Shown here one piece after another: positions 1 through 63,968 of a stretch of DNA of 63,968 nt; within the stretch, counting starts at the first letter, position 1; each line of letters starts with the position of its first letter. The DNA comes from an uncultured Bacteroidota bacterium (GTDB lineage: Bacteria > Bacteroidota > Bacteroidia > Flavobacteriales > Flavobacteriaceae), in assembly GCA_902519955.1 (NCBI GenBank), contig CABYMF010000004.1, positions 1 to 63,968 on the forward strand, read 5' to 3'. A program made the translations under genes and the position numbers. The notes beneath the pieces were generated by a model. That model was not told the DNA's origin, did no database searches, and worked only from the letters and a program-made list of their open reading frames with translations.

Positions 1-2
1 TA

Positions 3-1640
3 GATAAAGAAGAAATGAAAGGATATGAGGAGGGAGAAAAAGTAGCGGTTGAAATAAAATCCTGGGTTTCACCAAAAAATTCACCAGAAGGAAAAATTAT
101 TAAAAGCTTTGGGTTCGGAGATGATTCTTTAGACGCATATTCGATACTATATGAATATGGTTTGTCTACAGAGTTTGAGGATAAAGTAGAAGAGGAGGCG
201 GAAAAAATATCAGCAGCAATAACAAAAGAAGAAGTTAAAAAGAGAAGGGATATGCGGGGAGAATTAACCTTCACAATAGACCCATTCGACGCGAAGGATT
301 TTGATGATGCAATATCATTTAAAAAAACAGAAGAAAATAAATATGAAGTGGGTGTTCATATAGCAGATGTTTCACACTATGTAAGGCCAGGATCAAAGAT
401 TGATGATGAGGCCCAAAACAGAGCAACATCTGTTTATTTGGTAGACAGGGTAATACCTATGTTGCCAGAAACACTTTCAAACAACCTGTGTTCACTTAGG
501 CCTAACGAGGAAAAACTCACCTTTTCAGCGGTGTTCGTAATGAATAAAAATGGTGATATTAAAGAAGAGTGGTTTGGAAAAACAATTACAGAATCAGATT
601 TAAGACTCTCATACGAAGAAGCTCAACACATTATCGAAACTGGTGAAGTAAAGATACCAAAAGAACACACAATATTAAAAAAAGAAAAAACAGTAACACA
701 AAAAATAGCAGAGGCTATAACAACTCTAAACAGTATAGCAAAAACTATAAGAAAAAAAAGAATAAATAACGGCGCAATAATTTTCGATAAGACAGAAATT
801 AAATTTGAGCTAGACAAGAAAAATCAACCAGAAAACATAGTTTTCAAAACAACGAAAAGCTCAAACAAACTAATTGAAGAGTTTATGCTGCTTGCAAACA
901 AAAAAGTAGCAGAAAAAATGAAAAAAAGCAAAGAGCGCTTTGTTTATAGAGTTCATGATCAACCCGACCAAGAAAAGTTAAAAAACCTACAAACCGTTGT
1001 GAAAAGACTTGGTTATAATTTAAAGCTATCTTCAAATGATCTTAATGATTCCCTTAACAGTCTACTAAAAAACGCATTAGGTAAAAACGAACAAAACCTA
1101 ATAGACACACTTATGATTAGAAGCATGAGTAAGGCTGAATATACAACAAAAAACATAGGCCACTATGGGCTGTCTTTTGAAAACTACACACACTTTACTT
1201 CACCGATTAGAAGGTATCCTGATGTAATGGTTCATCGGTTGATTCAGGCAGAAATAGAGGGAGAGAAAATAAAAACAGAAGCAACGGAAAGCCTGTGTAA
1301 GCATTCAACCCACATGGAGATTTTAGCAACAAAAGCAGAAAGAGACTCCATAAAACTCATGCAAATTAAGTTTATGAAAGATAAAGAAGGAAAGACGTTT
1401 GATGCTGTTATATCAGGCGTTGTGGCAAGGGGTGTTTTTGTTGAGGTTGTTGAAAACAAATGCGAAGGACTAGTAAAGGCAAAAGATCTACCAGGTGATT
1501 TTTTTGTACACGACGAAAAAAACCACAGATTTGTGGGAGAAAAAACAGGAAAGAAGTTTCAGCTAGGAGACAAAACCAGGGTCATGCTAATTAAAGCAGA
1601 TCAAATAAAGAAAAGGCTTGATTTTCAAGTCCTTACTTGA
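3..1640 (+). CDS. rnr: Ribonuclease R (3' part, cut by window edge)
   Basis: Processive 3'-to-5' exoribonuclease of the RNase II/R family, which degrades structured RNA. The frame is open to the left edge, so the ATG at 15 is internal and the N-terminal cold-shock domains lie outside the window. The RNB catalytic domain shows the metal-binding signature IDPFDAKDFDDA (residues 88-99 counted from ATG 15). The last ~85 residues form an S1 RNA-binding domain (SGVVARGVFVEV), and the C-terminus is nearly free of a basic tail. The TGA stop shares its final base with the tRNA-Cys gene on the other strand. RNase R is preferred over RNase II because of the S1 arrangement and because RNase R is the form found in Bacteroidota. 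Confidence 0.95.
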   Translation, partial: DKEEMKGYEEGEKVAVEIKSWVSPKNSPEGKIIKSFGFGDDSLDAYSILYEYGLSTEFEDKVEEEAEKISAAITKEEVKKRRDMRGELTFTIDPFDAKDFDDAISFKKTEENKYEVGVHIADVSHYVRPGSKIDDEAQNRATSVYLVDRVIPMLPETLSNNLCSLRPNEEKLTFSAVFVMNKNGDIKEEWFGKTITESDLRLSYEEAQHIIETGEVKIPKEHTILKKEKTVTQKIAEAITTLNSIAKTIRKKRINNGAIIFDKTEIKFELDKKNQPENIVFKTTKSSNKLIEEFMLLANKKVAEKMKKSKERFVYRVHDQPDQEKLKNLQTVVKRLGYNLKLSSNDLNDSLNSLLKNALGKNEQNLIDTLMIRSMSKAEYTTKNIGHYGLSFENYTHFTSPIRRYPDVMVHRLIQAEIEGEKIKTEATESLCKHSTHMEILATKAERDSIKLMQIKFMKDKEGKTFDAVISGVVARGVFVEVVENKCEGLVKAKDLPGDFFVHDEKNHRFVGEKTGKKFQLGDKTRVMLIKADQIKKRLDFQVLT

Positions 1641-1710
1641 GGCATCGAGCGGATTCGAACCGCTGTAAAAGCTTTTGCAGAGCTCCGCCTAGCCACTCGG
1701 CCACAATGCC
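1640..1710 (-). tRNA. tRNA-Cys (GCA)
   Basis: On the minus strand a full cloverleaf folds. The acceptor stem GGCATTG pairs with CGATGCC (one G-U). The anticodon stem GAGCT/AGCTT carries the loop CTGCAAA with anticodon GCA. The variable loop is four bases, and the T arm is AGCGG-TTCGAAT-CCGCT. The next base (complement of 1640) is U, the discriminator U73 that is an identity element of tRNA-Cys. CCA is not encoded, so it must be added enzymatically. Position 1640 is also the last base of the rnr stop codon, so the genes converge with a one-base overlap. Confidence 0.96.
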
Positions 1711-1718
1711 ATAGGGTG

Positions 1719-1726
1719 CAAAAATA
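1719..1726 (-). promoter_or_regulatory. -7 box of tRNA-Cys
   Basis: The minus strand reads TATTTTTG, matching the Bacteroidota -7 consensus TAnnTTTG, eight bases before the tRNA 5' end. No TTG element at the usual 19-21 bp spacing is visible, so only the -7 half is supported. Confidence 0.45.
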
Positions 1727-1735
1727 AAAAAAAGA

Positions 1736-2086
1736 TTAAACTTTCTTTCTTAATTCAACAGAATCAACATTACCACCAATAGGAGGGGAGAGTTTTTTAA
1801 TGCTAACATCCACAACAGTTATGTTGCTATTAATTCCTTTTATCGACACAATCATTCTATCCATTACAGATTCTAGCAGTTTTGAAGGCTTGACCATTTC
1901 GGTTTTAATAGCATTATAAATATCAACATAATCCACAGTACTATTAAGGTCATCATTTTTGTCGGCCACATCAGTGTTTGTCTCCACCATAACATTTACT
2001 AAATACTCAGCACCAATAACACTCTCTTCATGAAGACACCCATGAAAAGAATAAAACCACGCATTATTTACATGTATTTTTGACAA
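1736..2086 (-). CDS. folB: Dihydroneopterin aldolase
   Basis: Folate pathway enzyme converting 7,8-dihydroneopterin to 6-hydroxymethyl-dihydropterin and glycolaldehyde. Family signatures are the N-terminal NNAWFYSFHGCLHEE, a central TVDYVDIYN, and the terminal KLSPPIGGNVDSVELRK containing the conserved PPI segment. The open frame extends to 2182, but that extension would run into glnS on the other strand and does not resemble the family. The TTG at 2084-2086 gives MSKIHVNNAWFYSFHGC, a normal FolB N-terminus and ~116 residues. It lies 25 bases upstream of tRNA-Cys on the same strand and diverges from glnS. Confidence 0.85.
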   Translation of the reverse strand: MSKIHVNNAWFYSFHGCLHEESVIGAEYLVNVMVETNTDVADKNDDLNSTVDYVDIYNAIKTEMVKPSKLLESVMDRMIVSIKGINSNITVVDVSIKKLSPPIGGNVDSVELRKKV

Positions 2087-2094
2087 AATCTTAC

Positions 2095-2102
2095 CAAAGA
2101 TA
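2095..2102 (-). promoter_or_regulatory. -7 box of folB
   Basis: The minus strand reads TATCTTTG (TAnnTTTG), eight bases before the TTG start at 2086. This supports the short folB start and implies a leader of only a few bases. No -33 element is obvious. Confidence 0.45.
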
Positions 2103-2136
2103 TAAAAGCAAACACATTTTCTATCTACCTTTTCAA

Positions 2137-2144
2137 TATCTTTG
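2137..2144 (+). promoter_or_regulatory. -7 box of glnS
   Basis: TATCTTTG matches TAnnTTTG and ends five bases before the GTG start of glnS. The predicted transcription start lies at or within a base or two of the start codon. Confidence 0.5.
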
Positions 2145-2149
2145 GCATT

Positions 2150-3802
2150 GTGAAGAAAAAAGGTCCAAACTTTATTGAGCAAATAATAGAAGGTGATATA
2201 GCCAGGGGGTTTGATAATAAAAACCTAAGGTTTAGATTCCCACCAGAGCCAAACGGCTACCTGCACATTGGCCACTTAAAAGCTATATGTTTAAATTTTA
2301 ATTTAGGTGAAAAATATAACTCACCAGTTAACCTAAGGTTTGATGACACAAACCCTGAAAAAGAAGCAAAAGAATATGTTGACGCAATAAAACATGACAT
2401 TAAATGGCTTGGTTTTGATTGGGACAAAGAGTGTTATGCTTCGGATTATTTCGATCAACTTTATGAGTGGGCAATTAGTTTAATTGAAAAAAACAAAGCA
2501 TACATAGACTCTCAAACCTCAGAGCAGATAGCAACACAAAAAGGAACACCAACTCAACCAGGAGAAAACAGCCCATTTAGAAACAGACCAAAAGAGGAAA
2601 GCCTGTCTATTTTTAAGGGAATGTATAATGGGGAGTATGATCAGGGTGAGCATGTTTTAAGAGCTAAGATTGACATGGCTTCTCCAAACATGTTAATGCG
2701 AGACCCTGTTGTTTACAGGGTGATGAAGGCAAGTCACCACAGAACAGGAGAAAACTGGAACATTTATCCAATGTATGATTGGACACATGGAGAGTCAGAC
2801 TACATAGAGCAAGTTTCACACTCACTTTGTACGCTTGAGTTTGAGCCTCATAGAGAATTATACGACTGGTTTTTAGATGCAATTAGCCCACTAAAAGGAA
2901 TTAGACCAAAACAAAGAGAGTTTTCTAGGCTTAACCTTACTTTTACTATTACAAGCAAAAGGAAACTTGCGCAGTTAGTTGATAACGAAATGGTTTCAGG
3001 TTGGGATGATCCAAGAATGCCCACAATTTCTGGCCTTAGAAAAAGAGGGTATACCCCACAATCCCTTAAAAACTTTGCACTAACAGTCGGTGTATCAAAA
3101 AGGGAAAACGTTATTGACGCCTCTCTTCTTGAGTTTTGTGTTAGGTCACATTTAAATGAAGTTGCTCCAAGAGCAATGGCGGTTATAAACCCTTTAAAAA
3201 TTAAAATTATAAATTACGATAAGCATGAGGGAGAGAAGATAAGCTTTGAAATTAACCAGCAAAATGAAGAAGCAGGAAAAAGAGAGATAGCGTTTACAGA
3301 TGAGATGTTTATTGAAAAAGAAGATTTTCAGGAAAACCCAGAGGAAGGGTTTTTTAGGTTGTCGCCTGGAGAAGAAGTAAGGTTAAAAAATGCATACATA
3401 ATAAAAGCAGTTGAAGTTGTTAAAGATCAAGAAGGAAATATATCTCAAGTTTTGTGTGAGTATGACCAAAAAAGCAAAAGTGGATCAAACACTCCAGAAA
3501 GCAACAGAAAAGTTAAGGGAACAATTCATTGGGTTTCAGCCAAAGAGGCTGTCAGCGCAAAAATAAACATATACGATAGGCTTTTTAAAGTTGAGGAACC
3601 AGGAAAAAGCGCAACAATTGAAAATGAAATCAATGAAAACTCATTGATAACAAAAGAAGCATTAGTTGAGCCATACTTGTTAGAAGCAAAGGAGGGTCAA
3701 CAATTCCAATTTCAAAGGTTAGGTTATTTTGTTAAAACAGACAATAAAAAAACCCTAGAGTTTAACAAAACTGTAGGGTTAAGAGATGGTTGGAAAAAGT
3801 AA
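2150..3802 (+). CDS. glnS: Glutaminyl-tRNA synthetase
   Basis: Class Ic aminoacyl-tRNA synthetase charging tRNA-Gln. The HIGH-type motif is in PPEPNGYLHIGHLKAI near the N-terminus, followed by RFDDTNPEKE. The KMSKS-equivalent region is TSKRKLAQLV followed by WDDPRMPTI, and the C-terminal half is the beta-barrel anticodon-binding domain. 550 residues is the normal length. The start is GTG (2150-2152), giving MKKKGPNFIEQIIEGD. gltX lies close by on the other strand, so this organism charges Gln directly. The 3' end of the coding region also holds the terminator of the convergent gltX-SPFH operon. Confidence 0.97.
   Translation: MKKKGPNFIEQIIEGDIARGFDNKNLRFRFPPEPNGYLHIGHLKAICLNFNLGEKYNSPVNLRFDDTNPEKEAKEYVDAIKHDIKWLGFDWDKECYASDYFDQLYEWAISLIEKNKAYIDSQTSEQIATQKGTPTQPGENSPFRNRPKEESLSIFKGMYNGEYDQGEHVLRAKIDMASPNMLMRDPVVYRVMKASHHRTGENWNIYPMYDWTHGESDYIEQVSHSLCTLEFEPHRELYDWFLDAISPLKGIRPKQREFSRLNLTFTITSKRKLAQLVDNEMVSGWDDPRMPTISGLRKRGYTPQSLKNFALTVGVSKRENVIDASLLEFCVRSHLNEVAPRAMAVINPLKIKIINYDKHEGEKISFEINQQNEEAGKREIAFTDEMFIEKEDFQENPEEGFFRLSPGEEVRLKNAYIIKAVEVVKDQEGNISQVLCEYDQKSKSGSNTPESNRKVKGTIHWVSAKEAVSAKINIYDRLFKVEEPGKSATIENEINENSLITKEALVEPYLLEAKEGQQFQFQRLGYFVKTDNKKTLEFNKTVGLRDGWKK
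3746..3780 (-). terminator. Intrinsic terminator of the gltX-SPFH operon, inside glnS
   Basis: The minus strand forms a 13-bp stem with one mismatch (arms AACCCTACAGTTT and AAACTCTAGGGTT) and a four-base loop, followed by seven T. It starts about 25 bases beyond the SPFH stop codon. The same bases are the last coding codons of glnS, so the terminator is embedded in an opposing gene. Confidence 0.75.
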
Positions 3803-3805
3803 CCT

Positions 3806-4798
3806 TTATTCACCTTCAAATTCTCCAAACTCAGGTGTTTCAGGTTTTTTAATTTCAGGCATCATTGTTCCTGCGTCAGAGCTTTTTTGATTTTCTTTTT
3901 GCATCGCCTCTCCAATTTTGCTACTTGCTGTAAATGCAGCAACCATATCATTTAACATAGTGCTTCCAGCTTGAGGAGAGTTTGGAAGAAGGATCAAATT
4001 TGAGTTTGTTTCTCCACCAATAGACTGTAGGGTGTCATAGTGTTGGGTAACAACAATAAGCGCAGAAGCTTCTTGTGAATTAATACCTACAGACCCAAGT
4101 GTTCCAACAGAGTCTTCAATACCTTTTGCAATCTCTCTTCTTTGATCAGCTATACCCTGACCTTGAAGTCTTTTGCTTTCAGCCTCAGCTTTTGCTTTTT
4201 CAACAATTAAAATTCTTGCAGCATCTCCCTCATATTGCGCGGCTGTCTTTTCTCTGTCCGCGGCATTAATTCTATTCATTGCTCTTTTTACTTCTGCGTC
4301 TGGCTCAATATCAGTCACAAGGGCTTTAACAATAAAATATCCATACTCTTCCATTGCATCTCCAAGGGATTGTTTTACTGCAACAGCAATATCATCTTGT
4401 TTAGAAAAAACATCATCTAGTTTCATTTTAGGCACCTGAGAACGAATAAGGTCAAAAACGTATGATGTTATTTGATCTTGTGGAAAATCTAGTTTATAGA
4501 ATGCATCAAAAACTTTTGACTCAACAACTCTGTATTGTACGGAAACTTTAAGTTTTACAAAAACATCATCACTGGTTTTTGTCTCTACAACTACGTCAAG
4601 TTGAAGAACTTTTAAGCTTAATTTCCCAGCGATTCTGTCAACCAAAGGAATCTTAACTTGAAAACCAGGACCTCTAACGGATTGAAATTTACCAAACCTT
4701 TCAACAATCGCAGCCGATTGCTGTTTGACGATAAATACCGTAGAGATAATGATAAAAAAAACTAATAATATAATTAAGGGTGTTGTAAATAGGCTCAT
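3806..4798 (-). CDS. SPFH/Band 7 (stomatin-like) membrane protein
   Basis: Membrane scaffold of the SPFH/prohibitin superfamily, forming oligomers at the cytoplasmic membrane. A single N-terminal membrane segment (about residues 5-25) is followed by the SPFH domain starting QQSAAIVERFGKFQSVRGPGFQVKIPLVDR. An Ala/Glu/Lys-rich helical region follows (AADREKTAAQYEGDAARILIVEKAKAEAES), then an acidic low-complexity tail. 330 residues fits the paraslipin subgroup. It begins three bases after the gltX stop, so the two are likely co-transcribed. No NfeD partner is present. Substrate or client is unknown. Confidence 0.9.
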   Translation of the reverse strand: MSLFTTPLIILLVFFIIISTVFIVKQQSAAIVERFGKFQSVRGPGFQVKIPLVDRIAGKLSLKVLQLDVVVETKTSDDVFVKLKVSVQYRVVESKVFDAFYKLDFPQDQITSYVFDLIRSQVPKMKLDDVFSKQDDIAVAVKQSLGDAMEEYGYFIVKALVTDIEPDAEVKRAMNRINAADREKTAAQYEGDAARILIVEKAKAEAESKRLQGQGIADQRREIAKGIEDSVGTLGSVGINSQEASALIVVTQHYDTLQSIGGETNSNLILLPNSPQAGSTMLNDMVAAFTASSKIGEAMQKENQKSSDAGTMMPEIKKPETPEFGEFEGE

Positions 4799-4801
4799 GT
4801 G

Positions 4802-6250
4802 TTAAATTTTATTTATTAAACTTTCAATTCTGTGGAGTGTTTCTTCAGGACCAATAATATCTATAATTTTAAATAAATCCGGACCCGACAAACTCCCAAC
4901 TATACAAAGACGTAAAGTCTTCATAATATTTCCAAAAGAAATTTGGTTTTCAGACCCAAAAGTCATCAAGCTTTCTTTTAATAACAAGGGCTCTGAAATT
5001 AATTCCTTTTTTAATTTACAAAAATTTAAAATATTATAGATAATGTTTCTTGTGATTTTCTCTATTGCCTCTTGGTCGTAATTTTTTGGTTGGCTGACAA
5101 AAACAAACACTTCCTTTTCAACATCAAACAAAGTATTGAGTCTTTCTTTAATCAAATCAACAATTTGTTCACAGACATCATTACTGTATTTTTTTTCAAG
5201 TAAAAGACTGGCCTGCTCACTTAATGAGAGAATTTTTTTTGATGAAAAATCTCGAAGGTGAAGATGATTAATCCATACAGCTTTTTTAATGTCAAATCTT
5301 GCTCCTGATTTATTTATGTCTTTACTGTCAAAACTATTGACAAGCTCTTCAAGAGAATACTTTTCGTTCTCGTCTTTTCCTTTCCAACCTAATAGAGCTA
5401 GATAATTTAGTATCCCCTCAGGGGTATATCCCGACTCTTTAAAACCTTTAGATTCCTCCCATTGAACTGCAAAAACAGGGTGCCCTTGTTCTTCTGCATC
5501 CCTTTTTGACAACTTACCTTGTCCTGTGCTTTTTAAAATTAGAGGAAGGTGATAAAACTTCGGAGGAGACCAACCAAAATGGTTATATAAAGTCAAATGT
5601 GATGGAAGCGAAGACAACCACTCCTCACCCCGAACAACAGAGGTAATTTTCATATCATGATCATCTACAACATTGGCAAAATGATATGTTGGCATACCAT
5701 TAGACTTCATAATTACCTTATCTTCTATCTCATTCGAATTAAAACTTAAAGACCCCCTAATCTCATCATTTACAGTTATTATTTCTTTTTCAGGAATAAC
5801 CATTCTTATAACATAACCCCCTCTATCAACTCTATTCTTAACTTCCTCTTCTGAAACAGTAAAAGAGTTAATCATGTTCTTTCTTGTCTCATAATTATAT
5901 TTAAACTCACCGTTTGAATCTTTTCTTGCGCTTTCAAGCTCAGTAGAAGAATCAAAGGCATAATAAGCCAAACCTTTCTTCAAAAGCTCTTCAACGCGTT
6001 TTTTATATAAACTTTTTCTGCCGCTTTGTTTTATTGGCCCCTCATCAAATTTTAAACCAAGCCATTTTAGAGAATCTTTTATGTGTTCTTCGGCGCCTAT
6101 AACAGTTCTTTTGGAGTCGGTGTCTTCAATCCTAAGAATAAAGTCGCCACCATTTTTTTTAGCAATTAAATAATTAAACAGAGCTGTTCTCACTCCTCCA
6201 ATGTGAAGAGGTCCTGTTGGACTAGGTGCAAATCTTGCTCTTTCCTTCAT
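4802..6250 (-). CDS. gltX: Glutamyl-tRNA synthetase
   Basis: Class Ic synthetase for tRNA-Glu. It starts MKERARFAPSPTGPLHIGGVRTALFNYL, with the HIGH-type motif as HIGG, and has GKLSKRD as the KMSKS loop. The C-terminal helical anticodon-binding domain is slightly divergent. 482 residues is typical. A TATATTTG box ends four bases before the ATG, predicting a leaderless or near-leaderless message. It heads a two-gene operon with the SPFH protein. Confidence 0.97.
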   Translation of the reverse strand: MKERARFAPSPTGPLHIGGVRTALFNYLIAKKNGGDFILRIEDTDSKRTVIGAEEHIKDSLKWLGLKFDEGPIKQSGRKSLYKKRVEELLKKGLAYYAFDSSTELESARKDSNGEFKYNYETRKNMINSFTVSEEEVKNRVDRGGYVIRMVIPEKEIITVNDEIRGSLSFNSNEIEDKVIMKSNGMPTYHFANVVDDHDMKITSVVRGEEWLSSLPSHLTLYNHFGWSPPKFYHLPLILKSTGQGKLSKRDAEEQGHPVFAVQWEESKGFKESGYTPEGILNYLALLGWKGKDENEKYSLEELVNSFDSKDINKSGARFDIKKAVWINHLHLRDFSSKKILSLSEQASLLLEKKYSNDVCEQIVDLIKERLNTLFDVEKEVFVFVSQPKNYDQEAIEKITRNIIYNILNFCKLKKELISEPLLLKESLMTFGSENQISFGNIMKTLRLCIVGSLSGPDLFKIIDIIGPEETLHRIESLINKI

Positions 6251-6254
6251 ACTT

Positions 6255-6262
6255 CAAATATA
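6255..6262 (-). promoter_or_regulatory. -7 box of gltX
   Basis: The minus strand reads TATATTTG (TAnnTTTG), four bases before the gltX ATG. At normal spacing transcription would start at the A of the start codon. Confidence 0.55.
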
Positions 6263-6280
6263 ACACCATATTATTCCTTA

Positions 6281-6313
6281 TTGAAATTATCCTTAATAAT
6301 TGATTTATATTTG
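6281..6313 (+). promoter_or_regulatory. Promoter of ybeY-mnmG
   Basis: TTG at 6281-6283, a 22-base spacer, then TATATTTG at 6306-6313. This matches the -33/-7 arrangement of the Bacteroidota primary sigma factor, with a slightly long spacer. The -7 box ends seven bases before the ybeY ATG. Confidence 0.55.
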
Positions 6314-6320
6314 TTGAAAT

Positions 6321-6755
6321 ATGCAAAAGATTAAGTTTATCGGGTATTCAAACACTCTGTTTCAAAACAAGATTTTAGAGGAAACTATTGTTTTTTTTGC
6401 TAATAAAAGTGGATTCAAAATAGAAAAATTGGAATATAATTTTGTGGATTTAAATGTTATGAGATCTTTAAATGTAGACTTTCTTAATCATTACAATCAT
6501 ACTGATATTCTCACATTTGATTATTCTGAAGAAAAAAATCTTATTGCGGAAGTTTATATCTCTCTATCAATGATGAGAGAAAATGCCAAAAAATACAATC
6601 AAAGTGTTGATAATGAGTGTATTAGATTAATTTCACATGGTCTTTTCCACTGTCTTGGATATAAAGACAAGACTCCTGTTGAAAAGACTGTTATGAGAAA
6701 AATGGAAGAAGAGTTTATATTTGCTGTTTCACGTGAAACCAATCAAAATGTTTGA
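6321..6755 (+). CDS. ybeY: Endoribonuclease YbeY (rRNA maturation/quality control)
   Basis: Single-strand endoribonuclease of the UPF0054 family acting in 16S rRNA 3' maturation and 70S quality control. The metal site is read as SHGLFHCLGYKDK: H106 and H110 are present, while Asp116 stands where most phyla have a third His; my recollection is that Asp is usual in Bacteroidota. 144 residues. The last codons (A V S R E T) are written by a parS site at 6725-6740. The gene overlaps the mnmG start by eight bases. Confidence 0.93.
   Translation: MQKIKFIGYSNTLFQNKILEETIVFFANKSGFKIEKLEYNFVDLNVMRSLNVDFLNHYNHTDILTFDYSEEKNLIAEVYISLSMMRENAKKYNQSVDNECIRLISHGLFHCLGYKDKTPVEKTVMRKMEEEFIFAVSRETNQNV
6725..6740. 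promoter_or_regulatory. parS-like ParB-binding site 1
   Basis: TGTTTCACGTGAAACC matches 15 of 16 positions of the widely conserved parS consensus TGTTNCACGTGAAACA and contains the perfect 14-bp palindrome GTTTCACGTGAAAC (6726-6739). It sits in the last codons of ybeY, just before the mnmG start. ParB binding here would mark a chromosome-partition, usually origin-proximal, locus. Confidence 0.8.
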
Positions 6756-8619
6756 ATCTAAATATGATGTTATTGTTGTAGGGGGTGGTCATGCTGGTGC
6801 AGAGGCTGCGGCTGCCGCTGCAAACTTAGGAGCCAAAACACTTTTAGTTACGATGAACCTGCAAACCATTGGCCAAATGTCATGTAATCCGGCTATGGGT
6901 GGTATTGCAAAAGGCCAAATTGTTAGAGAAATAGATGCTCTTGGTGGATACAGTGGTGTAGTTTCAGACTTAACAGCTATACAGTTTAAAATGCTGAATA
7001 AATCAAAAGGACCTGCAATGTGGAGTCCAAGGGTTCAGTCAGATAGAGCCAAGTTTGCACTCAAATGGCGGCAGATGTTAGAGAATACACCAAACCTTGA
7101 TTTTTATCAAGATATGGTTGTTGGTTTAATTGTAGAAAAAAACACAATAAAAGGGGTTTTTACTGGTTTAGGCAATAAAATACGCTCAAACTCTGTTATT
7201 TTAACAAACGGAACATTTTTAAATGGACTAATACATGTCGGGGATAAAAATTTTGGTGGAGGAAGAGTTGGAGAAAAACCCTCTGTAGGCATTACCGCCG
7301 ATCTTGAGTCTTACGGTTTTAAATCAGGTAGAATGAAAACAGGAACACCACCACGAGTCGACGGAAGATCATTAGATTACAGCGTTATGGAGGAGCAGCC
7401 AGGAGATAAAAACCCCGCTAAGTTTAGCTACCTCGAGAGTATTCAGCCCCTTAAGCATCAGATTAGCTGTCATATAACTTATACTAATAGTGAGGTTCAT
7501 GATATTATGTCTGAATCTTTAGATCGATCACCCATGTTTAATGGTAGCATAAGCAGTAGTGGCCCTAGATACTGTCCTTCAATAGAGGATAAAATACATA
7601 GGTTTGCAGAAAAGGACAGGCATCAAATATTTGTTGAACCAGAGGGAGAAAACACAGTTGAAGTATATGTCAATGGTTTTTCAACCTCAATGCCAGAAGA
7701 TGTTCAATATGCAGCTATCAAAAAAATTAAAGGTTTTGAAAATGTTAAGTTTTTTAGGCCAGGATACGCTATAGAGTATGATTATTTTCCACCAACTCAA
7801 TTAACTCTTACTCTTGAAACTAAGCTGATAAAAAACTTATTTTTTGCTGGACAAATTAATGGTACAACTGGCTATGAAGAAGCTGCAGCTCAAGGTTTAA
7901 TTGCAGGGATTAATGCTGTTTCAAAAGTGTTTGAAAAAGAACCTCTAATATTAACAAGAAGCGAAGCTTATATTGGAGTTTTGATTGACGATTTAATTAC
8001 AAAAGGTACAGAAGAGCCATATAGAATGTTTACTTCCCGAGCAGAATACAGAACTTTGCTTAGGCAAGACAATGCGGATATTCGATTGACGGAGAAATCA
8101 TTCAAGATTGGCTTAGCAAAGAAAGAAAGATATGATCGTGTTAAACAGAAACAAGAAGAGGTAGAGGGCTTTGTAAAGTTTTTTAATGAAACAAGTTTCG
8201 AGTTAGACGAGGTTAATAAAATTTTAAAATCAGTAAACTATGAGCCTGTTCCGCAGAAAGGAAAAATAGATAAAATATACTCAAGGCCCAACGTTAAACA
8301 ACAGGATATAAGAAAACTAGGCTCTGTGGAAAATTATATTAAAGCAAATAAGCTAGACAATGAAGTTTTAGACCAGACGGAGATACAAATAAAATATAAA
8401 GGTTACATAGAAAAAGAGAAAGCTAATGCAGACAAACTTCAAAGACTAGAAGATATTAAGATTCCAGATAATTTTGATTACGACCCTTTAGCCTCTCTAT
8501 CTCATGAGGCAAAAGAAAAATTAAATAAAATTAGACCATCTACTCTTTCACAAGCATCAAGAATTAGCGGTATTAATCCAAGCGATATTAGTGTTCTGCT
8601 TGTTAAGATGGGGAGATAA
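6748..8619 (+). CDS. mnmG: tRNA uridine-5-carboxymethylaminomethyl modification enzyme MnmG (GidA)
   Basis: FAD-dependent subunit that, with MnmE, installs the cmnm5U34 modification of tRNA wobble uridines. The N-terminal FAD-binding motif is VVGGGHAGAEAA, followed by MSCNPAMGGIAKG and FASRAEYRTLLRQDNAD-like family blocks (here FTSRAEYRTLLRQDNAD). The C-terminal helical domain ends with the ISGINPSDISVLLVKMGR type tail. The frame opens at 6721, but the ATG at 6748 gives MFESKYDVIVVGGGHAG and ~623 residues, the family norm. It overlaps ybeY and is bracketed by two parS sites, in line with the frequent origin-proximal position of gidA. Confidence 0.97.
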   Translation: MFESKYDVIVVGGGHAGAEAAAAAANLGAKTLLVTMNLQTIGQMSCNPAMGGIAKGQIVREIDALGGYSGVVSDLTAIQFKMLNKSKGPAMWSPRVQSDRAKFALKWRQMLENTPNLDFYQDMVVGLIVEKNTIKGVFTGLGNKIRSNSVILTNGTFLNGLIHVGDKNFGGGRVGEKPSVGITADLESYGFKSGRMKTGTPPRVDGRSLDYSVMEEQPGDKNPAKFSYLESIQPLKHQISCHITYTNSEVHDIMSESLDRSPMFNGSISSSGPRYCPSIEDKIHRFAEKDRHQIFVEPEGENTVEVYVNGFSTSMPEDVQYAAIKKIKGFENVKFFRPGYAIEYDYFPPTQLTLTLETKLIKNLFFAGQINGTTGYEEAAAQGLIAGINAVSKVFEKEPLILTRSEAYIGVLIDDLITKGTEEPYRMFTSRAEYRTLLRQDNADIRLTEKSFKIGLAKKERYDRVKQKQEEVEGFVKFFNETSFELDEVNKILKSVNYEPVPQKGKIDKIYSRPNVKQQDIRKLGSVENYIKANKLDNEVLDQTEIQIKYKGYIEKEKANADKLQRLEDIKIPDNFDYDPLASLSHEAKEKLNKIRPSTLSQASRISGINPSDISVLLVKMGR

Positions 8620-8620
8620 A

Positions 8621-8636
8621 AGTTCCACGTGAAACA
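8621..8636. promoter_or_regulatory. parS-like ParB-binding site 2
   Basis: AGTTCCACGTGAAACA matches the parS consensus TGTTNCACGTGAAACA at every position except the first. It lies two bases after the mnmG stop and 1.9 kb from the first site. It overlaps a GTG at 8629 that could be read as a start for the next gene, but the ATG at 8656 is a better start. Confidence 0.75.
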
Positions 8637-8655
8637 GTCACTTAAAAAAGATAGA

Positions 8656-9442
8656 ATGTTTTTAAGCACAAAAGATTATGTTGCTTCAAACGAGCACTTC
8701 AATCTTTTCCTTGATAACAAGACTAAGATTGTTTGGACAGATGTAGCAGAAGACCACAACCATAACAAATATTATGAAAATGAAAATTACCTTCCTCATA
8801 ATGAAAAGAAAGGTCTCTTCGCTTTTTTTTATAAGCTCTCACAAAACATAATGTTTTCCTATAAATTAAAAGTTTTAAAAAAAATCTTACAACCATCAAA
8901 CATAATTTTAGATTATGGATCTGGTGATGGACATTTTGCTGAATTTTTGAAAAAAAAAGGAGATAAATGTTCATGTGTATGATCCAATAATAACCCAACC
9001 AAAAAACCCACAAACAATTGATAATCAGTATGATATGATTATGATGTGGCATGTTCTAGAGCATGTTCCAGATATTAATAAGACGTTAATAGCATTAGAA
9101 AAAAAATTAAAACATAATGGCGCTCTTGTTGTTGCAGTTCCAAATAGAGACAGTTTAGATTCGAAGACATATGGAGAACATTGGGCAGCCTGGGATGTAC
9201 CAAGACATTTATACCATTTTAATCATAATTCTTTAGAAAATCTAATGAAAGAGAAAGGATTTAACCTAATCTCTAAACACCCTTTGTGGCTTGATTCTTA
9301 TTATGTATCATACCTCTCATCGAAATACAAAAAGTCTGTTTTTCCATGGATTAATTTAATAGTCGTTGGTTCTCTCTCAAATATATTAGCGATTTTCACA
9401 TCTAAGTACTCTTCCTCATTCTATATATTCAAAAGAGCTTAA
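8656..9442 (+). pseudogene. SAM-dependent methyltransferase, frame broken in an A9 tract
   Basis: Class I methyltransferase in two frames. The first part (from ATG 8656, or GTG 8629 in the parS site) ends with motif I, ILDYGSGDGHFAEFL, and stops at 8982. The second frame, open from 8951, reads KKKEINVHVYDPI and continues through DMIMMWHVLEHVPD to the stop at 9442. Joining them inside the nine-A run (8950-8958) restores a continuous domain of ~260 residues. A single-A insertion, an assembly error, or productive slippage on the A-tract would all look like this. The target is unknown. It overlaps the convergent holB by four bases. Confidence 0.8.
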
Positions 9443-10536
9443 TCTTCAGGAGTATTAATAAGCTTTGTCATTTTAATTGCGAACAACATGAAAACAATTT
9501 TAGAGTTAATGTTCCTGGAAATTGAGTAATGTGAATCCTCGATTAAGTCAATTATTTCAATTAAATTTCTACTGTGAACGAATGGAGAAAGCTTACCTAT
9601 TTTAAAATCTGAATTTGGAACAAAAGAGGTTAAGTTTTCGGACCTATAGCTTACAAGCATAGCTTCCCTGATAAGAAAGGAACAAAAACCTAGAAATTCT
9701 TTTTGTTGTTCTCTAGAATTTGAAGCGATTTTCTCAGACCATTTGGTAAGATCCAAAACAGCTTTTTTGCTTTTTTTTGCAAGAAAGGCAAACCTTAGAC
9801 AATCAATAAAGTTTTGTTCATGAGAGATTGAAGATGAGTTTTCATCTATATAGTTTAATGCCCTAGAAACACTCCCTCTTGAGGACTTTACAATTAAATC
9901 ATAGTCAATATCACTCACAAAACTCTCTAAAAACTGTTTGTGCTCTTCATGGTCAACAGGACCAAGATTTGAAATTTGACATCTTGATATTATTGTGGTT
10001 AAAAGATCCTGTAAACTATTAGTTATTAAAATAAAATAAGTGTTAATAGGTGGTTCTTCTAATATTTTTAAAAGCTTATTAGAGGTTTGAGGCATCATTG
10101 TTTGAGCCCCCCAGAGAATAAAAACTTTATTTCCTCCAAGAAAGGATTTAAGAACCGCTTTGTTTTGAATTTTGTCAATCTCGGGTACTTTTATAGACCC
10201 CTGAGAAGTAGTGTTCCCAATAAAAGTTGACCACTTTTGAAAATCAGAGAAAGGAAACTGTTTAACAAAAGAGATCCACTCAGCATAAAGGTTTTCAGCA
10301 TCCTTAACGGATGCAAAAGTAGGAAACGAAAAGTGTAAATCAGGATGATCCGAGACGTCACCGCTAAAAGAGTTTTTTTGATTTAACAGCTCTCTAGCAA
10401 TCTCAATAGCAAAATTTAAACCACCATACCCATCTTTATCTACAAGAATTTTTGATTGAGGAAATTTTTTTTTCTGAATTGAATCATAGATCCTTTCTTT
10501 AATATGTCCTTGACCCAAAATTCTATCTAAATTCAT
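9439..10536 (-). CDS. holB: DNA polymerase III subunit delta' (clamp-loader)
   Basis: AAA+-type clamp-loader subunit homologous to DnaX/HolB. It begins MNLDRILGQGHIKERIYDSIQKKKFPQ, with KILEEPPINTYFILITNS and SRCQI blocks typical of the family (sensor 1 and SRC motif). The P-loop position (DKDGYGGLNFAIEIA) is degenerate, as expected for delta', which does not bind ATP. The frame opens with a TTG at 10542, but that codon lies inside the -7 box, so the ATG at 10536 is chosen (365 residues). It converges on the methyltransferase. Confidence 0.85.
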   Translation of the reverse strand: MNLDRILGQGHIKERIYDSIQKKKFPQSKILVDKDGYGGLNFAIEIARELLNQKNSFSGDVSDHPDLHFSFPTFASVKDAENLYAEWISFVKQFPFSDFQKWSTFIGNTTSQGSIKVPEIDKIQNKAVLKSFLGGNKVFILWGAQTMMPQTSNKLLKILEEPPINTYFILITNSLQDLLTTIISRCQISNLGPVDHEEHKQFLESFVSDIDYDLIVKSSRGSVSRALNYIDENSSSISHEQNFIDCLRFAFLAKKSKKAVLDLTKWSEKIASNSREQQKEFLGFCSFLIREAMLVSYRSENLTSFVPNSDFKIGKLSPFVHSRNLIEIIDLIEDSHYSISRNINSKIVFMLFAIKMTKLINTPED

Positions 10537-10539
10537 ACC

Positions 10540-10572
10540 CAAATATATATCATATTATATCTTTGTCGACAA
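10540..10572 (-). promoter_or_regulatory. Promoter of holB
   Basis: The minus strand reads TTG (10570-10572), a 22-base spacer, then TATATTTG (10540-10547), only three bases before the ATG at 10536. This predicts a leaderless transcript. It is back-to-back with the pgk promoter. Confidence 0.5.
10558..10565 (+). promoter_or_regulatory. -7 box of pgk
   Basis: TATCTTTG matches TAnnTTTG, 19 bases before the pgk ATG. It overlaps the spacer of the divergent holB promoter, so the two promoters share one ~40-bp region. Confidence 0.5.
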
Positions 10573-10584
10573 AATAATATTAAC

Positions 10585-11769
10585 ATGTCCGATCTAGAAA
10601 AACAAGACTTAAAAAACAAAAAAGTAATTGTAAGGGTTGATTTAAATGTCCCTTTAGATGATACTGATAATGTAACTGATACAACGAGAATTGTGGCATG
10701 TAAAGAGACAGTGAATTTAATTCTAGAAAAAGGAGGAACATGTATTCTAATATCTCATCTAGGTAGACCAAAAGGAAAAGAAAATAAATTCTCTCTAAAA
10801 AAAATAGTAGATACAGTCTCTTCGGTATTTAACCAGCCAGTTTTTTTCTATGAAGACTGTATTGGCCAGGGCGCCCAGGAAGCAATTTCTAAATTAGATC
10901 AAGGAAGTATTATTCTTATGGAAAATCTTCGTTTTTATCAGGAGGAAACATTAGGAGACAGAGTATTTGCAAAAAATCTTTCAGAATTAGGTGATATATA
11001 TGTAAATGATGCTTTTGGAACTTGCCACAGAGAACACGCATCAACAGTGGTAATTACTGAGTATTTCGAGAATAAAAAATTTGCAGGTAAACTTCTTCAA
11101 AAAGAGCTTGAGGCAATAAATCAAATTTCTAATAATGGCAAAAAACCTGTTCTTGCAATTTTAGGAGGGGCTAAAGTCTCAAGTAAACTCAGTATTCTGT
11201 ATAATCTGATTAAGAATGTAGATAAAATTATAATTGGTGGAGGAATGGCCTACACTTTTATTAAAGCAAAAGGAGGACAAATTGGGAACTCTCTGGTAGA
11301 AGATGAATTAATTACTAATGCACAAGAAATCTTAATGCTAGCCAAAAAATTAGATAAAAAAATAATTTTGCCAGTAGACATAAAAGCTTCAAAAGACTTT
11401 GATAATAACAATCAAATATCAACCTTTAACTCAAAAGAGATAGATGATGGATGGATGGGGCTAGATATTGGAGAAAAGTCTATAGAAATATTTCATCAAG
11501 AAATTTTAACAAGTAATACAATTTTTTGGAATGGACCAATGGGGGTTTTTGAAAAAGAACTTTTTTCTGAAGGAACAAGCTCAATATGTAATTCCCTTAA
11601 AGAGGCTAAAGAAAAAGGAGTAAATGTAATTGTTGGAGGGGGTGACTCAATAGCAGCATTAAAAAAGCTTGGAAAAGAGGAATGGGTTGGGTATATTTCA
11701 ACTGGAGGAGGAGCTCTTTTAGAAAGTTTAGAGGGAAAAACTCTTCCAGGGGTTAAGGCTTTGATGTAA
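10585..11769 (+). CDS. pgk: Phosphoglycerate kinase
   Basis: Glycolytic and gluconeogenic enzyme interconverting 1,3-bisphosphoglycerate plus ADP with 3-phosphoglycerate plus ATP. N-terminal substrate-binding motifs are VIVRVDLNVPLDD, LISHLGRPKG, LMENLRFY and VNDAFGTCHREHAS. Nucleotide-domain motifs are ILGGAKVSSK, FWNGPMGVFE and VGGGDSIAALKK. 394 residues is normal. The stop codon TAA shares its last A with the ATG of the DUF4837 lipoprotein, so the two are translationally coupled. Confidence 0.98.
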   Translation: MSDLEKQDLKNKKVIVRVDLNVPLDDTDNVTDTTRIVACKETVNLILEKGGTCILISHLGRPKGKENKFSLKKIVDTVSSVFNQPVFFYEDCIGQGAQEAISKLDQGSIILMENLRFYQEETLGDRVFAKNLSELGDIYVNDAFGTCHREHASTVVITEYFENKKFAGKLLQKELEAINQISNNGKKPVLAILGGAKVSSKLSILYNLIKNVDKIIIGGGMAYTFIKAKGGQIGNSLVEDELITNAQEILMLAKKLDKKIILPVDIKASKDFDNNNQISTFNSKEIDDGWMGLDIGEKSIEIFHQEILTSNTIFWNGPMGVFEKELFSEGTSSICNSLKEAKEKGVNVIVGGGDSIAALKKLGKEEWVGYISTGGGALLESLEGKTLPGVKALM

Positions 11770-12746
11770 TGAACTTAAAAAACAACTTTTTAATTATCAC
11801 ATCCTGGATGCTTTTCATTTCATGTCAATCAGACAGTTCCAAAGCATATGTTCCAGAATCAAATGGTAATATTAATGCGGTAACTGTTGTAATGAATAAT
11901 AGTTCATGGGAAGGAAGCCTTGGAAGCAACATCAAGGAATCTTTAATGGAGCCATACGAAGGACTGCCATTTGACGAACCAAAATATGATTTGTATTATA
12001 TACAGCCATCAATATTTAAAGGCTTTGCAAGAAACAGTAGAAATATAATTGTCTTTAGAAAAGACACATCTGACCAAGGATTTAGATTAATCAAAAACTT
12101 ATGGGCAAGACCCCAAATAACAGCTCTAATAACTGGTGAAGACGCGGAGGTAATGAACTTTTATTTCGACGAAAACAAAGAACTTTTATTTAGATCGATT
12201 TCGGAAAATGAAAGAGTTGAAAAAATTCGTAGAATGAGAAAGTCTCTTAATGATGACCCCCAACTCGAAGATCGTTTTGGTATTAACTTAACTTTTCCGG
12301 ATGCATACTCAACAGTTAAAGACACAACAAATTTTGTATGGGTGGAGAAAGAGGTAGTAAAAGGACACCTTAATATTATTGCATATACATTGCCACTAAA
12401 TATTGACTTAAAAAAGATAGAAGAAAGAATACCTGCAATAAGAGATTCGATTGGAGAAATATATGTTCCAGGAAGAGTTCCAGGCTCTTACATGATTACT
12501 GAAAGAGCATACCTTCCTTATTATTACAAAACAAAAGTTAATAATCTAGATGCAATATTAACAAAGGGCACATGGGAGGTAAAAAATGATTTTATGGCGG
12601 GGCCATATATCAATTATATGATAAGAGATACAATAAATAAAAGAAATATTGTTATTGAGGGTTTTTCGTTTGCACCATCAGAAAGCAAGAGAGACTACAT
12701 GTTTGAATTAAACACTATAATAACAACAATGGAATTTGCTAAATAA
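11769..12746 (+). CDS. DUF4837 family lipoprotein
   Basis: The N-terminal signal ends in a lipobox (FISC, Cys at about residue 19), so the mature protein is a 300-residue lipoprotein. The body resembles DUF4837, a family of unknown function found in Bacteroidota: WEGSLGSNIKESLMEPYEG and EPKYDLYYIQPSIFKGFAR near the N-terminus and a C-terminal region of paired beta-rich blocks. It overlaps pgk by one base. A role in the envelope is implied by the lipobox only. Confidence 0.8.
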   Translation: MNLKNNFLIITSWMLFISCQSDSSKAYVPESNGNINAVTVVMNNSSWEGSLGSNIKESLMEPYEGLPFDEPKYDLYYIQPSIFKGFARNSRNIIVFRKDTSDQGFRLIKNLWARPQITALITGEDAEVMNFYFDENKELLFRSISENERVEKIRRMRKSLNDDPQLEDRFGINLTFPDAYSTVKDTTNFVWVEKEVVKGHLNIIAYTLPLNIDLKKIEERIPAIRDSIGEIYVPGRVPGSYMITERAYLPYYYKTKVNNLDAILTKGTWEVKNDFMAGPYINYMIRDTINKRNIVIEGFSFAPSESKRDYMFELNTIITTMEFAK

Positions 12747-12751
12747 AGCTA

Positions 12752-12904
12752 TTATTCCTTTGAATCTTCGTCTTCTTCCTTTGTAGCTTTTTTAAATTCC
12801 TTTATACCGCTTCCAAGTCCTCTCATAAGCTCAGGAATCTTTCTACCACCAAACAGTAACAGAACAACGATAATTATTAAAATAATTTGAGGTCCACCTA
12901 TCAT
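12752..12904 (-). CDS. tatA: Twin-arginine translocase subunit TatA
   Basis: A 50-residue protein read on the minus strand, starting [20 protein letters not shown]. One N-terminal membrane helix is followed by the hinge [22 protein letters not shown] and an acidic tail, which is the TatA/E architecture (FGxxxxPEL then an amphipathic helix beginning R-G-L-G). It forms the pore of the Tat export system for folded proteins. TatC is not in the window. It is convergent with the DUF4837 gene (five bases apart) and divergent from the M23 peptidase. A Tat substrate candidate is encoded at 48311. Confidence 0.93.
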
Positions 12905-13005
12905 ATTTGAATATTTATTGAACTTAGTTCTTAATACAAATTTACTGAATTATTTTTTGTAAAGTGAATTTATTAATCATATAATAACTTATGCCGAAGT
13001 ATATA

Positions 13006-13013
13006 TATATTTG
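13006..13013 (+). promoter_or_regulatory. -7 box of the M23 peptidase operon
   Basis: TATATTTG (TAnnTTTG) ends five bases before the ATG at 13019, implying a very short leader. The rest of the 12905-13018 intergenic region is AT-rich without other clear signals. Confidence 0.45.
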
Positions 13014-13018
13014 TATTA

Positions 13019-13876
13019 ATGCCAAAAAAGAAAAAACATACCTTACTAGACAAACTTTATGAGAGGTATCACATAGTCTTAGTAAATGAAAAAACACTTG
13101 AAAAGAAGAAGCTCATGTCTTCATCATCACTTAATATTGTTTTATCTTCTTTCATTGTGTTTCTATTCGTCTTATCTGCAGCTTTTTTACTAATATACTT
13201 TACCCCTCTCAAGGAATATTTTAGAGGGTATACTAGTGTTGAGTTAAGGCAAAATGCAGTTGAGAATTCTATGAAACTTGATTCATTGGAAAGTCTTTAC
13301 ATTCTACAAGGTAACTATATAAACTCATTAAAAGACCTATTATCTGGAAATATTTCATATGAAGAGTTGGACGAAAATTTAAGCAGCAAAGAAAACAGGG
13401 TCACAGATTTAGAGATTGTAGATACAAATCAGGAAGACTCGTTGTTAAGAGCCTTGGTTGAGGAGGAAGACAAGTATAATGCGTTTGATATTAAAGGAGA
13501 GAGATTTACAACTGTACTTTTTCCCCCAGTAAAAGGAGGTCTTTCATCAGCTTTTGATATAAACAGCAAACATTATGGAGTTGATATTGTTATGCCAGAG
13601 AACTCTCCTGTTCATTCTATCAGCGAAGGAATTGTTGTATTCTCTGAATGGACTTCAGCAACAGGGTTTGTAATTATAATTGAACATTTAAATGGCTTAA
13701 CGTCAATCTACAAGCATAATTCTTCTATTGTTAAAAGTCAAGGAGACACAGTTGGGACAGGAGAAATAATTGCCTTTACCGGAAATACTGGAGAGTTAAC
13801 AACAGGCCCTCATCTTCATTTTGAATTATGGTATCAAGGTGAGCCAGTTGACCCCCAAAGCTATATTGAGTTTTAA
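13019..13876 (+). CDS. M23 family (LytM) peptidoglycan endopeptidase, membrane-anchored
   Basis: Zinc metallopeptidase expected to cut peptidoglycan cross-bridges in the periplasm. A basic N-terminus, one membrane helix (about residues 40-62), a short coiled segment, then a C-terminal M23 domain. The metal and catalytic residues are complete: H185-x3-D189 in HYGVDIV and H265-x-H267 in GPHLHFELW. 285 residues. The stop is directly followed by the ATG of the GH3 gene, so this is the head of an operon. It differs from the degenerate LytM protein at 29192. Confidence 0.92.
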   Translation: MPKKKKHTLLDKLYERYHIVLVNEKTLEKKKLMSSSSLNIVLSSFIVFLFVLSAAFLLIYFTPLKEYFRGYTSVELRQNAVENSMKLDSLESLYILQGNYINSLKDLLSGNISYEELDENLSSKENRVTDLEIVDTNQEDSLLRALVEEEDKYNAFDIKGERFTTVLFPPVKGGLSSAFDINSKHYGVDIVMPENSPVHSISEGIVVFSEWTSATGFVIIIEHLNGLTSIYKHNSSIVKSQGDTVGTGEIIAFTGNTGELTTGPHLHFELWYQGEPVDPQSYIEF

Positions 13877-15370
13877 ATGAAAACTTTAATTACAATACTT
13901 TTTGCTAGACTAGTTAAAAAACGAAATAATAAATGGATTTCGAATCCATTTGAATCTCAAACTCAAACGTTTAATAAATTATTAAAGAAAGCAATGAACA
14001 CAGAGTTTGGTAAAGATCACAACTTTTCAAGCATAAAAAATTATAAGGATTTTCAAAATCAAGTTCCAATCAGAGATTATGAGGCTTTAAAACCCTATGT
14101 TGACAGAGTTGTTGCAGGAGAAAAAAGCATTCTATGGCCTGGACAACCTCTTTATTTTGCTAAAACTAGCGGGACTACTTCAGGAGCAAAATATATTCCA
14201 ATTACAAAAGAATCAATTCGAACACACATCAATTCAGCAAGAGATGCACTTTTAAATTATTTTTTAAAAACAAAAAACTACAGTCCAATAAATGGAAAAC
14301 ATATGTTTCTTCAAGGTAGCCCTAAACTAGAAAAAAAAAACGGTGTCTTTATTGGTAGACTTTCAGGTATCAGTGCTCACTATATTCCACAACTATTTTT
14401 AAATAACAGAAAGCCCTCATGGAAAACCAACTGCATTGAGGATTGGGAGAAAAAAGTTGATGCTATAATTAAAGAAACAGTTGGAGAAAAAATGACAATT
14501 ATAGCAGGAATACCATCATGGGTCCAAATGTATTTCGAAAAGATTGTTTCTAATGAAAAAAAAACAATAAAGGATGTCTTCCCTGACTTGTCACTATATG
14601 TATATGGAGGTGTAAGCTTTGATCCATATAAGTCAACATTTGATAAATTATTTGGAAAAAAGATTGACACATTAGCAACCTTTCCTGCATCAGAAGGATT
14701 TTTCGGCTATCAAGATAATTTCACTGATGACAAAACTGATTTATTACTACTGTTAAATAATGATATATTTTATGAATTCATTAAAGCTAAAGATTTTTTA
14801 AAAGGTAAATATGAAAGAATTACACTAAAAGATGTGCAAGTCAATGTTAATTACTTATTGATTATATCTACTTCTGCAGGTCTTTGGGGTTATAACATTG
14901 GGGATACTGTAAAATTTACTTCAACCAAACCATATAGATTAATTGTATCTGGAAGAATTAAACATTTTTTATCTGCATTTGGAGAACATGTTATTTCAGA
15001 AGAAGTGGAAAAGTCAATGAATATTGCTACAAACAATCATAATATAACAATCAGAGAGTTTACTGTTGCACCCAATATAAATCCAAAAGAAGGGCTTCCC
15101 TGTCATGAGTGGTATGTAGAATTTGAAACTCAGCCTGATGATATAGAGATCTTCTCAAAAACTTTAGAATCGGAAATGCTTAATCAAAACATTTATTACA
15201 AAGACTTGATTAATGGAGGAATTATTCAACCCTTAGAGGTAATTTCAGTTAAAAAAGGGGGGTTTAATGATTATATGAAATCAATTGGAAGATTAGGGGG
15301 TCAAAATAAAGTTCCTAGACTTTCAAATGATAGAAAAATTGCTAATAAACTAAATGCTTTTAACTCTTGA
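13877..15370 (+). CDS. GH3 auxin-responsive promoter family protein (acyl-adenylate superfamily)
   Basis: Bacterial member of the GH3 family, which in plants adenylates carboxylic acids and conjugates them to amino acids; the bacterial substrate is not known. Recognised by YFAKTSGTTSGAKYIPIT (the ATP-binding P-loop-like motif of the ANL fold), LYVYGGVSFDPYKS, ASEGFFGYQ and the C-terminal SGRIKHFLSAFGEHV. 497 residues, typical. It abuts the M23 gene and shares a TTGA stop/start overlap with the next gene. Confidence 0.88.
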   Translation: MKTLITILFARLVKKRNNKWISNPFESQTQTFNKLLKKAMNTEFGKDHNFSSIKNYKDFQNQVPIRDYEALKPYVDRVVAGEKSILWPGQPLYFAKTSGTTSGAKYIPITKESIRTHINSARDALLNYFLKTKNYSPINGKHMFLQGSPKLEKKNGVFIGRLSGISAHYIPQLFLNNRKPSWKTNCIEDWEKKVDAIIKETVGEKMTIIAGIPSWVQMYFEKIVSNEKKTIKDVFPDLSLYVYGGVSFDPYKSTFDKLFGKKIDTLATFPASEGFFGYQDNFTDDKTDLLLLLNNDIFYEFIKAKDFLKGKYERITLKDVQVNVNYLLIISTSAGLWGYNIGDTVKFTSTKPYRLIVSGRIKHFLSAFGEHVISEEVEKSMNIATNNHNITIREFTVAPNINPKEGLPCHEWYVEFETQPDDIEIFSKTLESEMLNQNIYYKDLINGGIIQPLEVISVKKGGFNDYMKSIGRLGGQNKVPRLSNDRKIANKLNAFNS

Positions 15371-16413
15371 AAAAGAATGTAACTATAGTTTATACTATTA
15401 AAAGAAGTTTTGTTAAATCTGACATTTCAATTTTAGAGGCACTAGATTATAATGTTTTTCAAATACAATCCATACCAAAGAAAACAATATTTTCTTTCGT
15501 AATAAACAGGATAAAAGAAAAAATAAATTCAATATCTTATGTGTCACGGTCGAGAATAGTAATCATTTGGTTTAATGACTATCATGCGTTTATACCAATT
15601 CTTTTTTCAAAGCTTTTTTTAAAAAAATCTGTTATTATTGTTGGAGGATATGATGCTATAGTAGATAAGCAGAACAAGCACGGTTTATTTCTTAAAAGAG
15701 GGATTAGGTCTATGTTGGCTAAAATTAATTATAGTTTAGTTAGTGAAATATGGGTAGTTCACAAATCTTTAGAGAAAGGATGTAAGTATGCTAAAGAGAA
15801 GTTTAATATTGAATCAGGAGTTAGGAATTTTTTTAATCATAAAAAGCTTCTAATTAAGGAAATCAACACGGGGTATGATACCAGATTTTGGAACTATGAT
15901 ACGAACAGTGAAAAGACTGGAGTATTGACAGCTGCCTTTTTTTCAGATGAAAGAGTTATAAATATTAAGGGTTTAAAGATTTTCAACAAGTTAGCATCTT
16001 TAATTCCACAGTTCTCTTTTACAATTGTTGGCGAAACAAAAATTCATATTGAGGATTTCATAGACTTAAACCCTAACATAGATGTAATCGGAGTTCAGAC
16101 TAAAACCCAAATGAAAGACCTTTATCAAAAACATAAATTTTATTTTCAGGGATCACGATTAGAGGGACTACCAAATTCAGTTTGTGAAGCTATGTTATGT
16201 GGATGCCTTCCGATTGGCTCAAGAGTTTTTGGAATTCCAGATATAATTGGAAATACAGGAATTTTATTTGACACTGAAACAGATTTAGCACTCGTTAAAG
16301 ACTTTATGTTATCAGAGCTAGGAGAAAAAGAGTCAAAACGTGCAAGGAATAGAATAATATCAAAATTTGATATATCAAGGCGTACAGAAAAAATAAAAGA
16401 AAATATTGATTAA
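15367..16413 (+). CDS. Glycosyltransferase, GT4-like
   Basis: Family 4-type (GT-B fold) sugar transferase. The C-terminal donor-binding part carries KFYFQGSRLEGLPNSVCEAMLCGCLPIGS, the E-x7-E signature of retaining GT4 enzymes, followed by GIPDIIGNTGILFD. 348 residues, no membrane helix. The TTG start at 15367 overlaps the upstream TGA (TTGA). The gene is in a coupled run GH3-GT4-pyruvyltransferase-purD. Probably involved in cell-surface polysaccharide synthesis; acceptor and sugar are unknown. Confidence 0.82.
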   Translation: MKKNVTIVYTIKRSFVKSDISILEALDYNVFQIQSIPKKTIFSFVINRIKEKINSISYVSRSRIVIIWFNDYHAFIPILFSKLFLKKSVIIVGGYDAIVDKQNKHGLFLKRGIRSMLAKINYSLVSEIWVVHKSLEKGCKYAKEKFNIESGVRNFFNHKKLLIKEINTGYDTRFWNYDTNSEKTGVLTAAFFSDERVINIKGLKIFNKLASLIPQFSFTIVGETKIHIEDFIDLNPNIDVIGVQTKTQMKDLYQKHKFYFQGSRLEGLPNSVCEAMLCGCLPIGSRVFGIPDIIGNTGILFDTETDLALVKDFMLSELGEKESKRARNRIISKFDISRRTEKIKENID

Positions 16414-17345
16414 TGGAAATAGGGGTATTAGGCTTTAGTAAATCCAGAAATATAGGAGACTATATTCAAACAAAAGCTGTTGTAGATATTTTAAATAAGC
16501 AAAACATTAAAATTCTAGAACGAGAAAAGCTTAAAAATTATAATGGGCCGCCAATAAAAACAATAATTAATGGTTGGTTTATGGAGAATCCAAAGAATTG
16601 GCCACCTAATAATAATATCAATCCATTATTTATATCTTTTCATATCAACCCTTCAATAGTAAAGACATTTATTAACCATCAATCGCTCGAGTATTTTAAA
16701 AAACACGAACCAATAGGATGTCGAGACTATTATACAAGGGACCTATTGGTTAAAAATGGAATCAACGCCTATTTTTCATCATGTGTGACACTAGGGATAG
16801 AAAGAGAAAAATATCTTAAAAGACAAACACCCGGGGGTGTTATTGTAATAGGAGCTTTTGACAGGCTTAAACCATATATAGATTATAAATCCCCATTAAA
16901 ATTTCTACTGTCTTTAATTAAATACCCTTTAAGAATTTTAAATTATAAAATCAAGCTGCAAAAATTTAATAGACATTTATACAAGCAAAAATTTGAAATA
17001 AAAAGGTATTCTCAAATAACTAAAAACTCAATTAATTCTCATTCTGAGGGGATAGTTCTGGCAGAAGAGATGCTCAACAAAATTGCGGAAAGTGATATAA
17101 TAATTACATCCAGAATTCATGCTGCCTTGCCAGCCTTAGCAATGGGTTTGAAGGTTATATTTATTGATGAGGGATTAGATCATACAAACCACAAGATGAG
17201 ATTATCTGGCTTAAAAAATTATTTTAAGACAGTAGACTTTAAGGACTTTTTTATGATTAATTTAGAGGATGTTAAGAACATGGAAAACCATAATAACTAC
17301 ATTCAAAATATAAAGCAAACAATCAACAAATTTAAAACTCAATGA
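16413..17345 (+). CDS. Polysaccharide pyruvyl transferase family protein
   Basis: Family that adds ketal-linked pyruvate to exopolysaccharides or acts as a related surface-sugar transferase. Recognised by MEIGVLGFSKSRNIGDYIQT at the N-terminus, EPIGCRDYYTRDLLVKNGI, and SDIIITSRIHAALPALAMG, the hallmark SRLH-type block of the family. 310 residues. The start codon shares a base with the GT4 stop and its end overlaps purD by four bases. Confidence 0.82.
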   Translation: MEIGVLGFSKSRNIGDYIQTKAVVDILNKQNIKILEREKLKNYNGPPIKTIINGWFMENPKNWPPNNNINPLFISFHINPSIVKTFINHQSLEYFKKHEPIGCRDYYTRDLLVKNGINAYFSSCVTLGIEREKYLKRQTPGGVIVIGAFDRLKPYIDYKSPLKFLLSLIKYPLRILNYKIKLQKFNRHLYKQKFEIKRYSQITKNSINSHSEGIVLAEEMLNKIAESDIIITSRIHAALPALAMGLKVIFIDEGLDHTNHKMRLSGLKNYFKTVDFKDFFMINLEDVKNMENHNNYIQNIKQTINKFKTQ

Positions 17346-18616
17346 ACATACTAGTTATAGGCTCTGGCGGGCGAGAACATGCAATAATAACGAGTATTTC
17401 AAAAAGTAATAAATGTTCAAAAATTTATGCACTTCCAGGAAATGGAGGAACCGAGTTATTAGCAGAAAATATTGACGGAGATGTAAATGACTTTCAGTTT
17501 ATTAAAAAAATCTCATTAGAGCATAAAATTTCATTGGTGTTTGTTGGCCCAGAGGACCCAATAGTTAATGGTATCTATGACTTCTTTAAATCTAATATTG
17601 AACTCAAGGATATAAAGATAATTGCCCCAAGTAAACAGGCGGGGCTTCTTGAAGGCAGTAAAGATTTTGCTAAAGATTTCATGGAAAAGTATAATATACC
17701 AACAGCAAAACATAAAACTTTTTCTATCGACAATATAAATCAGGCAGACAATTTTTTAGAGAGTATGAACCCACCATATGTTTTAAAGGCAGATGGTTTA
17801 GCTGCAGGAAAAGGAGTTTTAATATTAAAAGATTTAAACGAGGCAAAATCAGAGCTACGAAATATGATTTTAGATAGAAAATTTGGAGATTCATCTACTA
17901 AAGTAGTAATAGAGGAATTTCTTAATGGTATTGAACTTTCATGCTTTGTATTAACAGATGGTGAAAACTATAAAGTTCTACCTTTTGCTAAAGACTATAA
18001 AAAGATAGGAGAAGGGGACAAGGGATTAAACACTGGCGGAATGGGTGCTGTTTCTCCAGTCCCTTTTCTTGATGATAAATTTTTATCTAAGATTCAAAAT
18101 AAGATAATTAAACCAACAATTGAAGGTATTGTCAAGGAAAACATGAAGTATAACGGCTTTGTTTTTATAGGACTAATAAAAGTTAACGATGAGCCATATG
18201 TTATTGAATATAATGTAAGGATGGGAGATCCAGAGACAGAGGTTGTATTCCCTAGATTGAAAAACGATCTACTTGAACTTTTTGATTCAATGGGTACGTC
18301 CAAATTCAAGGATATAAAGTTAAAAATTAGTGACAACCATGCTGCAACAGTTATATTAGTTTCAGGGGGTTATCCAGAGTCATATGAGAAAGGAAAAACT
18401 ATAGAGGGCTTAAACGACTTATCTGAAGTGTCTGTGTTTCATGCAGGAACTAAAAAAAAGAGTGATTCTTTTATAACGAGCGGCGGGAGAGTCTTAGCAA
18501 TAACATCAATGGGAAATAATTTTGAATTAGCTCTTAAAAACTCGTACAATCAAATTAATAAAATAAAATTTGATGGGATGAATTACAGAAAGGATATTGG
18601 TTTTGACTTACTTTAG
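17342..18616 (+). CDS. purD: Phosphoribosylamine-glycine ligase (GAR synthetase)
   Basis: Second committed step of purine synthesis, joining glycine to phosphoribosylamine with ATP. It begins MNILVIGSGGREHAI and has the ATP-grasp region VLKADGLAAGKGVLI, the glycine/Mg block NTGGMGAVSP and VIEYNVRMGDPETEVV. 424 residues, full length. It overlaps the pyruvyl transferase by four bases, so expression of the two surface-glycan genes is tied to this housekeeping gene. Confidence 0.97.
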   Translation: MNILVIGSGGREHAIITSISKSNKCSKIYALPGNGGTELLAENIDGDVNDFQFIKKISLEHKISLVFVGPEDPIVNGIYDFFKSNIELKDIKIIAPSKQAGLLEGSKDFAKDFMEKYNIPTAKHKTFSIDNINQADNFLESMNPPYVLKADGLAAGKGVLILKDLNEAKSELRNMILDRKFGDSSTKVVIEEFLNGIELSCFVLTDGENYKVLPFAKDYKKIGEGDKGLNTGGMGAVSPVPFLDDKFLSKIQNKIIKPTIEGIVKENMKYNGFVFIGLIKVNDEPYVIEYNVRMGDPETEVVFPRLKNDLLELFDSMGTSKFKDIKLKISDNHAATVILVSGGYPESYEKGKTIEGLNDLSEVSVFHAGTKKKSDSFITSGGRVLAITSMGNNFELALKNSYNQINKIKFDGMNYRKDIGFDLL

Positions 18617-18841
18617 AAAAGAATGAGAAGTAATATCATTGTTTTCCTCATCATTGTCATCAAACTCTTTCAATTTCTTCAGCCAATAAGCAGCACCTGC
18701 TATTCCGATTAATATAAAAGACCAACTTACAATATTTGCAAGATACCAACTGTCAAGCTGAATGGTTCTTAGAAGATCAAAGGGGAAGAAAAGAACTTCT
18801 TTGAAAAGCCAAGAAAGAGAGTAGAAAAAATCTTTAAACAT
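18608..18841 (-). CDS. DUF6341 family small membrane protein
   Basis: 77 residues with an N-terminal amphipathic stretch, one membrane helix (about residues 33-53, ANIVSWSFILIGIAGAAYWL) and a polar tail ending DITSHSFLK. This pattern is a small family I recall only from Flavobacteriaceae, function unknown. It overlaps the purD 3' end by nine bases, converging, and is divergent from the DUF6427 gene across 36 bases. Confidence 0.75.
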   Translation of the reverse strand: MFKDFFYSLSWLFKEVLFFPFDLLRTIQLDSWYLANIVSWSFILIGIAGAAYWLKKLKEFDDNDEENNDITSHSFLK

Positions 18842-18877
18842 GATTAAATTTATTGAACAAAATTAATACATTGAAGT

Positions 18878-19825
18878 ATGATTGCAAAGGTATTTCAAAA
18901 ATTTTCTTTTACTTCAGCTGGAATCTCCTCTTTGCTTCTATTAGTAGTTACATATTATTACTTAACACTTGAAATAAAATGGTCTTTTGTAGAATCAAAA
19001 ATTTCAAATGGAGTATTAATATACGGAGCGTTAATGCTCACAAATTATGCAATTGACACAGTAACAAGACAGCTTACTATTGAAAGGTCAAACAGGCATG
19101 CTTACCATTTATTATTGTATCCATTAGTTATTATTTGTTATCCAATTGAATCGGTCGATTTGAAATTTATATTATCGTCAACTGCTGTATGGGCAGCATG
19201 GCGAAACATGAGAATGTTTTTAGAGCTAACAAACAATACAAAAAGAATTAAAAGATTATTTGATGCAATGGTTCTCCTAAGCCTTTCCACTTTAATAATT
19301 TTGGATAACCTAATTATTTTTTTCTACCCGTTACTAGTTTTACTTACAACAAATATTAAGAGAGATTTAAAATATTTTATAATATTATTTATGACTCCAC
19401 TTATTATTTTACCCACAGCATATGTGCTTTTATCTTTTTTATCATTAGATGGTTATTTATTTAGTTCATACTTTTTTGCAGATCAATCTCAAGTGATAGA
19501 AGAGCAGAACTTTAATCTAACATATTCTTATGTCCCAATATTTATTGTGTTTGTCTTATATGTAATTTCAGTTATAATTAAATTCATAAGAACCTACAGC
19601 TTTACAAGAAGAATTCTTGATATTGTAGGTGTATTGTTTATTGTATTAACTTCCTTATTCTTATCCATGAATTATCAATTCAGTGGTTCAGAGTTTCATT
19701 ATCTATCCCTACCTCTTGTTTATATGATATCTCAAATTTTTGTAAAAAAAATAAAGAGTTTATATGTAAACTTTATCTTTGTATTGTTGCTTGCATCGAT
19801 AGTAACTTTTAAATTTTTAATATGA
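18878..19825 (+). CDS. DUF6427 family multi-pass membrane protein
   Basis: 315 residues that are almost entirely hydrophobic, with roughly eight to nine membrane helices. It starts MIAKVFQKFSFTSAGIS. The conserved SAVWAAWRNMRM-like segment (here STAVWAAWRNMRMFLELT) and the YQFSGSEFHYLSLPLVYMIS segment near the end match the flavobacterial DUF6427 family as I remember it. Function unknown. It overlaps the DUF4254 gene by four bases. Confidence 0.72.
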   Translation: MIAKVFQKFSFTSAGISSLLLLVVTYYYLTLEIKWSFVESKISNGVLIYGALMLTNYAIDTVTRQLTIERSNRHAYHLLLYPLVIICYPIESVDLKFILSSTAVWAAWRNMRMFLELTNNTKRIKRLFDAMVLLSLSTLIILDNLIIFFYPLLVLLTTNIKRDLKYFIILFMTPLIILPTAYVLLSFLSLDGYLFSSYFFADQSQVIEEQNFNLTYSYVPIFIVFVLYVISVIIKFIRTYSFTRRILDIVGVLFIVLTSLFLSMNYQFSGSEFHYLSLPLVYMISQIFVKKIKSLYVNFIFVLLLASIVTFKFLI

Positions 19826-20451
19826 CAAAAACCGCAATAAGCTCACTTGCCATCAAAGTATTTGAAAAATCTGTAGATGATTATCATGTTCACGATGATA
19901 TTAACAGAGCAGCTTCTAATCCATATGAGAAAAACGATTTTGAACATTTGCTATACGAAAAGAATTGGATTGATACTGTTCAGTGGCACTATGAAGATAT
20001 TATACGAGACCCAGATATAAACCTTCAGGAGGGTATGAAGCTCAAGAGACTTATTGACAGTTCTAACCAAAATAGAACGGAGATGGTTGAATACATAGAC
20101 TCCTATTTTTTAAAATTATATTCTAACGTCAATCCAAAAACTGATGCAAAAGTAAATACTGAAAGTCCAGCCTGGGCTTTAGACAGGCTATCTATATTAA
20201 TTTTAAAAATATATCATATGAAAGAGGAGTCTGAAAGAGCAGATGTTTCAGATGAGCACAGAAATAATTGTAAAAAAAAGCTAGATGTTCTAATTGAACA
20301 AAGAGAAGATCTATCAGAATCAATAGATCAACTATTAATTGATTTGTCAACAGGCGATAAGAAAATGAGAGTTTATAAGCAAATGAAAATGTATAATGAT
20401 GAATCATTGAACCCTGTTTTGTATAAAAAAGATGATTCAGCAAAAGGATAA
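19822..20451 (+). CDS. DUF4254 domain protein
   Basis: 209-residue soluble, helical, charged protein containing HDDINRAASNPYEKNDFEHLLYEKNWIDTVQWHYEDIIR, the core of DUF4254. The family is typically encoded next to a GT9 glycosyltransferase in Bacteroidota, as here (20-base overlap with the next gene). The function is not established; a partner or chaperone role for the glycosyltransferase is only inference from linkage. Confidence 0.8.
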   Translation: MTKTAISSLAIKVFEKSVDDYHVHDDINRAASNPYEKNDFEHLLYEKNWIDTVQWHYEDIIRDPDINLQEGMKLKRLIDSSNQNRTEMVEYIDSYFLKLYSNVNPKTDAKVNTESPAWALDRLSILILKIYHMKEESERADVSDEHRNNCKKKLDVLIEQREDLSESIDQLLIDLSTGDKKMRVYKQMKMYNDESLNPVLYKKDDSAKG

Positions 20452-21499
20452 ATCTGTTCTAGTTTATAGGTTCTCTGCTCTTGGTGATATAGCCATGATA
20501 ATACCCGTATTAAGATCTTTCTTTAAAACTTATCCTGATCAAAAAATAATATTTGTTTCAAGAAATTACGCAAAGCCACTTTTTGACGAATTTGATAATA
20601 TAGAGTTTATTGGTGTAGATTTCAATCAAGAGTACAGGGGCATAAAAGGCTTAATCACGCTATTTAAAATACTAAGAAAAAAAAATGTTAAGTCAATTGC
20701 AGACCTGCATAATGTTTTAAGAACAAATGTTCTAAACTTTTTGTTTAAACTATCTTTCAAAAAAGTTCAGTCTATTGATAAGGGAAGAGCAGATCGTAAA
20801 AAGTTAATAAGAAAAAAAAATAAAATATTTAAACCATTAACACCAATTCAATATAGATATTGTGATGTTTTTAGAAGATTAGGGTTTCCAGTTGATTTAG
20901 TTAATCATGAGTATCCAGTAAAACCATATTTAGACAATAATACTGAAGAACAAAAACTCCTTTCCTTTAGCGAAAATAAAAAGATTATAGGCATTGCTCC
21001 TTTTGCATCATTTGAGGGAAAAAGTTACCCCCTAGACTTAATGCAAAAAGTAATTGCATATCTTCAAAAGAATTACAGTGTATATCTTTTTGGAGGTGGA
21101 GAAAATGAGTTAAAACAAATAGAAATATGGGATAAAGCATACGAAAACGTTCATGATGTTTCAAAGCGCTTCAGCTTATCTCAACAAATCAATATTATAA
21201 ATTATATTGATCTTATGATTTCAATGGACTCAGCAAATGGTCATCTTGCAGCAAATTGTGGAATTCCAGTGTTGACAATATGGGGAATGACTCACCCATT
21301 TTGTGGCTTCACACCATTTGACCAGCCTACAGAAAATTCAATAATGATAGATAGGAATTTGTATCCAGAAATTCCAACCTCTATATTTGGTAATAGAGTT
21401 CCAAAAGGTTATGAGAGTGCTTTTAGATCTATTGAGCCAAAAGAAATAATTGAGAGAGCATTAAAAGTGCTAGAAGATACTATACTTCATCATAATTAA
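20432..21499 (+). CDS. Glycosyltransferase family 9 (heptosyltransferase-like)
   Basis: GT-B enzyme of the LPS heptosyltransferase family, expected to add a core sugar to lipid-linked oligosaccharide on the inner membrane. N-terminal VYRFSALGDIAMIIPVLRSF is the GDxxxxxP acceptor loop. The C-terminal LMISMDSANGHLAANCGIPVLTIWGMTHP is the D-S-x-x-x-H donor-site signature. 355 residues. It is coupled to DUF4254 and converges with the ferredoxin gene (20-base overlap). Confidence 0.9.
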   Translation: MIQQKDKSVLVYRFSALGDIAMIIPVLRSFFKTYPDQKIIFVSRNYAKPLFDEFDNIEFIGVDFNQEYRGIKGLITLFKILRKKNVKSIADLHNVLRTNVLNFLFKLSFKKVQSIDKGRADRKKLIRKKNKIFKPLTPIQYRYCDVFRRLGFPVDLVNHEYPVKPYLDNNTEEQKLLSFSENKKIIGIAPFASFEGKSYPLDLMQKVIAYLQKNYSVYLFGGGENELKQIEIWDKAYENVHDVSKRFSLSQQINIINYIDLMISMDSANGHLAANCGIPVLTIWGMTHPFCGFTPFDQPTENSIMIDRNLYPEIPTSIFGNRVPKGYESAFRSIEPKEIIERALKVLEDTILHHN

Positions 21500-21761
21500 C
21501 TTCGACCTCATCAGAAGTTGGCCTTGCCTGGCAAGTCAATATATATCCATCTTCAACTTCATCATCTGTAAGAATTTGATTATTATCCATCTCAACAGAC
21601 CCCTTATTTATTTTTGCTAAACATGTGCTGCAGATTCCACCTTGACAAGAGTAAGGAGCATCAATATCATTTTCAAGCGCAAGATCTAGAATGGTTTTAT
21701 CATCAACCATTACTAGATTATATTCAATTTCATCACAAATAATTTTAATTTTTTTTGACAT
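21480..21761 (-). CDS. 2Fe-2S ferredoxin (plant/PaaE type)
   Basis: 93-residue [2Fe-2S] electron carrier. Cluster ligands are C39-x4-C44-x2-C47-x29-C77 in YSCQGGICSTCLA and LTCQA, the plant-type ferredoxin pattern also seen in the C-terminal domain of PaaE-like reductases. It is acidic at both ends. It is a single gene, divergent from bactofilin, and no dedicated reductase lies nearby, so the partner is unknown. Confidence 0.93.
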   Translation of the reverse strand: MSKKIKIICDEIEYNLVMVDDKTILDLALENDIDAPYSCQGGICSTCLAKINKGSVEMDNNQILTDDEVEDGYILTCQARPTSDEVEVNYDEV

Positions 21762-21852
21762 ATATATATATTGATTATCAGCGCAATATTACTAATAAAT
21801 TAGCTATTTATTAAAAATAAAATTGTAGATTTATCACCCAATTTTTATAAAA

Positions 21853-22254
21853 ATGAAAAATTACGATTTATCAGCTAGCTGTAATACCATTGAAAAAAAC
21901 ACCAACTTCATAGGTAATTTTAATTCAGAGTCTGACTTTAGAGTTGATGGTTCTTTTGATGGAAACATTGAGACTAAAGGGAAAGTGGTAATAGGTAAAA
22001 ACGGAAATATTGAAGGAACTATTGTATGTTCATCTGCGGATATTGAGGGCAAATTTAAAGGAACTATCCATGTTGACGATTTACTATCAATTAGATCTTC
22101 AGGTGAAGTTCATGGGGATGTTGTGATGTCAAAGTTGATTGTTGAGTCTGGAGCAATTTTTAATGCAAAGTCATCAATGCAAAATGATGATTCCGAAATA
22201 GCGCCGCTAAAAAAGATAACAAACTTTAATAATCCTCGTGAAAAAACAGCCTAA
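21853..22254 (+). CDS. Bactofilin (polymer-forming cytoskeletal protein)
   Basis: 133 residues with the bactofilin core: GNFNSESDFRVDGSFDGNIETKGKVVIGKNGNIEGTIVC followed by further six-residue beta-helix turns. Bactofilins polymerise without nucleotide and scaffold cell-shape or wall enzymes at the membrane. The gene precedes the ATP synthase cluster in this phylum and its end overlaps the AtpZ-like gene by 17 bases. Confidence 0.92.
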   Translation: MKNYDLSASCNTIEKNTNFIGNFNSESDFRVDGSFDGNIETKGKVVIGKNGNIEGTIVCSSADIEGKFKGTIHVDDLLSIRSSGEVHGDVVMSKLIVESGAIFNAKSSMQNDDSEIAPLKKITNFNNPREKTA

Positions 22255-22441
22255 ACCCTGGCTTATATTTTCTGGTTTATTTTTTCAAATTGCAATAGTA
22301 ATGCTTGTTTTGACAAGGCTAGGAAAGTACGCCGATTCTTACTTTCAAAACGAATCGAATCAATTTACTCTTACACTATCATTATTGGGTATAATCTTGA
22401 TAATTTATTTAATAATTTCTCAGACAAAAAATTTAAAATAA
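22238..22441 (+). CDS. AtpZ/AtpI-family protein
   Basis: 67 residues with two membrane helices (PWLIFSGLFFQIAIVMLVLT and LTLSLLGIILIIYLIIS), the layout of AtpZ/AtpI proteins encoded ahead of atpB. They assist F-type ATP synthase c-ring assembly or Mg transport. The GTG start at 22238 overlaps bactofilin. It lies 88 bases before atpB, where the atp operon appears to have its own -7 box. Confidence 0.78.
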   Translation: MKKQPKPWLIFSGLFFQIAIVMLVLTRLGKYADSYFQNESNQFTLTLSLLGIILIIYLIISQTKNLK

Positions 22442-22490
22442 CTTTTTAAATTTTGACCTCAAATGATTTTATAAATATGTATTTATATAT

Positions 22491-22498
22491 TACATTTG
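22491..22498 (+). promoter_or_regulatory. Putative -7 box of the atpBEFHAG operon
   Basis: TACATTTG matches TAnnTTTG, 31 bases before the atpB ATG, in the only sizeable gap of the cluster (22442-22529). A correctly spaced -33 TTG was not seen. Confidence 0.4.
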
Positions 22499-22529
22499 TC
22501 GCGCAAAACTTAATCTACTCAGTTTAAGC

Positions 22530-23600
22530 ATGATATATAATAAAAGCAGATACCTTTTTCTTTCTATATTAATTTTGTCTGCCTCATTTCTTGATGCAAA
22601 AGAAGAAGAAAAAGACCTGACTCTTCAGGAAGAAATCACTGAGTATATATATCATCATGTACAAGATTCTCATGACTTTTCACTCTTCTCAACCAAGGAT
22701 AAAAAAACTGGCAAGAAAAAGTATTATGGATTCCCACTTCCAGTTATATTGATTGATGACGGTGTAAAATTTTTTATGTCTTCCAAATTAAATCATGGAA
22801 AAAAAGTGGTTAATGCTTCTGGAAAATACTATAAACTCTATCATGGCAAAATCTATGAGACAAACTCAGAGGGATATATTTCATATGATGAAGAGGGAAA
22901 TGTTACCAATTTAATGCCACTTGACATGTCAATTACAAAGAGTGTTTTCTCAATTTTATTAATCTCAGTATTAATGTTTTGGTTATTTACTTCTTTAGCT
23001 AAATCTTACAAAGAGAACAATCAAATTGCATCTGGATTAGGCAGGTTTTTCGAACCAATTGTTTTACTAATTAGAGATGAAATTGCAATTCCAAGTATAG
23101 GTGAACATCATTACAAAAAGTACATGAGTTTTTTACTTACATTGTTCTTCTTCATATGGTTTTTAAACCTGTTAGGTTTAAGTCCTTTAGGAGTTAATGT
23201 AACAGGCAATATAGCTGTAACATTTGGATTAGCATTAATAACCTTTTTGATTACAAACCTAACAGCAAATAAAACATATTGGAAGCATATTTTTTGGATG
23301 CCAGGTGTACCAGTATGGTTAAAACCTCTTTTGGCACCAATTGAACTTTTGGGAGTATTTATTAAGCCTTTTTCTTTAATGATAAGGTTATATGCAAATA
23401 TTCTTGCGGGTCATATAGTACTTTATAGCTTGATAGGATTAATTTTTATTTTTAAGAATTTAGTCGGTTCTAGCTTATCACTTGTCCTTGTTTTCTTTAT
23501 TTCAATAATTGAAGTTTTAGTAGCCTTACTCCAAGCGTATATCTTTACTCTTTTGTCAGCCCTATACTTTGGTTTTGCAGTTCAGGAGGACGATCATTAA
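22530..23600 (+). CDS. atpB: ATP synthase F0 subunit a
   Basis: Proton-channel subunit of F1F0 ATP synthase. The family-typical Bacteroidota N-terminal extension is present: a signal-like segment (about residues 1-23), then ~100 polar residues before the first membrane helix. The essential arginine lies in IKPFSLMIRLYANILAGH, and the last helices are VLVALLQAYIFTLLSALYFG. 356 residues. First gene of an atpBEFHAG run. Confidence 0.96.
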   Translation: MIYNKSRYLFLSILILSASFLDAKEEEKDLTLQEEITEYIYHHVQDSHDFSLFSTKDKKTGKKKYYGFPLPVILIDDGVKFFMSSKLNHGKKVVNASGKYYKLYHGKIYETNSEGYISYDEEGNVTNLMPLDMSITKSVFSILLISVLMFWLFTSLAKSYKENNQIASGLGRFFEPIVLLIRDEIAIPSIGEHHYKKYMSFLLTLFFFIWFLNLLGLSPLGVNVTGNIAVTFGLALITFLITNLTANKTYWKHIFWMPGVPVWLKPLLAPIELLGVFIKPFSLMIRLYANILAGHIVLYSLIGLIFIFKNLVGSSLSLVLVFFISIIEVLVALLQAYIFTLLSALYFGFAVQEDDH

Positions 23601-23635
23601 CTTTAAAAATAAATGTATAATTAAAATAAATAAAA

Positions 23636-23830
23636 ATGGAAATACCTAAAATAGTCGGAGCAGGACTTGTAATTATCGGAACAGGAATCGGTATCGGTCT
23701 TATTGGTCGTGGTGCAATGGATGCAATTGGTAGACAGCCTGATGCATCTAACAAAATTCTTGTAGCAGCAATTGTTATTGCAGCTCTTGTTGAGGGGATA
23801 GCTTTCGCAGCTTTATTCGCAGTTAACTAA
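23636..23830 (+). CDS. atpE: ATP synthase F0 subunit c
   Basis: 64-residue two-helix rotor subunit. Helix 1 is Gly-rich (AGLVIIGTGIGIGLIGRGAM), the polar loop is R-Q-P-D, and helix 2 carries the ion-binding glutamate in AALVEGIAF. The residues that mark Na+-coupled c subunits (Gln in helix 1, Glu-Ser in helix 2) are absent, so proton coupling is inferred. Confidence 0.97.
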   Translation: MEIPKIVGAGLVIIGTGIGIGLIGRGAMDAIGRQPDASNKILVAAIVIAALVEGIAFAALFAVN

Positions 23831-23842
23831 TTAAATTAGTTT

Positions 23843-24343
23843 ATGGAAAAATTAATAAGTGAATTTTCATCTGGTCTTTTTTTCTGGCAGACGTTAATAT
23901 TCGTTACTTTAATTTTCTTGTTAAGAAAATTTGCTTGGAAACCAATATTAGATACCATTAATGAAAGAGAGAAATCTATTAGAGATTCTTTAAATTCTGC
24001 TAAAGAGGCAAAGAAGGAGATGGAAAATCTTCAAGCTGAGAATAAAAAAATTCTACAAGAAGCAAGAGCTGAGAGTGATGCTATGATTAATCAAGCAAAG
24101 CAATCAGGGAAGGAGCTTGTGGAGAAAGCAAAATCTGATGCACGCGTGGAAGCTGAAAATATTTTAGCACAAGCTCGTACTTCAATCGAGAATGAGAAAA
24201 GATCAGCAATGAATGAAATCAAAAATCAAGTTGCAGATCTTTCTATTGATATCGCATCTAAAGTATTAGAGCAAGAGCTTGATTATAAAAAAAATCATCA
24301 AGATTATATAAATAAGTTATTAAAAGAGAAAAAATTTGACTAG
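23843..24343 (+). CDS. atpF: ATP synthase F0 subunit b
   Basis: Peripheral-stalk subunit: one N-terminal membrane helix (FFWQTLIFVTLIFLLRKFAW) followed by a long, charged, Ala-rich coiled coil and a short C-terminal delta-binding helix. 166 residues. There is only one b-type gene, as in other Bacteroidota. It is followed after five bases by atpH. Confidence 0.96.
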   Translation: MEKLISEFSSGLFFWQTLIFVTLIFLLRKFAWKPILDTINEREKSIRDSLNSAKEAKKEMENLQAENKKILQEARAESDAMINQAKQSGKELVEKAKSDARVEAENILAQARTSIENEKRSAMNEIKNQVADLSIDIASKVLEQELDYKKNHQDYINKLLKEKKFD

Positions 24344-24348
24344 TAATC

Positions 24349-24888
24349 ATGGGTTTAGAAACTTCTTCTAAAAGATATGCAAAAGCTCTAATAAGCTATG
24401 GAATTGAAAATGATAATTTAGATATCCTTTTTGAAGAAATTATGTCTTTAATAACAACTTTGGAACATTCAGAGGACCTACGAGGTTTTATATCTAATCC
24501 TACTATTTCAAAAGATATTAAGAAAAAAGTTTTAAATGACTTAACATCTGAATCTCTACCTAATACTTCAAGTGTAATAAACTTATTATCTCAAAATAAT
24601 CGAGTTAATATGCTTTTGAATGTCTGTATCGAATTTGCAAAACAATATAACATGCAAAAAGGCATTGTTGAAGTTACAGTAACTTCTGCTGTTGAAGTTC
24701 ATGAAGATCTTAAAAACTCTATAAAGGATTATTTACAGTCATTAAAAAAGGGTAAAATTAAATTAACCCAAAAACAAGATAAATCTTTAATTGCAGGATT
24801 TATATTAGACTATGACAATGTAAGATTAGATGCAAGTGTTAAAAAGAGATTAGATAAAATGAAAAAACAATTGAAGGCGACAAATTAG
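24349..24888 (+). CDS. atpH: ATP synthase F1 subunit delta
   Basis: OSCP-type stalk subunit linking b to the alpha3beta3 head. SKRYAKALISYGIEN at the N-terminus and the C-terminal LIAGFILDYDNVRLDASVKKRLDKMKK are the two conserved family blocks. 179 residues. Positioned between atpF and atpA as expected. Confidence 0.95.
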   Translation: MGLETSSKRYAKALISYGIENDNLDILFEEIMSLITTLEHSEDLRGFISNPTISKDIKKKVLNDLTSESLPNTSSVINLLSQNNRVNMLLNVCIEFAKQYNMQKGIVEVTVTSAVEVHEDLKNSIKDYLQSLKKGKIKLTQKQDKSLIAGFILDYDNVRLDASVKKRLDKMKKQLKATN

Positions 24889-24915
24889 TTATGAAAAAAT
24901 TAAAAATTATAAAAA

Positions 24916-26490
24916 ATGCAAAAAATTAAACCAGCTGAAGTATCAGCTCTATTGAAAAAACAATTAGAATCAGCAGACATTCAAACATCATTTGATGAAG
25001 TTGGAACCGTACTTGAGGTAGGAGATGGAATTGCGCGTGTTTATGGTCTAACAAATGCTGAATATGGTGAGCTTGTCTCTTTTGATAATGGTCTTCAAGG
25101 AATGGTATTAAACTTAGAGGAAGATCATGTGGGTATTGTTCTATTTGGTCCTTCAAAAGGAGTAAAAGAGGGAGACACAGTTAAAAGAACCAATCAGATT
25201 GCATCTATTAAAGTTGGAGAAGGGATTCTTGGGCGAGTTGTTGATACACTTGGAAATCAAATTGATGGAAAAGGTCCAATTGAAGGAGAGCTTTTTGATA
25301 TGCCAATCGAAAGAAAAGCTCCAGGTGTTATATACCGTCAACCAGTTAATGAGCCACTGCAAACTGGAATTAAATCAATCGACGCCATGATACCAATTGG
25401 AAGAGGCCAAAGAGAGTTAGTAATTGGTGATAGACAGACTGGTAAGACAACTGTTTGTATTGACACAATCCTAAACCAAAAAGAATTTTACGATGCTGGA
25501 GAGCCTGTCTTTTGTATTTATGTTGCAATAGGTCAAAAGGCATCAACGGTTGCAGGGATTGCAAAAACTCTTGAAGAAAAAGGTGCTTTAGATTACACTG
25601 TTATAGTTGCAGCTAACGCATCAGATCCTGCACCTATGCAAGTATTTGCTCCATTCTCTGGTGCATGTATAGGTGAATACTTTAGAGATACTGGACGACC
25701 AGCATTAATTATATATGATGATTTATCAAAACAGGCAGTAGCTTATAGAGAGGTTTCACTTCTTTTAAGACGACCTCCTGGAAGAGAGGCATATCCTGGT
25801 GATGTTTTTTACCTTCACTCAAGGCTTCTAGAAAGATCTGCAAAGGTTGTTAATGACGATAAAGTTGCAAGCGGAATGAATGACCTACCAGCATCATTAA
25901 AATCAAAGGTAAAAGGAGGTGGTTCATTAACAGCGCTTCCAATAATTGAGACTCAAGCAGGAGATGTGTCAGCATACATCCCTACAAATGTAATTTCTAT
26001 TACAGATGGTCAAATTTTCTTGGAGTCAGACTTATTTAATTCTGGGGTTAGACCTGCAATTAATGTTGGAATTTCCGTTTCAAGAGTTGGGGGCTCTGCA
26101 CAGATAAAATCAATGAAAAAAGTTGCGGGTACTCTTAAGCTTGATCAAGCTCAATATAGAGAGCTTGAAGCATTTTCAAAATTTGGTTCAGATCTTGATG
26201 CTGCTACACTAAATGTTATAGAAAAAGGTAGAAGAAATGTTGAAATTTTGAAACAAAATCAAAATGATCCATTTCAAGTTGAGGATCAAGTTGCAATAAT
26301 TTATGCTGGATCTCAAAACCTTCTTAAAGAGGTTCCAGTTGAAAAAGTAAAAGCATTTGAAGAGGCTTTTCTGCAAGAACTTAAAAAAAACAATAAAAAA
26401 CTTTTAGCAGAATTAAAATCAGGAAAAATTTCTGATAAAGAAACAGACGAAATAAAAAACGTAGCTGAAAAAATTGCAAAAACATTTTAA
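24916..26490 (+). CDS. atpA: ATP synthase F1 subunit alpha
   Basis: Non-catalytic nucleotide-binding subunit of F1. Walker A is GDRQTGKT at residues 171-178, and the family signature [17 protein letters not shown] is present in the C-terminal half. 524 residues, complete. The gene is followed four bases later by atpG. The catalytic beta and epsilon genes (atpD, atpC) are not in the window, since in this phylum they normally form a separate operon. Confidence 0.98.
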
Positions 26491-26493
26491 TAT

Positions 26494-27354
26494 ATGTCAG
26501 GATTAAAAGAGATTAGAAATAGAATAAGTTCAGTTTCTTCAACTATGCAGATCACAAATGCCATGAAGATGGTATCTGCTGCCAAGTTGAAAAAAGCTCA
26601 GGATTCTATTACTGCAACTCTTCCATATTCGAATAAACTTTCAGACTTAGTTAAAAATATTTTGGCATCTATTGACTCAGTTGATTCTAACCCATTGTTT
26701 GTCAAACGAGAAGTTAAATCTGCACTTGTTATTGTAATAACTTCTAACAAAGGCCTTTGTGGTGGATTTAATTCTAATATAATTAAAGAGGTATATAATA
26801 TCAGTTCCCAATATGGATCAAAAAAACCTGACCTACTAACAATTGGAAAAAAAGGAAATGATATTTTGAAAAAGAAATTCAATGTCATCAGCTCACATAA
26901 TGATTTATATGATGACTTTTCATATTCAAACGTAAAGTTACTTGCTAATGATATTATGGGGCTATACACTGAAGAAAAATATGATGAAATTGTTTTAGTA
27001 TATAATCATTTTAAAAACGCAGCTACTCAGATTATTACAAAAGAGCAGTTCCTTCCAATTTCTGAAAATTCAGATAATGATTTAGATTTACAAGGCGATT
27101 ATATTTTTGAACCAAACAGAGAAAAGATTCTTAATGAATTAATTCCAAAGACTTTATCAATTCAACTTTTTAAATCTATTGCTGATTCCATTGCTGGAGA
27201 ACATGGAGCAAGAATGACAGCAATGCATAAAGCAACTGATAATGCTTCAGAGCTAAGAGATCAATTAAAGCTTACTTATAACAAAGCGAGACAGACAGCA
27301 ATTACTAATGAAATTTTAGAAATTGTAGGGGGTGCGGAGGCCTTAAACTCATAA
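26494..27354 (+). CDS. atpG: ATP synthase F1 subunit gamma
   Basis: Rotor shaft of F1. The N-terminal coiled-coil helix IRNRISSVSSTMQITNAMKMVSAAKLKKAQ and the C-terminal helix ending RQTAITNEILEIVGGAEAL are highly characteristic. The core block NKGLCGGFNSNI is also present. 286 residues. Last gene of the cluster; no hairpin terminator was seen before the next promoter-like box at 27382. Confidence 0.97.
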   Translation: MSGLKEIRNRISSVSSTMQITNAMKMVSAAKLKKAQDSITATLPYSNKLSDLVKNILASIDSVDSNPLFVKREVKSALVIVITSNKGLCGGFNSNIIKEVYNISSQYGSKKPDLLTIGKKGNDILKKKFNVISSHNDLYDDFSYSNVKLLANDIMGLYTEEKYDEIVLVYNHFKNAATQIITKEQFLPISENSDNDLDLQGDYIFEPNREKILNELIPKTLSIQLFKSIADSIAGEHGARMTAMHKATDNASELRDQLKLTYNKARQTAITNEILEIVGGAEALNS

Positions 27355-27381
27355 CGATAGATATACATCCTACACTTTTTG

Positions 27382-27389
27382 TATTTTTG
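27382..27389 (+). promoter_or_regulatory. Putative -7 box of the nucleotidyltransferase operon
   Basis: TATTTTTG (TAnnTTTG), 15 bases before the ATG at 27405. No convincing -33 element, so confidence is limited. Confidence 0.35.
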
Positions 27390-27404
27390 GTTTAAATCAA
27401 CTAA

Positions 27405-28430
27405 ATGAAGATATTTATTCCTATGGCTGGAAAAGGAACAAGGCTTAGACCTTTTACTTTAACTTGTCCAAAACCTCTACTAAAAATTATCGACAAGCCA
27501 ATAGTTGAACATCTTATAGACCAAATTACTTCAAAGCTAACAACCCCTGTTGATGAAATCATATATATTTTAGGAGATGAAGGATATTTTAATTCAGTTG
27601 TAGTGAAATCTTTAACTTCAATTTCAGATAAGTATAATGCGAAAACTAAAGTGTATAGACAGCTTGATCAGTTAGGGACAGGTCATGCAATTATGTGTGC
27701 AGAAGAGTCATTAGAGGGACCATCAATTGTTGCATATGCAGACACAATGATTCAGGGTGAAATTTCTATCGATCCAGATGTTGATGGAATAATATGGGTA
27801 AAGAAAGTGGAAAACCCATCTAGTTATGGTGTTGTAAATCTTGATAGAGATGGAAACATATCAAGTTTAATTGAAAAGCCCAAAGATTATATATCTGATC
27901 TTGCAGTTGTAGGTATTTATTACTTCAAGGATATATCATTAATAAGAGATGAGCTTAAGATTCATTTAAGTGAAAAATTGAGTCCAGGAAAAGAATACCT
28001 TCTTAATTTCGGAATTGAGAGAATGATAGATAATAAAAAGATTTTTAAATCACAAGAGATAGAGACATGGATGGATTGTGGTACACCAAAATTATTAATT
28101 GAGTCAGCAAAAAAAATTATGATGAAAAATGCAGATTCTGACATAAATAGTAGTTTTGCTAAAGAAGGTGTTGTCAAAATAAATCACCCAGTTTTTATAG
28201 GTAAAGATGTAAAGATTAAAGATTCAGAAATTGGACCTTATGTTTCAATCAGCGACAATGTTCATATATCTAGTTCAAGTATAAAATCAACATTAATATA
28301 TACCGGTGCAAAAGTTTCAAATGCAGATATTGAAAATTCTATTTTTGGAGCATATTCAGTTTATAACGGATCAAGCAAAGAAGTTTTCTTAGGTGATTAT
28401 TCACAAATAAATGATAATGAAGACAATTAA
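27405..28430 (+). CDS. Sugar-1-phosphate nucleotidyltransferase
   Basis: NDP-sugar pyrophosphorylase (GT-A-like fold) making an activated sugar from NTP and sugar-1-phosphate. The nucleotide motif is AGKGTRLRPFTLTCPKPLL at residues ~8-26. LGTGHAIMCAEE and ETWMDCGTPKLL are substrate-loop blocks. The C-terminal ~90 residues (from KINHPVFIGKDVKIKDSEIGPYVSI) are left-handed beta-helix hexapeptide repeats. The exact sugar and nucleotide cannot be read from this. It overlaps the DUF4292 gene by 14 bases. Confidence 0.88.
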   Translation: MKIFIPMAGKGTRLRPFTLTCPKPLLKIIDKPIVEHLIDQITSKLTTPVDEIIYILGDEGYFNSVVVKSLTSISDKYNAKTKVYRQLDQLGTGHAIMCAEESLEGPSIVAYADTMIQGEISIDPDVDGIIWVKKVENPSSYGVVNLDRDGNISSLIEKPKDYISDLAVVGIYYFKDISLIRDELKIHLSEKLSPGKEYLLNFGIERMIDNKKIFKSQEIETWMDCGTPKLLIESAKKIMMKNADSDINSSFAKEGVVKINHPVFIGKDVKIKDSEIGPYVSISDNVHISSSSIKSTLIYTGAKVSNADIENSIFGAYSVYNGSSKEVFLGDYSQINDNEDN

Positions 28431-29208
28431 TAAGATTTATTCTGCTTTATTTTGTGCTCTATTATTTTTACTCCTACAAGGTTGTTCCGTCAAAAAAAAT
28501 ATTTCAAGTGATGCTCCACTGAAAGACATTGAAATAGCTGAAATCATTAAGAATTCAAGAAAAACAGAATTCAAGTTTCAAAATTTAAGAAATAGAGTTA
28601 AAGTTGAATTTGATAATGGGCGATTGATTCAAAATGTTAATTTAAGTTTTAGAGCCTTAGAGGATGAAATTTTATGGATTAGTGCATCAATGATAGTTCC
28701 AATAGCAAAAATATTGATGAGCAATGAAAGATTTATTTTTTATGAGAAATTTCAAAAAACATTTATTGACCAGGATCTGTCTCAAGTATTGAAATTAACC
28801 GATTACAAAAAACCAGTTAAACTATTACAAGATTTACTTTTTGGTAAACCAATTGTAGATATGAATAAAGGGAATTGGGAGAGAATAGACAATTCTATTT
28901 ATTATGTTCTCCAGTCTTCAAAAGGCATTCAAACAACCATTTTTATAAATCCCAAAACCTTTATGCTTGATCAGCAAAGAATCTATATCCCTTTACTCTC
29001 TGCATTAGTAACAGTCAATTATAGAAACTATAAAAATATTGATGGAAAAACAGTCCCTAATGAGATATTAATCTCATACATAAAAGGCAGTCGAATAATT
29101 AAACTAAACCTAGAGTATTCTCAATTTGATTTTCCAGAAAATCTAAACTTTCCAATGGAAATACCCTCTGACTATAAACGTTTAACCTTAAATGAAATTC
29201 TTAAGTAA
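28417..29208 (+). CDS. DUF4292 family lipoprotein (LolB-like)
   Basis: The lipoprotein signal ends LLLQGC. The remaining ~240 residues include FKFQNLRNRVKVEFDNGRL and ISASMIVPIAKILMS, matching DUF4292 proteins. The fold expected for this family resembles LolB/LppX-type lipid-binding half barrels, so a role in outer-membrane lipid or lipoprotein handling is plausible but inferred. Two in-frame ATGs exist (28411, 28417); the second is taken. The end overlaps the EnvC-like gene by 17 bases. Confidence 0.8.
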   Translation: MKTINKIYSALFCALLFLLLQGCSVKKNISSDAPLKDIEIAEIIKNSRKTEFKFQNLRNRVKVEFDNGRLIQNVNLSFRALEDEILWISASMIVPIAKILMSNERFIFYEKFQKTFIDQDLSQVLKLTDYKKPVKLLQDLLFGKPIVDMNKGNWERIDNSIYYVLQSSKGIQTTIFINPKTFMLDQQRIYIPLLSALVTVNYRNYKNIDGKTVPNEILISYIKGSRIIKLNLEYSQFDFPENLNFPMEIPSDYKRLTLNEILK

Positions 29209-30400
29209 GATATATATATTTTTATTTATGCTTTCAGTTATTCAACTGAATGCTCAAGATTATCAGGCAAGACAAAAAAAATTAGAGGCGCAAAAAATTA
29301 CTTTAAAAAAAGAAATAAGCCAGATCAATTTATTAATAGCTGAATCAAAAAAAAGATCCAAAAATTTAGCTGATAATTTGGAGGACCTTCAATTAAAAAT
29401 CTCTGTACGCGATAAGCTTATTAAAATTAATAATTCACAACTTAATAATTTGACTAATATTATAAATAATCAAAATGATAGAATAGATGATTTAGAGGTT
29501 AATTTAACAAACCTTAAAAATGAGTACGAAAAGTTAATATATAACTCATACAAAAAAAGATCTACTCAGATGAAACTAATGTTTTTGTTTGCCTCTGAAA
29601 ACATCAATCAGGCCTTTAAAAGGTTTCAGTACTTTAAACAGTATTCTAAATACAGAAAAAAACAGGCTAATAGAATTGTCCAAGTTCAACAAGAAATAGA
29701 GGATAATGTTGATAGCTTAGTTATTAGCAAAAGCCAAAAGGAGAAGTTACTTGAAGAAAATAAGGATATCAAACAATCATTGATAAAAGAAAAACAACAA
29801 CAAGATAATTTATTTAAGGGCCTATTGAAAAATCAAAAGGATTATACTGCACAAATAAATAAAAAAGAAAAGCAAGCAAAGTTAATAGACAATGAGATTC
29901 AAAAATTGATACGATTAGCAATTACAGAATCAAACAAAAATAATAATTCAACAAATTTTGCATTAACACCAGAAGGGAGATTAATCTCAACAAACTTTCA
30001 AGCTAACAGAGGGCGCTTGCCATGGCCAGTTAAAGAAGGTGTTATAGTAAGAAGATTTGGCACTCAACCACACCCCGTAGTTCGAACAACAACAATTAAT
30101 AGTAATGGAATTTCAATTGCAACGTCTCCAAACTCTATAGCTTATTCTGTTTTTGATGGTGAGGTTTTATCTGTTTATGGTTTTTCGGGAGGAAACCCAG
30201 GAGTTTTGATACGACATGGAAAGTATATTTCTAATTACCAAAACCTCTCATCAATATTTGTAAAAAAGGGTGATAAGATAAATGCCAATGATGAAATTGG
30301 CGTTGTATTTACTAATGAATCAAATGGCAAGACTGTTTTAAAATTTAATATTTTTAATGAACTAAAGCCAGAAAATCCTACTATTTGGTTAGACAATTAA
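29192..30400 (+). CDS. EnvC-like murein hydrolase activator with degenerate LytM domain
   Basis: Periplasmic protein with a cleavable signal (ends QLNAQD), ~230 residues of coiled coil (QKKLEAQKITLKKEISQIN onwards) and a C-terminal M23-fold domain starting GRLPWPVKEGVIVRRFGTQ. The metal ligands are lost: the H-x3-D position reads NSNGISIAT and the H-x-H position reads LKFNIF. That is the EnvC pattern, in which a catalytically dead LytM domain activates amidases during cell separation. 402 residues. The start overlaps DUF4292 and the end converges with the SPOR protein. Confidence 0.88.
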   Translation: MKFLSKIYIFLFMLSVIQLNAQDYQARQKKLEAQKITLKKEISQINLLIAESKKRSKNLADNLEDLQLKISVRDKLIKINNSQLNNLTNIINNQNDRIDDLEVNLTNLKNEYEKLIYNSYKKRSTQMKLMFLFASENINQAFKRFQYFKQYSKYRKKQANRIVQVQQEIEDNVDSLVISKSQKEKLLEENKDIKQSLIKEKQQQDNLFKGLLKNQKDYTAQINKKEKQAKLIDNEIQKLIRLAITESNKNNNSTNFALTPEGRLISTNFQANRGRLPWPVKEGVIVRRFGTQPHPVVRTTTINSNGISIATSPNSIAYSVFDGEVLSVYGFSGGNPGVLIRHGKYISNYQNLSSIFVKKGDKINANDEIGVVFTNESNGKTVLKFNIFNELKPENPTIWLDN

Positions 30401-31296
30401 TTTTCAATTAATAGCCAAGCATCTTCTCCACTAGTTTTTATTTTTGAAATTAATTCTGCCGCTTCTTTCCTTGTCTTAAGTCTTGCATAGGCAACCCTAA
30501 AAAGACCTTTAGGGTTTATTGAGGTATATGAGGCCTGATAGCCATTTCCTATTAATGTGTTTAAATGTTTTTCAGCATTTACCTTAGATCTAAATGCACC
30601 TGCTATAACGCTATAATAAACTGAATGATCCTTAACAATGGGAGCTGTAACATTTATATTAATAGCAGGAAGCTCACCTAAATTAAATGTGGCTGCCTGG
30701 ACATTCTCAAGAATTTTTTCTTGAGCTATTGCAATATTTTTTAATTTCTCGTTATTGATATAGTCGTTATAGTTAAAATATCCAAAGTAAGAGAATCCAA
30801 AGACTGATATAGCAATAGCCGCATATTTTAATAAAACGTTACTGTTAACCTGATTATTCTTTTTTGATTCCTCAGAGATTTTACTAAGCATGGGTTCTCT
30901 AACAAAAGATTTTAAACCGAACACTTTATTGTCAAAGTTTATTGAAAAATCTGGATTAAATACTAATGTTTCTTTTTCCTTTAATTCAAAAATTCCAAAA
31001 CTCTCAGTGTCAATAATTAAATCTTTAGATAAACTTTCTTTAAAGAAAATGACCTCTTCCGATATTAGTTTTAGAGATTTTTTATATGAAATTTTCCTTT
31101 CAACACTTATGTATTTTGCAAGAAGACCATCATTATCTTTAAGCATAGCATTAAAAGACACATATTTGCTAGGGGGAAAGAATTCATTTTTTTGAATGTA
31201 GGCACGTTTGCTTTTAAGAACAAAGGCTCCAAAATTAGGAACAATTACACAATCATTAGAATGTAAAAGCTTAGCTACATCTTTAAAAATACTCAT
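30397..31296 (-). CDS. HU-CCDC81 and SPOR domain cell-division protein
   Basis: The N-terminal ~125 residues match the paired CCDC81-type HU domains (CVIVPNFGAFVLKSKRAYI; FGIFELKEKETLVFNPD). A single membrane helix follows (ALKYAAIAISVFGFSYFGYF-like), then a short linker and a C-terminal SPOR domain (SVIAGAFRSKVNAEKHLNTLIGNGYQ), which binds denuded septal peptidoglycan. 299 residues. The topology implies a cytoplasmic HU part and periplasmic SPOR. Converges with the EnvC-like gene by four bases, fitting a shared role in division. Confidence 0.88.
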   Translation of the reverse strand: MSIFKDVAKLLHSNDCVIVPNFGAFVLKSKRAYIQKNEFFPPSKYVSFNAMLKDNDGLLAKYISVERKISYKKSLKLISEEVIFFKESLSKDLIIDTESFGIFELKEKETLVFNPDFSINFDNKVFGLKSFVREPMLSKISEESKKNNQVNSNVLLKYAAIAISVFGFSYFGYFNYNDYINNEKLKNIAIAQEKILENVQAATFNLGELPAININVTAPIVKDHSVYYSVIAGAFRSKVNAEKHLNTLIGNGYQASYTSINPKGLFRVAYARLKTRKEAAELISKIKTSGEDAWLLIEN

Positions 31297-31319
31297 TAAG
31301 TAAATTTAAAAAAAAACAG

Positions 31320-32288
31320 CTAAAAACCAACACGACCTCTAACTCTTTTAAGAACTTTTTGAGCTTGTTTTCTTGCTTTTTGAGCACCAGTCATTAATAA
31401 TGCTTCAACCTCATCTTGATTTTCTATTAATCTAAAATAATTTTCTCTGTTTTCTGAAAACAGATTTAAAATTTTATCAAATAAAAGTTCTTTAGCTTCA
31501 CCGTATCCAATACCTCCTTTTAAATATTGCTTTTTTAGTAATTCAACCTCATTTTTAGAAGCGACAACTTCATATAACTTAAACACATTACATTCTTCTG
31601 GATTTTTTGGATCTTCAATTGATAAGCTGCGAGTCTCAATCTTCATAATTTGCTTTCTTAGCGTCTTGTCATCAACAAAAATATCAATGATGTTATTCTT
31701 TGATTTACTCATTTTTTCACCATCTGTTCCAGTAATATACTTTGTGTCATTCTGAATGTTAGCTTCAGGTATAATAAATGTTTCCCCCATCAAATTATTA
31801 AATCTTGAGGCTACATCTCTTGTCATTTCAAGATGCTGAAGTTGATCTTTTCCAACAGGGACAATGTCAGCATCATAGAGAAGAATATCAGCAGACATTA
31901 ACATTGGATAAGAAAACAGCCCTGAATTCACATCTTTTAAGTTATCAGACTTATCTTTAAATGAGTGAGCCAATTTTAATCTTTGATATGGAAAAAAACA
32001 ACTTAAATACCAAGCTAACTCTGTTACTTCCGGTACATCACTTTGTCTGTAAAAACATGTTTTCTCGGGATCTAAGCCAAATGCCAACCATGTTGATGCA
32101 GTTGAAAAAGTATTCTCTTTAAGAATTTTTTCATCTTTAATTTGAGTAAGAGAATGCATATTGGCAATAAAAAGATATGACTCATCACTAGTTGAATTTG
32201 CCATTTCTACAGCAGGAATAATTGCTCCAAGTATGTTACCAAGGTGAGGTGTTCCAGTGGATTGAATGCCAGTTAATATTTTGGCCAT
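31320..32288 (-). CDS. trpS: Tryptophanyl-tRNA synthetase
   Basis: Class Ic synthetase charging tRNA-Trp. It begins MAKILTGIQSTGTPHLGNILGAI (HIGH motif as HLGN), contains DIVPVGKDQLQHLEMTRDVA, and has the signature KMSKSKNN. 322 residues, normal. It is transcribed divergently from plsC under a near-consensus promoter. Confidence 0.97.
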   Translation of the reverse strand: MAKILTGIQSTGTPHLGNILGAIIPAVEMANSTSDESYLFIANMHSLTQIKDEKILKENTFSTASTWLAFGLDPEKTCFYRQSDVPEVTELAWYLSCFFPYQRLKLAHSFKDKSDNLKDVNSGLFSYPMLMSADILLYDADIVPVGKDQLQHLEMTRDVASRFNNLMGETFIIPEANIQNDTKYITGTDGEKMSKSKNNIIDIFVDDKTLRKQIMKIETRSLSIEDPKNPEECNVFKLYEVVASKNEVELLKKQYLKGGIGYGEAKELLFDKILNLFSENRENYFRLIENQDEVEALLMTGAQKARKQAQKVLKRVRGRVGF

Positions 32289-32305
32289 GAAAATTATTTA
32301 CCAAA

Positions 32306-32335
32306 CAAAGATATTTTTTTTTAACCTTGAAACAA
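32306..32335 (-). promoter_or_regulatory. Promoter of trpS
   Basis: The minus strand reads TTG (32333-32335), a 19-base spacer, then TATCTTTG (32306-32313), 17 bases before the ATG. This is the best match in the window to the full -33/-7 consensus of the Bacteroidota primary sigma factor. Confidence 0.7.
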
Positions 32336-32344
32336 AATACCTAT

Positions 32345-32352
32345 TACCTTTG
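32345..32352 (+). promoter_or_regulatory. -7 box of plsC
   Basis: TACCTTTG (TAnnTTTG), 24 bases before the plsC ATG. The upstream TTG at 32327-32329 is only 15 bases away, shorter than usual. The box overlaps the right arm of the inverted repeat. Confidence 0.45.
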
Positions 32353-32376
32353 GTAAATAATGTCAATTGTTAAGAC

Positions 32377-33165
32377 ATGATAAAAAAGCTATTACTTAAG
32401 ATTTGGCTCCAGATCTGGTTTTACTTTCTAGCTGGTATACAGATCGTTGTTTACTTCCCCTTTCTAGTAATAATTCTATTATTTCCGAAGGGATATGAAA
32501 TGCTTTATTGGGTAGCACGAAATATTTGGGCAAGAATAATATTACACGGAAGCGGGTATTATGTCGAAGTGGAAAATAAAGAAAAATTGATATCTAACAA
32601 AAATTGTTTAATGATAGCTAACCATTCAAGTCATATGGATCCATTTTTAATGCTAATACTTAATAAGAAACCTTTTAGATTTGTTGGAAAAAAGGAATTA
32701 TATAGTTTACCATTATTTGGTTATTTATATAAAAAAGCTGTTATAATGGTTGATAGATCTGATCCTGTCAGCAGATTTGCAGTCTATGGTAGAGCAAATA
32801 AAATGCTAGATAAGGGATATAATGTCTGTATTTTTCCTGAGGCTCATTACTGGGATGATATTGTTTTGCTGCAAGAATTTAAAAGAGGTGCTTTTAAGAT
32901 TGCAATTGATAATCAACTTCCAATAATTCCAATCGTTTTTTATGATTTAAAATTAAAGCACCCATGGTATCCAAAATTTGGTTCAATTGGTAAATTAAGA
33001 GTAAAAGTTTTAGATAAAATCAATGTTGATAATTTATCAGAAAATGATATTCCGTCACTTACTAAGAAGGCTTTTACTATAATTAAAGATGAGTTAGAGA
33101 ATGACCCAAAACAGTCTGCTGTAAAAGCCGTAAATAATTGGAAAAAAATACTCAATCGCTATTAA
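32377..33165 (+). CDS. plsC: 1-acyl-sn-glycerol-3-phosphate acyltransferase family protein
   Basis: Membrane acyltransferase expected to make phosphatidic acid from lysophosphatidic acid. Hydrophobic N-terminus (two helices before residue 40). The catalytic H83-x4-D88 is in NHSSHMDPF. The substrate-binding block reads FPEAHY at 153-158 where the common form is FPEGT, so acyl or acceptor choice may differ. VPI-type block is [10 protein letters not shown]. 262 residues. Converges with recA by 14 bases. Confidence 0.85.
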
Positions 33166-34153
33166 GTACTTCAAGAATTTTTTGTTCTAGCTCTTCCATT
33201 AATTCGGGATTATCTTTCAAAATAGATTTTACGGAGTCTCTGCCTTGACCAAGTTTACTTCCGCCATAGCTAAACCATGAGCCGCTTTTTTCAATTATAT
33301 CTCTTTCAACACAAATATCAAGGATTTCTCCAATTTTTGAGATACCTTCTCCATACATTATGTCAAATTCAGCAGTCTTGAATGGAGGGGCAACTTTATT
33401 CTTTACTATTTTTACTCTTGTCTTATTTCCTAATACCCCGCCCTCAGTATTTTTTAGCTGTGTTGATCTTCTTATATCAATTCTAACAGATGCATAAAAT
33501 TTAAGAGCATTACCACCAGTTGTGGTTTCAGGATTTCCAAACATCACACCAATCTTTTCTCTGAGTTGATTTATAAAAAACACTGTACAATTTGTCTTAC
33601 TAATTGAAGCTGTGAGTTTTCTTAATGCCTGAGACATTAGTCTTGCATGTAATCCCATTTTTGAGTCTCCCATTTCACCTTCTATTTCGCTTTTAGGTGT
33701 AAGAGCAGCGACGGAGTCAATTACCAATGCATCTACTGCTCCAGACCTGATTAAATTATCTGCTATTTCAAGGGCTTGTTCTCCGTTATCAGGTTGTGAG
33801 ATCACCAATTCTCCTAAATCTACCCCAAGCTTTTCAGCATAAAATCTATCAAATGCATGCTCCGCATCAATAAAAGCTGCAATTCCTCCAGCCTTTTGAC
33901 ATTCTGCAATTGCATGCAATGTAAGTGTGGTTTTTCCAGAAGACTCTGGCCCGTATATTTCAATTACTCTTCCTTTTGGATAGCCACCAACACCTAGAGC
34001 AATATCTAATCCAATGGAACCTGAAGATATTGATTCAATTTTTTCAACAGTTTGATCACCCAGCTTCATAACGGAGCCTTTACCGTAGGTTTTATCTAAT
34101 TTATCTAATGTAAGTTTTAGTGCTTTAAGTTTAGAATCTTTAGGATCTGACAT
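33152..34153 (-). CDS. recA: Recombinase A
   Basis: DNA strand-exchange ATPase and SOS co-protease. Walker A is GPESSGKT at residues 68-75, the signature [14 protein letters not shown] is present, and MAW-like and loop regions are intact. 333 residues with a short C-terminal tail. No SOS box was recognised upstream, and the promoter is not evident. Confidence 0.98.
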
Positions 34154-34207
34154 ATTGAATCATTTATCACTAAAGTAATATTTTTTATATTTATATTTTA
34201 CCAAACT

Positions 34208-34336
34208 ATGAGAAAAATATTAATAATATTCATAGCATTATCACTTAAGAGCGTTTATGCACAAGACATTCTTCCATTGAAGGAAAGAGCAGAATTTCTT
34301 TTAGTTGGTTCAAAACAAACAGGGTTAGAAAACTAA
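34208..34336 (+). CDS. Short secreted peptide or gene remnant
   Basis: 42 codons from ATG 34208 to TAA. Residues 1-18 form a good signal peptide (hydrophobic core, then VYAQD). The mature part begins DILPLKERAEF, which resembles the N-terminus of exported M24 Xaa-Pro-type peptidases of Bacteroidota, then continues into unrelated residues and stops. It could be the decayed 5' end of such a gene or a genuine small peptide. No further peptidase sequence follows before trhO at 34397. Confidence 0.35.
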   Translation: MRKILIIFIALSLKSVYAQDILPLKERAEFLLVGSKQTGLEN

Positions 34337-34369
34337 AAAATATTTAAATGCAAGGTTAGTAAAAAGTTG

Positions 34370-34377
34370 TAATTTTG
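34370..34377 (+). promoter_or_regulatory. -7 box of trhO
   Basis: TAATTTTG (TAnnTTTG), 19 bases before the trhO ATG. No clear -33 TTG. Confidence 0.4.
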
Positions 34378-34396
34378 CATTCTATATTAGTATAGC

Positions 34397-35431
34397 ATGC
34401 AACTGTACAATAAACTTAGCGCTGAAGAGCGTGCCAGGATAATTGATGAAAATTCTCAAGAGAGAATCACACTGTCATTCTATAAGTATTTCAAATTAGG
34501 AAACCCATCACTTTTTCGAGATCATTTATTTATCGTTTGGTCTAATCTAGATGTTTTAGGTAGAATTTATGTTGCAAAGGAAGGCATTAATGCTCAACTA
34601 TCAGTTTCTAAAGAAAACTTTGAAAAATTTAAGCTATCAGTTAACGAAATTTCTCCTCTGAAAGATATCAGACTGAATCTAGCTATTGAACATTTTGGTA
34701 AATCTTTCTTAAAATTAACGATAAAGATTAGAGACAAAATTGTTGCAGATGGACTTGATGACTCTACTTTTGACGTAACTAGAATTGGTGAACATTTGAA
34801 TGCAAAAAGATTTAATAAAATGCTGAAAGACAGTAATACTATATGTATCGATATGAGAAATCATTATGAAAGTGAAATAGGATTCTTCAAAGGAGCAATA
34901 AAGCCTGATGTTGATACTTTTAGAGAGTCCTTAGAAGTAATTGATGAAGTGCTTGATAGAAATGGAACAGAAAGAAACTATTTAATGTACTGTACAGGAG
35001 GAATTAGATGTGAAAAAGCAAGTGCATACCTTAAACATAAAGGTATTCAAAATGTTTTTCAACTAGAAGGAGGAATTGTAGAATACGCTAGACAAGTTAA
35101 AAAACAAAAGCTAGAAAATAATTTTCTTGGAAAGAACTTTGTTTTTGACGAAAGAAGAGGCGAAAGAGTTTCAGATGAAATTGTTTCAAATTGTCATCAG
35201 TGTGGAGTACCCTATGATACTCATGTAAATTGTGCGAACGAATCATGTCATTTACTTTTTATTCAATGTGATGATTGTAAAAAGCAGATGGATAATTGTT
35301 GCTCAGAAGAATGTATGGAGATCAATGCACTTCCTTATGAAAAGCAGAAATCAATTCGCAAGGGGAATAGAAACAGTTATAAGATTTTTAAAAAAGGAAG
35401 ATCAACTAAACTGAAATATAAAATAGGCTAA
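34397..35431 (+). CDS. trhO: tRNA U34 hydroxylase TrhO (rhodanese-domain protein)
   Basis: Oxygen-dependent enzyme hydroxylating uridine 34 of certain tRNAs (UPF0176/YceA family). An N-terminal acylphosphatase-like domain (FYKYFKLGNPSLFRDHLF, GRIYVAKEGINAQLS) is followed by a rhodanese domain with the active cysteine in MYCTGGIRCEKAS and a C-terminal Cys-rich region (CHQCGVPYDTHVNCAN, CDDCKKQMDNCCSEEC) that probably binds zinc. 344 residues. One base separates it from the PBP gene. Confidence 0.92.
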   Translation: MQLYNKLSAEERARIIDENSQERITLSFYKYFKLGNPSLFRDHLFIVWSNLDVLGRIYVAKEGINAQLSVSKENFEKFKLSVNEISPLKDIRLNLAIEHFGKSFLKLTIKIRDKIVADGLDDSTFDVTRIGEHLNAKRFNKMLKDSNTICIDMRNHYESEIGFFKGAIKPDVDTFRESLEVIDEVLDRNGTERNYLMYCTGGIRCEKASAYLKHKGIQNVFQLEGGIVEYARQVKKQKLENNFLGKNFVFDERRGERVSDEIVSNCHQCGVPYDTHVNCANESCHLLFIQCDDCKKQMDNCCSEECMEINALPYEKQKSIRKGNRNSYKIFKKGRSTKLKYKIG

Positions 35432-35432
35432 T

Positions 35433-37718
35433 ATGAAACGATTACTCACTATTAGATTATTATGGGCTTCAATTTTGATTGCTTTAGTCTCCTTCTTCGG
35501 TTTGTTTATTCTAGCAGGAAATGGAACGTTCGGGGAAATGCCTCAATTCGAACAACTAGAAAATCCAAACACAAATCTTGCTACACAAATAATATCCTCA
35601 GATGGAGAAATATTAGGTAAATATTATTTTAATGACAATAGAACACCTATAACTTATGATGAACTTCCTAAAAATTTAGTTGATGCTTTAATTTCTACTG
35701 AAGATGAAAGGTTTTATGATCATCCAGGAATCGATGTAAGATCAACCTTAAGAGCAATAATTTTCCTAAACACACGAGGTGGTTCAAGCACAATTAGCCA
35801 ACAACTTGCAAGACAACTTTTTGTAGGGGTTAGATCAAGAAATATTATTCAAGCAATTTTGCAAAAAGCAAGAGAGTGGGTTTTAGCTATTCAAATTGAG
35901 AAAAGATATACTAAGAATGAAATTATTGCAATGTATTTAAATATATATGATTTTAATAACACGGCAGATGGTGTTCGTTCAGCTTCAAAAATTTACTTTA
36001 ATAAAACTCCTGACTCACTTCTAATTGAGGATGCCGCTACCCTCGTTGGAATGTTAAAAAACTCATCACTATATAATCCACTTAGAAGACCAGAGCTTGT
36101 CACTGAAAGACGAAATGTTGTTTTTCAACAGATGTATAGAAATGAAATGATCACAAAAGATCAGAGAGACTCATTATCATCAATCCCCCTTAAAATTGAT
36201 TATTCGCCAGAATCACATAGAGAAGGACTGGCAACTTATTTTAGGGCATATCTTCAAGAGTTTATGAATCAGTGGTTAAGAGAGAACCCAAAGCCTGATG
36301 GTTCCAGATATAATCTTTATAAAGATGGTCTAAGGATCTATACAACTATTGACTCTAGGCTTCAGTCTATAGCTGAAGAGTCAGTAAATGAGCACATGAA
36401 GAATCTTCAATCAGAATTTTTTGCTCAAAACAAAGAATCAGAGGAAAATCTAACACCACCTTTTAGAAATTTAAGAGAGGGTCAAGTTGACACTTTAATT
36501 AAACTGTCCGCAATGAGATCGGAGAGATGGAGAAAAATGAAATTAAGTGGTAAAGATGAAGATGAGATATGGGATACATTTAAAGTAGAAACTCCAATGA
36601 AAATATTTTCATGGAATGGAGAAATTGATACTATAATGAAGCCAATAGACTCAATTAAATATTATAAGTTTCATCTTAGAGCTTCAATGATGTCAATGGA
36701 GCCACAAACAGGCCATGTTAAAGCATGGGTTGGCGGAGTTAATTACAAGCATTTTCAATATGACCAGGTTAAACAGGGAAGACGCCAAATAGGTTCAACT
36801 TTTAAGCCTTTTTTATATGCAACAGCAATTGATCAACTAAAGCTTTCCCCATGTTATACAGTCCCAGATGCATTGTATTGCATAGAACCTGGTAAACATG
36901 GTAATATGGATGCATGGTGTCCAAAGAATTCTAGTGATAAATATGGTCAGATAAGAAATTTAAAAAACGCGTTAGCTAATTCAATAAATACAATCAGTGC
37001 AAGACTCATGGATCAAGTTGGTCCCAAACCAGTTGTTGCTTTGATGAAAAAAATGGGAATTAATTCATATTTGCCTGAGGTACCCTCAATTGCACTTGGA
37101 ACCCCAGACATCAGTCTTTATGAAATGGTAGGAGCCTACAGCACTTTTGTAAATAAAGGAATATATATTGAGCCAATCTTTATTTCAAGGATAGAAGACA
37201 AAAATGGAGTACCACTATTTGAAGTAATTCCTATCACAACAGATGTTTTAAGTGAGGAAGCTGCATATGTTACAGTTAATCTAATGGAAGGTGTAACAAA
37301 ATATGGTTCAGGAGGAAGGCTAAGACATTCTGGCTTAGAAGAGACAAATTATATCTATAAAAACTTAGTAACCGGATATCCTTATTCTTTTGAAAATGCT
37401 ATTGCTGGAAAAACAGGAACAACTCAAAATCAAAGTGATGGATGGTTTATGGGGATGGTTCCTAATTTGGTTACAGGAGTATGGGTTGGAGGTGAGGACA
37501 GATCAATTCATTTTGAGGATATTGCTTTTGGTCAAGGTGCAACTATGGCTTTACCAATATGGGGAAAATACATGAAGGATGCATATCTAAATCCTGATCT
37601 AGGAATTTCATCTGAAGCTTTTCCTATTCCTGAATTAGTTTCAATCCCATTGGATTGTGAAAATTTAAATATTGAAAGTTCTAAGAAGAAAAAAGATCTT
37701 GAAGATTTAGGTTTTTAA
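35433..37718 (+). CDS. Class A penicillin-binding protein (PBP1A type)
   Basis: Bifunctional peptidoglycan glycosyltransferase/transpeptidase. One N-terminal membrane helix. The GT51 domain has catalytic E90 in STEDERFYDHPGID and STISQQLARQLF. The transpeptidase domain has S455-x2-K458 (STFK), the SxN motif in ANSINTISA, and KTGT at 660-663. 761 residues, complete. Works at the periplasmic face in wall synthesis. The last codons are Lys-rich. Confidence 0.95.
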   Translation: MKRLLTIRLLWASILIALVSFFGLFILAGNGTFGEMPQFEQLENPNTNLATQIISSDGEILGKYYFNDNRTPITYDELPKNLVDALISTEDERFYDHPGIDVRSTLRAIIFLNTRGGSSTISQQLARQLFVGVRSRNIIQAILQKAREWVLAIQIEKRYTKNEIIAMYLNIYDFNNTADGVRSASKIYFNKTPDSLLIEDAATLVGMLKNSSLYNPLRRPELVTERRNVVFQQMYRNEMITKDQRDSLSSIPLKIDYSPESHREGLATYFRAYLQEFMNQWLRENPKPDGSRYNLYKDGLRIYTTIDSRLQSIAEESVNEHMKNLQSEFFAQNKESEENLTPPFRNLREGQVDTLIKLSAMRSERWRKMKLSGKDEDEIWDTFKVETPMKIFSWNGEIDTIMKPIDSIKYYKFHLRASMMSMEPQTGHVKAWVGGVNYKHFQYDQVKQGRRQIGSTFKPFLYATAIDQLKLSPCYTVPDALYCIEPGKHGNMDAWCPKNSSDKYGQIRNLKNALANSINTISARLMDQVGPKPVVALMKKMGINSYLPEVPSIALGTPDISLYEMVGAYSTFVNKGIYIEPIFISRIEDKNGVPLFEVIPITTDVLSEEAAYVTVNLMEGVTKYGSGGRLRHSGLEETNYIYKNLVTGYPYSFENAIAGKTGTTQNQSDGWFMGMVPNLVTGVWVGGEDRSIHFEDIAFGQGATMALPIWGKYMKDAYLNPDLGISSEAFPIPELVSIPLDCENLNIESSKKKKDLEDLGF

Positions 37719-38224
37719 TTTATAAGTTTTTCAAAACAGTAAAAAGGAAATCTGCTTTGTTCAGGAAAATAAACATTCCCTAACCTAATATATCCCCTAT
37801 TTTCATAAAATATATTGTTTCTTTTATTCTTACTGAAAGTATCTAGCCTGACGGATTCATAATTATTTGATTTTGCATAATCTTCAGCAAAATCCATCAT
37901 TTTCCTTCCAATCCCTTTTTTTTGAAATAGGGGATGAACTGCTAATCGATGGATATATAAATTAATATTATCTTCAGAAAGCCATTTTATATCTTTATAG
38001 ACATGATCTTTATTTTTAGTGAGCATTATGCAGCCAACAATTTCTTGATTAATTTTTGCTAAATACAAAGAGTTACTTTCAATATCTTCTTTGAATATTT
38101 TTTTACTAGGATATTTTTCATTCCACTGAAATATATTTCTATTTATCATATCGCTTGCACAACATTCGGCAATTTTTTTTACCTTATCTAAGTGACTAAT
38201 TACTGCTAATTCAATTTTGAACAT
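37715..38224 (-). CDS. GNAT family N-acetyltransferase
   Basis: 169 residues with the acetyl-CoA pyrophosphate loop in HPLFQKKGIGRKMMDFAEDYA (Q/R-x-x-G-x-G/A) and the following VRLDTFSKNKRNNIFYENRGYIRLG typical of GNAT motifs A and B. The substrate cannot be predicted. Converges with the PBP gene by four bases. Confidence 0.88.
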   Translation of the reverse strand: MFKIELAVISHLDKVKKIAECCASDMINRNIFQWNEKYPSKKIFKEDIESNSLYLAKINQEIVGCIMLTKNKDHVYKDIKWLSEDNINLYIHRLAVHPLFQKKGIGRKMMDFAEDYAKSNNYESVRLDTFSKNKRNNIFYENRGYIRLGNVYFPEQSRFPFYCFEKLIN

Positions 38225-38263
38225 AGAAAATAATTATGTTTAAATTAGATTAAAATTAATGAA

Positions 38264-39157
38264 TTGTCAATTAAGAATTTTTTTTACTTCTTATTTGGGA
38301 TAATAGTCAGCTTTACACATTGTTACTCTCAAGATCAGCTTACTTTAGATGTTGATAATGATCTCTATTTTAATAGAGACTTCTATTACTCAAGTGGAAT
38401 CTCTTTAGCTTATTCTTCACAGAAGAGTAAAGAAGAACAAAGATTTATTGATCATTTAAAATTGGTCCAGTATATATACACGCCATCTAGTAGATATGAA
38501 CCAGATCCTAAAAAATATGATTATCCTTACAGTGGTTATTTGTTTTTAGAGGTTGCTAGACAAAAAAAACTAAGTGATTATTCGAGTTTTTCACTAGGAG
38601 GAAATATTGGTATTACCGGTGATGCATCCTTGGCCAAAGGAATGCAAAATTTATATCATGATCTTGTTTTGGATCTTCCAAATCTAGAATGGAAGTCTCA
38701 AATGCCACAAGAAATACAAGTAAATTTATTATTCAACTATATTAATGGTTTTAATTTATTTGATAATATAAATTTCTCAACCAAACTTTATTCAAGATTA
38801 GGAACTTATCAATTGATGGCAGGAATCAATTTTGGTTTGTTAATTGGAGATACAAGCTGGTATAGTTTTTCGGATAATATTGTATCCCAATCAAAAAATA
38901 ATTTTTCTTTCTACATTGGAACTAGTCAGGAATATTATCATCATGATTATAAACTTGAAGGGAGTTTATTTAATGATAATGCAAGTCTAACATTGACTTC
39001 AAATAAATACAGAAATATTATGGAAATTGGACTATTAAAGAAATTTAATAGATTTCAAGTTCTCTCTACATTTAACTCCATGTCAAAAGATACGGAAACT
39101 CAGAGAACATTAAGACATCCTTTTTTAAAAATTAGTATTAGCTACATCCTTAATTAA
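38264..39157 (+). CDS. LpxR-like outer-membrane lipid A deacylase
   Basis: Secreted beta-barrel candidate: a signal peptide (ends HCYSQ) then DVDNDLYFNRDFYYSSGISLAYS, matching the N-D-x-D-x-Y start and following Ser of LpxR/DUF2219. His132 in MQNLYHDLVLDLPNLEWKSQ fits the catalytic His block. LpxR removes the 3'-acyloxyacyl chain of lipid A. The start is TTG at 38264; the ATG at 38259 is out of frame. 297 residues. Beta-strand alternation continues to a terminal aromatic-rich strand, as expected for a barrel. Confidence 0.75.
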   Translation: MSIKNFFYFLFGIIVSFTHCYSQDQLTLDVDNDLYFNRDFYYSSGISLAYSSQKSKEEQRFIDHLKLVQYIYTPSSRYEPDPKKYDYPYSGYLFLEVARQKKLSDYSSFSLGGNIGITGDASLAKGMQNLYHDLVLDLPNLEWKSQMPQEIQVNLLFNYINGFNLFDNINFSTKLYSRLGTYQLMAGINFGLLIGDTSWYSFSDNIVSQSKNNFSFYIGTSQEYYHHDYKLEGSLFNDNASLTLTSNKYRNIMEIGLLKKFNRFQVLSTFNSMSKDTETQRTLRHPFLKISISYILN

Positions 39158-39217
39158 CTTTTTAACTTTTCTTTAAAATTTTTTAAGCATTAATAAATGT
39201 AAATTTATATGAGATGT

Positions 39218-39306
39218 AAAAGCGCTCCTGATTTGTACACTAGTTTAATTTAGACTAGAATCTTTTTGTATTTTTTGTTAATTGGTTTTGTTAGGAGCGT
39301 TTTTTA
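39218..39306. terminator. Long-loop inverted repeat / bidirectional terminator or small RNA
   Basis: Between convergent genes, CGCTCCT (39223-39229) pairs with AGGAGCG (39293-39299), flanked by A and T runs that extend the stem apart from a bulged G. The 63-base loop contains a second hairpin, CTAGT/ACTAG (39240-39258). Six to seven T follow on the plus strand and a shorter T run on the minus strand. It could simply end both transcripts, but the size and nested stem also suit a small structured RNA. The flanking 39158-39217 is AT-rich with nothing else seen. Confidence 0.5.
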
Positions 39307-40179
39307 TTCAATCTCTATTTTATACATATAGGGTGATCCAATCCCTTCATCTTCAGATGTAATCCAGAAAGTTTTATTATCAATTATTTTAATTGCTTCA
39401 ACTTGAGCTTTTTCAAGTGGGATTTGGAATTTTTTAAATTTCATATCACTTAAACTTTCCAAATTAAAGTCTTCAAATAATATTAAATATTGACTTCCCT
39501 TTGAGTTATAACTAACAAGTGCAAGAAGACCAAGCTCTTTATTGAAGTCACTACCAGTAATTAAAGAATTTACATCATATGTAATTTTGCTTTCAAGTAC
39601 TTGCTTTGAATTACTTTCTTTATCAATTAAATATAAATCAGTAAATAGATTACTTCTATCCTTTGATAAAACTGCAATTTTATCTTCAATTAAAAATAAT
39701 GCTTCAGCATCATACTTATGTTTTGGTCTTGGAACAAATATTTCTTGATCTTTATATGCAATATCGATTTTACCATCAACACTAAAATCATTTGTTTTAA
39801 CTTTTATAATGTTTAGATTGTCTCTGTAGCCAAAATTGTTTCCTGTGTCAGCAATAAATATATAATCTTCATCAGCTGTAACATCTTCCCAATCATTATT
39901 ATAAATTTCCCAAAAAGATTCTTCTTCTAATTTTATAGAATTTATAATCTCACCATTAATATTAAAAAAATATAAACTTGGCTCTCCTCCTGAATCATTA
40001 TGAGTTATAAAAACTTCATTTAGAATTTCTAAACCTGAAGTTTCATTTATGACTTTTGGTAAAACAATAGACTCAAGAATAACAACATTCTCAAAGTTTT
40101 TTTTCTCTTGTCCATTTGAACAGCTATATATTATTAATGGTATTATTAAGTGATAATTTTTGAATGATTTAAACATCAT
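39304..40179 (-). CDS. Propeller-like lipoprotein (phytase/SdiA-regulated-like)
   Basis: Lipoprotein signal (IIYSC). The body has blocks NETSGLEILNEVFITHNDSGG, NNDWEDVTADEDYIFIADTGNN and KHKYDAEALFLIEDKIAVLSK, a pattern I associate with six-bladed propeller or phytase-like secreted proteins of Bacteroidota. 291 residues. Enzymatic activity is not evident. It is the last gene of the operon starting at 42363 and overlaps the preceding gene by 11 bases. Confidence 0.6.
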   Translation of the reverse strand: MMFKSFKNYHLIIPLIIYSCSNGQEKKNFENVVILESIVLPKVINETSGLEILNEVFITHNDSGGEPSLYFFNINGEIINSIKLEEESFWEIYNNDWEDVTADEDYIFIADTGNNFGYRDNLNIIKVKTNDFSVDGKIDIAYKDQEIFVPRPKHKYDAEALFLIEDKIAVLSKDRSNLFTDLYLIDKESNSKQVLESKITYDVNSLITGSDFNKELGLLALVSYNSKGSQYLILFEDFNLESLSDMKFKKFQIPLEKAQVEAIKIIDNKTFWITSEDEGIGSPYMYKIEIE

Positions 40180-41368
40180 TTGAGCTTAATTTTACTATTT
40201 TTAATTGATTACTTTCATTATTAAAAACAGTCCAAACAATAAATATTTGATCATCAAATATTTCTAATTGAGGAACTCCTGTACCTCTTCCACTGTCAAT
40301 TTTAGAAATTGTTATTGGCTTTGAAACTGTTCCATCTATCGAAGCTTTTTTTATTCTTAAGTATGTCCCATCATCGTCACCTTCCATATAACTTACTATC
40401 ACTTCTTTTTCATTTAAGAAGGCAGTATCAACTCTACCAATAGCACCAAGGTCATTAATTGTTATTGGGATCCCGAAAGAGGATCCATAAGATTCTGAAA
40501 AGGAAAGATTAACTTTTGGTATTCCATCTGAAACAGTGAACCAACTTACAGCAATATTATTTGAATTAGAGGCAATTTTAGGGCCATTGACTGGACATCC
40601 ATATATTACCCATCCATCATTATGAACTGCAATAGGATCTTCCCAAGCCATGTCTATATTTCTTGTAACATATATATCTCGCACTTCTTCTTCAGTTCTA
40701 TCTCGGTAGGCAACTAGAGGTCCCTTGTTGGTATATGTCATTGACGTCTGACAACAATCACAAACTGATGAATCAAGTTCAGTTTCATTTATAATATCAC
40801 CAGTATTTGTTATTTCTGCAAATCTAATTGTCATGGGCCTGTGATCACCTTCCTTATCTTTCTCAACTGTATTTCTTCCGTCTAACCAAGTAATTAAAAA
40901 GCCATCGCTATCATTTGAGGCTATACTTACAAAACCATGTTCTGCTTTAAATCCATCAGTATTTAATATGAAGTCTTCTTTTACTTTTTCTCCAGATAAT
41001 TTATGTAGACTTAAAAAAACATCATAAGTATATGTACCTGAGGCAGACTTTTTTAAATAATTTGTTAGAACCTGATCGCCACTTATTGCATGCGTTGGAA
41101 AGTCAGCCCAATTGATAAACCAGTCAGAACCAGTAGCCAAACTTATAGGATTGGTCCATACTTCATTTTTAAATTGTCTAAAATTTAAGCTGGCATTCAT
41201 GTCCTCATCACTGGAAATCCAAGTCAATGACAAGTTACCATTATTTGAAACTAGACTAGGTTGTGCATTATTGTTGTCATGTAAGAAAGATATTTCTTCT
41301 ATTATAATTTCATTAGAACTACAAGACAAAAGACTTAACAATGATAAAGCAATGACATATTTTTTCAT
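40169..41368 (-). CDS. Sialidase-like repeat lipoprotein with CDCC motif
   Basis: Lipoprotein (lipobox LLSC, Cys16). The rest shows repeated Asp-box-like beta strands (SLTWISSDEDMNASLNFRQF, FLITWLDGRN, IAVSWFTVSDGIPKVNLSFS) of a BNR/sialidase-type propeller, but no sialidase catalytic set. A CDCC cluster at residues 203-206 (SSVCDCCQTSM) is striking in a periplasmic protein and could bind metal or cycle redox state. 399 residues. It follows the TlpA gene by one base, so a reductant-client relation is possible but inferred. Confidence 0.65.
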   Translation of the reverse strand: MKKYVIALSLLSLLSCSSNEIIIEEISFLHDNNNAQPSLVSNNGNLSLTWISSDEDMNASLNFRQFKNEVWTNPISLATGSDWFINWADFPTHAISGDQVLTNYLKKSASGTYTYDVFLSLHKLSGEKVKEDFILNTDGFKAEHGFVSIASNDSDGFLITWLDGRNTVEKDKEGDHRPMTIRFAEITNTGDIINETELDSSVCDCCQTSMTYTNKGPLVAYRDRTEEEVRDIYVTRNIDMAWEDPIAVHNDGWVIYGCPVNGPKIASNSNNIAVSWFTVSDGIPKVNLSFSESYGSSFGIPITINDLGAIGRVDTAFLNEKEVIVSYMEGDDDGTYLRIKKASIDGTVSKPITISKIDSGRGTGVPQLEIFDDQIFIVWTVFNNESNQLKIVKLSSNDV

Positions 41369-41369
41369 A

Positions 41370-41861
41370 TTACAACATCTTTAATTTATTAATCATTTCT
41401 TCAGAATCCCATTCAATTGCCCCAACAATAGTTTCAATTAATTTACCATTTTCATCAAAAATATATGATGTTGGCATAGCATAAATTCCAATTGTCTCAA
41501 ACGATTTAGTTGATTTTACAAAATTAAAATCAAAATTCCATTTATTTTTAAACTTAGAAATTTTATCAACCGTTTCGTCAGAAACTAAAAAAAAAGTATA
41601 TCCGAATTCTTCTAGTATTTCTTCAGCTCTTTTAATACCAGGCATTTCCTCTATACATGGGGCACACCATGTAGCCCAGTAATTAACCACAATTTTACGT
41701 TTTTTATAGACTGAGAGATCTAAATTATTATCGTATAGATCAACTAATGAGGTTTTAAGCTGCAAAGACTCTAAATCAGAAAAACTTTTATTATTTGTTA
41801 TTCCTGAGTTACAACTAAATAATAAAAAACAACATAACGTATTCAGAATTATCTTTTTCAA
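41370..41861 (-). CDS. TlpA-like thiol-disulfide lipoprotein
   Basis: Thioredoxin-fold protein anchored outside the inner membrane: lipobox SC at Cys17, then VVNYWATWCAPCIEEMPGI with the redox pair C66-x-x-C69 and a cis-Pro block IGIYAMPTSYIFDENG. 163 residues. TlpA-family proteins reduce periplasmic disulfides, often for metalloprotein maturation. Operon mates are the orphan plug upstream and the CDCC protein downstream. Confidence 0.9.
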   Translation of the reverse strand: MKKIILNTLCCFLLFSCNSGITNNKSFSDLESLQLKTSLVDLYDNNLDLSVYKKRKIVVNYWATWCAPCIEEMPGIKRAEEILEEFGYTFFLVSDETVDKISKFKNKWNFDFNFVKSTKSFETIGIYAMPTSYIFDENGKLIETIVGAIEWDSEEMINKLKML

Positions 41862-41892
41862 ATTTGAAATTTTAATTTAGGGAAAAAAATTT

Positions 41893-42363
41893 TCAGGGTT
41901 TCTTTATTTTTTTATCCCTCTTTTTAACTTTTTTAGAAACTTTAGAAGACTTATTTAGCAAGTTTTTTCTGCTATTGAACTTTTCAGCACTTACATTGGT
42001 TTTAACAACAATTACCCCTGCAGCTCCTTCACTTCCATACTTATTTGTTGAAGCCAATCCATTTAGAAGTTCAACATAGTCCACTTGACTTACGGTTAAT
42101 GACGGCGGATAATTATATATCACACCATCAATTTCCCATAGAACCTCATCTCCGGCAGTTTTTAAGGATTGTCTTCCTCTAATGGCAATATTGTGATTAC
42201 CCATTCTATCAATAATTTTTCTAGCTCCAGGAATTCTATTAGCAAGTGCGTCAACTAGTGACATAGATAAAATAGCATTTTGTTGAGCATTTGCAATCTC
42301 ATTTTCCTGAGTTACAGATAAATTAGAAAATAGTAGGACTAAAACTATAAATATCTTTTTCAT
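41893..42363 (-). CDS. Stand-alone TonB-receptor plug domain protein
   Basis: A signal peptide (about 20 residues) then a single plug domain of SusC/TonB-receptor type: ALANRIPGARKIIDR, HNIAIRGRQSLK, LWEIDGVIYNYPPSL, VDYVELLNGLASTNKYGSEGAAGVIVVKT. No beta-barrel follows; the protein ends in ~35 Lys/Ser-rich residues. 156 residues. It is a complete open frame, so a simple truncation by frameshift is unlikely. First gene of a four-gene operon (42363 to 39304). Confidence 0.8.
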   Translation of the reverse strand: MKKIFIVLVLLFSNLSVTQENEIANAQQNAILSMSLVDALANRIPGARKIIDRMGNHNIAIRGRQSLKTAGDEVLWEIDGVIYNYPPSLTVSQVDYVELLNGLASTNKYGSEGAAGVIVVKTNVSAEKFNSRKNLLNKSSKVSKKVKKRDKKIKKP

Positions 42364-42430
42364 TTTAATTAAACAAATTTAAAAAAAGTCTAAGTAAATT
42401 AAGGTAATTCACCAATTTTTTTGTTATATA

Positions 42431-42438
42431 CAAAAGTA
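42431..42438 (-). promoter_or_regulatory. Putative -7 box of the plug-TlpA operon
   Basis: The minus strand reads TACTTTTG (TAnnTTTG), 67 bases before the plug gene. It lies inside a TATAC-AAAA-GTATA palindrome (42427-42440), which could be coincidental in AT-rich DNA. The remainder of 42364-42519 is AT-rich without further signals. Confidence 0.35.
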
Positions 42439-42519
42439 TAAATTTATTATTGTAATTAATTATAAAACAGTTATATAGGTATAATAATTTTACTATATTT
42501 ACAGGCTGGCTACTAAATT

Positions 42520-42846
42520 ATGCTTAAAAAAACATTTGATATAAATCGAATTTACTTTCCTGACGGGGTAAGATCTGTGTATCTCGATGGAAGAAGAGTA
42601 AAAAAAGAGGATATTCAAATTGAAAGAAGTTTTCTTGAATTTGAGTCTTCTGATATTGATGTTGCTAATTTGCCAGATCATATAAAATATCTTCCCAGAA
42701 AACAAGCTGCTGATTATCTTGGACTTAGTGAGAGTACTCTTATCAGATATCATGAAAAAGGAAAATTAACTTGGATAACACGCAGAAATAGAACCCCAAT
42801 ATATTCAAGAGAGTCTCTAGATTTTTTTAACAAAACAAATCACTAA
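42520..42846 (+). CDS. Small helix-turn-helix protein (excisionase/MerR-like DNA-binding domain)
   Basis: 108 residues. The C-terminal half (LPRKQAADYLGLSESTLIRYHEKGKLTWITRRNRTPIYSRESL) is an HTH_17-type winged helix used by excisionases and MerR relatives. The N-terminal half (YFPDGVRSVYLDGRRVKKEDIQI) is not recognised. It is 32 bases upstream of the epimerase gene on the same strand, so it may regulate that operon. No integrase is present, so an excisionase role is unlikely. Confidence 0.75.
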   Translation: MLKKTFDINRIYFPDGVRSVYLDGRRVKKEDIQIERSFLEFESSDIDVANLPDHIKYLPRKQAADYLGLSESTLIRYHEKGKLTWITRRNRTPIYSRESLDFFNKTNH

Positions 42847-42878
42847 AAACATTAACTTAGATTATCATTCTAAGAATA

Positions 42879-43916
42879 ATGATAATAAACTTTCATACTG
42901 TAAGTCTTAAAAAAAAATTTCCTCTTCAAATTAGTAGAGGCATACATGATAGGTCGCAGAATCTTTTTATTGAAATCATAAAAGATGGTATTACTGCATG
43001 GGGGGAATGTGCACCAGGAAAAACAGAAGGAGCATCATCAGCCAGAGAAGTTGAAATACATTTAAAAAGGTTAATTGACTCCAAAGTTGATTCACTTGCT
43101 CTATATGAAGTTAAGCAAAGAGCTAAGGAATTAAATATACCACCTTGTGCTTTTGCGGGTTTTGATATTGCATTATGGGACTGGAAGGCAAAAAAAGCTA
43201 ATATGTCTTTAAAAGATTTATTAGGGCTGCCTTCACCTCATGTCCCTACATCTTTAACTGTAGGTATTAATCCTCCAGAAATTGTAAAAGAGAGGGTAGA
43301 ATTAATATTAAAAAATTCTCAAGTAAGGGCTTTAAAAATTAAACTAGGTTCAAAAGAGGGGATAGAATATGATAAAATGATCTACTCTCAGGTAATAGAA
43401 TCAACTAAACATTCTGATATTTCTATTAGAGTTGATGCAAATGGAGGATGGTCTTTGGAGGAAGCAAAGTTTATGATGAAATGGCTAGCTGAGAGAGGGG
43501 CAGAGTATATTGAGCAACCTCTAGTTGAAGGCGATGAAGACAAGCTTAAATTTTTATTTGAAGGTAGGCTTCTTCCTATTTTTATTGATGAATCATGTAG
43601 ATCAGCTAAAGATGTTGCAGAACATTATCAATATATTGATGGAATTAATTTAAAGCTAATGAAATGTGGAGGAATTACTGAGGCTTTAAATATATTATAT
43701 GTTGCAAAAGCCCATGGATTAAAGACTATGATTGGTTGTATGAGTGAATCATCAGTGAGTATATCAGCAGGAGCTTCAATTACTGGTATAATTGATTATG
43801 TAGACTTAGATTCTCATTATAATCTAGACCCAGACCCCAGTGAAGGATCTTCTATGGTAAAAGGTGTTACAATGATAAACTCGCTTCCTGGACATGGAGC
43901 AAGATTAAAAATTTAG
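42879..43916 (+). CDS. Enolase-superfamily epimerase (dipeptide epimerase / DgcA-like)
   Basis: Muconate-lactonising-subgroup enzyme that abstracts an alpha proton. Catalytic lysines K153 and K155 (KIK), metal ligands D186 (RVDANGGW), E212 (EQPL) and D237 (IDESC), and the second base K259 (LKLMKCGG) are all present. Members epimerise L-Ala-D/L-Glu in murein recycling. A close subgroup, DgcA, racemises N-acetyl-D-glutamate and is encoded beside a DUF1611 protein, as here. The linkage favours the DgcA reading; the sequence alone does not settle it. 345 residues. Confidence 0.85.
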   Translation: MIINFHTVSLKKKFPLQISRGIHDRSQNLFIEIIKDGITAWGECAPGKTEGASSAREVEIHLKRLIDSKVDSLALYEVKQRAKELNIPPCAFAGFDIALWDWKAKKANMSLKDLLGLPSPHVPTSLTVGINPPEIVKERVELILKNSQVRALKIKLGSKEGIEYDKMIYSQVIESTKHSDISIRVDANGGWSLEEAKFMMKWLAERGAEYIEQPLVEGDEDKLKFLFEGRLLPIFIDESCRSAKDVAEHYQYIDGINLKLMKCGGITEALNILYVAKAHGLKTMIGCMSESSVSISAGASITGIIDYVDLDSHYNLDPDPSEGSSMVKGVTMINSLPGHGARLKI

Positions 43917-43920
43917 ATTC

Positions 43921-44952
43921 ATGTTGGAGCAAAAAGATAAAATTGCAATCTGGATGGAGTCAAGCGTTGATGATGATTATGGTAAAATGGGCATTAGTGC
44001 ACTTAGATATCTTGATAATGAAATTTTATGTGTTGTAGATTCAGTCTTTGCAGGTAAAAATATTTCAGGTGTTTCAATAATAAATAAAGATATTCCGATA
44101 GTTAAAAATATTTCAGAGGCAAACTTAATGGGTGCAAATGTACTTTTATTAGGGGTTTTGACTTCAGGAGGACATAGACCTAAGTCATGGGATAATGTTA
44201 TAATAGAAGCCTTGAAATTTGGTATGTCAATTATTAACGGATTACATGACCAAGTCTATCCTGACTTCTCAAAATATTTAATAAAAAAAAGTCAATGGAT
44301 CTGGGATACACGAGTACCTAGTTTTATACCAAAAATTGGCTCTGCTAAAGCAGCTGATTTAAAAAATAAAAGGGTTTTAATGATTGGAACTGATATGGCA
44401 GCAGGGAAAATGACTGTAGGATTAGAATTATTTTCATATTTAAAGGGCAAACAAATTAATAGTGGTTTTGTGGCTACTGGACAAGTCGGAATAACAATAT
44501 CTGGAAATGGAATTCCTTTAGATGCATACAAACTTGATCATGCCTGTGGAGCTGTTGAAACAGCTGTTTTAGAGCAAAAAGAAAAAGAAATTATCATAAT
44601 TGAGGGGCAAGGTTCAATTTTACATCCTGGAAGTTCAGCCACACTACCTTTAATGAGAGGCTCATGCCCAACACATATGATTTTATGTCATATAGCTAGA
44701 AATGATTCGTTAAGGTCAATTAAAGAAATTAAAATTCCAGATTTACAAAAATTTATTAAACTTAACGAAGACCTTGCTTCAGTTATTGGCACTTATTCAA
44801 AACCAAAAGTTATTGGTGTTGCTTTAAACACAACAATGATGACCGACAAAGTGGCTAAGGAATTTATAAAAAAAACTGAAAGAGACACTGGCTTACCTTC
44901 AACAGATATAGTGAGATATGGTGGAGACAAGATTTTTAGTCAATTACTTTAA
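43921..44952 (+). CDS. DUF1611 family protein (DgcN-like)
   Basis: 343 residues with a Rossmann-like N-terminal half and a C-terminal P-loop domain, Walker A G156-TDMAAGKMT, followed by ATGQVGITISGNGIPLDA and IIEGQGSILHPGSSAT. This is DUF1611. In marine Proteobacteria a member, DgcN, N-acetylates D-glutamate for degradation together with the epimerase DgcA. It begins four bases after the epimerase stop, so the pair is co-transcribed. Function here is inferred from that pairing. Confidence 0.82.
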   Translation: MLEQKDKIAIWMESSVDDDYGKMGISALRYLDNEILCVVDSVFAGKNISGVSIINKDIPIVKNISEANLMGANVLLLGVLTSGGHRPKSWDNVIIEALKFGMSIINGLHDQVYPDFSKYLIKKSQWIWDTRVPSFIPKIGSAKAADLKNKRVLMIGTDMAAGKMTVGLELFSYLKGKQINSGFVATGQVGITISGNGIPLDAYKLDHACGAVETAVLEQKEKEIIIIEGQGSILHPGSSATLPLMRGSCPTHMILCHIARNDSLRSIKEIKIPDLQKFIKLNEDLASVIGTYSKPKVIGVALNTTMMTDKVAKEFIKKTERDTGLPSTDIVRYGGDKIFSQLL

Positions 44953-45402
44953 CTATTTACAATGATAATCAGCAGCTCTTGTTGCTATCTGATTATTTGG
45001 CTTAACATTTACTTTATAACCCAACGAGTTTGCCCAACCTTTTGTTGCAGATATTAACTTGTTAGACTTAAAACTCTCATCTGAGTTGTAATCCATATCA
45101 ATTTCAACTTGAATACTAACTTGATTTGTCAGCCACTCAGCAACCTTAATACTGTATTCCGCCTCTAACCAAAGCCTTTTCCATATATCATTAATAGCTG
45201 CACATGAGGACTTGCTTAAAATATAATGAACACCTCTAGTCCCAAGTCTATACGCTATAACACTAGTGTAATTTGTTTTCTTACCCACATTTTGTGAGTC
45301 AGATCCAATATGAATTTTAGCGTGAGGATATTCTTTTAAAATAGAGAGTGTATGGTCCACCGGATCAATATTGTTTCCATTTATATCCTTAAATAATCTC
45401 AT
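44953..45402 (-). CDS. RNase H-like YkuK family protein (DUF458)
   Basis: 149 residues with AKIHIGSDSQNVGKKTNYTSVIAYRLG at the N-terminus and VEIDMDYNSDESFKSNKLISATKGWANSLGY downstream, the acid-rich RNase H-fold blocks of the DUF458/YkuK family. Activity is not established. The stop directly abuts the DUF1611 stop (convergent, no gap). Confidence 0.82.
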   Translation of the reverse strand: MRLFKDINGNNIDPVDHTLSILKEYPHAKIHIGSDSQNVGKKTNYTSVIAYRLGTRGVHYILSKSSCAAINDIWKRLWLEAEYSIKVAEWLTNQVSIQVEIDMDYNSDESFKSNKLISATKGWANSLGYKVNVKPNNQIATRAADYHCK

Positions 45403-45462
45403 GTTCTAAAATAAATATTATTTGTAAATTAGGATATTAAGAAACCCTTAAATTGTCAAATA

Positions 45463-46896
45463 ATGAAAAAAACTCTTGCAATTTTATTATTATCTGTATC
45501 AATTCCAACTATTCAATCACAAAGTATTAATAAATTAAAAAAGGACTTGCTAAGCTCTATAGAACAAAAAACCTCAGATCTAACCTCATTAAGTGACAAA
45601 ATTTGGGCAGCAGCTGAGGTTGCATTTAGAGAAGATAAATCTGCTGAATATTTAATTGATTATGCTGAAGCAAATGGACTAATAATTGAGAAAGGTCTAG
45701 CAGGAATGCCAACTGCATTTACCGCAACCTATGGTGAAGGCAAACCAGTTATTGGGATTATTGGGGAATTTGATGCGCTACCCGGCTTATCTCAAACCAC
45801 GGTCCCATATAAAGATGAATTAATTAAAGGAGGAGCTGGTCATGGCTGTGGTCATAATCTATTTGGAACAGCTAGTTTGGGTGCTGCTATTGCAATAAAA
45901 GAGTTGATTGAAAAAGGTCACCTTTCAGGAACTGTAAAATTTTTTGGAACACCTGCTGAAGAAAAGTTTTTTGGGAAACTATGGATGATAAGAGAGGGTG
46001 TTTTTGATGATGTTGATATTTGTATGGACTGGCATCCAGCAGATAATACTGAGGCTAATGTTCAACCATCTCTTGCACTTGTTGACTTTATGGTTGAATT
46101 TACTGGACAGTCTGCTCACGCTTCAATGGATCCATGGAATGCAAGGGCTGCAAATGATGCTCTAGAGTTATATACATCCGGAATTAACGCATATAGAGAA
46201 CATGTTAAACCTTCGGTTAGGATGCACTATCATATCCAGGATGCAGGACAAGTTGTAAATGTCGTCCCTGACTATTCAAGAATTTGGGTTAGAGTACGAG
46301 ACATTACTAAAGAAGGCTTGCAACCTGTTTATGATCAGGTAAGAAAAATGGCTGAAGGTGCAGCTATAATGGCTAATGTTGAACATAAAGTTTCTTTAAT
46401 TTCAGGTATTCATGATCTTCTTCCAAATAGAGTTGGAGGTGCGGTTATGCAAAAAAACCTGGAGTATCTTGGAGATATTCAGTATTCGCAAGAGGAGATA
46501 GACTTTGCCATAGAAATACAAAGGAATAATGGAAAACCAGAATTAGGTATTGACGGTAAGATTCGTTCATTAAGAGAAACTCTAGAAAGTCCAGGAGGCG
46601 GTTCCACTGATGTGGGAGATGTAAGTTATAATGTTCCAGTAATTAGCTTAGAAGCTACAACAGCACCTAAAGGTGTTCCATGGCATTCATGGTCAGTTGT
46701 TGCTAGTTCTGGTATGTCTATAGGTCATAAAGGTATGCTTCATGCAGCTAAAGCTCTTGGAATGACAATGATTGATATATTTAAAAATAACAAATTACGA
46801 GAGGATATTAAAAAAGAGTTTGATGAAAGAATTGGAGATTATGAGTATGATCCATTTCTAGATCCAGGTCCACCTCCAATAGACTATGTAGATTAA
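45463..46896 (+). CDS. Exported M20-type amidohydrolase (AbgB-like)
   Basis: Zinc peptidase/amidase with an N-terminal signal (ends TIQSQS). Family blocks are GIIGEFDALPGLSQ, GAGHGCGHNLFGTASLGAAIA, GTPAEEKFFGKLWM, MDWHPADN and TGQSAHASMDPWNARAANDA, characteristic of AbgB-like subunits that cut p-aminobenzoyl-glutamate or N-acyl amino acids. 477 residues. The signal peptide implies periplasmic hydrolysis. It overlaps the AGCS symporter convergently by four bases, and import of released amino acids is an attractive but inferred link. Confidence 0.85.
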   Translation: MKKTLAILLLSVSIPTIQSQSINKLKKDLLSSIEQKTSDLTSLSDKIWAAAEVAFREDKSAEYLIDYAEANGLIIEKGLAGMPTAFTATYGEGKPVIGIIGEFDALPGLSQTTVPYKDELIKGGAGHGCGHNLFGTASLGAAIAIKELIEKGHLSGTVKFFGTPAEEKFFGKLWMIREGVFDDVDICMDWHPADNTEANVQPSLALVDFMVEFTGQSAHASMDPWNARAANDALELYTSGINAYREHVKPSVRMHYHIQDAGQVVNVVPDYSRIWVRVRDITKEGLQPVYDQVRKMAEGAAIMANVEHKVSLISGIHDLLPNRVGGAVMQKNLEYLGDIQYSQEEIDFAIEIQRNNGKPELGIDGKIRSLRETLESPGGGSTDVGDVSYNVPVISLEATTAPKGVPWHSWSVVASSGMSIGHKGMLHAAKALGMTMIDIFKNNKLREDIKKEFDERIGDYEYDPFLDPGPPPIDYVD

Positions 46897-48242
46897 ATCC
46901 AAGATCTAGACTTCATCTCTTTTGTTACTAAACCTGATAAATATATTATTGCAATCATATTAGGAATTGCCATTAATGCAAAGGCAATATCAATTAATCC
47001 AATAACAATTTCAACAGTAAGGATTGATGATATAATTATTGCAGCTATATAAATTAAATTATAATATTTCCCATTTTTTGGTGTTGTCAAAAAACCAAAA
47101 CACTTCACGCCGTAATATGAATATGTGAAAAGTGTAGATATTCCAAATATTGAAATCATAATAATCAAAATATAATCGCCAAAACCAAAGAATAACCTTC
47201 TAAATGCCTCTAAAGAAAGAACAATACCATTTAGATCACTTTCAAGATAAGCTCCACTTATAATGATAATTAATCCAGTTATTGTGCATACTAAAATTGT
47301 ATCTAAAATTGGGCCAAGCATACCTACTAGCCCCTCATCTGTTCCACGTGTAGTAGATGACTGACCATGGTAAATAGGAGCTAAACCTACTCCACTCTCA
47401 CTTGAAAAAACAGCTCTACGAATTCCAATTAAAATAAGCCCCCAAAAACCGCCTTGAACCATTGTATTAAAATTAAAAGCCTCACTAAATATTAATAAAA
47501 AAGTTGAAGGAATAACACTTGCATTTGATATTAAAATAAATAATCCTAAAATGAAATAAATGACTACCATGATTGGTACTAATCCTGAGGTTACACGTAC
47601 AATAGACTTAAGCCCTCCAAAGATTACAAAAGAAGTAAAAATTGTAAAGACGACACCTATTATAAGTTTCCAGTTACCATTACCTATATCAAACATAGCA
47701 TTTGGGTTAAGAACATCTATGTATGATTGAGTCAGTTGATTTGCTGTAAATGCAGGAAGGACCCCAACCAACCCTGCAAGGGAAAACCATATAGCTAGAG
47801 TTTTACCCCATCTTTTTATTCCTAATGCCATAAAATACATAGGACCACCTAAATAGTCTCCATTTTCATCTTTTTCTCTTAAGGTAACAGCTAATGAGCA
47901 GGAAAAAAATTTAATTGTAGCACCAATAAGTGCAGTAACCCACATCCAAACAAGGACACCAGGACCACCTTGGTGAATTGCAATAGAAACACCTGAAATA
48001 TTTCCAAGACCAACAGTTGCAGCAAGAACAGCTGATAATGCCTGAAATCTTGAAATACCAATTTTTGAATTTTCATTTTTTAAAAGCAGTTTGAAACCAT
48101 GATTAATTTTTATTAAAGGGCTTGCCCTAGAAATAAATGTTAAATAAATTCCGCCTCCAATTATTAGGACAAGCATTAACCAATTTAATGGAACAATAAC
48201 CTGATTTATATAGTCCTCAATAATCTCAAATGATTCAAGCAT
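46893..48242 (-). CDS. Alanine/glycine:cation symporter (AGCS family)
   Basis: 449-residue multi-pass protein (about 10-11 helices) driving Na+-coupled amino acid uptake. Family signatures are GNISGVSIAIHQGGPGVLVWMWVTALIGATIKF and AVFSSESGVGLAPIYHGQSS. Substrate range (alanine, glycine, possibly D-alanine) cannot be read further. Near the epimerase/DUF1611/amidohydrolase genes it suits scavenging of wall- or protein-derived amino acids. Confidence 0.92.
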   Translation of the reverse strand: MLESFEIIEDYINQVIVPLNWLMLVLIIGGGIYLTFISRASPLIKINHGFKLLLKNENSKIGISRFQALSAVLAATVGLGNISGVSIAIHQGGPGVLVWMWVTALIGATIKFFSCSLAVTLREKDENGDYLGGPMYFMALGIKRWGKTLAIWFSLAGLVGVLPAFTANQLTQSYIDVLNPNAMFDIGNGNWKLIIGVVFTIFTSFVIFGGLKSIVRVTSGLVPIMVVIYFILGLFILISNASVIPSTFLLIFSEAFNFNTMVQGGFWGLILIGIRRAVFSSESGVGLAPIYHGQSSTTRGTDEGLVGMLGPILDTILVCTITGLIIIISGAYLESDLNGIVLSLEAFRRLFFGFGDYILIIMISIFGISTLFTYSYYGVKCFGFLTTPKNGKYYNLIYIAAIIISSILTVEIVIGLIDIAFALMAIPNMIAIIYLSGLVTKEMKSRSWI

Positions 48243-48310
48243 ATTGTAAATTAATCATTAAATTTTGAAATGAATACTTTCTTTTTTAAATTATATTAAA
48301 ATAAAAAATT

Positions 48311-49441
48311 ATGCAATCTAGACGCCAATGGTTCAAGTCTTCAATAGGTTTGGGTGGGTTAATGATAACACCATCAATTTTGACTGCTGAAGAAATTAAA
48401 AAATATAACCCAAGACCTTTATCCAAAATAGTTAAGCTAAGCTCAAATGAAAATCCATACGGTCCATCAGAGAGAGTAAGAAATGCAATTATTAAGTCAT
48501 TTGACGATGCATGTCGATACCCTTATGAATACATTTTAGAGCTACAGAACATATTAGCAAAGAAACATAATGTTAACCCTGAAAGTATTGTAATAACTGG
48601 AGGTTCAAATGAAGCATTAAGGGTTACTGGTTTGGCAGTCGCAGATCAAGGGGGAGATATAGTGGCTGGACAACCAACATATCTTGCTTTAATGAATTAT
48701 GCAGAAGCATGGGGTGGAAAGATAAATTGGGTTTCAGTTGATTCAAATAAAGGATATGATTTGGTTGAAATAGAAAAAAAAATAAATGAAAAAACTAAAA
48801 TGGTTTTTATTGCAAATCCAAATAATCCTACTGGAACATTGCTAGAAAAATCATCACTAAGTAAATTCTGTGAAAGAGTCTCTGAAAAAACTTTGGTATT
48901 CTGTGATGAGGCTTACTACGATTATATTAATGAGCCTGACTACCCTTCAATGGATTACTTGGTAAGACAAGATAAAGATATAATTATCTCCAGAACATTT
49001 TCGAAAGTTTATGGAATGGCTGGACTAAGAATTGGTTATTTGGTTTTAAAACCAGAATTAGCAGATAAACTATTTGGAGAGTACTCTCCATATGGTAGAA
49101 AAAAAATAATGGCTCAGACAAATGTCCTTGCAGTTGCTGCTGCAATTGAGGCATTAAAGGATAATGATTTTTATGCTTTTTCATTAAAAAAAGCTAATGA
49201 GGAAAAAGACAAGATATATAAACTATTAGATTATTTGGATCTAAAATATGTTGAGTCGAGTACTAACTTTGTATTTTTCGAATCTAAAAAACATATTGAT
49301 GCTCTATCAAAACAAATGATAGATAAAGGAGTTCTTGTAGGACGGCCATTTCCGCCTTTCTATGATTGGTGTAGAATTAGCACTGGAACAAGTCAGGAGG
49401 TTGACATATTTATCAATGCTATGTTAGAATTATATTCTTAA
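48311..49441 (+). CDS. Tat-exported PLP-dependent aminotransferase (HisC-like)
   Basis: Fold-type I aminotransferase of the histidinol-phosphate group: KLSSNENPYGPSERV, VITGGSNEALRVTG, ANPNNPTGTLLE, CDEAYYDY, and the PLP lysine K232 in SRTFSKVYGMAGLRIGY. The N-terminus is unusual: MQSRRQWFKSSIGLGGLMITPSI has twin arginines (R4 R5), a hydrophobic stretch and a small-residue end, a Tat signal for a folded, cofactor-loaded enzyme. 376 residues. TatA is encoded at 12752. Substrate unknown. Confidence 0.85.
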   Translation: MQSRRQWFKSSIGLGGLMITPSILTAEEIKKYNPRPLSKIVKLSSNENPYGPSERVRNAIIKSFDDACRYPYEYILELQNILAKKHNVNPESIVITGGSNEALRVTGLAVADQGGDIVAGQPTYLALMNYAEAWGGKINWVSVDSNKGYDLVEIEKKINEKTKMVFIANPNNPTGTLLEKSSLSKFCERVSEKTLVFCDEAYYDYINEPDYPSMDYLVRQDKDIIISRTFSKVYGMAGLRIGYLVLKPELADKLFGEYSPYGRKKIMAQTNVLAVAAAIEALKDNDFYAFSLKKANEEKDKIYKLLDYLDLKYVESSTNFVFFESKKHIDALSKQMIDKGVLVGRPFPPFYDWCRISTGTSQEVDIFINAMLELYS

Positions 49442-49454
49442 TAAATATGTTTTT

Positions 49455-51083
49455 TTAATTTTTAGAATTTAAATCTTTTGAAATTGCCGATAGTATATTT
49501 GAGTAATTTTTGTTCTCCGGATACCTTTTTAATAAATCTTTTACGAGGATAAGAGCTTTATTACTTTGATTTGTGAAAATATAGTTTCTTAACATTAGTT
49601 CATTTGTCATTAAATCTAATTTATTTATTTCTAGAGAGTAATCTAAAAGCCTTATCGATTCATAATAGTTACCTTCATTAAAGTAATAACGAGACAAATA
49701 AGTTGATATTGGGACTACATTTGAAGATAGATTAGGTATTTTATAATTTATTTTTTTAACCTCATTTAAACTCATTGAAAATTTGTTATTCTTATAATCG
49801 TCCATTAAAACACCTTGAAATTTTAAGGATTGATATTCATAATTGGATATAACTATTGAGGGAATTAGCAAAACAATCAAAACTGGTAAAATATTTGATT
49901 TTTTACTCTCAAAATTTTTGTTATTTAATATGAATGCACAACAAATAATAAAAGGAATATACTCTTGAGTTCTATGGATAGGAAAATTGATAAGGCTATT
50001 TGTAGTAAATATAATTAGAGCTATTGTTAAGGGAATGAAAACTTTTTTCTCTCTGTTTTCAAGGATATTTTTAAATAATTTTCCAAAAAATGTTAGGTAA
50101 ATTAATAACCCTATTAGACCACTCTCCATTAAAATCTGAAGAAAGTCATTATGAGTATAATATGGTACTAAAACTGAATTGCTTTTATAGCTATTATTAA
50201 TAGATTTATACTTCCAAGATCCAAGACCATTTCCATTTATGGGTTTTTCACTAAATAAACTCAATGCTGAAGTATAAAAACTTAGCCTTTGATTTATTGA
50301 CTCATCACCGGATAAATTTTCAAAAGTATAATCTTTTTCAATCTTATTTTGAAAATCATTATTATCAAAGTATAAAAAAAATAAACAAGAAATTAATATG
50401 GGAAAAACCATCTTTTTTCTTGAAGATTTTATTAAAATAAAATACAAAAAATAAATTACAAGAGCAGAAATTATTCCTAGTCTACTTTGAAGTATTATTA
50501 TTGAGAATAAAGTTATTATCTCAAGAACTTTTAATATTAACTTTTTATTAAAGGATTGTGAATGATCTATTATATAAATTAAAAAAATCAATTTAAACAC
50601 CAGTGAAGAGCTACTGATATTTCTATTTTGAGATATTCCAGTAAAAGAATCTTTAAAAGAAAAAAAATCAATGAGTGTGTATATGCTTTCAAATAAAAGA
50701 GAACCTGTAAAAATTAAGCATATGAATAAAAAGGGATCACTAATTTTTATGATTGCTAAATAACAAGCATAGAAAACAGACACAATTATTATTAATTTAT
50801 AAAGTGTTATTAAACTTTCATTAATATTATCAGATGTTAAACAATTAAAAAAAAGATAAACACCAGATAGAATAACAATTGTAGAATTTTTAAAATTTAT
50901 TTTATTTTGACTAATAAAATTCTCATAAAAAAGAAAAAAAATCGTAACAAATCCAATAGAAATCCATCTGATAGGGTTATTATCGATTGCACCAAATCCA
51001 GGAAGTAATGTGCAAAGGGAAATAACGATTAAATATATTTTATTTACTGAGTAGTTACCATCAAGTTTAAATGTTTCAAGCAT
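49455..51083 (-). CDS. O-antigen ligase/polymerase family protein with TPR tail
   Basis: 542 residues with about 11 membrane helices and the Wzy/WaaL periplasmic region NGNGLGSWKYKSINNSYKSN followed by TYTHNDFLQILMESGLIGLLIYL-like residues (YYTHNDFLQILMESG), the H-N-x-x-L/F motif of the family. The last ~110 residues are soluble TPR-like helices (RYYFNEGNYYESIRLLDYSLEI). It probably joins or polymerises surface glycans or glycosylates proteins. It shares one base with the start region of the preceding gene's stop. Confidence 0.82.
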   Translation of the reverse strand: MLETFKLDGNYSVNKIYLIVISLCTLLPGFGAIDNNPIRWISIGFVTIFFLFYENFISQNKINFKNSTIVILSGVYLFFNCLTSDNINESLITLYKLIIIVSVFYACYLAIIKISDPFLFICLIFTGSLLFESIYTLIDFFSFKDSFTGISQNRNISSSSLVFKLIFLIYIIDHSQSFNKKLILKVLEIITLFSIIILQSRLGIISALVIYFLYFILIKSSRKKMVFPILISCLFFLYFDNNDFQNKIEKDYTFENLSGDESINQRLSFYTSALSLFSEKPINGNGLGSWKYKSINNSYKSNSVLVPYYTHNDFLQILMESGLIGLLIYLTFFGKLFKNILENREKKVFIPLTIALIIFTTNSLINFPIHRTQEYIPFIICCAFILNNKNFESKKSNILPVLIVLLIPSIVISNYEYQSLKFQGVLMDDYKNNKFSMSLNEVKKINYKIPNLSSNVVPISTYLSRYYFNEGNYYESIRLLDYSLEINKLDLMTNELMLRNYIFTNQSNKALILVKDLLKRYPENKNYSNILSAISKDLNSKN

Positions 51084-51775
51084 TACTCTTTATATATTAT
51101 GTATGTTGCTTTAACCCCAGTTGCGAGGTTCCATCTATTTGTTCCAACTAATTTACCTTGATCATCATAAACAATAATTTCTGCTGTGTTTGGCCCTGAA
51201 CTTCCTTGGTTTAAAGCAACAAAATCAACAACATTAAAACCGCTTTTAAGGTCCAGTTTAAATCCTTTTGCTTTCTCTGTTAATAATATTGCAGGCATTA
51301 CAACATTTTCATTTACTTCGACCTTTATTAAATCTCCATCAGGATATTCATGGTCTCTTAGTATAATATTTACATACTCACCATCATTTCTAATCTCTCC
51401 AAGGAATTGATCTACTTTAAACTTATTAATATTTTTATTAGATTCATTATTCTTTCTATTTAGTTTTGAACGATATAGATCATTTGAGTTAATGAATTTT
51501 TCAGGTTTCTTTTGTTTTACACCTGCATCTGGAAAAAAATTCTTTTTGTTTTTATTTTCTAGTTTTTTTAAAAATGGATTCTCTTTTTCTTTGATATTCA
51601 GAAGTGATTTTTTAGACTCAGAACTTGAAGAAAAAAGGGAAGATCCAGATGAGTTGTTTGAATTTTCTTGAGAATAACTAATTCCTACAATCAACATTGA
51701 AAGCACTAAAAAAACTATATATTTATTATATTGAATCAACTCTAATAATTTTACACTAAGATAACCCTTTAACAT
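51083..51775 (-). CDS. Secreted protein of unknown function
   Basis: Not recognised. From ATG 51775 it has a long N-terminal segment ending in a signal-like core (IVFLVLSMLIVGISYSQ); a TTG at 51739 would give a more standard signal peptide. About 90 Ser/Lys/Asn-rich low-complexity residues follow, then a compact C-terminal domain (FLGEIRNDGEYVNIILRDHE to the end) that looks beta-rich. The open frame reaches 52003 but that part is antisense to the symporter. The ATG overlaps the divergent symporter ATG. It precedes the O-antigen ligase with a one-base overlap. Confidence 0.65.
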   Translation of the reverse strand: MLKGYLSVKLLELIQYNKYIVFLVLSMLIVGISYSQENSNNSSGSSLFSSSSESKKSLLNIKEKENPFLKKLENKNKKNFFPDAGVKQKKPEKFINSNDLYRSKLNRKNNESNKNINKFKVDQFLGEIRNDGEYVNIILRDHEYPDGDLIKVEVNENVVMPAILLTEKAKGFKLDLKSGFNVVDFVALNQGSSGPNTAEIIVYDDQGKLVGTNRWNLATGVKATYIIYKE

Positions 51776-53549
51776 GCAATTAGAAAACATAGATTGGCTT
51801 ATAATATCATTGTTCTTTATAATAACATTAATAATTGGGGTTCTTGTTTCTAAAAAATCTGGAAAAGATGTTACAGAGTTTTTCCTTTCTGGTAGAAAGA
51901 TGCCGTGGTGGTTGCTTGGTATATCAATGGTGGCCACAACATTTTCCGCTGATACACCAAACCTAGTAACAGATATTGTTAGAACTAATGGTGTTGCTGG
52001 CAATTGGGTGTGGTGGGCCTTTCTGCTTACAGGAATGTTAACAGTTTTTGTTTATGCCAAGCTTTGGAGAAGATCCAAAGTATTAACTGACTTAGAATTT
52101 TATGAACTTAGATATAGCGGGAAAGGAGCTGCTTTTTTAAGAGGGTTTCGAGCATTTTACCTGGGTGCAGTTTTCAATATACTTATTATGGCAAGTGTAT
52201 GTCTTGCTGGAATTAAAATAGGTGGAGCGTTATTGGGCTTAAGCCCAGTTGAAACACTTCTTATTTCATGTGCAATTACAGTACTCTATAGTTCAATAGG
52301 TGGTCTAAGAGGAATTATAATAACAGATTTTTTTCAATTTATTTTGGCAATGATTGCTACTTTTTGGGCAGCTTATGAGATTATTTCTCTTCCTCAGATT
52401 CAGGGATTGACCAATCTTCTCAATCACCCTAATGTAGTTCCAAAGCTTAGTTTAATTCCGGATATAGCAGACACAGATTTATTTGTTGCTGTATTTATAA
52501 TCCCACTTGCAGTTCAGTGGTGGGCTGTTTGGTATCCTGGAGCAGAACCGGGAGGTGGCGGATATGTTGCTCAAAGAATGTTATCTGCTAAAGATGAAAA
52601 AAATGCAATTTGGGCTACTCTGCTTTTTAATTTTATGCACTATGCTGTAAGACCATGGCCTTGGATCTTAATTGCACTAGCATCTATTGTTGTATTTCCT
52701 GACTTAGAATCTCTTCAGCTAGCTTTTCCAAATACTATAGTTGGAAATGATCTTGCATATCCAGCTATGATCTCTTTTTTACCATCAGGATTATTAGGCC
52801 TTCTGGTTGCATCATTAATAGCAGCTTTTATGTCAACAATATCAACCCATTTAAACTGGGGTTCGTCATATTTAGTACATGATTTTTACAGAAGGTTTTT
52901 TGTTACTGATAAATCAGAGAAACATTATGTATTAATGGGAAGAGTATTCACTGTATTGTTGATGATTATATCTGCATTCTTTGCCCTTTATTTGAATAAC
53001 TCACTTCAAGCATTTGGAATAATTCTTCAAATTGGTGCTGGGACAGGTTTAATATTTATTCTGAGATGGTTCTGGTACAGAATAAACGTATATAGTGAAT
53101 TATCAGCAATGATAGTATCCTTTTTGGTTGCTTTAGCTTTTGAATTTATAATACCTAATAATTTTTCAGTTGAGGAAAAACTTATTATTGGTGTAACAAT
53201 AACAACCATTTCATGGTTAATTATAACAATGATTACACCTCCATCAAGTATGGATACTCTGCAAAATTTTTATAAAAAAATTCAACCTGGTGGTCCTGGA
53301 TGGAAAAAGATAGTCAAAGAATCAGAGGAGAATGGTATAATTATTACTGGTAAAAAAGAAAAATGGGATGTTCCGAGTGGAATATTATGTATGGTTTTTG
53401 GAAGTATATCTGTTTATAGCATTCTTTTTGGGATAGGTTATATTTTATATTCAAAAATCACATTAGGCCTAGTATTTATATTAATATCTGCTTTTTCAGT
53501 TGTCATTCTTATGAAATTCTGGAAACGACTCTCTACAGAAGATAATTAA
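51774..53549 (+). CDS. Sodium:solute symporter (SSS family)
   Basis: 591 residues with about 14 membrane helices, starting SKKSGKDVTEFFLSGRKMPWWLLGISMVATTFSADTPN, the N-terminal SSS/SGLT signature. Other blocks are YSSIGGLRGIIITDFFQF and LIAAFMSTISTHLNWGSSYLVHDFYRRF (Na+ site region). Bacteroidota members often move sugars or related solutes; the substrate is not predictable. Converges with the nucleoside transporter by four bases. Confidence 0.92.
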   Translation: MQLENIDWLIISLFFIITLIIGVLVSKKSGKDVTEFFLSGRKMPWWLLGISMVATTFSADTPNLVTDIVRTNGVAGNWVWWAFLLTGMLTVFVYAKLWRRSKVLTDLEFYELRYSGKGAAFLRGFRAFYLGAVFNILIMASVCLAGIKIGGALLGLSPVETLLISCAITVLYSSIGGLRGIIITDFFQFILAMIATFWAAYEIISLPQIQGLTNLLNHPNVVPKLSLIPDIADTDLFVAVFIIPLAVQWWAVWYPGAEPGGGGYVAQRMLSAKDEKNAIWATLLFNFMHYAVRPWPWILIALASIVVFPDLESLQLAFPNTIVGNDLAYPAMISFLPSGLLGLLVASLIAAFMSTISTHLNWGSSYLVHDFYRRFFVTDKSEKHYVLMGRVFTVLLMIISAFFALYLNNSLQAFGIILQIGAGTGLIFILRWFWYRINVYSELSAMIVSFLVALAFEFIIPNNFSVEEKLIIGVTITTISWLIITMITPPSSMDTLQNFYKKIQPGGPGWKKIVKESEENGIIITGKKEKWDVPSGILCMVFGSISVYSILFGIGYILYSKITLGLVFILISAFSVVILMKFWKRLSTEDN

Positions 53550-54865
53550 CCAACAAGCATACCAACAAAAGTCGCAGATAATAATGATACTAATGTACCA
53601 GCTATCATTGCTTTAAATCCCAATTCAGTCAATAATATTGACTTCCCGGGAGCAAGTATTCCAATCCCCCCAATTTGTATTCCTATAGATGCAAAATTTG
53701 CAAAACCACACAGCATAATAGTTGCCATAATTACAGACTTTTGATAGGTTAGATGAAGAGCACTAGTTATATCTTTTAGACTAGCTAATTCAATATATGC
53801 AACAAACTCACTTGCAGCAAGTTTGACCCCTAGAAGCTGCCCCATGAGAGTTATATCCTCTCTAGCCACACCAATTAGCCACATCAAAGGAGCAAATAAA
53901 TACCCTAATACTAATTCTAGTGAAAAAGAATCATAGATTGTATTTTTTTCAATCCATACATTTAAGCCAAAAACTTTAGCTAATTGAAAGAAAACACCAT
54001 TTATAAGTGCAATAAGAGCAAGAAATACAAGCAACATTGCACCAACATTAACAGCCATTTTAATTCCGTCTCTAGTACCGTTTGTAATTGCTGACAGTAA
54101 ATTTGTACCTGTAATTTCAGTACTTATCTCTATTTCTTTGTCTACCTTCTCAGTCTGAGGAAACATTATTTTTGAAATAACAATGGCACCAGGAGCCGCC
54201 ATTACTGAGGCAATAATTAAGTTTTTAGCAACTTCTATTCTTTGAGCAGGGTCATCACCTCCAAGAAATCCAATGTATGCTGCTAGAACGCTACCTGCCA
54301 CAGTTGCCATACCACCTGTCATTAATAGAAAATATTCTGATCTGTTCATTTTATCAAGGTACCCCTTAACTAGAAGAGGAGCTTCAGTCTGTCCTAGAAA
54401 AATATTACCAGCTACTGCTAAACTTTCTTGACCAGATATATTTAAAAGTTTAGTTAGCATCCATGCTAAACCAGAAACAATTCTTTGAATAATTTGGTAA
54501 TAATATAGTACTGATGTTAGAGCAGAAAAGAAAATAATAACAGGAAGAACTTGAAATACAAATATCTCACCATACTTAGAGGAGTCTGCTAGTTCTCCAA
54601 AAAGAATTCTGGAGCCTTGATTTGTATATGTTACGATAGCTAGAAAACCCTGACCAATTTTTTCAAAAATCATTCTAACAAAATCAACTTTTAGAACGGC
54701 AATAGCTATAAGGAACTGGCTTGAAATACCAATTGTAATAGTTTTCCAATCAATTTTCCTTTTATTATTACTAAGTAAAAATGCAATCAAAATAACAGAG
54801 CTTAACCCTATTAACCCCCTTATGATTGACATTACTGAAATTCCTTCGTGTGGAATTAATTCCAT
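53546..54865 (-). CDS. Concentrative nucleoside transporter (CNT/NupC family)
   Basis: 439-residue multi-pass Na+- or H+-coupled nucleoside importer. The family region FLGQTEAPLLVKGYLDKMNRSEYFLLMTGGMATVAGSVLAAYIGFL (substrate-binding QTEAP) and the C-terminal CGFANFASIGIQIGGIGILAPG are clear. The start MELIPHEGISVMSIIRGLIG matches other Bacteroidota members. Its 5' end overlaps the region upstream of the GH16 gene on the other strand. Confidence 0.93.
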   Translation of the reverse strand: MELIPHEGISVMSIIRGLIGLSSVILIAFLLSNNKRKIDWKTITIGISSQFLIAIAVLKVDFVRMIFEKIGQGFLAIVTYTNQGSRILFGELADSSKYGEIFVFQVLPVIIFFSALTSVLYYYQIIQRIVSGLAWMLTKLLNISGQESLAVAGNIFLGQTEAPLLVKGYLDKMNRSEYFLLMTGGMATVAGSVLAAYIGFLGGDDPAQRIEVAKNLIIASVMAAPGAIVISKIMFPQTEKVDKEIEISTEITGTNLLSAITNGTRDGIKMAVNVGAMLLVFLALIALINGVFFQLAKVFGLNVWIEKNTIYDSFSLELVLGYLFAPLMWLIGVAREDITLMGQLLGVKLAASEFVAYIELASLKDITSALHLTYQKSVIMATIMLCGFANFASIGIQIGGIGILAPGKSILLTELGFKAMIAGTLVSLLSATFVGMLVG

Positions 54866-54926
54866 TAAAAAAGTTTTACTAAAAATAATAAATATTCTTA
54901 GCTTTGAGTCAGATTTTACTCTATAT

Positions 54927-55904
54927 ATGAAAGCCTATTTAAATTCAATCCTTTTTGTTTTGTTGATATCAATCTCATGCAGTGGATCTAAATCTGATTT
55001 AAATGATTTTAATACGTCAAGTGGTGTAAACCAAAATTTAAACTTAAATCAAGAAAGCAATAATACTCAGGGAAACAATTCTTCTAGTCAAACAACCTCC
55101 AATTACTCTTTTGGTAACGAGTTGGTTTGGAGTGATGAGTTTGATGTAGATTCATCTTTTGGAATTCCAGCTGTGTCCTCTGATAAATGGAATATTGAGA
55201 CTGAAGCGCCCAATAATGGTAGTTGGTACAATGGAGAACTTCAGTATTACACAGATAAACAAGATAATATCAAAGTTGAGGATGGTCTTCTGAAAATTAC
55301 AGCTAAATATGAAAGCTTTCTTGGTAAAAACTACACATCAGCAAGAATTAATACTCAAGATAAATTTGAATTTACATATGGCCGAGTTGAGATGAAAGCA
55401 AAACTCCCAAATTGGGAGGGAATGTGGCCTGCATTTTGGATGCTTGGTGCAAATATTGATGAAGTTAGTTGGCCTAATTGTGGAGAGTTAGACATATTGG
55501 AGCATGGAGATTACGTCAAAGACACAACTAACAATGATCCAGGTTTAATTTCTTCAGCTGTTCATTATGGCCCTCAAGATTACTCTAGACAGGCCACATA
55601 TGTTCCAAATAAAATTTTTTTTGATACTGGTCAAGAAAGGTTTATCAGAGCTGAAAAAATTATTGACAATCCATTTGAGGAATTTCATACTTATGCAATT
55701 CAATGGACACCTGATAAAATTCAATTTTTTGTTGATGAAGAAATGTACTTTGAATATCCAATGCAATCACAACATTCACCATTTGACAAACCATTTTTTT
55801 TACTTATAAACCTTGCTGTTGGTGGACATTGGACTGATGGATATGTAGCCCCGGGTTTTACTGATGTAACTTATGAGATTGACTATGTTAGGGTATATCA
55901 ATAA
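54927..55904 (+). CDS. GH16 family beta-glucanase (laminarinase-type) lipoprotein
   Basis: Glycoside hydrolase of family 16 with the catalytic motif E187-x-D189-x-x-E192 in CGELDILEHG. Other family blocks are VWSDEFDVD, NGELQYYTD, ARINTQDKFEFTYGRVEMKAKLP and GMWPAFWMLG. Sequence type is that of endo-beta-1,3-glucanases (laminarinases). The ATG at 54927 gives a lipoprotein signal (ISISCSGS), so it is probably displayed on the cell surface; the longer upstream frame is not credible. 325 residues. Its last ~20 bases overlap the TonB-receptor start. Confidence 0.92.
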   Translation: MKAYLNSILFVLLISISCSGSKSDLNDFNTSSGVNQNLNLNQESNNTQGNNSSSQTTSNYSFGNELVWSDEFDVDSSFGIPAVSSDKWNIETEAPNNGSWYNGELQYYTDKQDNIKVEDGLLKITAKYESFLGKNYTSARINTQDKFEFTYGRVEMKAKLPNWEGMWPAFWMLGANIDEVSWPNCGELDILEHGDYVKDTTNNDPGLISSAVHYGPQDYSRQATYVPNKIFFDTGQERFIRAEKIIDNPFEEFHTYAIQWTPDKIQFFVDEEMYFEYPMQSQHSPFDKPFFLLINLAVGGHWTDGYVAPGFTDVTYEIDYVRVYQ

Positions 55905-57888
55905 ACTATTTTTATTAGCTCCATTTTTTGTTTTCAGTAATTTGCAGGATTCAATTCAAATTATAGATCTTGAAAATGTAATTGTTAAATCAACGAGAAT
56001 CAATATTACTCAAAAGCAGGCACCTTTATCAGTTACACTAAAAAGTTTTAATGAGGATAGAAATTTCAGTTCTCAATCTTCCTTTTCTGATTTTATTAAA
56101 AACACACCAGGTGTGTTTACAACTTCATCAAACAACTTCTCACAAGATATGAGGATTTCTATAAGAGGATTTGGTGCAAGATCTGCATTTGGTATAAGAG
56201 GAATAAAATTAATAGTTGATGGGATTCCAGAGACAACACCTGACGGTCAAAGTCAATTAGATAATCTCCCACTAGGGTTAATTTCAAACATTGAGATACT
56301 AAGAGGTCCAAATGCAAATTTATACGGTAACTCATCAGGTGGAGTAATAAGTATAAATACTCTGTCAAATCCTAGTGACAAATATTATAGGAGCTCAGGA
56401 ATTTTTGGAGCTTATCAATATCAGTCGATTCAAAGAACAAGGGTTTTGAACTGGAAAAATTCCAACCTAATAATTCATTATGATAAGAGAAGATCTAACG
56501 GTTACAGAGATCAAAGTAATTATAAATCTACGATACTGAATCTTAAATATATTAACGAGTTAGATCAAAAGAATAAGATTGTTTGGCAGATAAATTATAC
56601 GGATAGTCCTTATGCTTATGATTCAGGTGGTCTCAAACTAAATGAAGTTGAAAATGATCGAAGACAGGCAAGAAATAATAATATTGATTATGACACTTAT
56701 GAAAAGGTAAAGCATATAAAGACGGGTATATCATGGAATTATAAGAAAAGTGAAAACTCCTTTTTTGACAGTTATTTCTTTTATCAACAGAGAGATTTTT
56801 ATTCAAAATTACCGTTTAACTATGGAGGAATTATTTCAATAGATAGAGATTATTATGGATTTGGAACAAAATTCACAAGAAATAAAAATTTTGAGAATAG
56901 AAACAACTCTTTTCTAGTAGGCGTTGATCATTTGAGCCAATCAGATGATAGAAAAAGATTTAAAAACAACTTTGGAATAAAAGGAGATAAAACTCTTGGT
57001 CAAATGGAAAACTTTGACACAACAGGTGTCTATCTTGTTAGTCAAACTACTTTCAATTCAGGACTGCTATTAAGATATGGAGTTAGATACGATATCAACT
57101 CTATTGGCATTGACTCAAATAACAAGGTTAATCTTGATAAGATTAATCCTTCTTTAGGATTATCATACTCAATTAACTCATCTGACAACCTTTTCTTTTC
57201 CTTTGGAACAAGCTTTGAAACACCAACCTTAAATGAGCTATCAAACAACCCTGATGGAACGGGTTTCAATAAAGATTTAAAATCCAACAATGCCATAAAC
57301 TATGAGTTTGGATGGAGAAAATCACTATCAAATATAGCTTTCGAAGCATTGGCCTATATTACAAATTCAGATAATGAAATTTTACCTTACGAAATTGAAC
57401 TATTTCCAGGTAAAAACTTTTACAGAAATGTGGGATCAACATTAAGACAAGGGATTGAGCTAAGTTCTTCGCTTTCTTTTAAAGGCGGTATGTTTAATCT
57501 TAACTACACATTAAGTAAAAATAGATTTAAGGATTTTATTCTAGATGGCAATGACCTCTCAGAAAACTTAATTCCTGGTATTCCAAGTCAAATGCTAGAT
57601 TTGGAAGTACTATTCAAATTGTCCAAAAAAAGTAGGTTAATACTATCTAATCGTTTAATAGGAGAGAGGTATGCTGATAATCTTAATGAAACTCTTGTTG
57701 GTTCATATAACATTTTTAATGTTAAATATTCAAAAGAGATTTTTAAACAGAGTGAGTTTTCTTTAGGGGTTAACAATCTTTTTAATGAAGAATTCTATGA
57801 TAACATAAGGATAAATGCCTTCGGAAAAAGATACTATGAGCCAGCTCCAAAAAGAAATTTTTATTTTGGCATTAATTTTTCATTTTGA
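55885..57888 (+). CDS. PqqU/YncD-like TonB-dependent receptor
   Basis: Outer-membrane active transporter: signal peptide, plug domain (DMRISIRGFGARSAFGIRG, LRGPNANLYGNSSGGVISI), then a 22-strand barrel ending NFYFGINFSF. There is no SusC-type carboxypeptidase-like domain or SusD partner. Several blocks recall E. coli YncD, now PqqU, the PQQ receptor: GIRGIKLIVDGIPETTPDGQ, FGTSFETPTLNELSNNPDG and GKRYYEPAPKRNF. The TTGA overlap with a PqqB-like gene strengthens this. ~667 residues from ATG 55885. Confidence 0.82.
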   Translation: MLGYINKLFLLAPFFVFSNLQDSIQIIDLENVIVKSTRINITQKQAPLSVTLKSFNEDRNFSSQSSFSDFIKNTPGVFTTSSNNFSQDMRISIRGFGARSAFGIRGIKLIVDGIPETTPDGQSQLDNLPLGLISNIEILRGPNANLYGNSSGGVISINTLSNPSDKYYRSSGIFGAYQYQSIQRTRVLNWKNSNLIIHYDKRRSNGYRDQSNYKSTILNLKYINELDQKNKIVWQINYTDSPYAYDSGGLKLNEVENDRRQARNNNIDYDTYEKVKHIKTGISWNYKKSENSFFDSYFFYQQRDFYSKLPFNYGGIISIDRDYYGFGTKFTRNKNFENRNNSFLVGVDHLSQSDDRKRFKNNFGIKGDKTLGQMENFDTTGVYLVSQTTFNSGLLLRYGVRYDINSIGIDSNNKVNLDKINPSLGLSYSINSSDNLFFSFGTSFETPTLNELSNNPDGTGFNKDLKSNNAINYEFGWRKSLSNIAFEALAYITNSDNEILPYEIELFPGKNFYRNVGSTLRQGIELSSSLSFKGGMFNLNYTLSKNRFKDFILDGNDLSENLIPGIPSQMLDLEVLFKLSKKSRLILSNRLIGERYADNLNETLVGSYNIFNVKYSKEIFKQSEFSLGVNNLFNEEFYDNIRINAFGKRYYEPAPKRNFYFGINFSF

Positions 57889-58799
57889 TTAGAATTTTAA
57901 AATTTTTATTAATTCTCTCTATTTCTATGCCTATTTATACTCAGTCAGAGTATATCTATGTTCTTGGTAATACTCAGGATGCAGGTATGCCACACATAGG
58001 TTGTAAACATCAGTTTTGTCTAGATAATTTTAATATGTATGAGGAGTATTTTGTAACCTCAATTGCTGTTGTTAATTCAGATCTGAAAAAATATATTCTT
58101 TTTGAGGCAACACCTGACATTACTTATCAGTTAAACTATTTAAAGAGCAATATTTTTCAAGAATTTCTTCTCCCTGAAGCCATATACATTACCCATGCCC
58201 ATATTGGACATTATACTGGACTAATGTATTTTGGAAGAGAAGCATTAGGTTCAAAAAACCTTTTGGTTAAGGTTCTTCCCAAAATGAGTAATTTTTTGAA
58301 AACAAACGGTCCATGGAGTCAATTAGTTACCCTAAACAACATTCAAATCCAAAATACAAAATTTGATGTAAGCAATTCGGAACTAAACAATATAGAAGTA
58401 ACTCCAATTAAAGTTCCTCATAGAGATGAGTATTCTGAGACAGCAGGCTATATCATAATTGGAAAAAATAAAAAAGCTTTATTTATACCAGATATAGATA
58501 AATGGGAGAAATGGGATAAAAACCTGATAGACCTAGTTAAGGATTTTGATTATTTACTATTAGATGCCACTTTCTATGATTCTAACGAGATAAATAGAGA
58601 TATCAGTGAAATTCCTCATCCTATAGTATCTGAGACAATTAATCTTCTTAATAGTTTAAGCAAAAAGAATAAGAGTAAGGTTTATTTTATTCATATGAAC
58701 CACACTAACCATATGTTAAACCCGAATAGTGATTTATCAAAATCAATTATTAACAAAGGCTTCAATATTGCAAGGCTTGGACAAAAACTATACCTATAA
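57885..58799 (+). CDS. Exported PqqB-like MBL-fold metallo-hydrolase
   Basis: Metallo-beta-lactamase fold protein with a signal peptide (ends IYTQSE). The N-terminal VLGNTQDAGMPHIGCKHQFC resembles PqqB, including Cys40 and Cys45 where PqqB has a zinc-binding Cys cluster. The metal motif is H104-A-H106-I-G-H109, with Gly in place of the usual Asp. LFIPDIDKWEKWD and a late HMNHTNHML follow the PqqB pattern. PqqB acts in PQQ synthesis in the cytoplasm, so an exported relative coupled to a PqqU-like receptor is unusual. 304 residues; TTG start overlaps the receptor TGA. Confidence 0.8.
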   Translation: MIRILKFLLILSISMPIYTQSEYIYVLGNTQDAGMPHIGCKHQFCLDNFNMYEEYFVTSIAVVNSDLKKYILFEATPDITYQLNYLKSNIFQEFLLPEAIYITHAHIGHYTGLMYFGREALGSKNLLVKVLPKMSNFLKTNGPWSQLVTLNNIQIQNTKFDVSNSELNNIEVTPIKVPHRDEYSETAGYIIIGKNKKALFIPDIDKWEKWDKNLIDLVKDFDYLLLDATFYDSNEINRDISEIPHPIVSETINLLNSLSKKNKSKVYFIHMNHTNHMLNPNSDLSKSIINKGFNIARLGQKLYL

Positions 58800-58802
58800 C
58801 AC

Positions 58803-59867
58803 TTAAGATTGAAGCTTAGCTGCTATTTCTTGAACTTCATTAAGCACTCTTAGCAAGTTCCCACCCCATAATTTTGATATTTCTGACTCACTGTAACCTC
58901 TTTCTCTTAGTGCAGAAGTAACATTCATAGTCTCAGAGGCGTCTTCCCAACCAATAATTCCTCCACCTCCATCAAAGTCTGAGCTTATTCCGACATGATC
59001 GATTCCAATTTTTTCTACCATGTAATCTATATGATCCATAAAATCATCCATATTTGCAGGAGGATCTTCACGATCAGTTAAAAAGAAGTCTAGAGCTGTA
59101 GTTTGAATCACACCTCCGTTTTCCTTGATCCAGTTAAGCTGCTCGTCATCAACATTTCTTGGATGATCTCTAAGCGCTCGTGCTGAAGAGTGAGATGCAA
59201 TTATTGGGGCTTTACTTAATTCGGCCATTTGCCTTATCGCTTCTTTTGAAGGGTGTGATATATCAATTATTATTCCGTAGTAGTTAAGAAGTTCAACAAC
59301 TTCTTTCCCTAAATCACTTAAACCGCTGTGAAGTGCAGTTCCGTCAAACTCTCCAGTATTTGAATCAGAAAACTGACTATGGCCATTGTGAGCAAGGGAT
59401 ACATATCTAGCTCCTCTTTCCCAGAACCTTTTCACATTAGAGGTATCAAGACCCATAGAATAGGCATTTTCTACTCCAATCATTATAACTTTTTTGCCTT
59501 TTGCAAGTATTCTTGTTACATCATCCGAGGTAAGGGCAAGTTCAACCTGATCAGGCGCATATACATTAACTAAACGATTAATTGCATCAAACTTTGAGAT
59601 AGCATTTTCATAAGCAGCTTCATACCCTTCTTCATTAAGTTCACCTTGAGCAGTGTATACTACAAGCCAAGCAACATCAAGCTCACCTTCAATCATATTG
59701 GGTAAATTAAATTGAGTATCTGTATTCATTGTATAGTTAAGAGAATCGGTGAAATTCTTGACATCTATATCTATGTGAGTATCAATTGTTATTATTTGCT
59801 CTTCGGGATTATTACATCCAATAATTGTAGTTGATATAATTAAGGCAAAAAATAAGTTTTTATTCAT
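58803..59867 (-). CDS. Membrane dipeptidase (M19 family) lipoprotein
   Basis: Zinc dipeptidase of the renal dipeptidase family. Lipobox IIGC, then THIDIDVKNF (metal-binding His-x-Asp region), VENAYSMG (bridging Glu), LAHNGHSQFSDS, IDISHPS and IIASHSSARAL. DHVGISSDFDGGG near the C-terminus. 354 residues. Surface or periplasmic hydrolysis of dipeptides, some M19 enzymes accepting a D-residue at the second position. Converges with the PqqB-like gene, three bases apart. Confidence 0.92.
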   Translation of the reverse strand: MNKNLFFALIISTTIIGCNNPEEQIITIDTHIDIDVKNFTDSLNYTMNTDTQFNLPNMIEGELDVAWLVVYTAQGELNEEGYEAAYENAISKFDAINRLVNVYAPDQVELALTSDDVTRILAKGKKVIMIGVENAYSMGLDTSNVKRFWERGARYVSLAHNGHSQFSDSNTGEFDGTALHSGLSDLGKEVVELLNYYGIIIDISHPSKEAIRQMAELSKAPIIASHSSARALRDHPRNVDDEQLNWIKENGGVIQTTALDFFLTDREDPPANMDDFMDHIDYMVEKIGIDHVGISSDFDGGGGIIGWEDASETMNVTSALRERGYSESEISKLWGGNLLRVLNEVQEIAAKLQS

Positions 59868-59978
59868 TTTTTAAGTTTTTATTAACTTTTTATTTATATG
59901 ATAATCAATGAGTTATGTTGTTTTTTTAATATTTGGCACAGTATTTGTAGTTGTGTGTGTGTACATTAAATATGTAAC

Positions 59979-59990
59979 ATGAACGTTCAT
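59979..59990. promoter_or_regulatory. Perfect 12-bp palindrome upstream of the large lipoprotein
   Basis: ATGAACGTTCAT is a perfect palindrome 42 bases before the ATG at 60033. It is the most symmetric site in the 59868-60032 leader, which also holds (TG)5 at 59952-59961. It might be an operator or a leader hairpin; nothing identifies a binding protein. Confidence 0.35.
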
Positions 59991-60032
59991 ATGAAAAATA
60001 CAAACTTTAAATATAAATTAAATTTTAAAACA

Positions 60033-63000
60033 ATGAAAAAAGGATTATTAACCCTTTTGGCTGCCTCACTTGTATTTGTGGGTTGTCAAAATTATGATGA
60101 TCAATTTGATGATTTAAACGCACAAATTAGTGCTTTAAAATCTCAGGTTGACGGTTTAGCATCTTTATCAGGTCAAGTGGCTTCACTTTCTGGATCAATT
60201 TCTGGTCTTCAGGCTGGTGTAACTGCTGCTCAAGCTGCTGCTTCTTCTGCAAGTTCTGCTGCAAGTTCGATCGATCTTACAGGTCTATCTACATCTTTAG
60301 CAACCTTACAGGCTGAAGTAGACGCTGTTCAAGCTTCACTTGCTACTACTGCTACAGCTTCAGCTGTTGCAACACTGCAAGCTGAGATTGACGCAATTGA
60401 GGCTGATGTTGATGAATTACTTGCTACAAGTAATGTATATAACCAAAACCTAACAATTTCTAGTGCATCTACTCTTGATGCTGCTGTTGCTCTTGGGAGT
60501 AACATCAACATCGTAAATGGTTCAGTAACTATTACTCAATCATCTACAATGGATGCTACTAAGTTACAGACAGTGATTGATAAAATCTTTACTGTTACTG
60601 GTAACTTCTCATATACTGCTGCTAACACAAATGTTACTGCAATGACTTTCAACAAATTAGCTTCTGCTGGTGATGTTACTTTAAAAGTTAACGGACCTAT
60701 CTCTGCTAGTGCGTTAGTTACTGCTGGAACTCTTACTTTAGATGATTCTTACATCTCTAAAGTAACTTCTATTAATCTAGATGCTTTAACTACAGTTACT
60801 GAGATACAAACTGATTCTGGAGGAACTGATAACATCGTATTTACATCAGCTACTGATGTACAATTAGGTGCATTAGCGTCTTACCCAGGTGCTGGTTCTG
60901 ATTATGGTTTAACAATTACGACTAAAGCTGATGCTACATTAGACATCGGTAGTCTTGATGATGTTAAAACTGATGGAACTGCTGCTCCAGTTGCTTTAGC
61001 TTTAAACGGTCCAAAAGATGTAACTATATCTAATATGACTGCTTACGCTGGATCTCTTAGTTTAACTAATGTAGAGAATGCAACAATTACTGGATTTAAA
61101 GGACCTATTACTGTAAATGGTGGTGTTGAAAATATCACTATGACAGATGTAGAGGACTTTGCATTTAGTTCAGCTACTGCTTTGAAAACAGTTACTTTAG
61201 ATGTTGATAAAGCTTCTGACCCAGCATTAACTGCTACTCAGACAGCTCCTTCAGCATATGGTGCTGCTGTTACAGGGTATACAAGTCCTACTCCAGCTTT
61301 AGCTTTTGCTAGTATGGCTAATTTAACTTCTGTAACATTAACTGGATTTTACCAAAGTTTATCTTTTACAAGTTTAGCTAATTTAGCTTCTCTTGATATA
61401 GATGTTACAACAGGTGATCTAACAATTACTGATAATGACAACTTAACAACTTTAGATGTTACTGGTTCAGAAATTGGTAATGTAACAGTTACAAATAACG
61501 ATGGAATTGCTACTGTTGATTTAGATCACACTACTGATCTTAACTTCTACGGTACAACTGCTGATAGAAAATCTGTTGCTATGACAGTTACTGGAAACAG
61601 CGAAATGACATTATTCCACAACACAGGTGCTACTAACATAATGACGTTTAACCTATCTAGTAATGCAAAACTTGCTACAGTTAAACTTACAGGTATGACA
61701 GGAATAGGAACTGCTACTACAACTTCTAATCCAGTAGTTGACGTTTATAGTAACGCATTAGTTGCTTCAAGCGCATCAGATACAGATGACGGATTAACTC
61801 AATACTCTATTGATGGTACGAATGACGCAAGTGACCTAGGTAGTTTTACTACTACTTCTGGTATGGAAACGATAAAAACTTATTTAACTGCAGTAAATTT
61901 AAACGCTAAATCTGATGCTAACGTTCACTTTGATACAGTTCAGCTTCACAACATTGCTGCTGATGCTGCAACATCAAGTGAAACTGCAGGTGATCAAAAC
62001 TCAGGTAATGCTGTTTCTTACTCTTCAGAGGGTAATAACGACGTTACTTTAGTTTATTCAAACACTGCATCAACTTTAACGACTACAACATCAGGTGATA
62101 ACGCTGCTGTTAAGCAAAAAACTGCTTGGTTAATAGATGTTTCTTCGGTAAGTACTCTAGCTTTAAAGCTTGGTTCTGCTGGTAATACAGCTGGTGTTGA
62201 TATACTAGAAACAGATGGAACGTTTGGTACACTAACATTAACTGGGAACAACACCCTTGATGTTGCTGAACTGACTTCTGCTGCTTCTACTTCAAGAGCT
62301 ACAACAGTTGGTGTAACATTAACTGCTGCTGCTACTGGTAATCCAGTATTACCAACTATTCAATTTATGACATCTGTATCTTCAGCTGAAGGTTCTAATG
62401 GTGAGGCATATACGAATACAGAGGCGAGTGATTTAAGTTATACTACAACTTATGCTGGTGCTGCTGTACCTTCATACTTAACAACATATGATGTGTTTAC
62501 ACTATCATATGGAGGTAATTCTGTGACTGCTACTCTTGCTGCAAACGCAATAACAGGGGCAATTGCTGCTGCAAATATTGCTTCTACTTTAATGGATGCA
62601 TGGAATACTAAGTATAGTACAGGTAGTACGTCTGGAGCACTTAGTGCTTGGACAACAGGAGTACTTTCTACAGCTCTTATTACTGCACCAACTCTTAGAG
62701 ATTCAAGATCAGGTGGTAGATTCTTCACAGATACTGCTGCTGTAACTTGGACTCCTGCAACTGCTGCGCAAGCATCATTGGCAACGTCTGGTGTAATAAC
62801 TCAGACAGTAATGTCTTGGACTATTGGTTCTACGGATGCTACAACTGATAACGGAGCTACAGGTACTGATATTGTACTTGCTATTGAAGAAACAGTTGCT
62901 GGTAATGGAATGGCAAACAGACTTACAGGACATGCAAGTTTAATTGGTGATGGAACTGCTATTGGTACAGTAGAGAATAGTCTATCGAACTCATTTGGTC

Positions 63001-63176
63001 TTGTTACCAACTTAATTTCTGTAGGTAGTTCGGCTGTTAATACAGGTACAACGACAAACATTTTCCCTTCTGATGCAAGAGGAGATGTGGTTGTTGGTGT
63101 AACTGCTAATGCTGGTACAACTGCAACAACAGGTACTGCAAGAACTACATATACTAGACTTCACTGGCTAGGATAA
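60033..63176 (+). CDS. Large surface lipoprotein with coiled coil and beta-repeat body
   Basis: About 1047 residues from ATG 60033, where MKKGLLTLLAASLVFVGC gives a lipobox Cys18; earlier in-frame ATGs add a hydrophilic stretch. After QNYDDQFDDLN comes a coiled coil with heptads (ISALKSQVDGLASLSGQVASL) and Ala/Ser-rich helix to about residue 135. The rest is Thr/Ala/Asp-rich repeated beta turns such as LTITDNDNLTTLDVTGSEIG, suggesting a beta-solenoid. Codons are strongly skewed to GCT, ACT and GGT, unlike neighbours, which suggests very high expression. An S-layer-like or adhesive surface role is inferred. Confidence 0.75.
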   Translation: MKKGLLTLLAASLVFVGCQNYDDQFDDLNAQISALKSQVDGLASLSGQVASLSGSISGLQAGVTAAQAAASSASSAASSIDLTGLSTSLATLQAEVDAVQASLATTATASAVATLQAEIDAIEADVDELLATSNVYNQNLTISSASTLDAAVALGSNINIVNGSVTITQSSTMDATKLQTVIDKIFTVTGNFSYTAANTNVTAMTFNKLASAGDVTLKVNGPISASALVTAGTLTLDDSYISKVTSINLDALTTVTEIQTDSGGTDNIVFTSATDVQLGALASYPGAGSDYGLTITTKADATLDIGSLDDVKTDGTAAPVALALNGPKDVTISNMTAYAGSLSLTNVENATITGFKGPITVNGGVENITMTDVEDFAFSSATALKTVTLDVDKASDPALTATQTAPSAYGAAVTGYTSPTPALAFASMANLTSVTLTGFYQSLSFTSLANLASLDIDVTTGDLTITDNDNLTTLDVTGSEIGNVTVTNNDGIATVDLDHTTDLNFYGTTADRKSVAMTVTGNSEMTLFHNTGATNIMTFNLSSNAKLATVKLTGMTGIGTATTTSNPVVDVYSNALVASSASDTDDGLTQYSIDGTNDASDLGSFTTTSGMETIKTYLTAVNLNAKSDANVHFDTVQLHNIAADAATSSETAGDQNSGNAVSYSSEGNNDVTLVYSNTASTLTTTTSGDNAAVKQKTAWLIDVSSVSTLALKLGSAGNTAGVDILETDGTFGTLTLTGNNTLDVAELTSAASTSRATTVGVTLTAAATGNPVLPTIQFMTSVSSAEGSNGEAYTNTEASDLSYTTTYAGAAVPSYLTTYDVFTLSYGGNSVTATLAANAITGAIAAANIASTLMDAWNTKYSTGSTSGALSAWTTGVLSTALITAPTLRDSRSGGRFFTDTAAVTWTPATAAQASLATSGVITQTVMSWTIGSTDATTDNGATGTDIVLAIEETVAGNGMANRLTGHASLIGDGTAIGTVENSLSNSFGLVTNLISVGSSAVNTGTTTNIFPSDARGDVVVGVTANAGTTATTGTARTTYTRLHWLG

Positions 63177-63199
63177 AAAGTGTAATTTCTTGAGATATT

Positions 63200-63231
63200 A
63201 AACCCTCCTTTACGGAGGGTTTTTTATTTTT
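63200..63231 (+). terminator. Intrinsic terminator of the large lipoprotein gene
   Basis: AACCCTCC (63201-63208), loop TTTAC, GGAGGGTT (63214-63221), then a T-rich tail to 63231. An eight-base perfect GC-rich stem in such AT-rich DNA is a strong rho-independent terminator, consistent with a highly transcribed single gene. Confidence 0.9.
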
Positions 63232-63238
63232 GTATAGT

Positions 63239-63968
63239 ATGAGACTAAACAATACTTTAATCTATTTATATATACTCGTCGGACTAATGCCTTATTTTGG
63301 CACTGCTGACAAAATGCATCCACAAACATTATATATATCTATTTTAAATATAATCAGTATTGGAGTAATACTTTATCAAAATGGCATACCCAAGACATTC
63401 AAAAAATTATTGAAAATATCATATTACAAACAATTTGTCTTCTATTTTGTCTTTTTAATATTTGCAATTTTAAGTGTTTTACAAGCTATAAATGAAATTC
63501 AATCAATGATTACTCTTGCTGAGATCTTATCTCAGTTTTTTGCTTTTTTAATTTTGATTTATCTAGTTTCAAATTTAAAGAATGTTAAAAGCTTTTTTAT
63601 AAATTCAATTGTTATATTATGTGTAATTGAGTTATTTTCAACGATATACCCATATTTGGCAGATATTTTTAGATTAGGGTACCCAATAAATAGATCTCTA
63701 GAATATAGGGGTGTTTCGGGTAGTGTAAACATTATATCATATTTATTACTAATGAAGTTGCCATTTATATACTATTTATCTGTTGTTAAGAAAAAGTATC
63801 GAATCTTTTTTATTTTAATTTCAGTATCAATTTTATATTCAATTATAGTAATTCATCAAACAAGAAGTGCAATAATTTTAAGTTTTTTAGTGTCTATATT
63901 TATTTTACTTGTTTTTATTTATAACAGTTTCATAGATAAAAAAGGTAAATTGTTTAGTCTAAAAAGCT
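63239..63968 (+). CDS. O-antigen ligase-like membrane protein (5' part, cut by window edge)
   Basis: Open frame from ATG 63239 to the right edge (243 codons), starting MRLNNTLIYLYILVGLMPYF. It contains at least six hydrophobic segments, and RGVSGSVNIISYLLLMKLPF plus IVIHQTRSAIILSFL resemble the middle part of Wzy/WaaL-type proteins, as in the gene at 49455. No stop occurs before the edge, so length and C-terminal motifs are unknown. Confidence 0.7.
   Translation, partial: MRLNNTLIYLYILVGLMPYFGTADKMHPQTLYISILNIISIGVILYQNGIPKTFKKLLKISYYKQFVFYFVFLIFAILSVLQAINEIQSMITLAEILSQFFAFLILIYLVSNLKNVKSFFINSIVILCVIELFSTIYPYLADIFRLGYPINRSLEYRGVSGSVNIISYLLLMKLPFIYYLSVVKKKYRIFFILISVSILYSIIVIHQTRSAIILSFLVSIFILLVFIYNSFIDKKGKLFSLKS

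Follow-up and report, generated by a model that had tools for sequence, protein, structure and literature searches.

A TlpA-type thioredoxin and a CxCC propeller lipoprotein as a candidate copper-handling pair in the cell envelope

Organization of the locus

The window, a stretch of 63,968 nucleotides, originates from a genome of 1.04 Mb that is 79% complete and that, judged by the closest contigs with a name, belongs to MED-G11-like Flavobacteriales. Its minus strand contains a row of four genes, which is approached from the other side by a gene encoding an outer-membrane protein.

42363-41893, minus strand: plug gene, encoding an orphan SusC-type TonB plug of 156 aa with a signal peptide and without a barrel
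41861-41370, minus strand: TlpA/ResA-type thioredoxin lipoprotein gene, 163 aa, with a TTG start and the motif W-C66-A-P-C69
41368-40169, minus strand: CDCC (CxCC) gene, encoding a seven-bladed propeller lipoprotein of 399 aa with the cysteines C203, C205, C206 and C258
40179-39304, minus strand: second propeller lipoprotein gene, 291 aa, with a fold like glutaminyl cyclase/YjiK
38264-39157, convergent to the operon: LpxR-type outer-membrane protein of the lipid A deacylase family (PF09982, 122 bits)

The four open reading frames follow each other head to tail with gaps of 31, 1 and -11 bases, as described in the original prediction, and lipobox-like cysteines are recognized in the sequences of TlpA (C17), the CDCC protein (C16) and the second propeller (C20). 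The same four-gene order is found in many congeneric species, and its recurrence indicates that the arrangement is not a product of chance. The LpxR-type gene stays adjacent to the operon across the genus.

The CxCC propeller and its TlpA partner

The predicted structure of the CDCC protein, an AlphaFold model with a pLDDT of 90.7, shows a propeller, in which seven blades were assigned by hand from the DSSP strands of the model. The protein had originally been described as a repeat lipoprotein with a CDCC cluster; the former term is corrected to a seven-bladed propeller, whereas the latter is present in the form of C203, C205 and C206 but incomplete, since the real signature of the family combines CxCC with C258, which had not been mentioned. 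This signature is strongly conserved. The CxCC triad and C258 are invariant in 46/46 genome-derived aligned homologues from several phyla, and the three cysteines of the motif are kept in every full-length homologue, with a middle residue that varies between D, S, T, E, Q and V, so that the motif has withstood the comparison with homologues by which the original prediction could have been refuted. C258, which is part of the sequence GCPVNGP, is located 52-56 residues past CxCC. In the model, CxCC resides in the loop between blades 3 and 4 and C258 in the loop between blades 4 and 5, which would place the four cysteines on the same face of the propeller, a placement that does not imply bonding distance. 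It is this single face that is conserved in the family, as positions with at least 90% conservation account for 32 of the 95 loop positions on the side with the cysteines, whereas only 2 of 59 reach this level on the opposite side (p = 2.7e-6, ignoring relatedness). Besides the cysteines, the conserved face contains Trp, Asp, Arg and Tyr residues that do not vary, and Y115, E143, D163, R222, R230 and D231 are among its invariant positions.

Bacteroidota, Gamma- and Alphaproteobacteria, Planctomycetes and Opitutus-type bacteria are among the groups in which homologues of the CxCC propeller are found. Within the sampled Bacteroidota, the gene is present in about a quarter of the genomes (90 of 392), mostly as a single copy, and further homologues are encoded on plasmids of the Roseobacter group and of Runella. 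Two contigs (L034, L041) that are assigned to Thermodesulfobacteriota and to Candidatus Marinimicrobia carry the locus of the genus with CDCC identities of 74-78% and look like binning errors.

The homologues go by the name of sialidase in databases, and most of the plasmid-borne copies are annotated as 'sialidase family protein'. The sialidase/BNR_2 propellers (PF13088, GH33) share the propeller fold, and a sub-threshold match to BNR_2 is the sole Pfam signal in most of the homologues scanned, with one distant protein from Runella exceeding the cut-off. GH33 sialidases are six-bladed catalytic propellers. In contrast, the CDCC protein of the window has seven blades and four invariant cysteines, it contains neither a FRIP motif nor canonical Asp boxes, and it shows no match to Pfam even at an E-value of 1, which led us to reject an identity as GH33 sialidase. 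The closest structural neighbours of the model are enzymes, lectins and sialidases, the nearest being the CylK propeller with a Z-score of 33, followed by PLL lectins with 28, where the relationship is restricted to the fold at about 10% identity. No NCBIfam model names the protein, its profile does not match any of the solved chains, and no curated family covering the CxCC propeller was found. A search of the literature returned no description of the family, and the word sialidase does not appear in the copper texts checked.

The second member of the pair belongs to the thioredoxin superfamily, as evident from matches of TlpA to the Redoxin and AhpC-TSA families over cut-off (PF08534, 54.2 bits; PF00578, 49.8 bits). 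The cysteines C66 and C69 described in the original prediction are confirmed as part of a WCxxC active site, which together with the lipobox-like C17 characterizes an exported-type TlpA. Of 87 loci outside of the genus, 23 have a TlpA homologue directly upstream of the CxCC gene and in the same orientation, compared to 3 of 1019 other genes (0.3%), a large difference even though its p-value of 3e-38 ignores the relatedness of genomes. These loci range from those of Zobellia, Algoriphagus and Fulvivirga to ones of Pseudohongiella-type Gammaproteobacteria; among the Bacteroidota the ends of both genes often overlap, and the TlpA copies listed contain the motif WCxPC. Most CxCC homologues are found without an adjacent TlpA. 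The originally suggested relation of a reductant and its client thus receives strong indirect support from the upstream position of TlpA and from the invariant cysteines, whereas the reduction of the client itself is a proposal. DsbD is encoded in the genome of the window.

Copper genes in the surroundings and the proposed role of the pair

A relation of the family to copper is suggested by the genes that surround some of its members. In 10/10 plasmid records opened, the CxCC gene is embedded in a copper island containing varying sets of genes for a multicopper oxidase, a copper-binding protein, an azurin-type protein, cytochromes c, a P-type ATPase, a cation diffusion facilitator, DUF411 and L,D-transpeptidases, although these records represent few independent events since the plasmids are closely related. 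In Runella, the gene is flanked by a multicopper oxidase on one side and by an RND efflux row on the other. In two plasmid contexts it is located beside mer genes, and another soft metal is therefore possible. Copper genes also accompany the family on chromosomes, where the following loci were found:

L174: CxCC gene inside a CusA/TolC/CusB row
L175: CxCC gene with a CopA-type ATPase, a multicopper oxidase and TlpA
L048 and L170: CxCC gene near other HMBD ATPases
L043: CxCC gene near DUF411
L053: CxCC gene adjoining an HMA chaperone and a TonB receptor
L171 and L179: CxCC gene after NosD-NosF-NosY, with NosL nearby

In the last two loci, which belong to two genomes of one genus, the CxCC gene also comes after a gene for a membrane protein of 144-156 aa, and NosL is at hand in L179; a function as accessory of N2O reductase maturation is possible in this case. 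In genomes of Sphingobacterium and of the Zobellia type (L064, L049, L092, L168), SusC/SusD-type genes adjoin the CxCC gene or are located close to it, in two of them (L064 and L168) together with a small membrane protein, which might reflect the uptake of copper or of a copper chelate.

Genes with an HMBD are located within 10 kb of the CxCC gene in 5 of 79 genomes compared to 0.57 expected (p = 3e-4, ignoring relatedness), a proximity that is significant yet weak as a phylum-wide statistic because it is absent from the majority of chromosomal loci. Copper neighbours are lacking for many of the homologues on chromosomes, particularly those of family f38, and no copper gene adjoins the operon of the window. 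The role in redox or metal handling assigned in the original prediction is thus supported indirectly by homologues recurring in copper loci but not by the immediate neighbourhood of the operon. Among the 25 genomes of the genus (G000-G024), most of which are incomplete, no P-type ATPase (PF00122) was detected over cut-off, whereas Sco is present in 23, and it therefore appears that these bacteria make use of copper, with no sign of the usual exporter. The absence of a P-type ATPase is unusual for heterotrophic bacteria. The sole HMA match in the genome of the window is contained in a protein of 233 aa, where it is fused to a MauE membrane domain (L184:928-1629).

On balance, we favour the view that the pair of TlpA and CxCC propeller handles copper in the cell envelope with TlpA acting as reductant. 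In such a mechanism, DsbD would supply electrons to TlpA, which in turn would keep the cysteines of the CxCC protein reduced and its site able to take up metal. The conserved face of the lipid-anchored propeller would then bind Cu(I) via thiolates, and the ion might either be held safely or be passed on to cuproenzymes or efflux pumps. The conservation of the pair, of its cysteines and of one face, the copper genes around part of the family and the separability of the two halves of the operon are observed, whereas the binding of copper, the flow of electrons from TlpA to its client and the direction of copper traffic are inferred.

Two known systems with similar features are described in a review (PMC7558416). 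CopG (DUF411, PF04214) is an exported protein that binds a copper cluster through a CxCC motif and whose gene clusters with those of multicopper oxidases such as cueO, with copA and with cus genes (PMC7558416). By analogy, the CxCC propeller would work like CopG but it is not CopG, since the latter has a small thioredoxin-like fold, whereas the CDCC protein is a seven-bladed propeller of 399 aa that does not match PF04214. The second parallel concerns the TlpA of Bradyrhizobium and its clients ScoI and CoxB, where a TlpA-type thioredoxin reduces copper-binding cysteines, including those of oxidase subunit II, prior to metal loading (PMC7558416). In contrast, the client in the window is a propeller that is encoded beside its TlpA and whose reduction is only proposed. 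While its mode of operation would thus resemble known copper-thiol systems, the scaffold and the dedicated pair appear to be undescribed as far as the searched libraries show. More tentatively, we consider it possible that the CxCC propeller constitutes an unrecognized envelope class of Cu(I)-thiolate proteins that spans multiple phyla, has a dedicated TlpA reductant and is hidden under the name 'sialidase', and that ocean Flavobacteriales in which no copper ATPase was detected use it as a main buffer or chaperone of copper in the envelope. If this holds true, a family found in about a quarter of sampled Bacteroidota, on conjugative Roseobacter plasmids and in several other phyla would be misnamed as sialidase while being engaged in copper handling, and the biology of envelope copper would gain a new scaffold, the propeller, together with its reductant. 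Such a role would also bear on copper management in small-genome ocean bacteria in which no copper-exporting ATPase was detected.

Instead of storage or resistance, the pair could serve the assembly of cuproenzymes by delivering copper to cytochrome oxidase or N2O reductase. Such a function would be consistent with the linkage to nos clusters in L171 and L179, with the prevalence of Sco in genomes without a P-type ATPase over cut-off and with the activity of the Bradyrhizobium TlpA on the cysteines of the oxidase copper site (PMC7558416), but it is difficult to reconcile with plasmid copies that reside in copper-resistance islands, with the copy in the Cus row that is accompanied by efflux pumps and with the lack of the CxCC gene in most sampled Bacteroidota, and we thus regard it as somewhat unlikely. 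Since delivery is a special case of copper handling, the readings overlap and the confidence assigned to our main proposal and its rivals does not sum to one. Alternatively, the propeller might be a glycosidase- or lyase-like enzyme or a ligand binder, with cysteines that are structural or close to an active site, a TlpA that only acts in repair and a copper context that originates from shared stress islands. The nature of its closest structural relatives, the further invariant residues on its conserved face (Y115, E143, D163, R222, R230 and D231) and the many loci devoid of copper genes would agree with such a function. However, three near-adjacent cysteines are hard to fit as plain structural disulphides, the propeller has a dedicated reductant as partner, and copper genes recur in unrelated lineages as part of different copper systems, which renders an enzyme or ligand binder an unlikely assignment.

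The separate row of plug and second propeller

The remaining two genes form a row that is independent of the pair. The plug matches PF07715 with 29.1 bits (cut-off 23.9) and resembles the plug region of SusC/RagA TonB receptors but, as originally predicted, its 156-aa open reading frame does not contain an outer-membrane barrel domain. The AlphaFold model of the second lipoprotein (pLDDT 80.2) shows a propeller that resembles glutaminyl cyclase (Z 20.7) and YjiK (Z 20.5, 17% identity) in its fold, with only sub-threshold matches in Pfam, including Phytase-like and DUF6929. This protein is common in the order, where it is unlinked to the CDCC gene, and its linkage is confined to one genus.

Within this genus, both halves of the operon are separable. 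In G002 and G017, an intact row of the composition HTH-[plug, plug, second propeller]-LpxR does not contain the TlpA-CDCC pair between plug and propeller, and in G017 the pair is located elsewhere on that contig, at a distance of about 540 kb, whereas G016 contains both arrangements. The congeners L035 and L036 contain the pair without an adjacent plug, and no such plug gene was found beside the pair outside of the genus. The single four-part module of the original prediction is thus unsupported, and the wide co-occurrence of the four families that it implied was not observed. Despite the tight spacing of the genes, their preserved order in many congeners and the SusC/SusD genes that adjoin the CxCC gene in Sphingobacterium and are located close to it in loci of the Zobellia type, it is on the same grounds very improbable that the four products form one envelope machine at an outer-membrane barrel, and we have rejected such a system. 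Instead, an old two-gene pair of TlpA and CxCC propeller sits inside a separate plug/lipoprotein row, with plug and second propeller as lineage-specific companions of each other and not of the pair, with which they share a locus in this genus. In a tree of CDCC proteins, the operon-type copies group together with a support of 94/96 and those from alternative loci are united in another group (100/99), a pattern consistent with the four-gene row having arisen once in the genus.

The plug family is restricted to the same genus, where the barrel-less plugs constitute a small genus-specific family. In the congeners L026, L028-L031, L033, L034, L037, L185, L186 and L190, a second orphan plug paralogue is encoded upstream of the first; in L026 this second copy is split by a frame break, and L190 contains a third, diverged plug before the second propeller.
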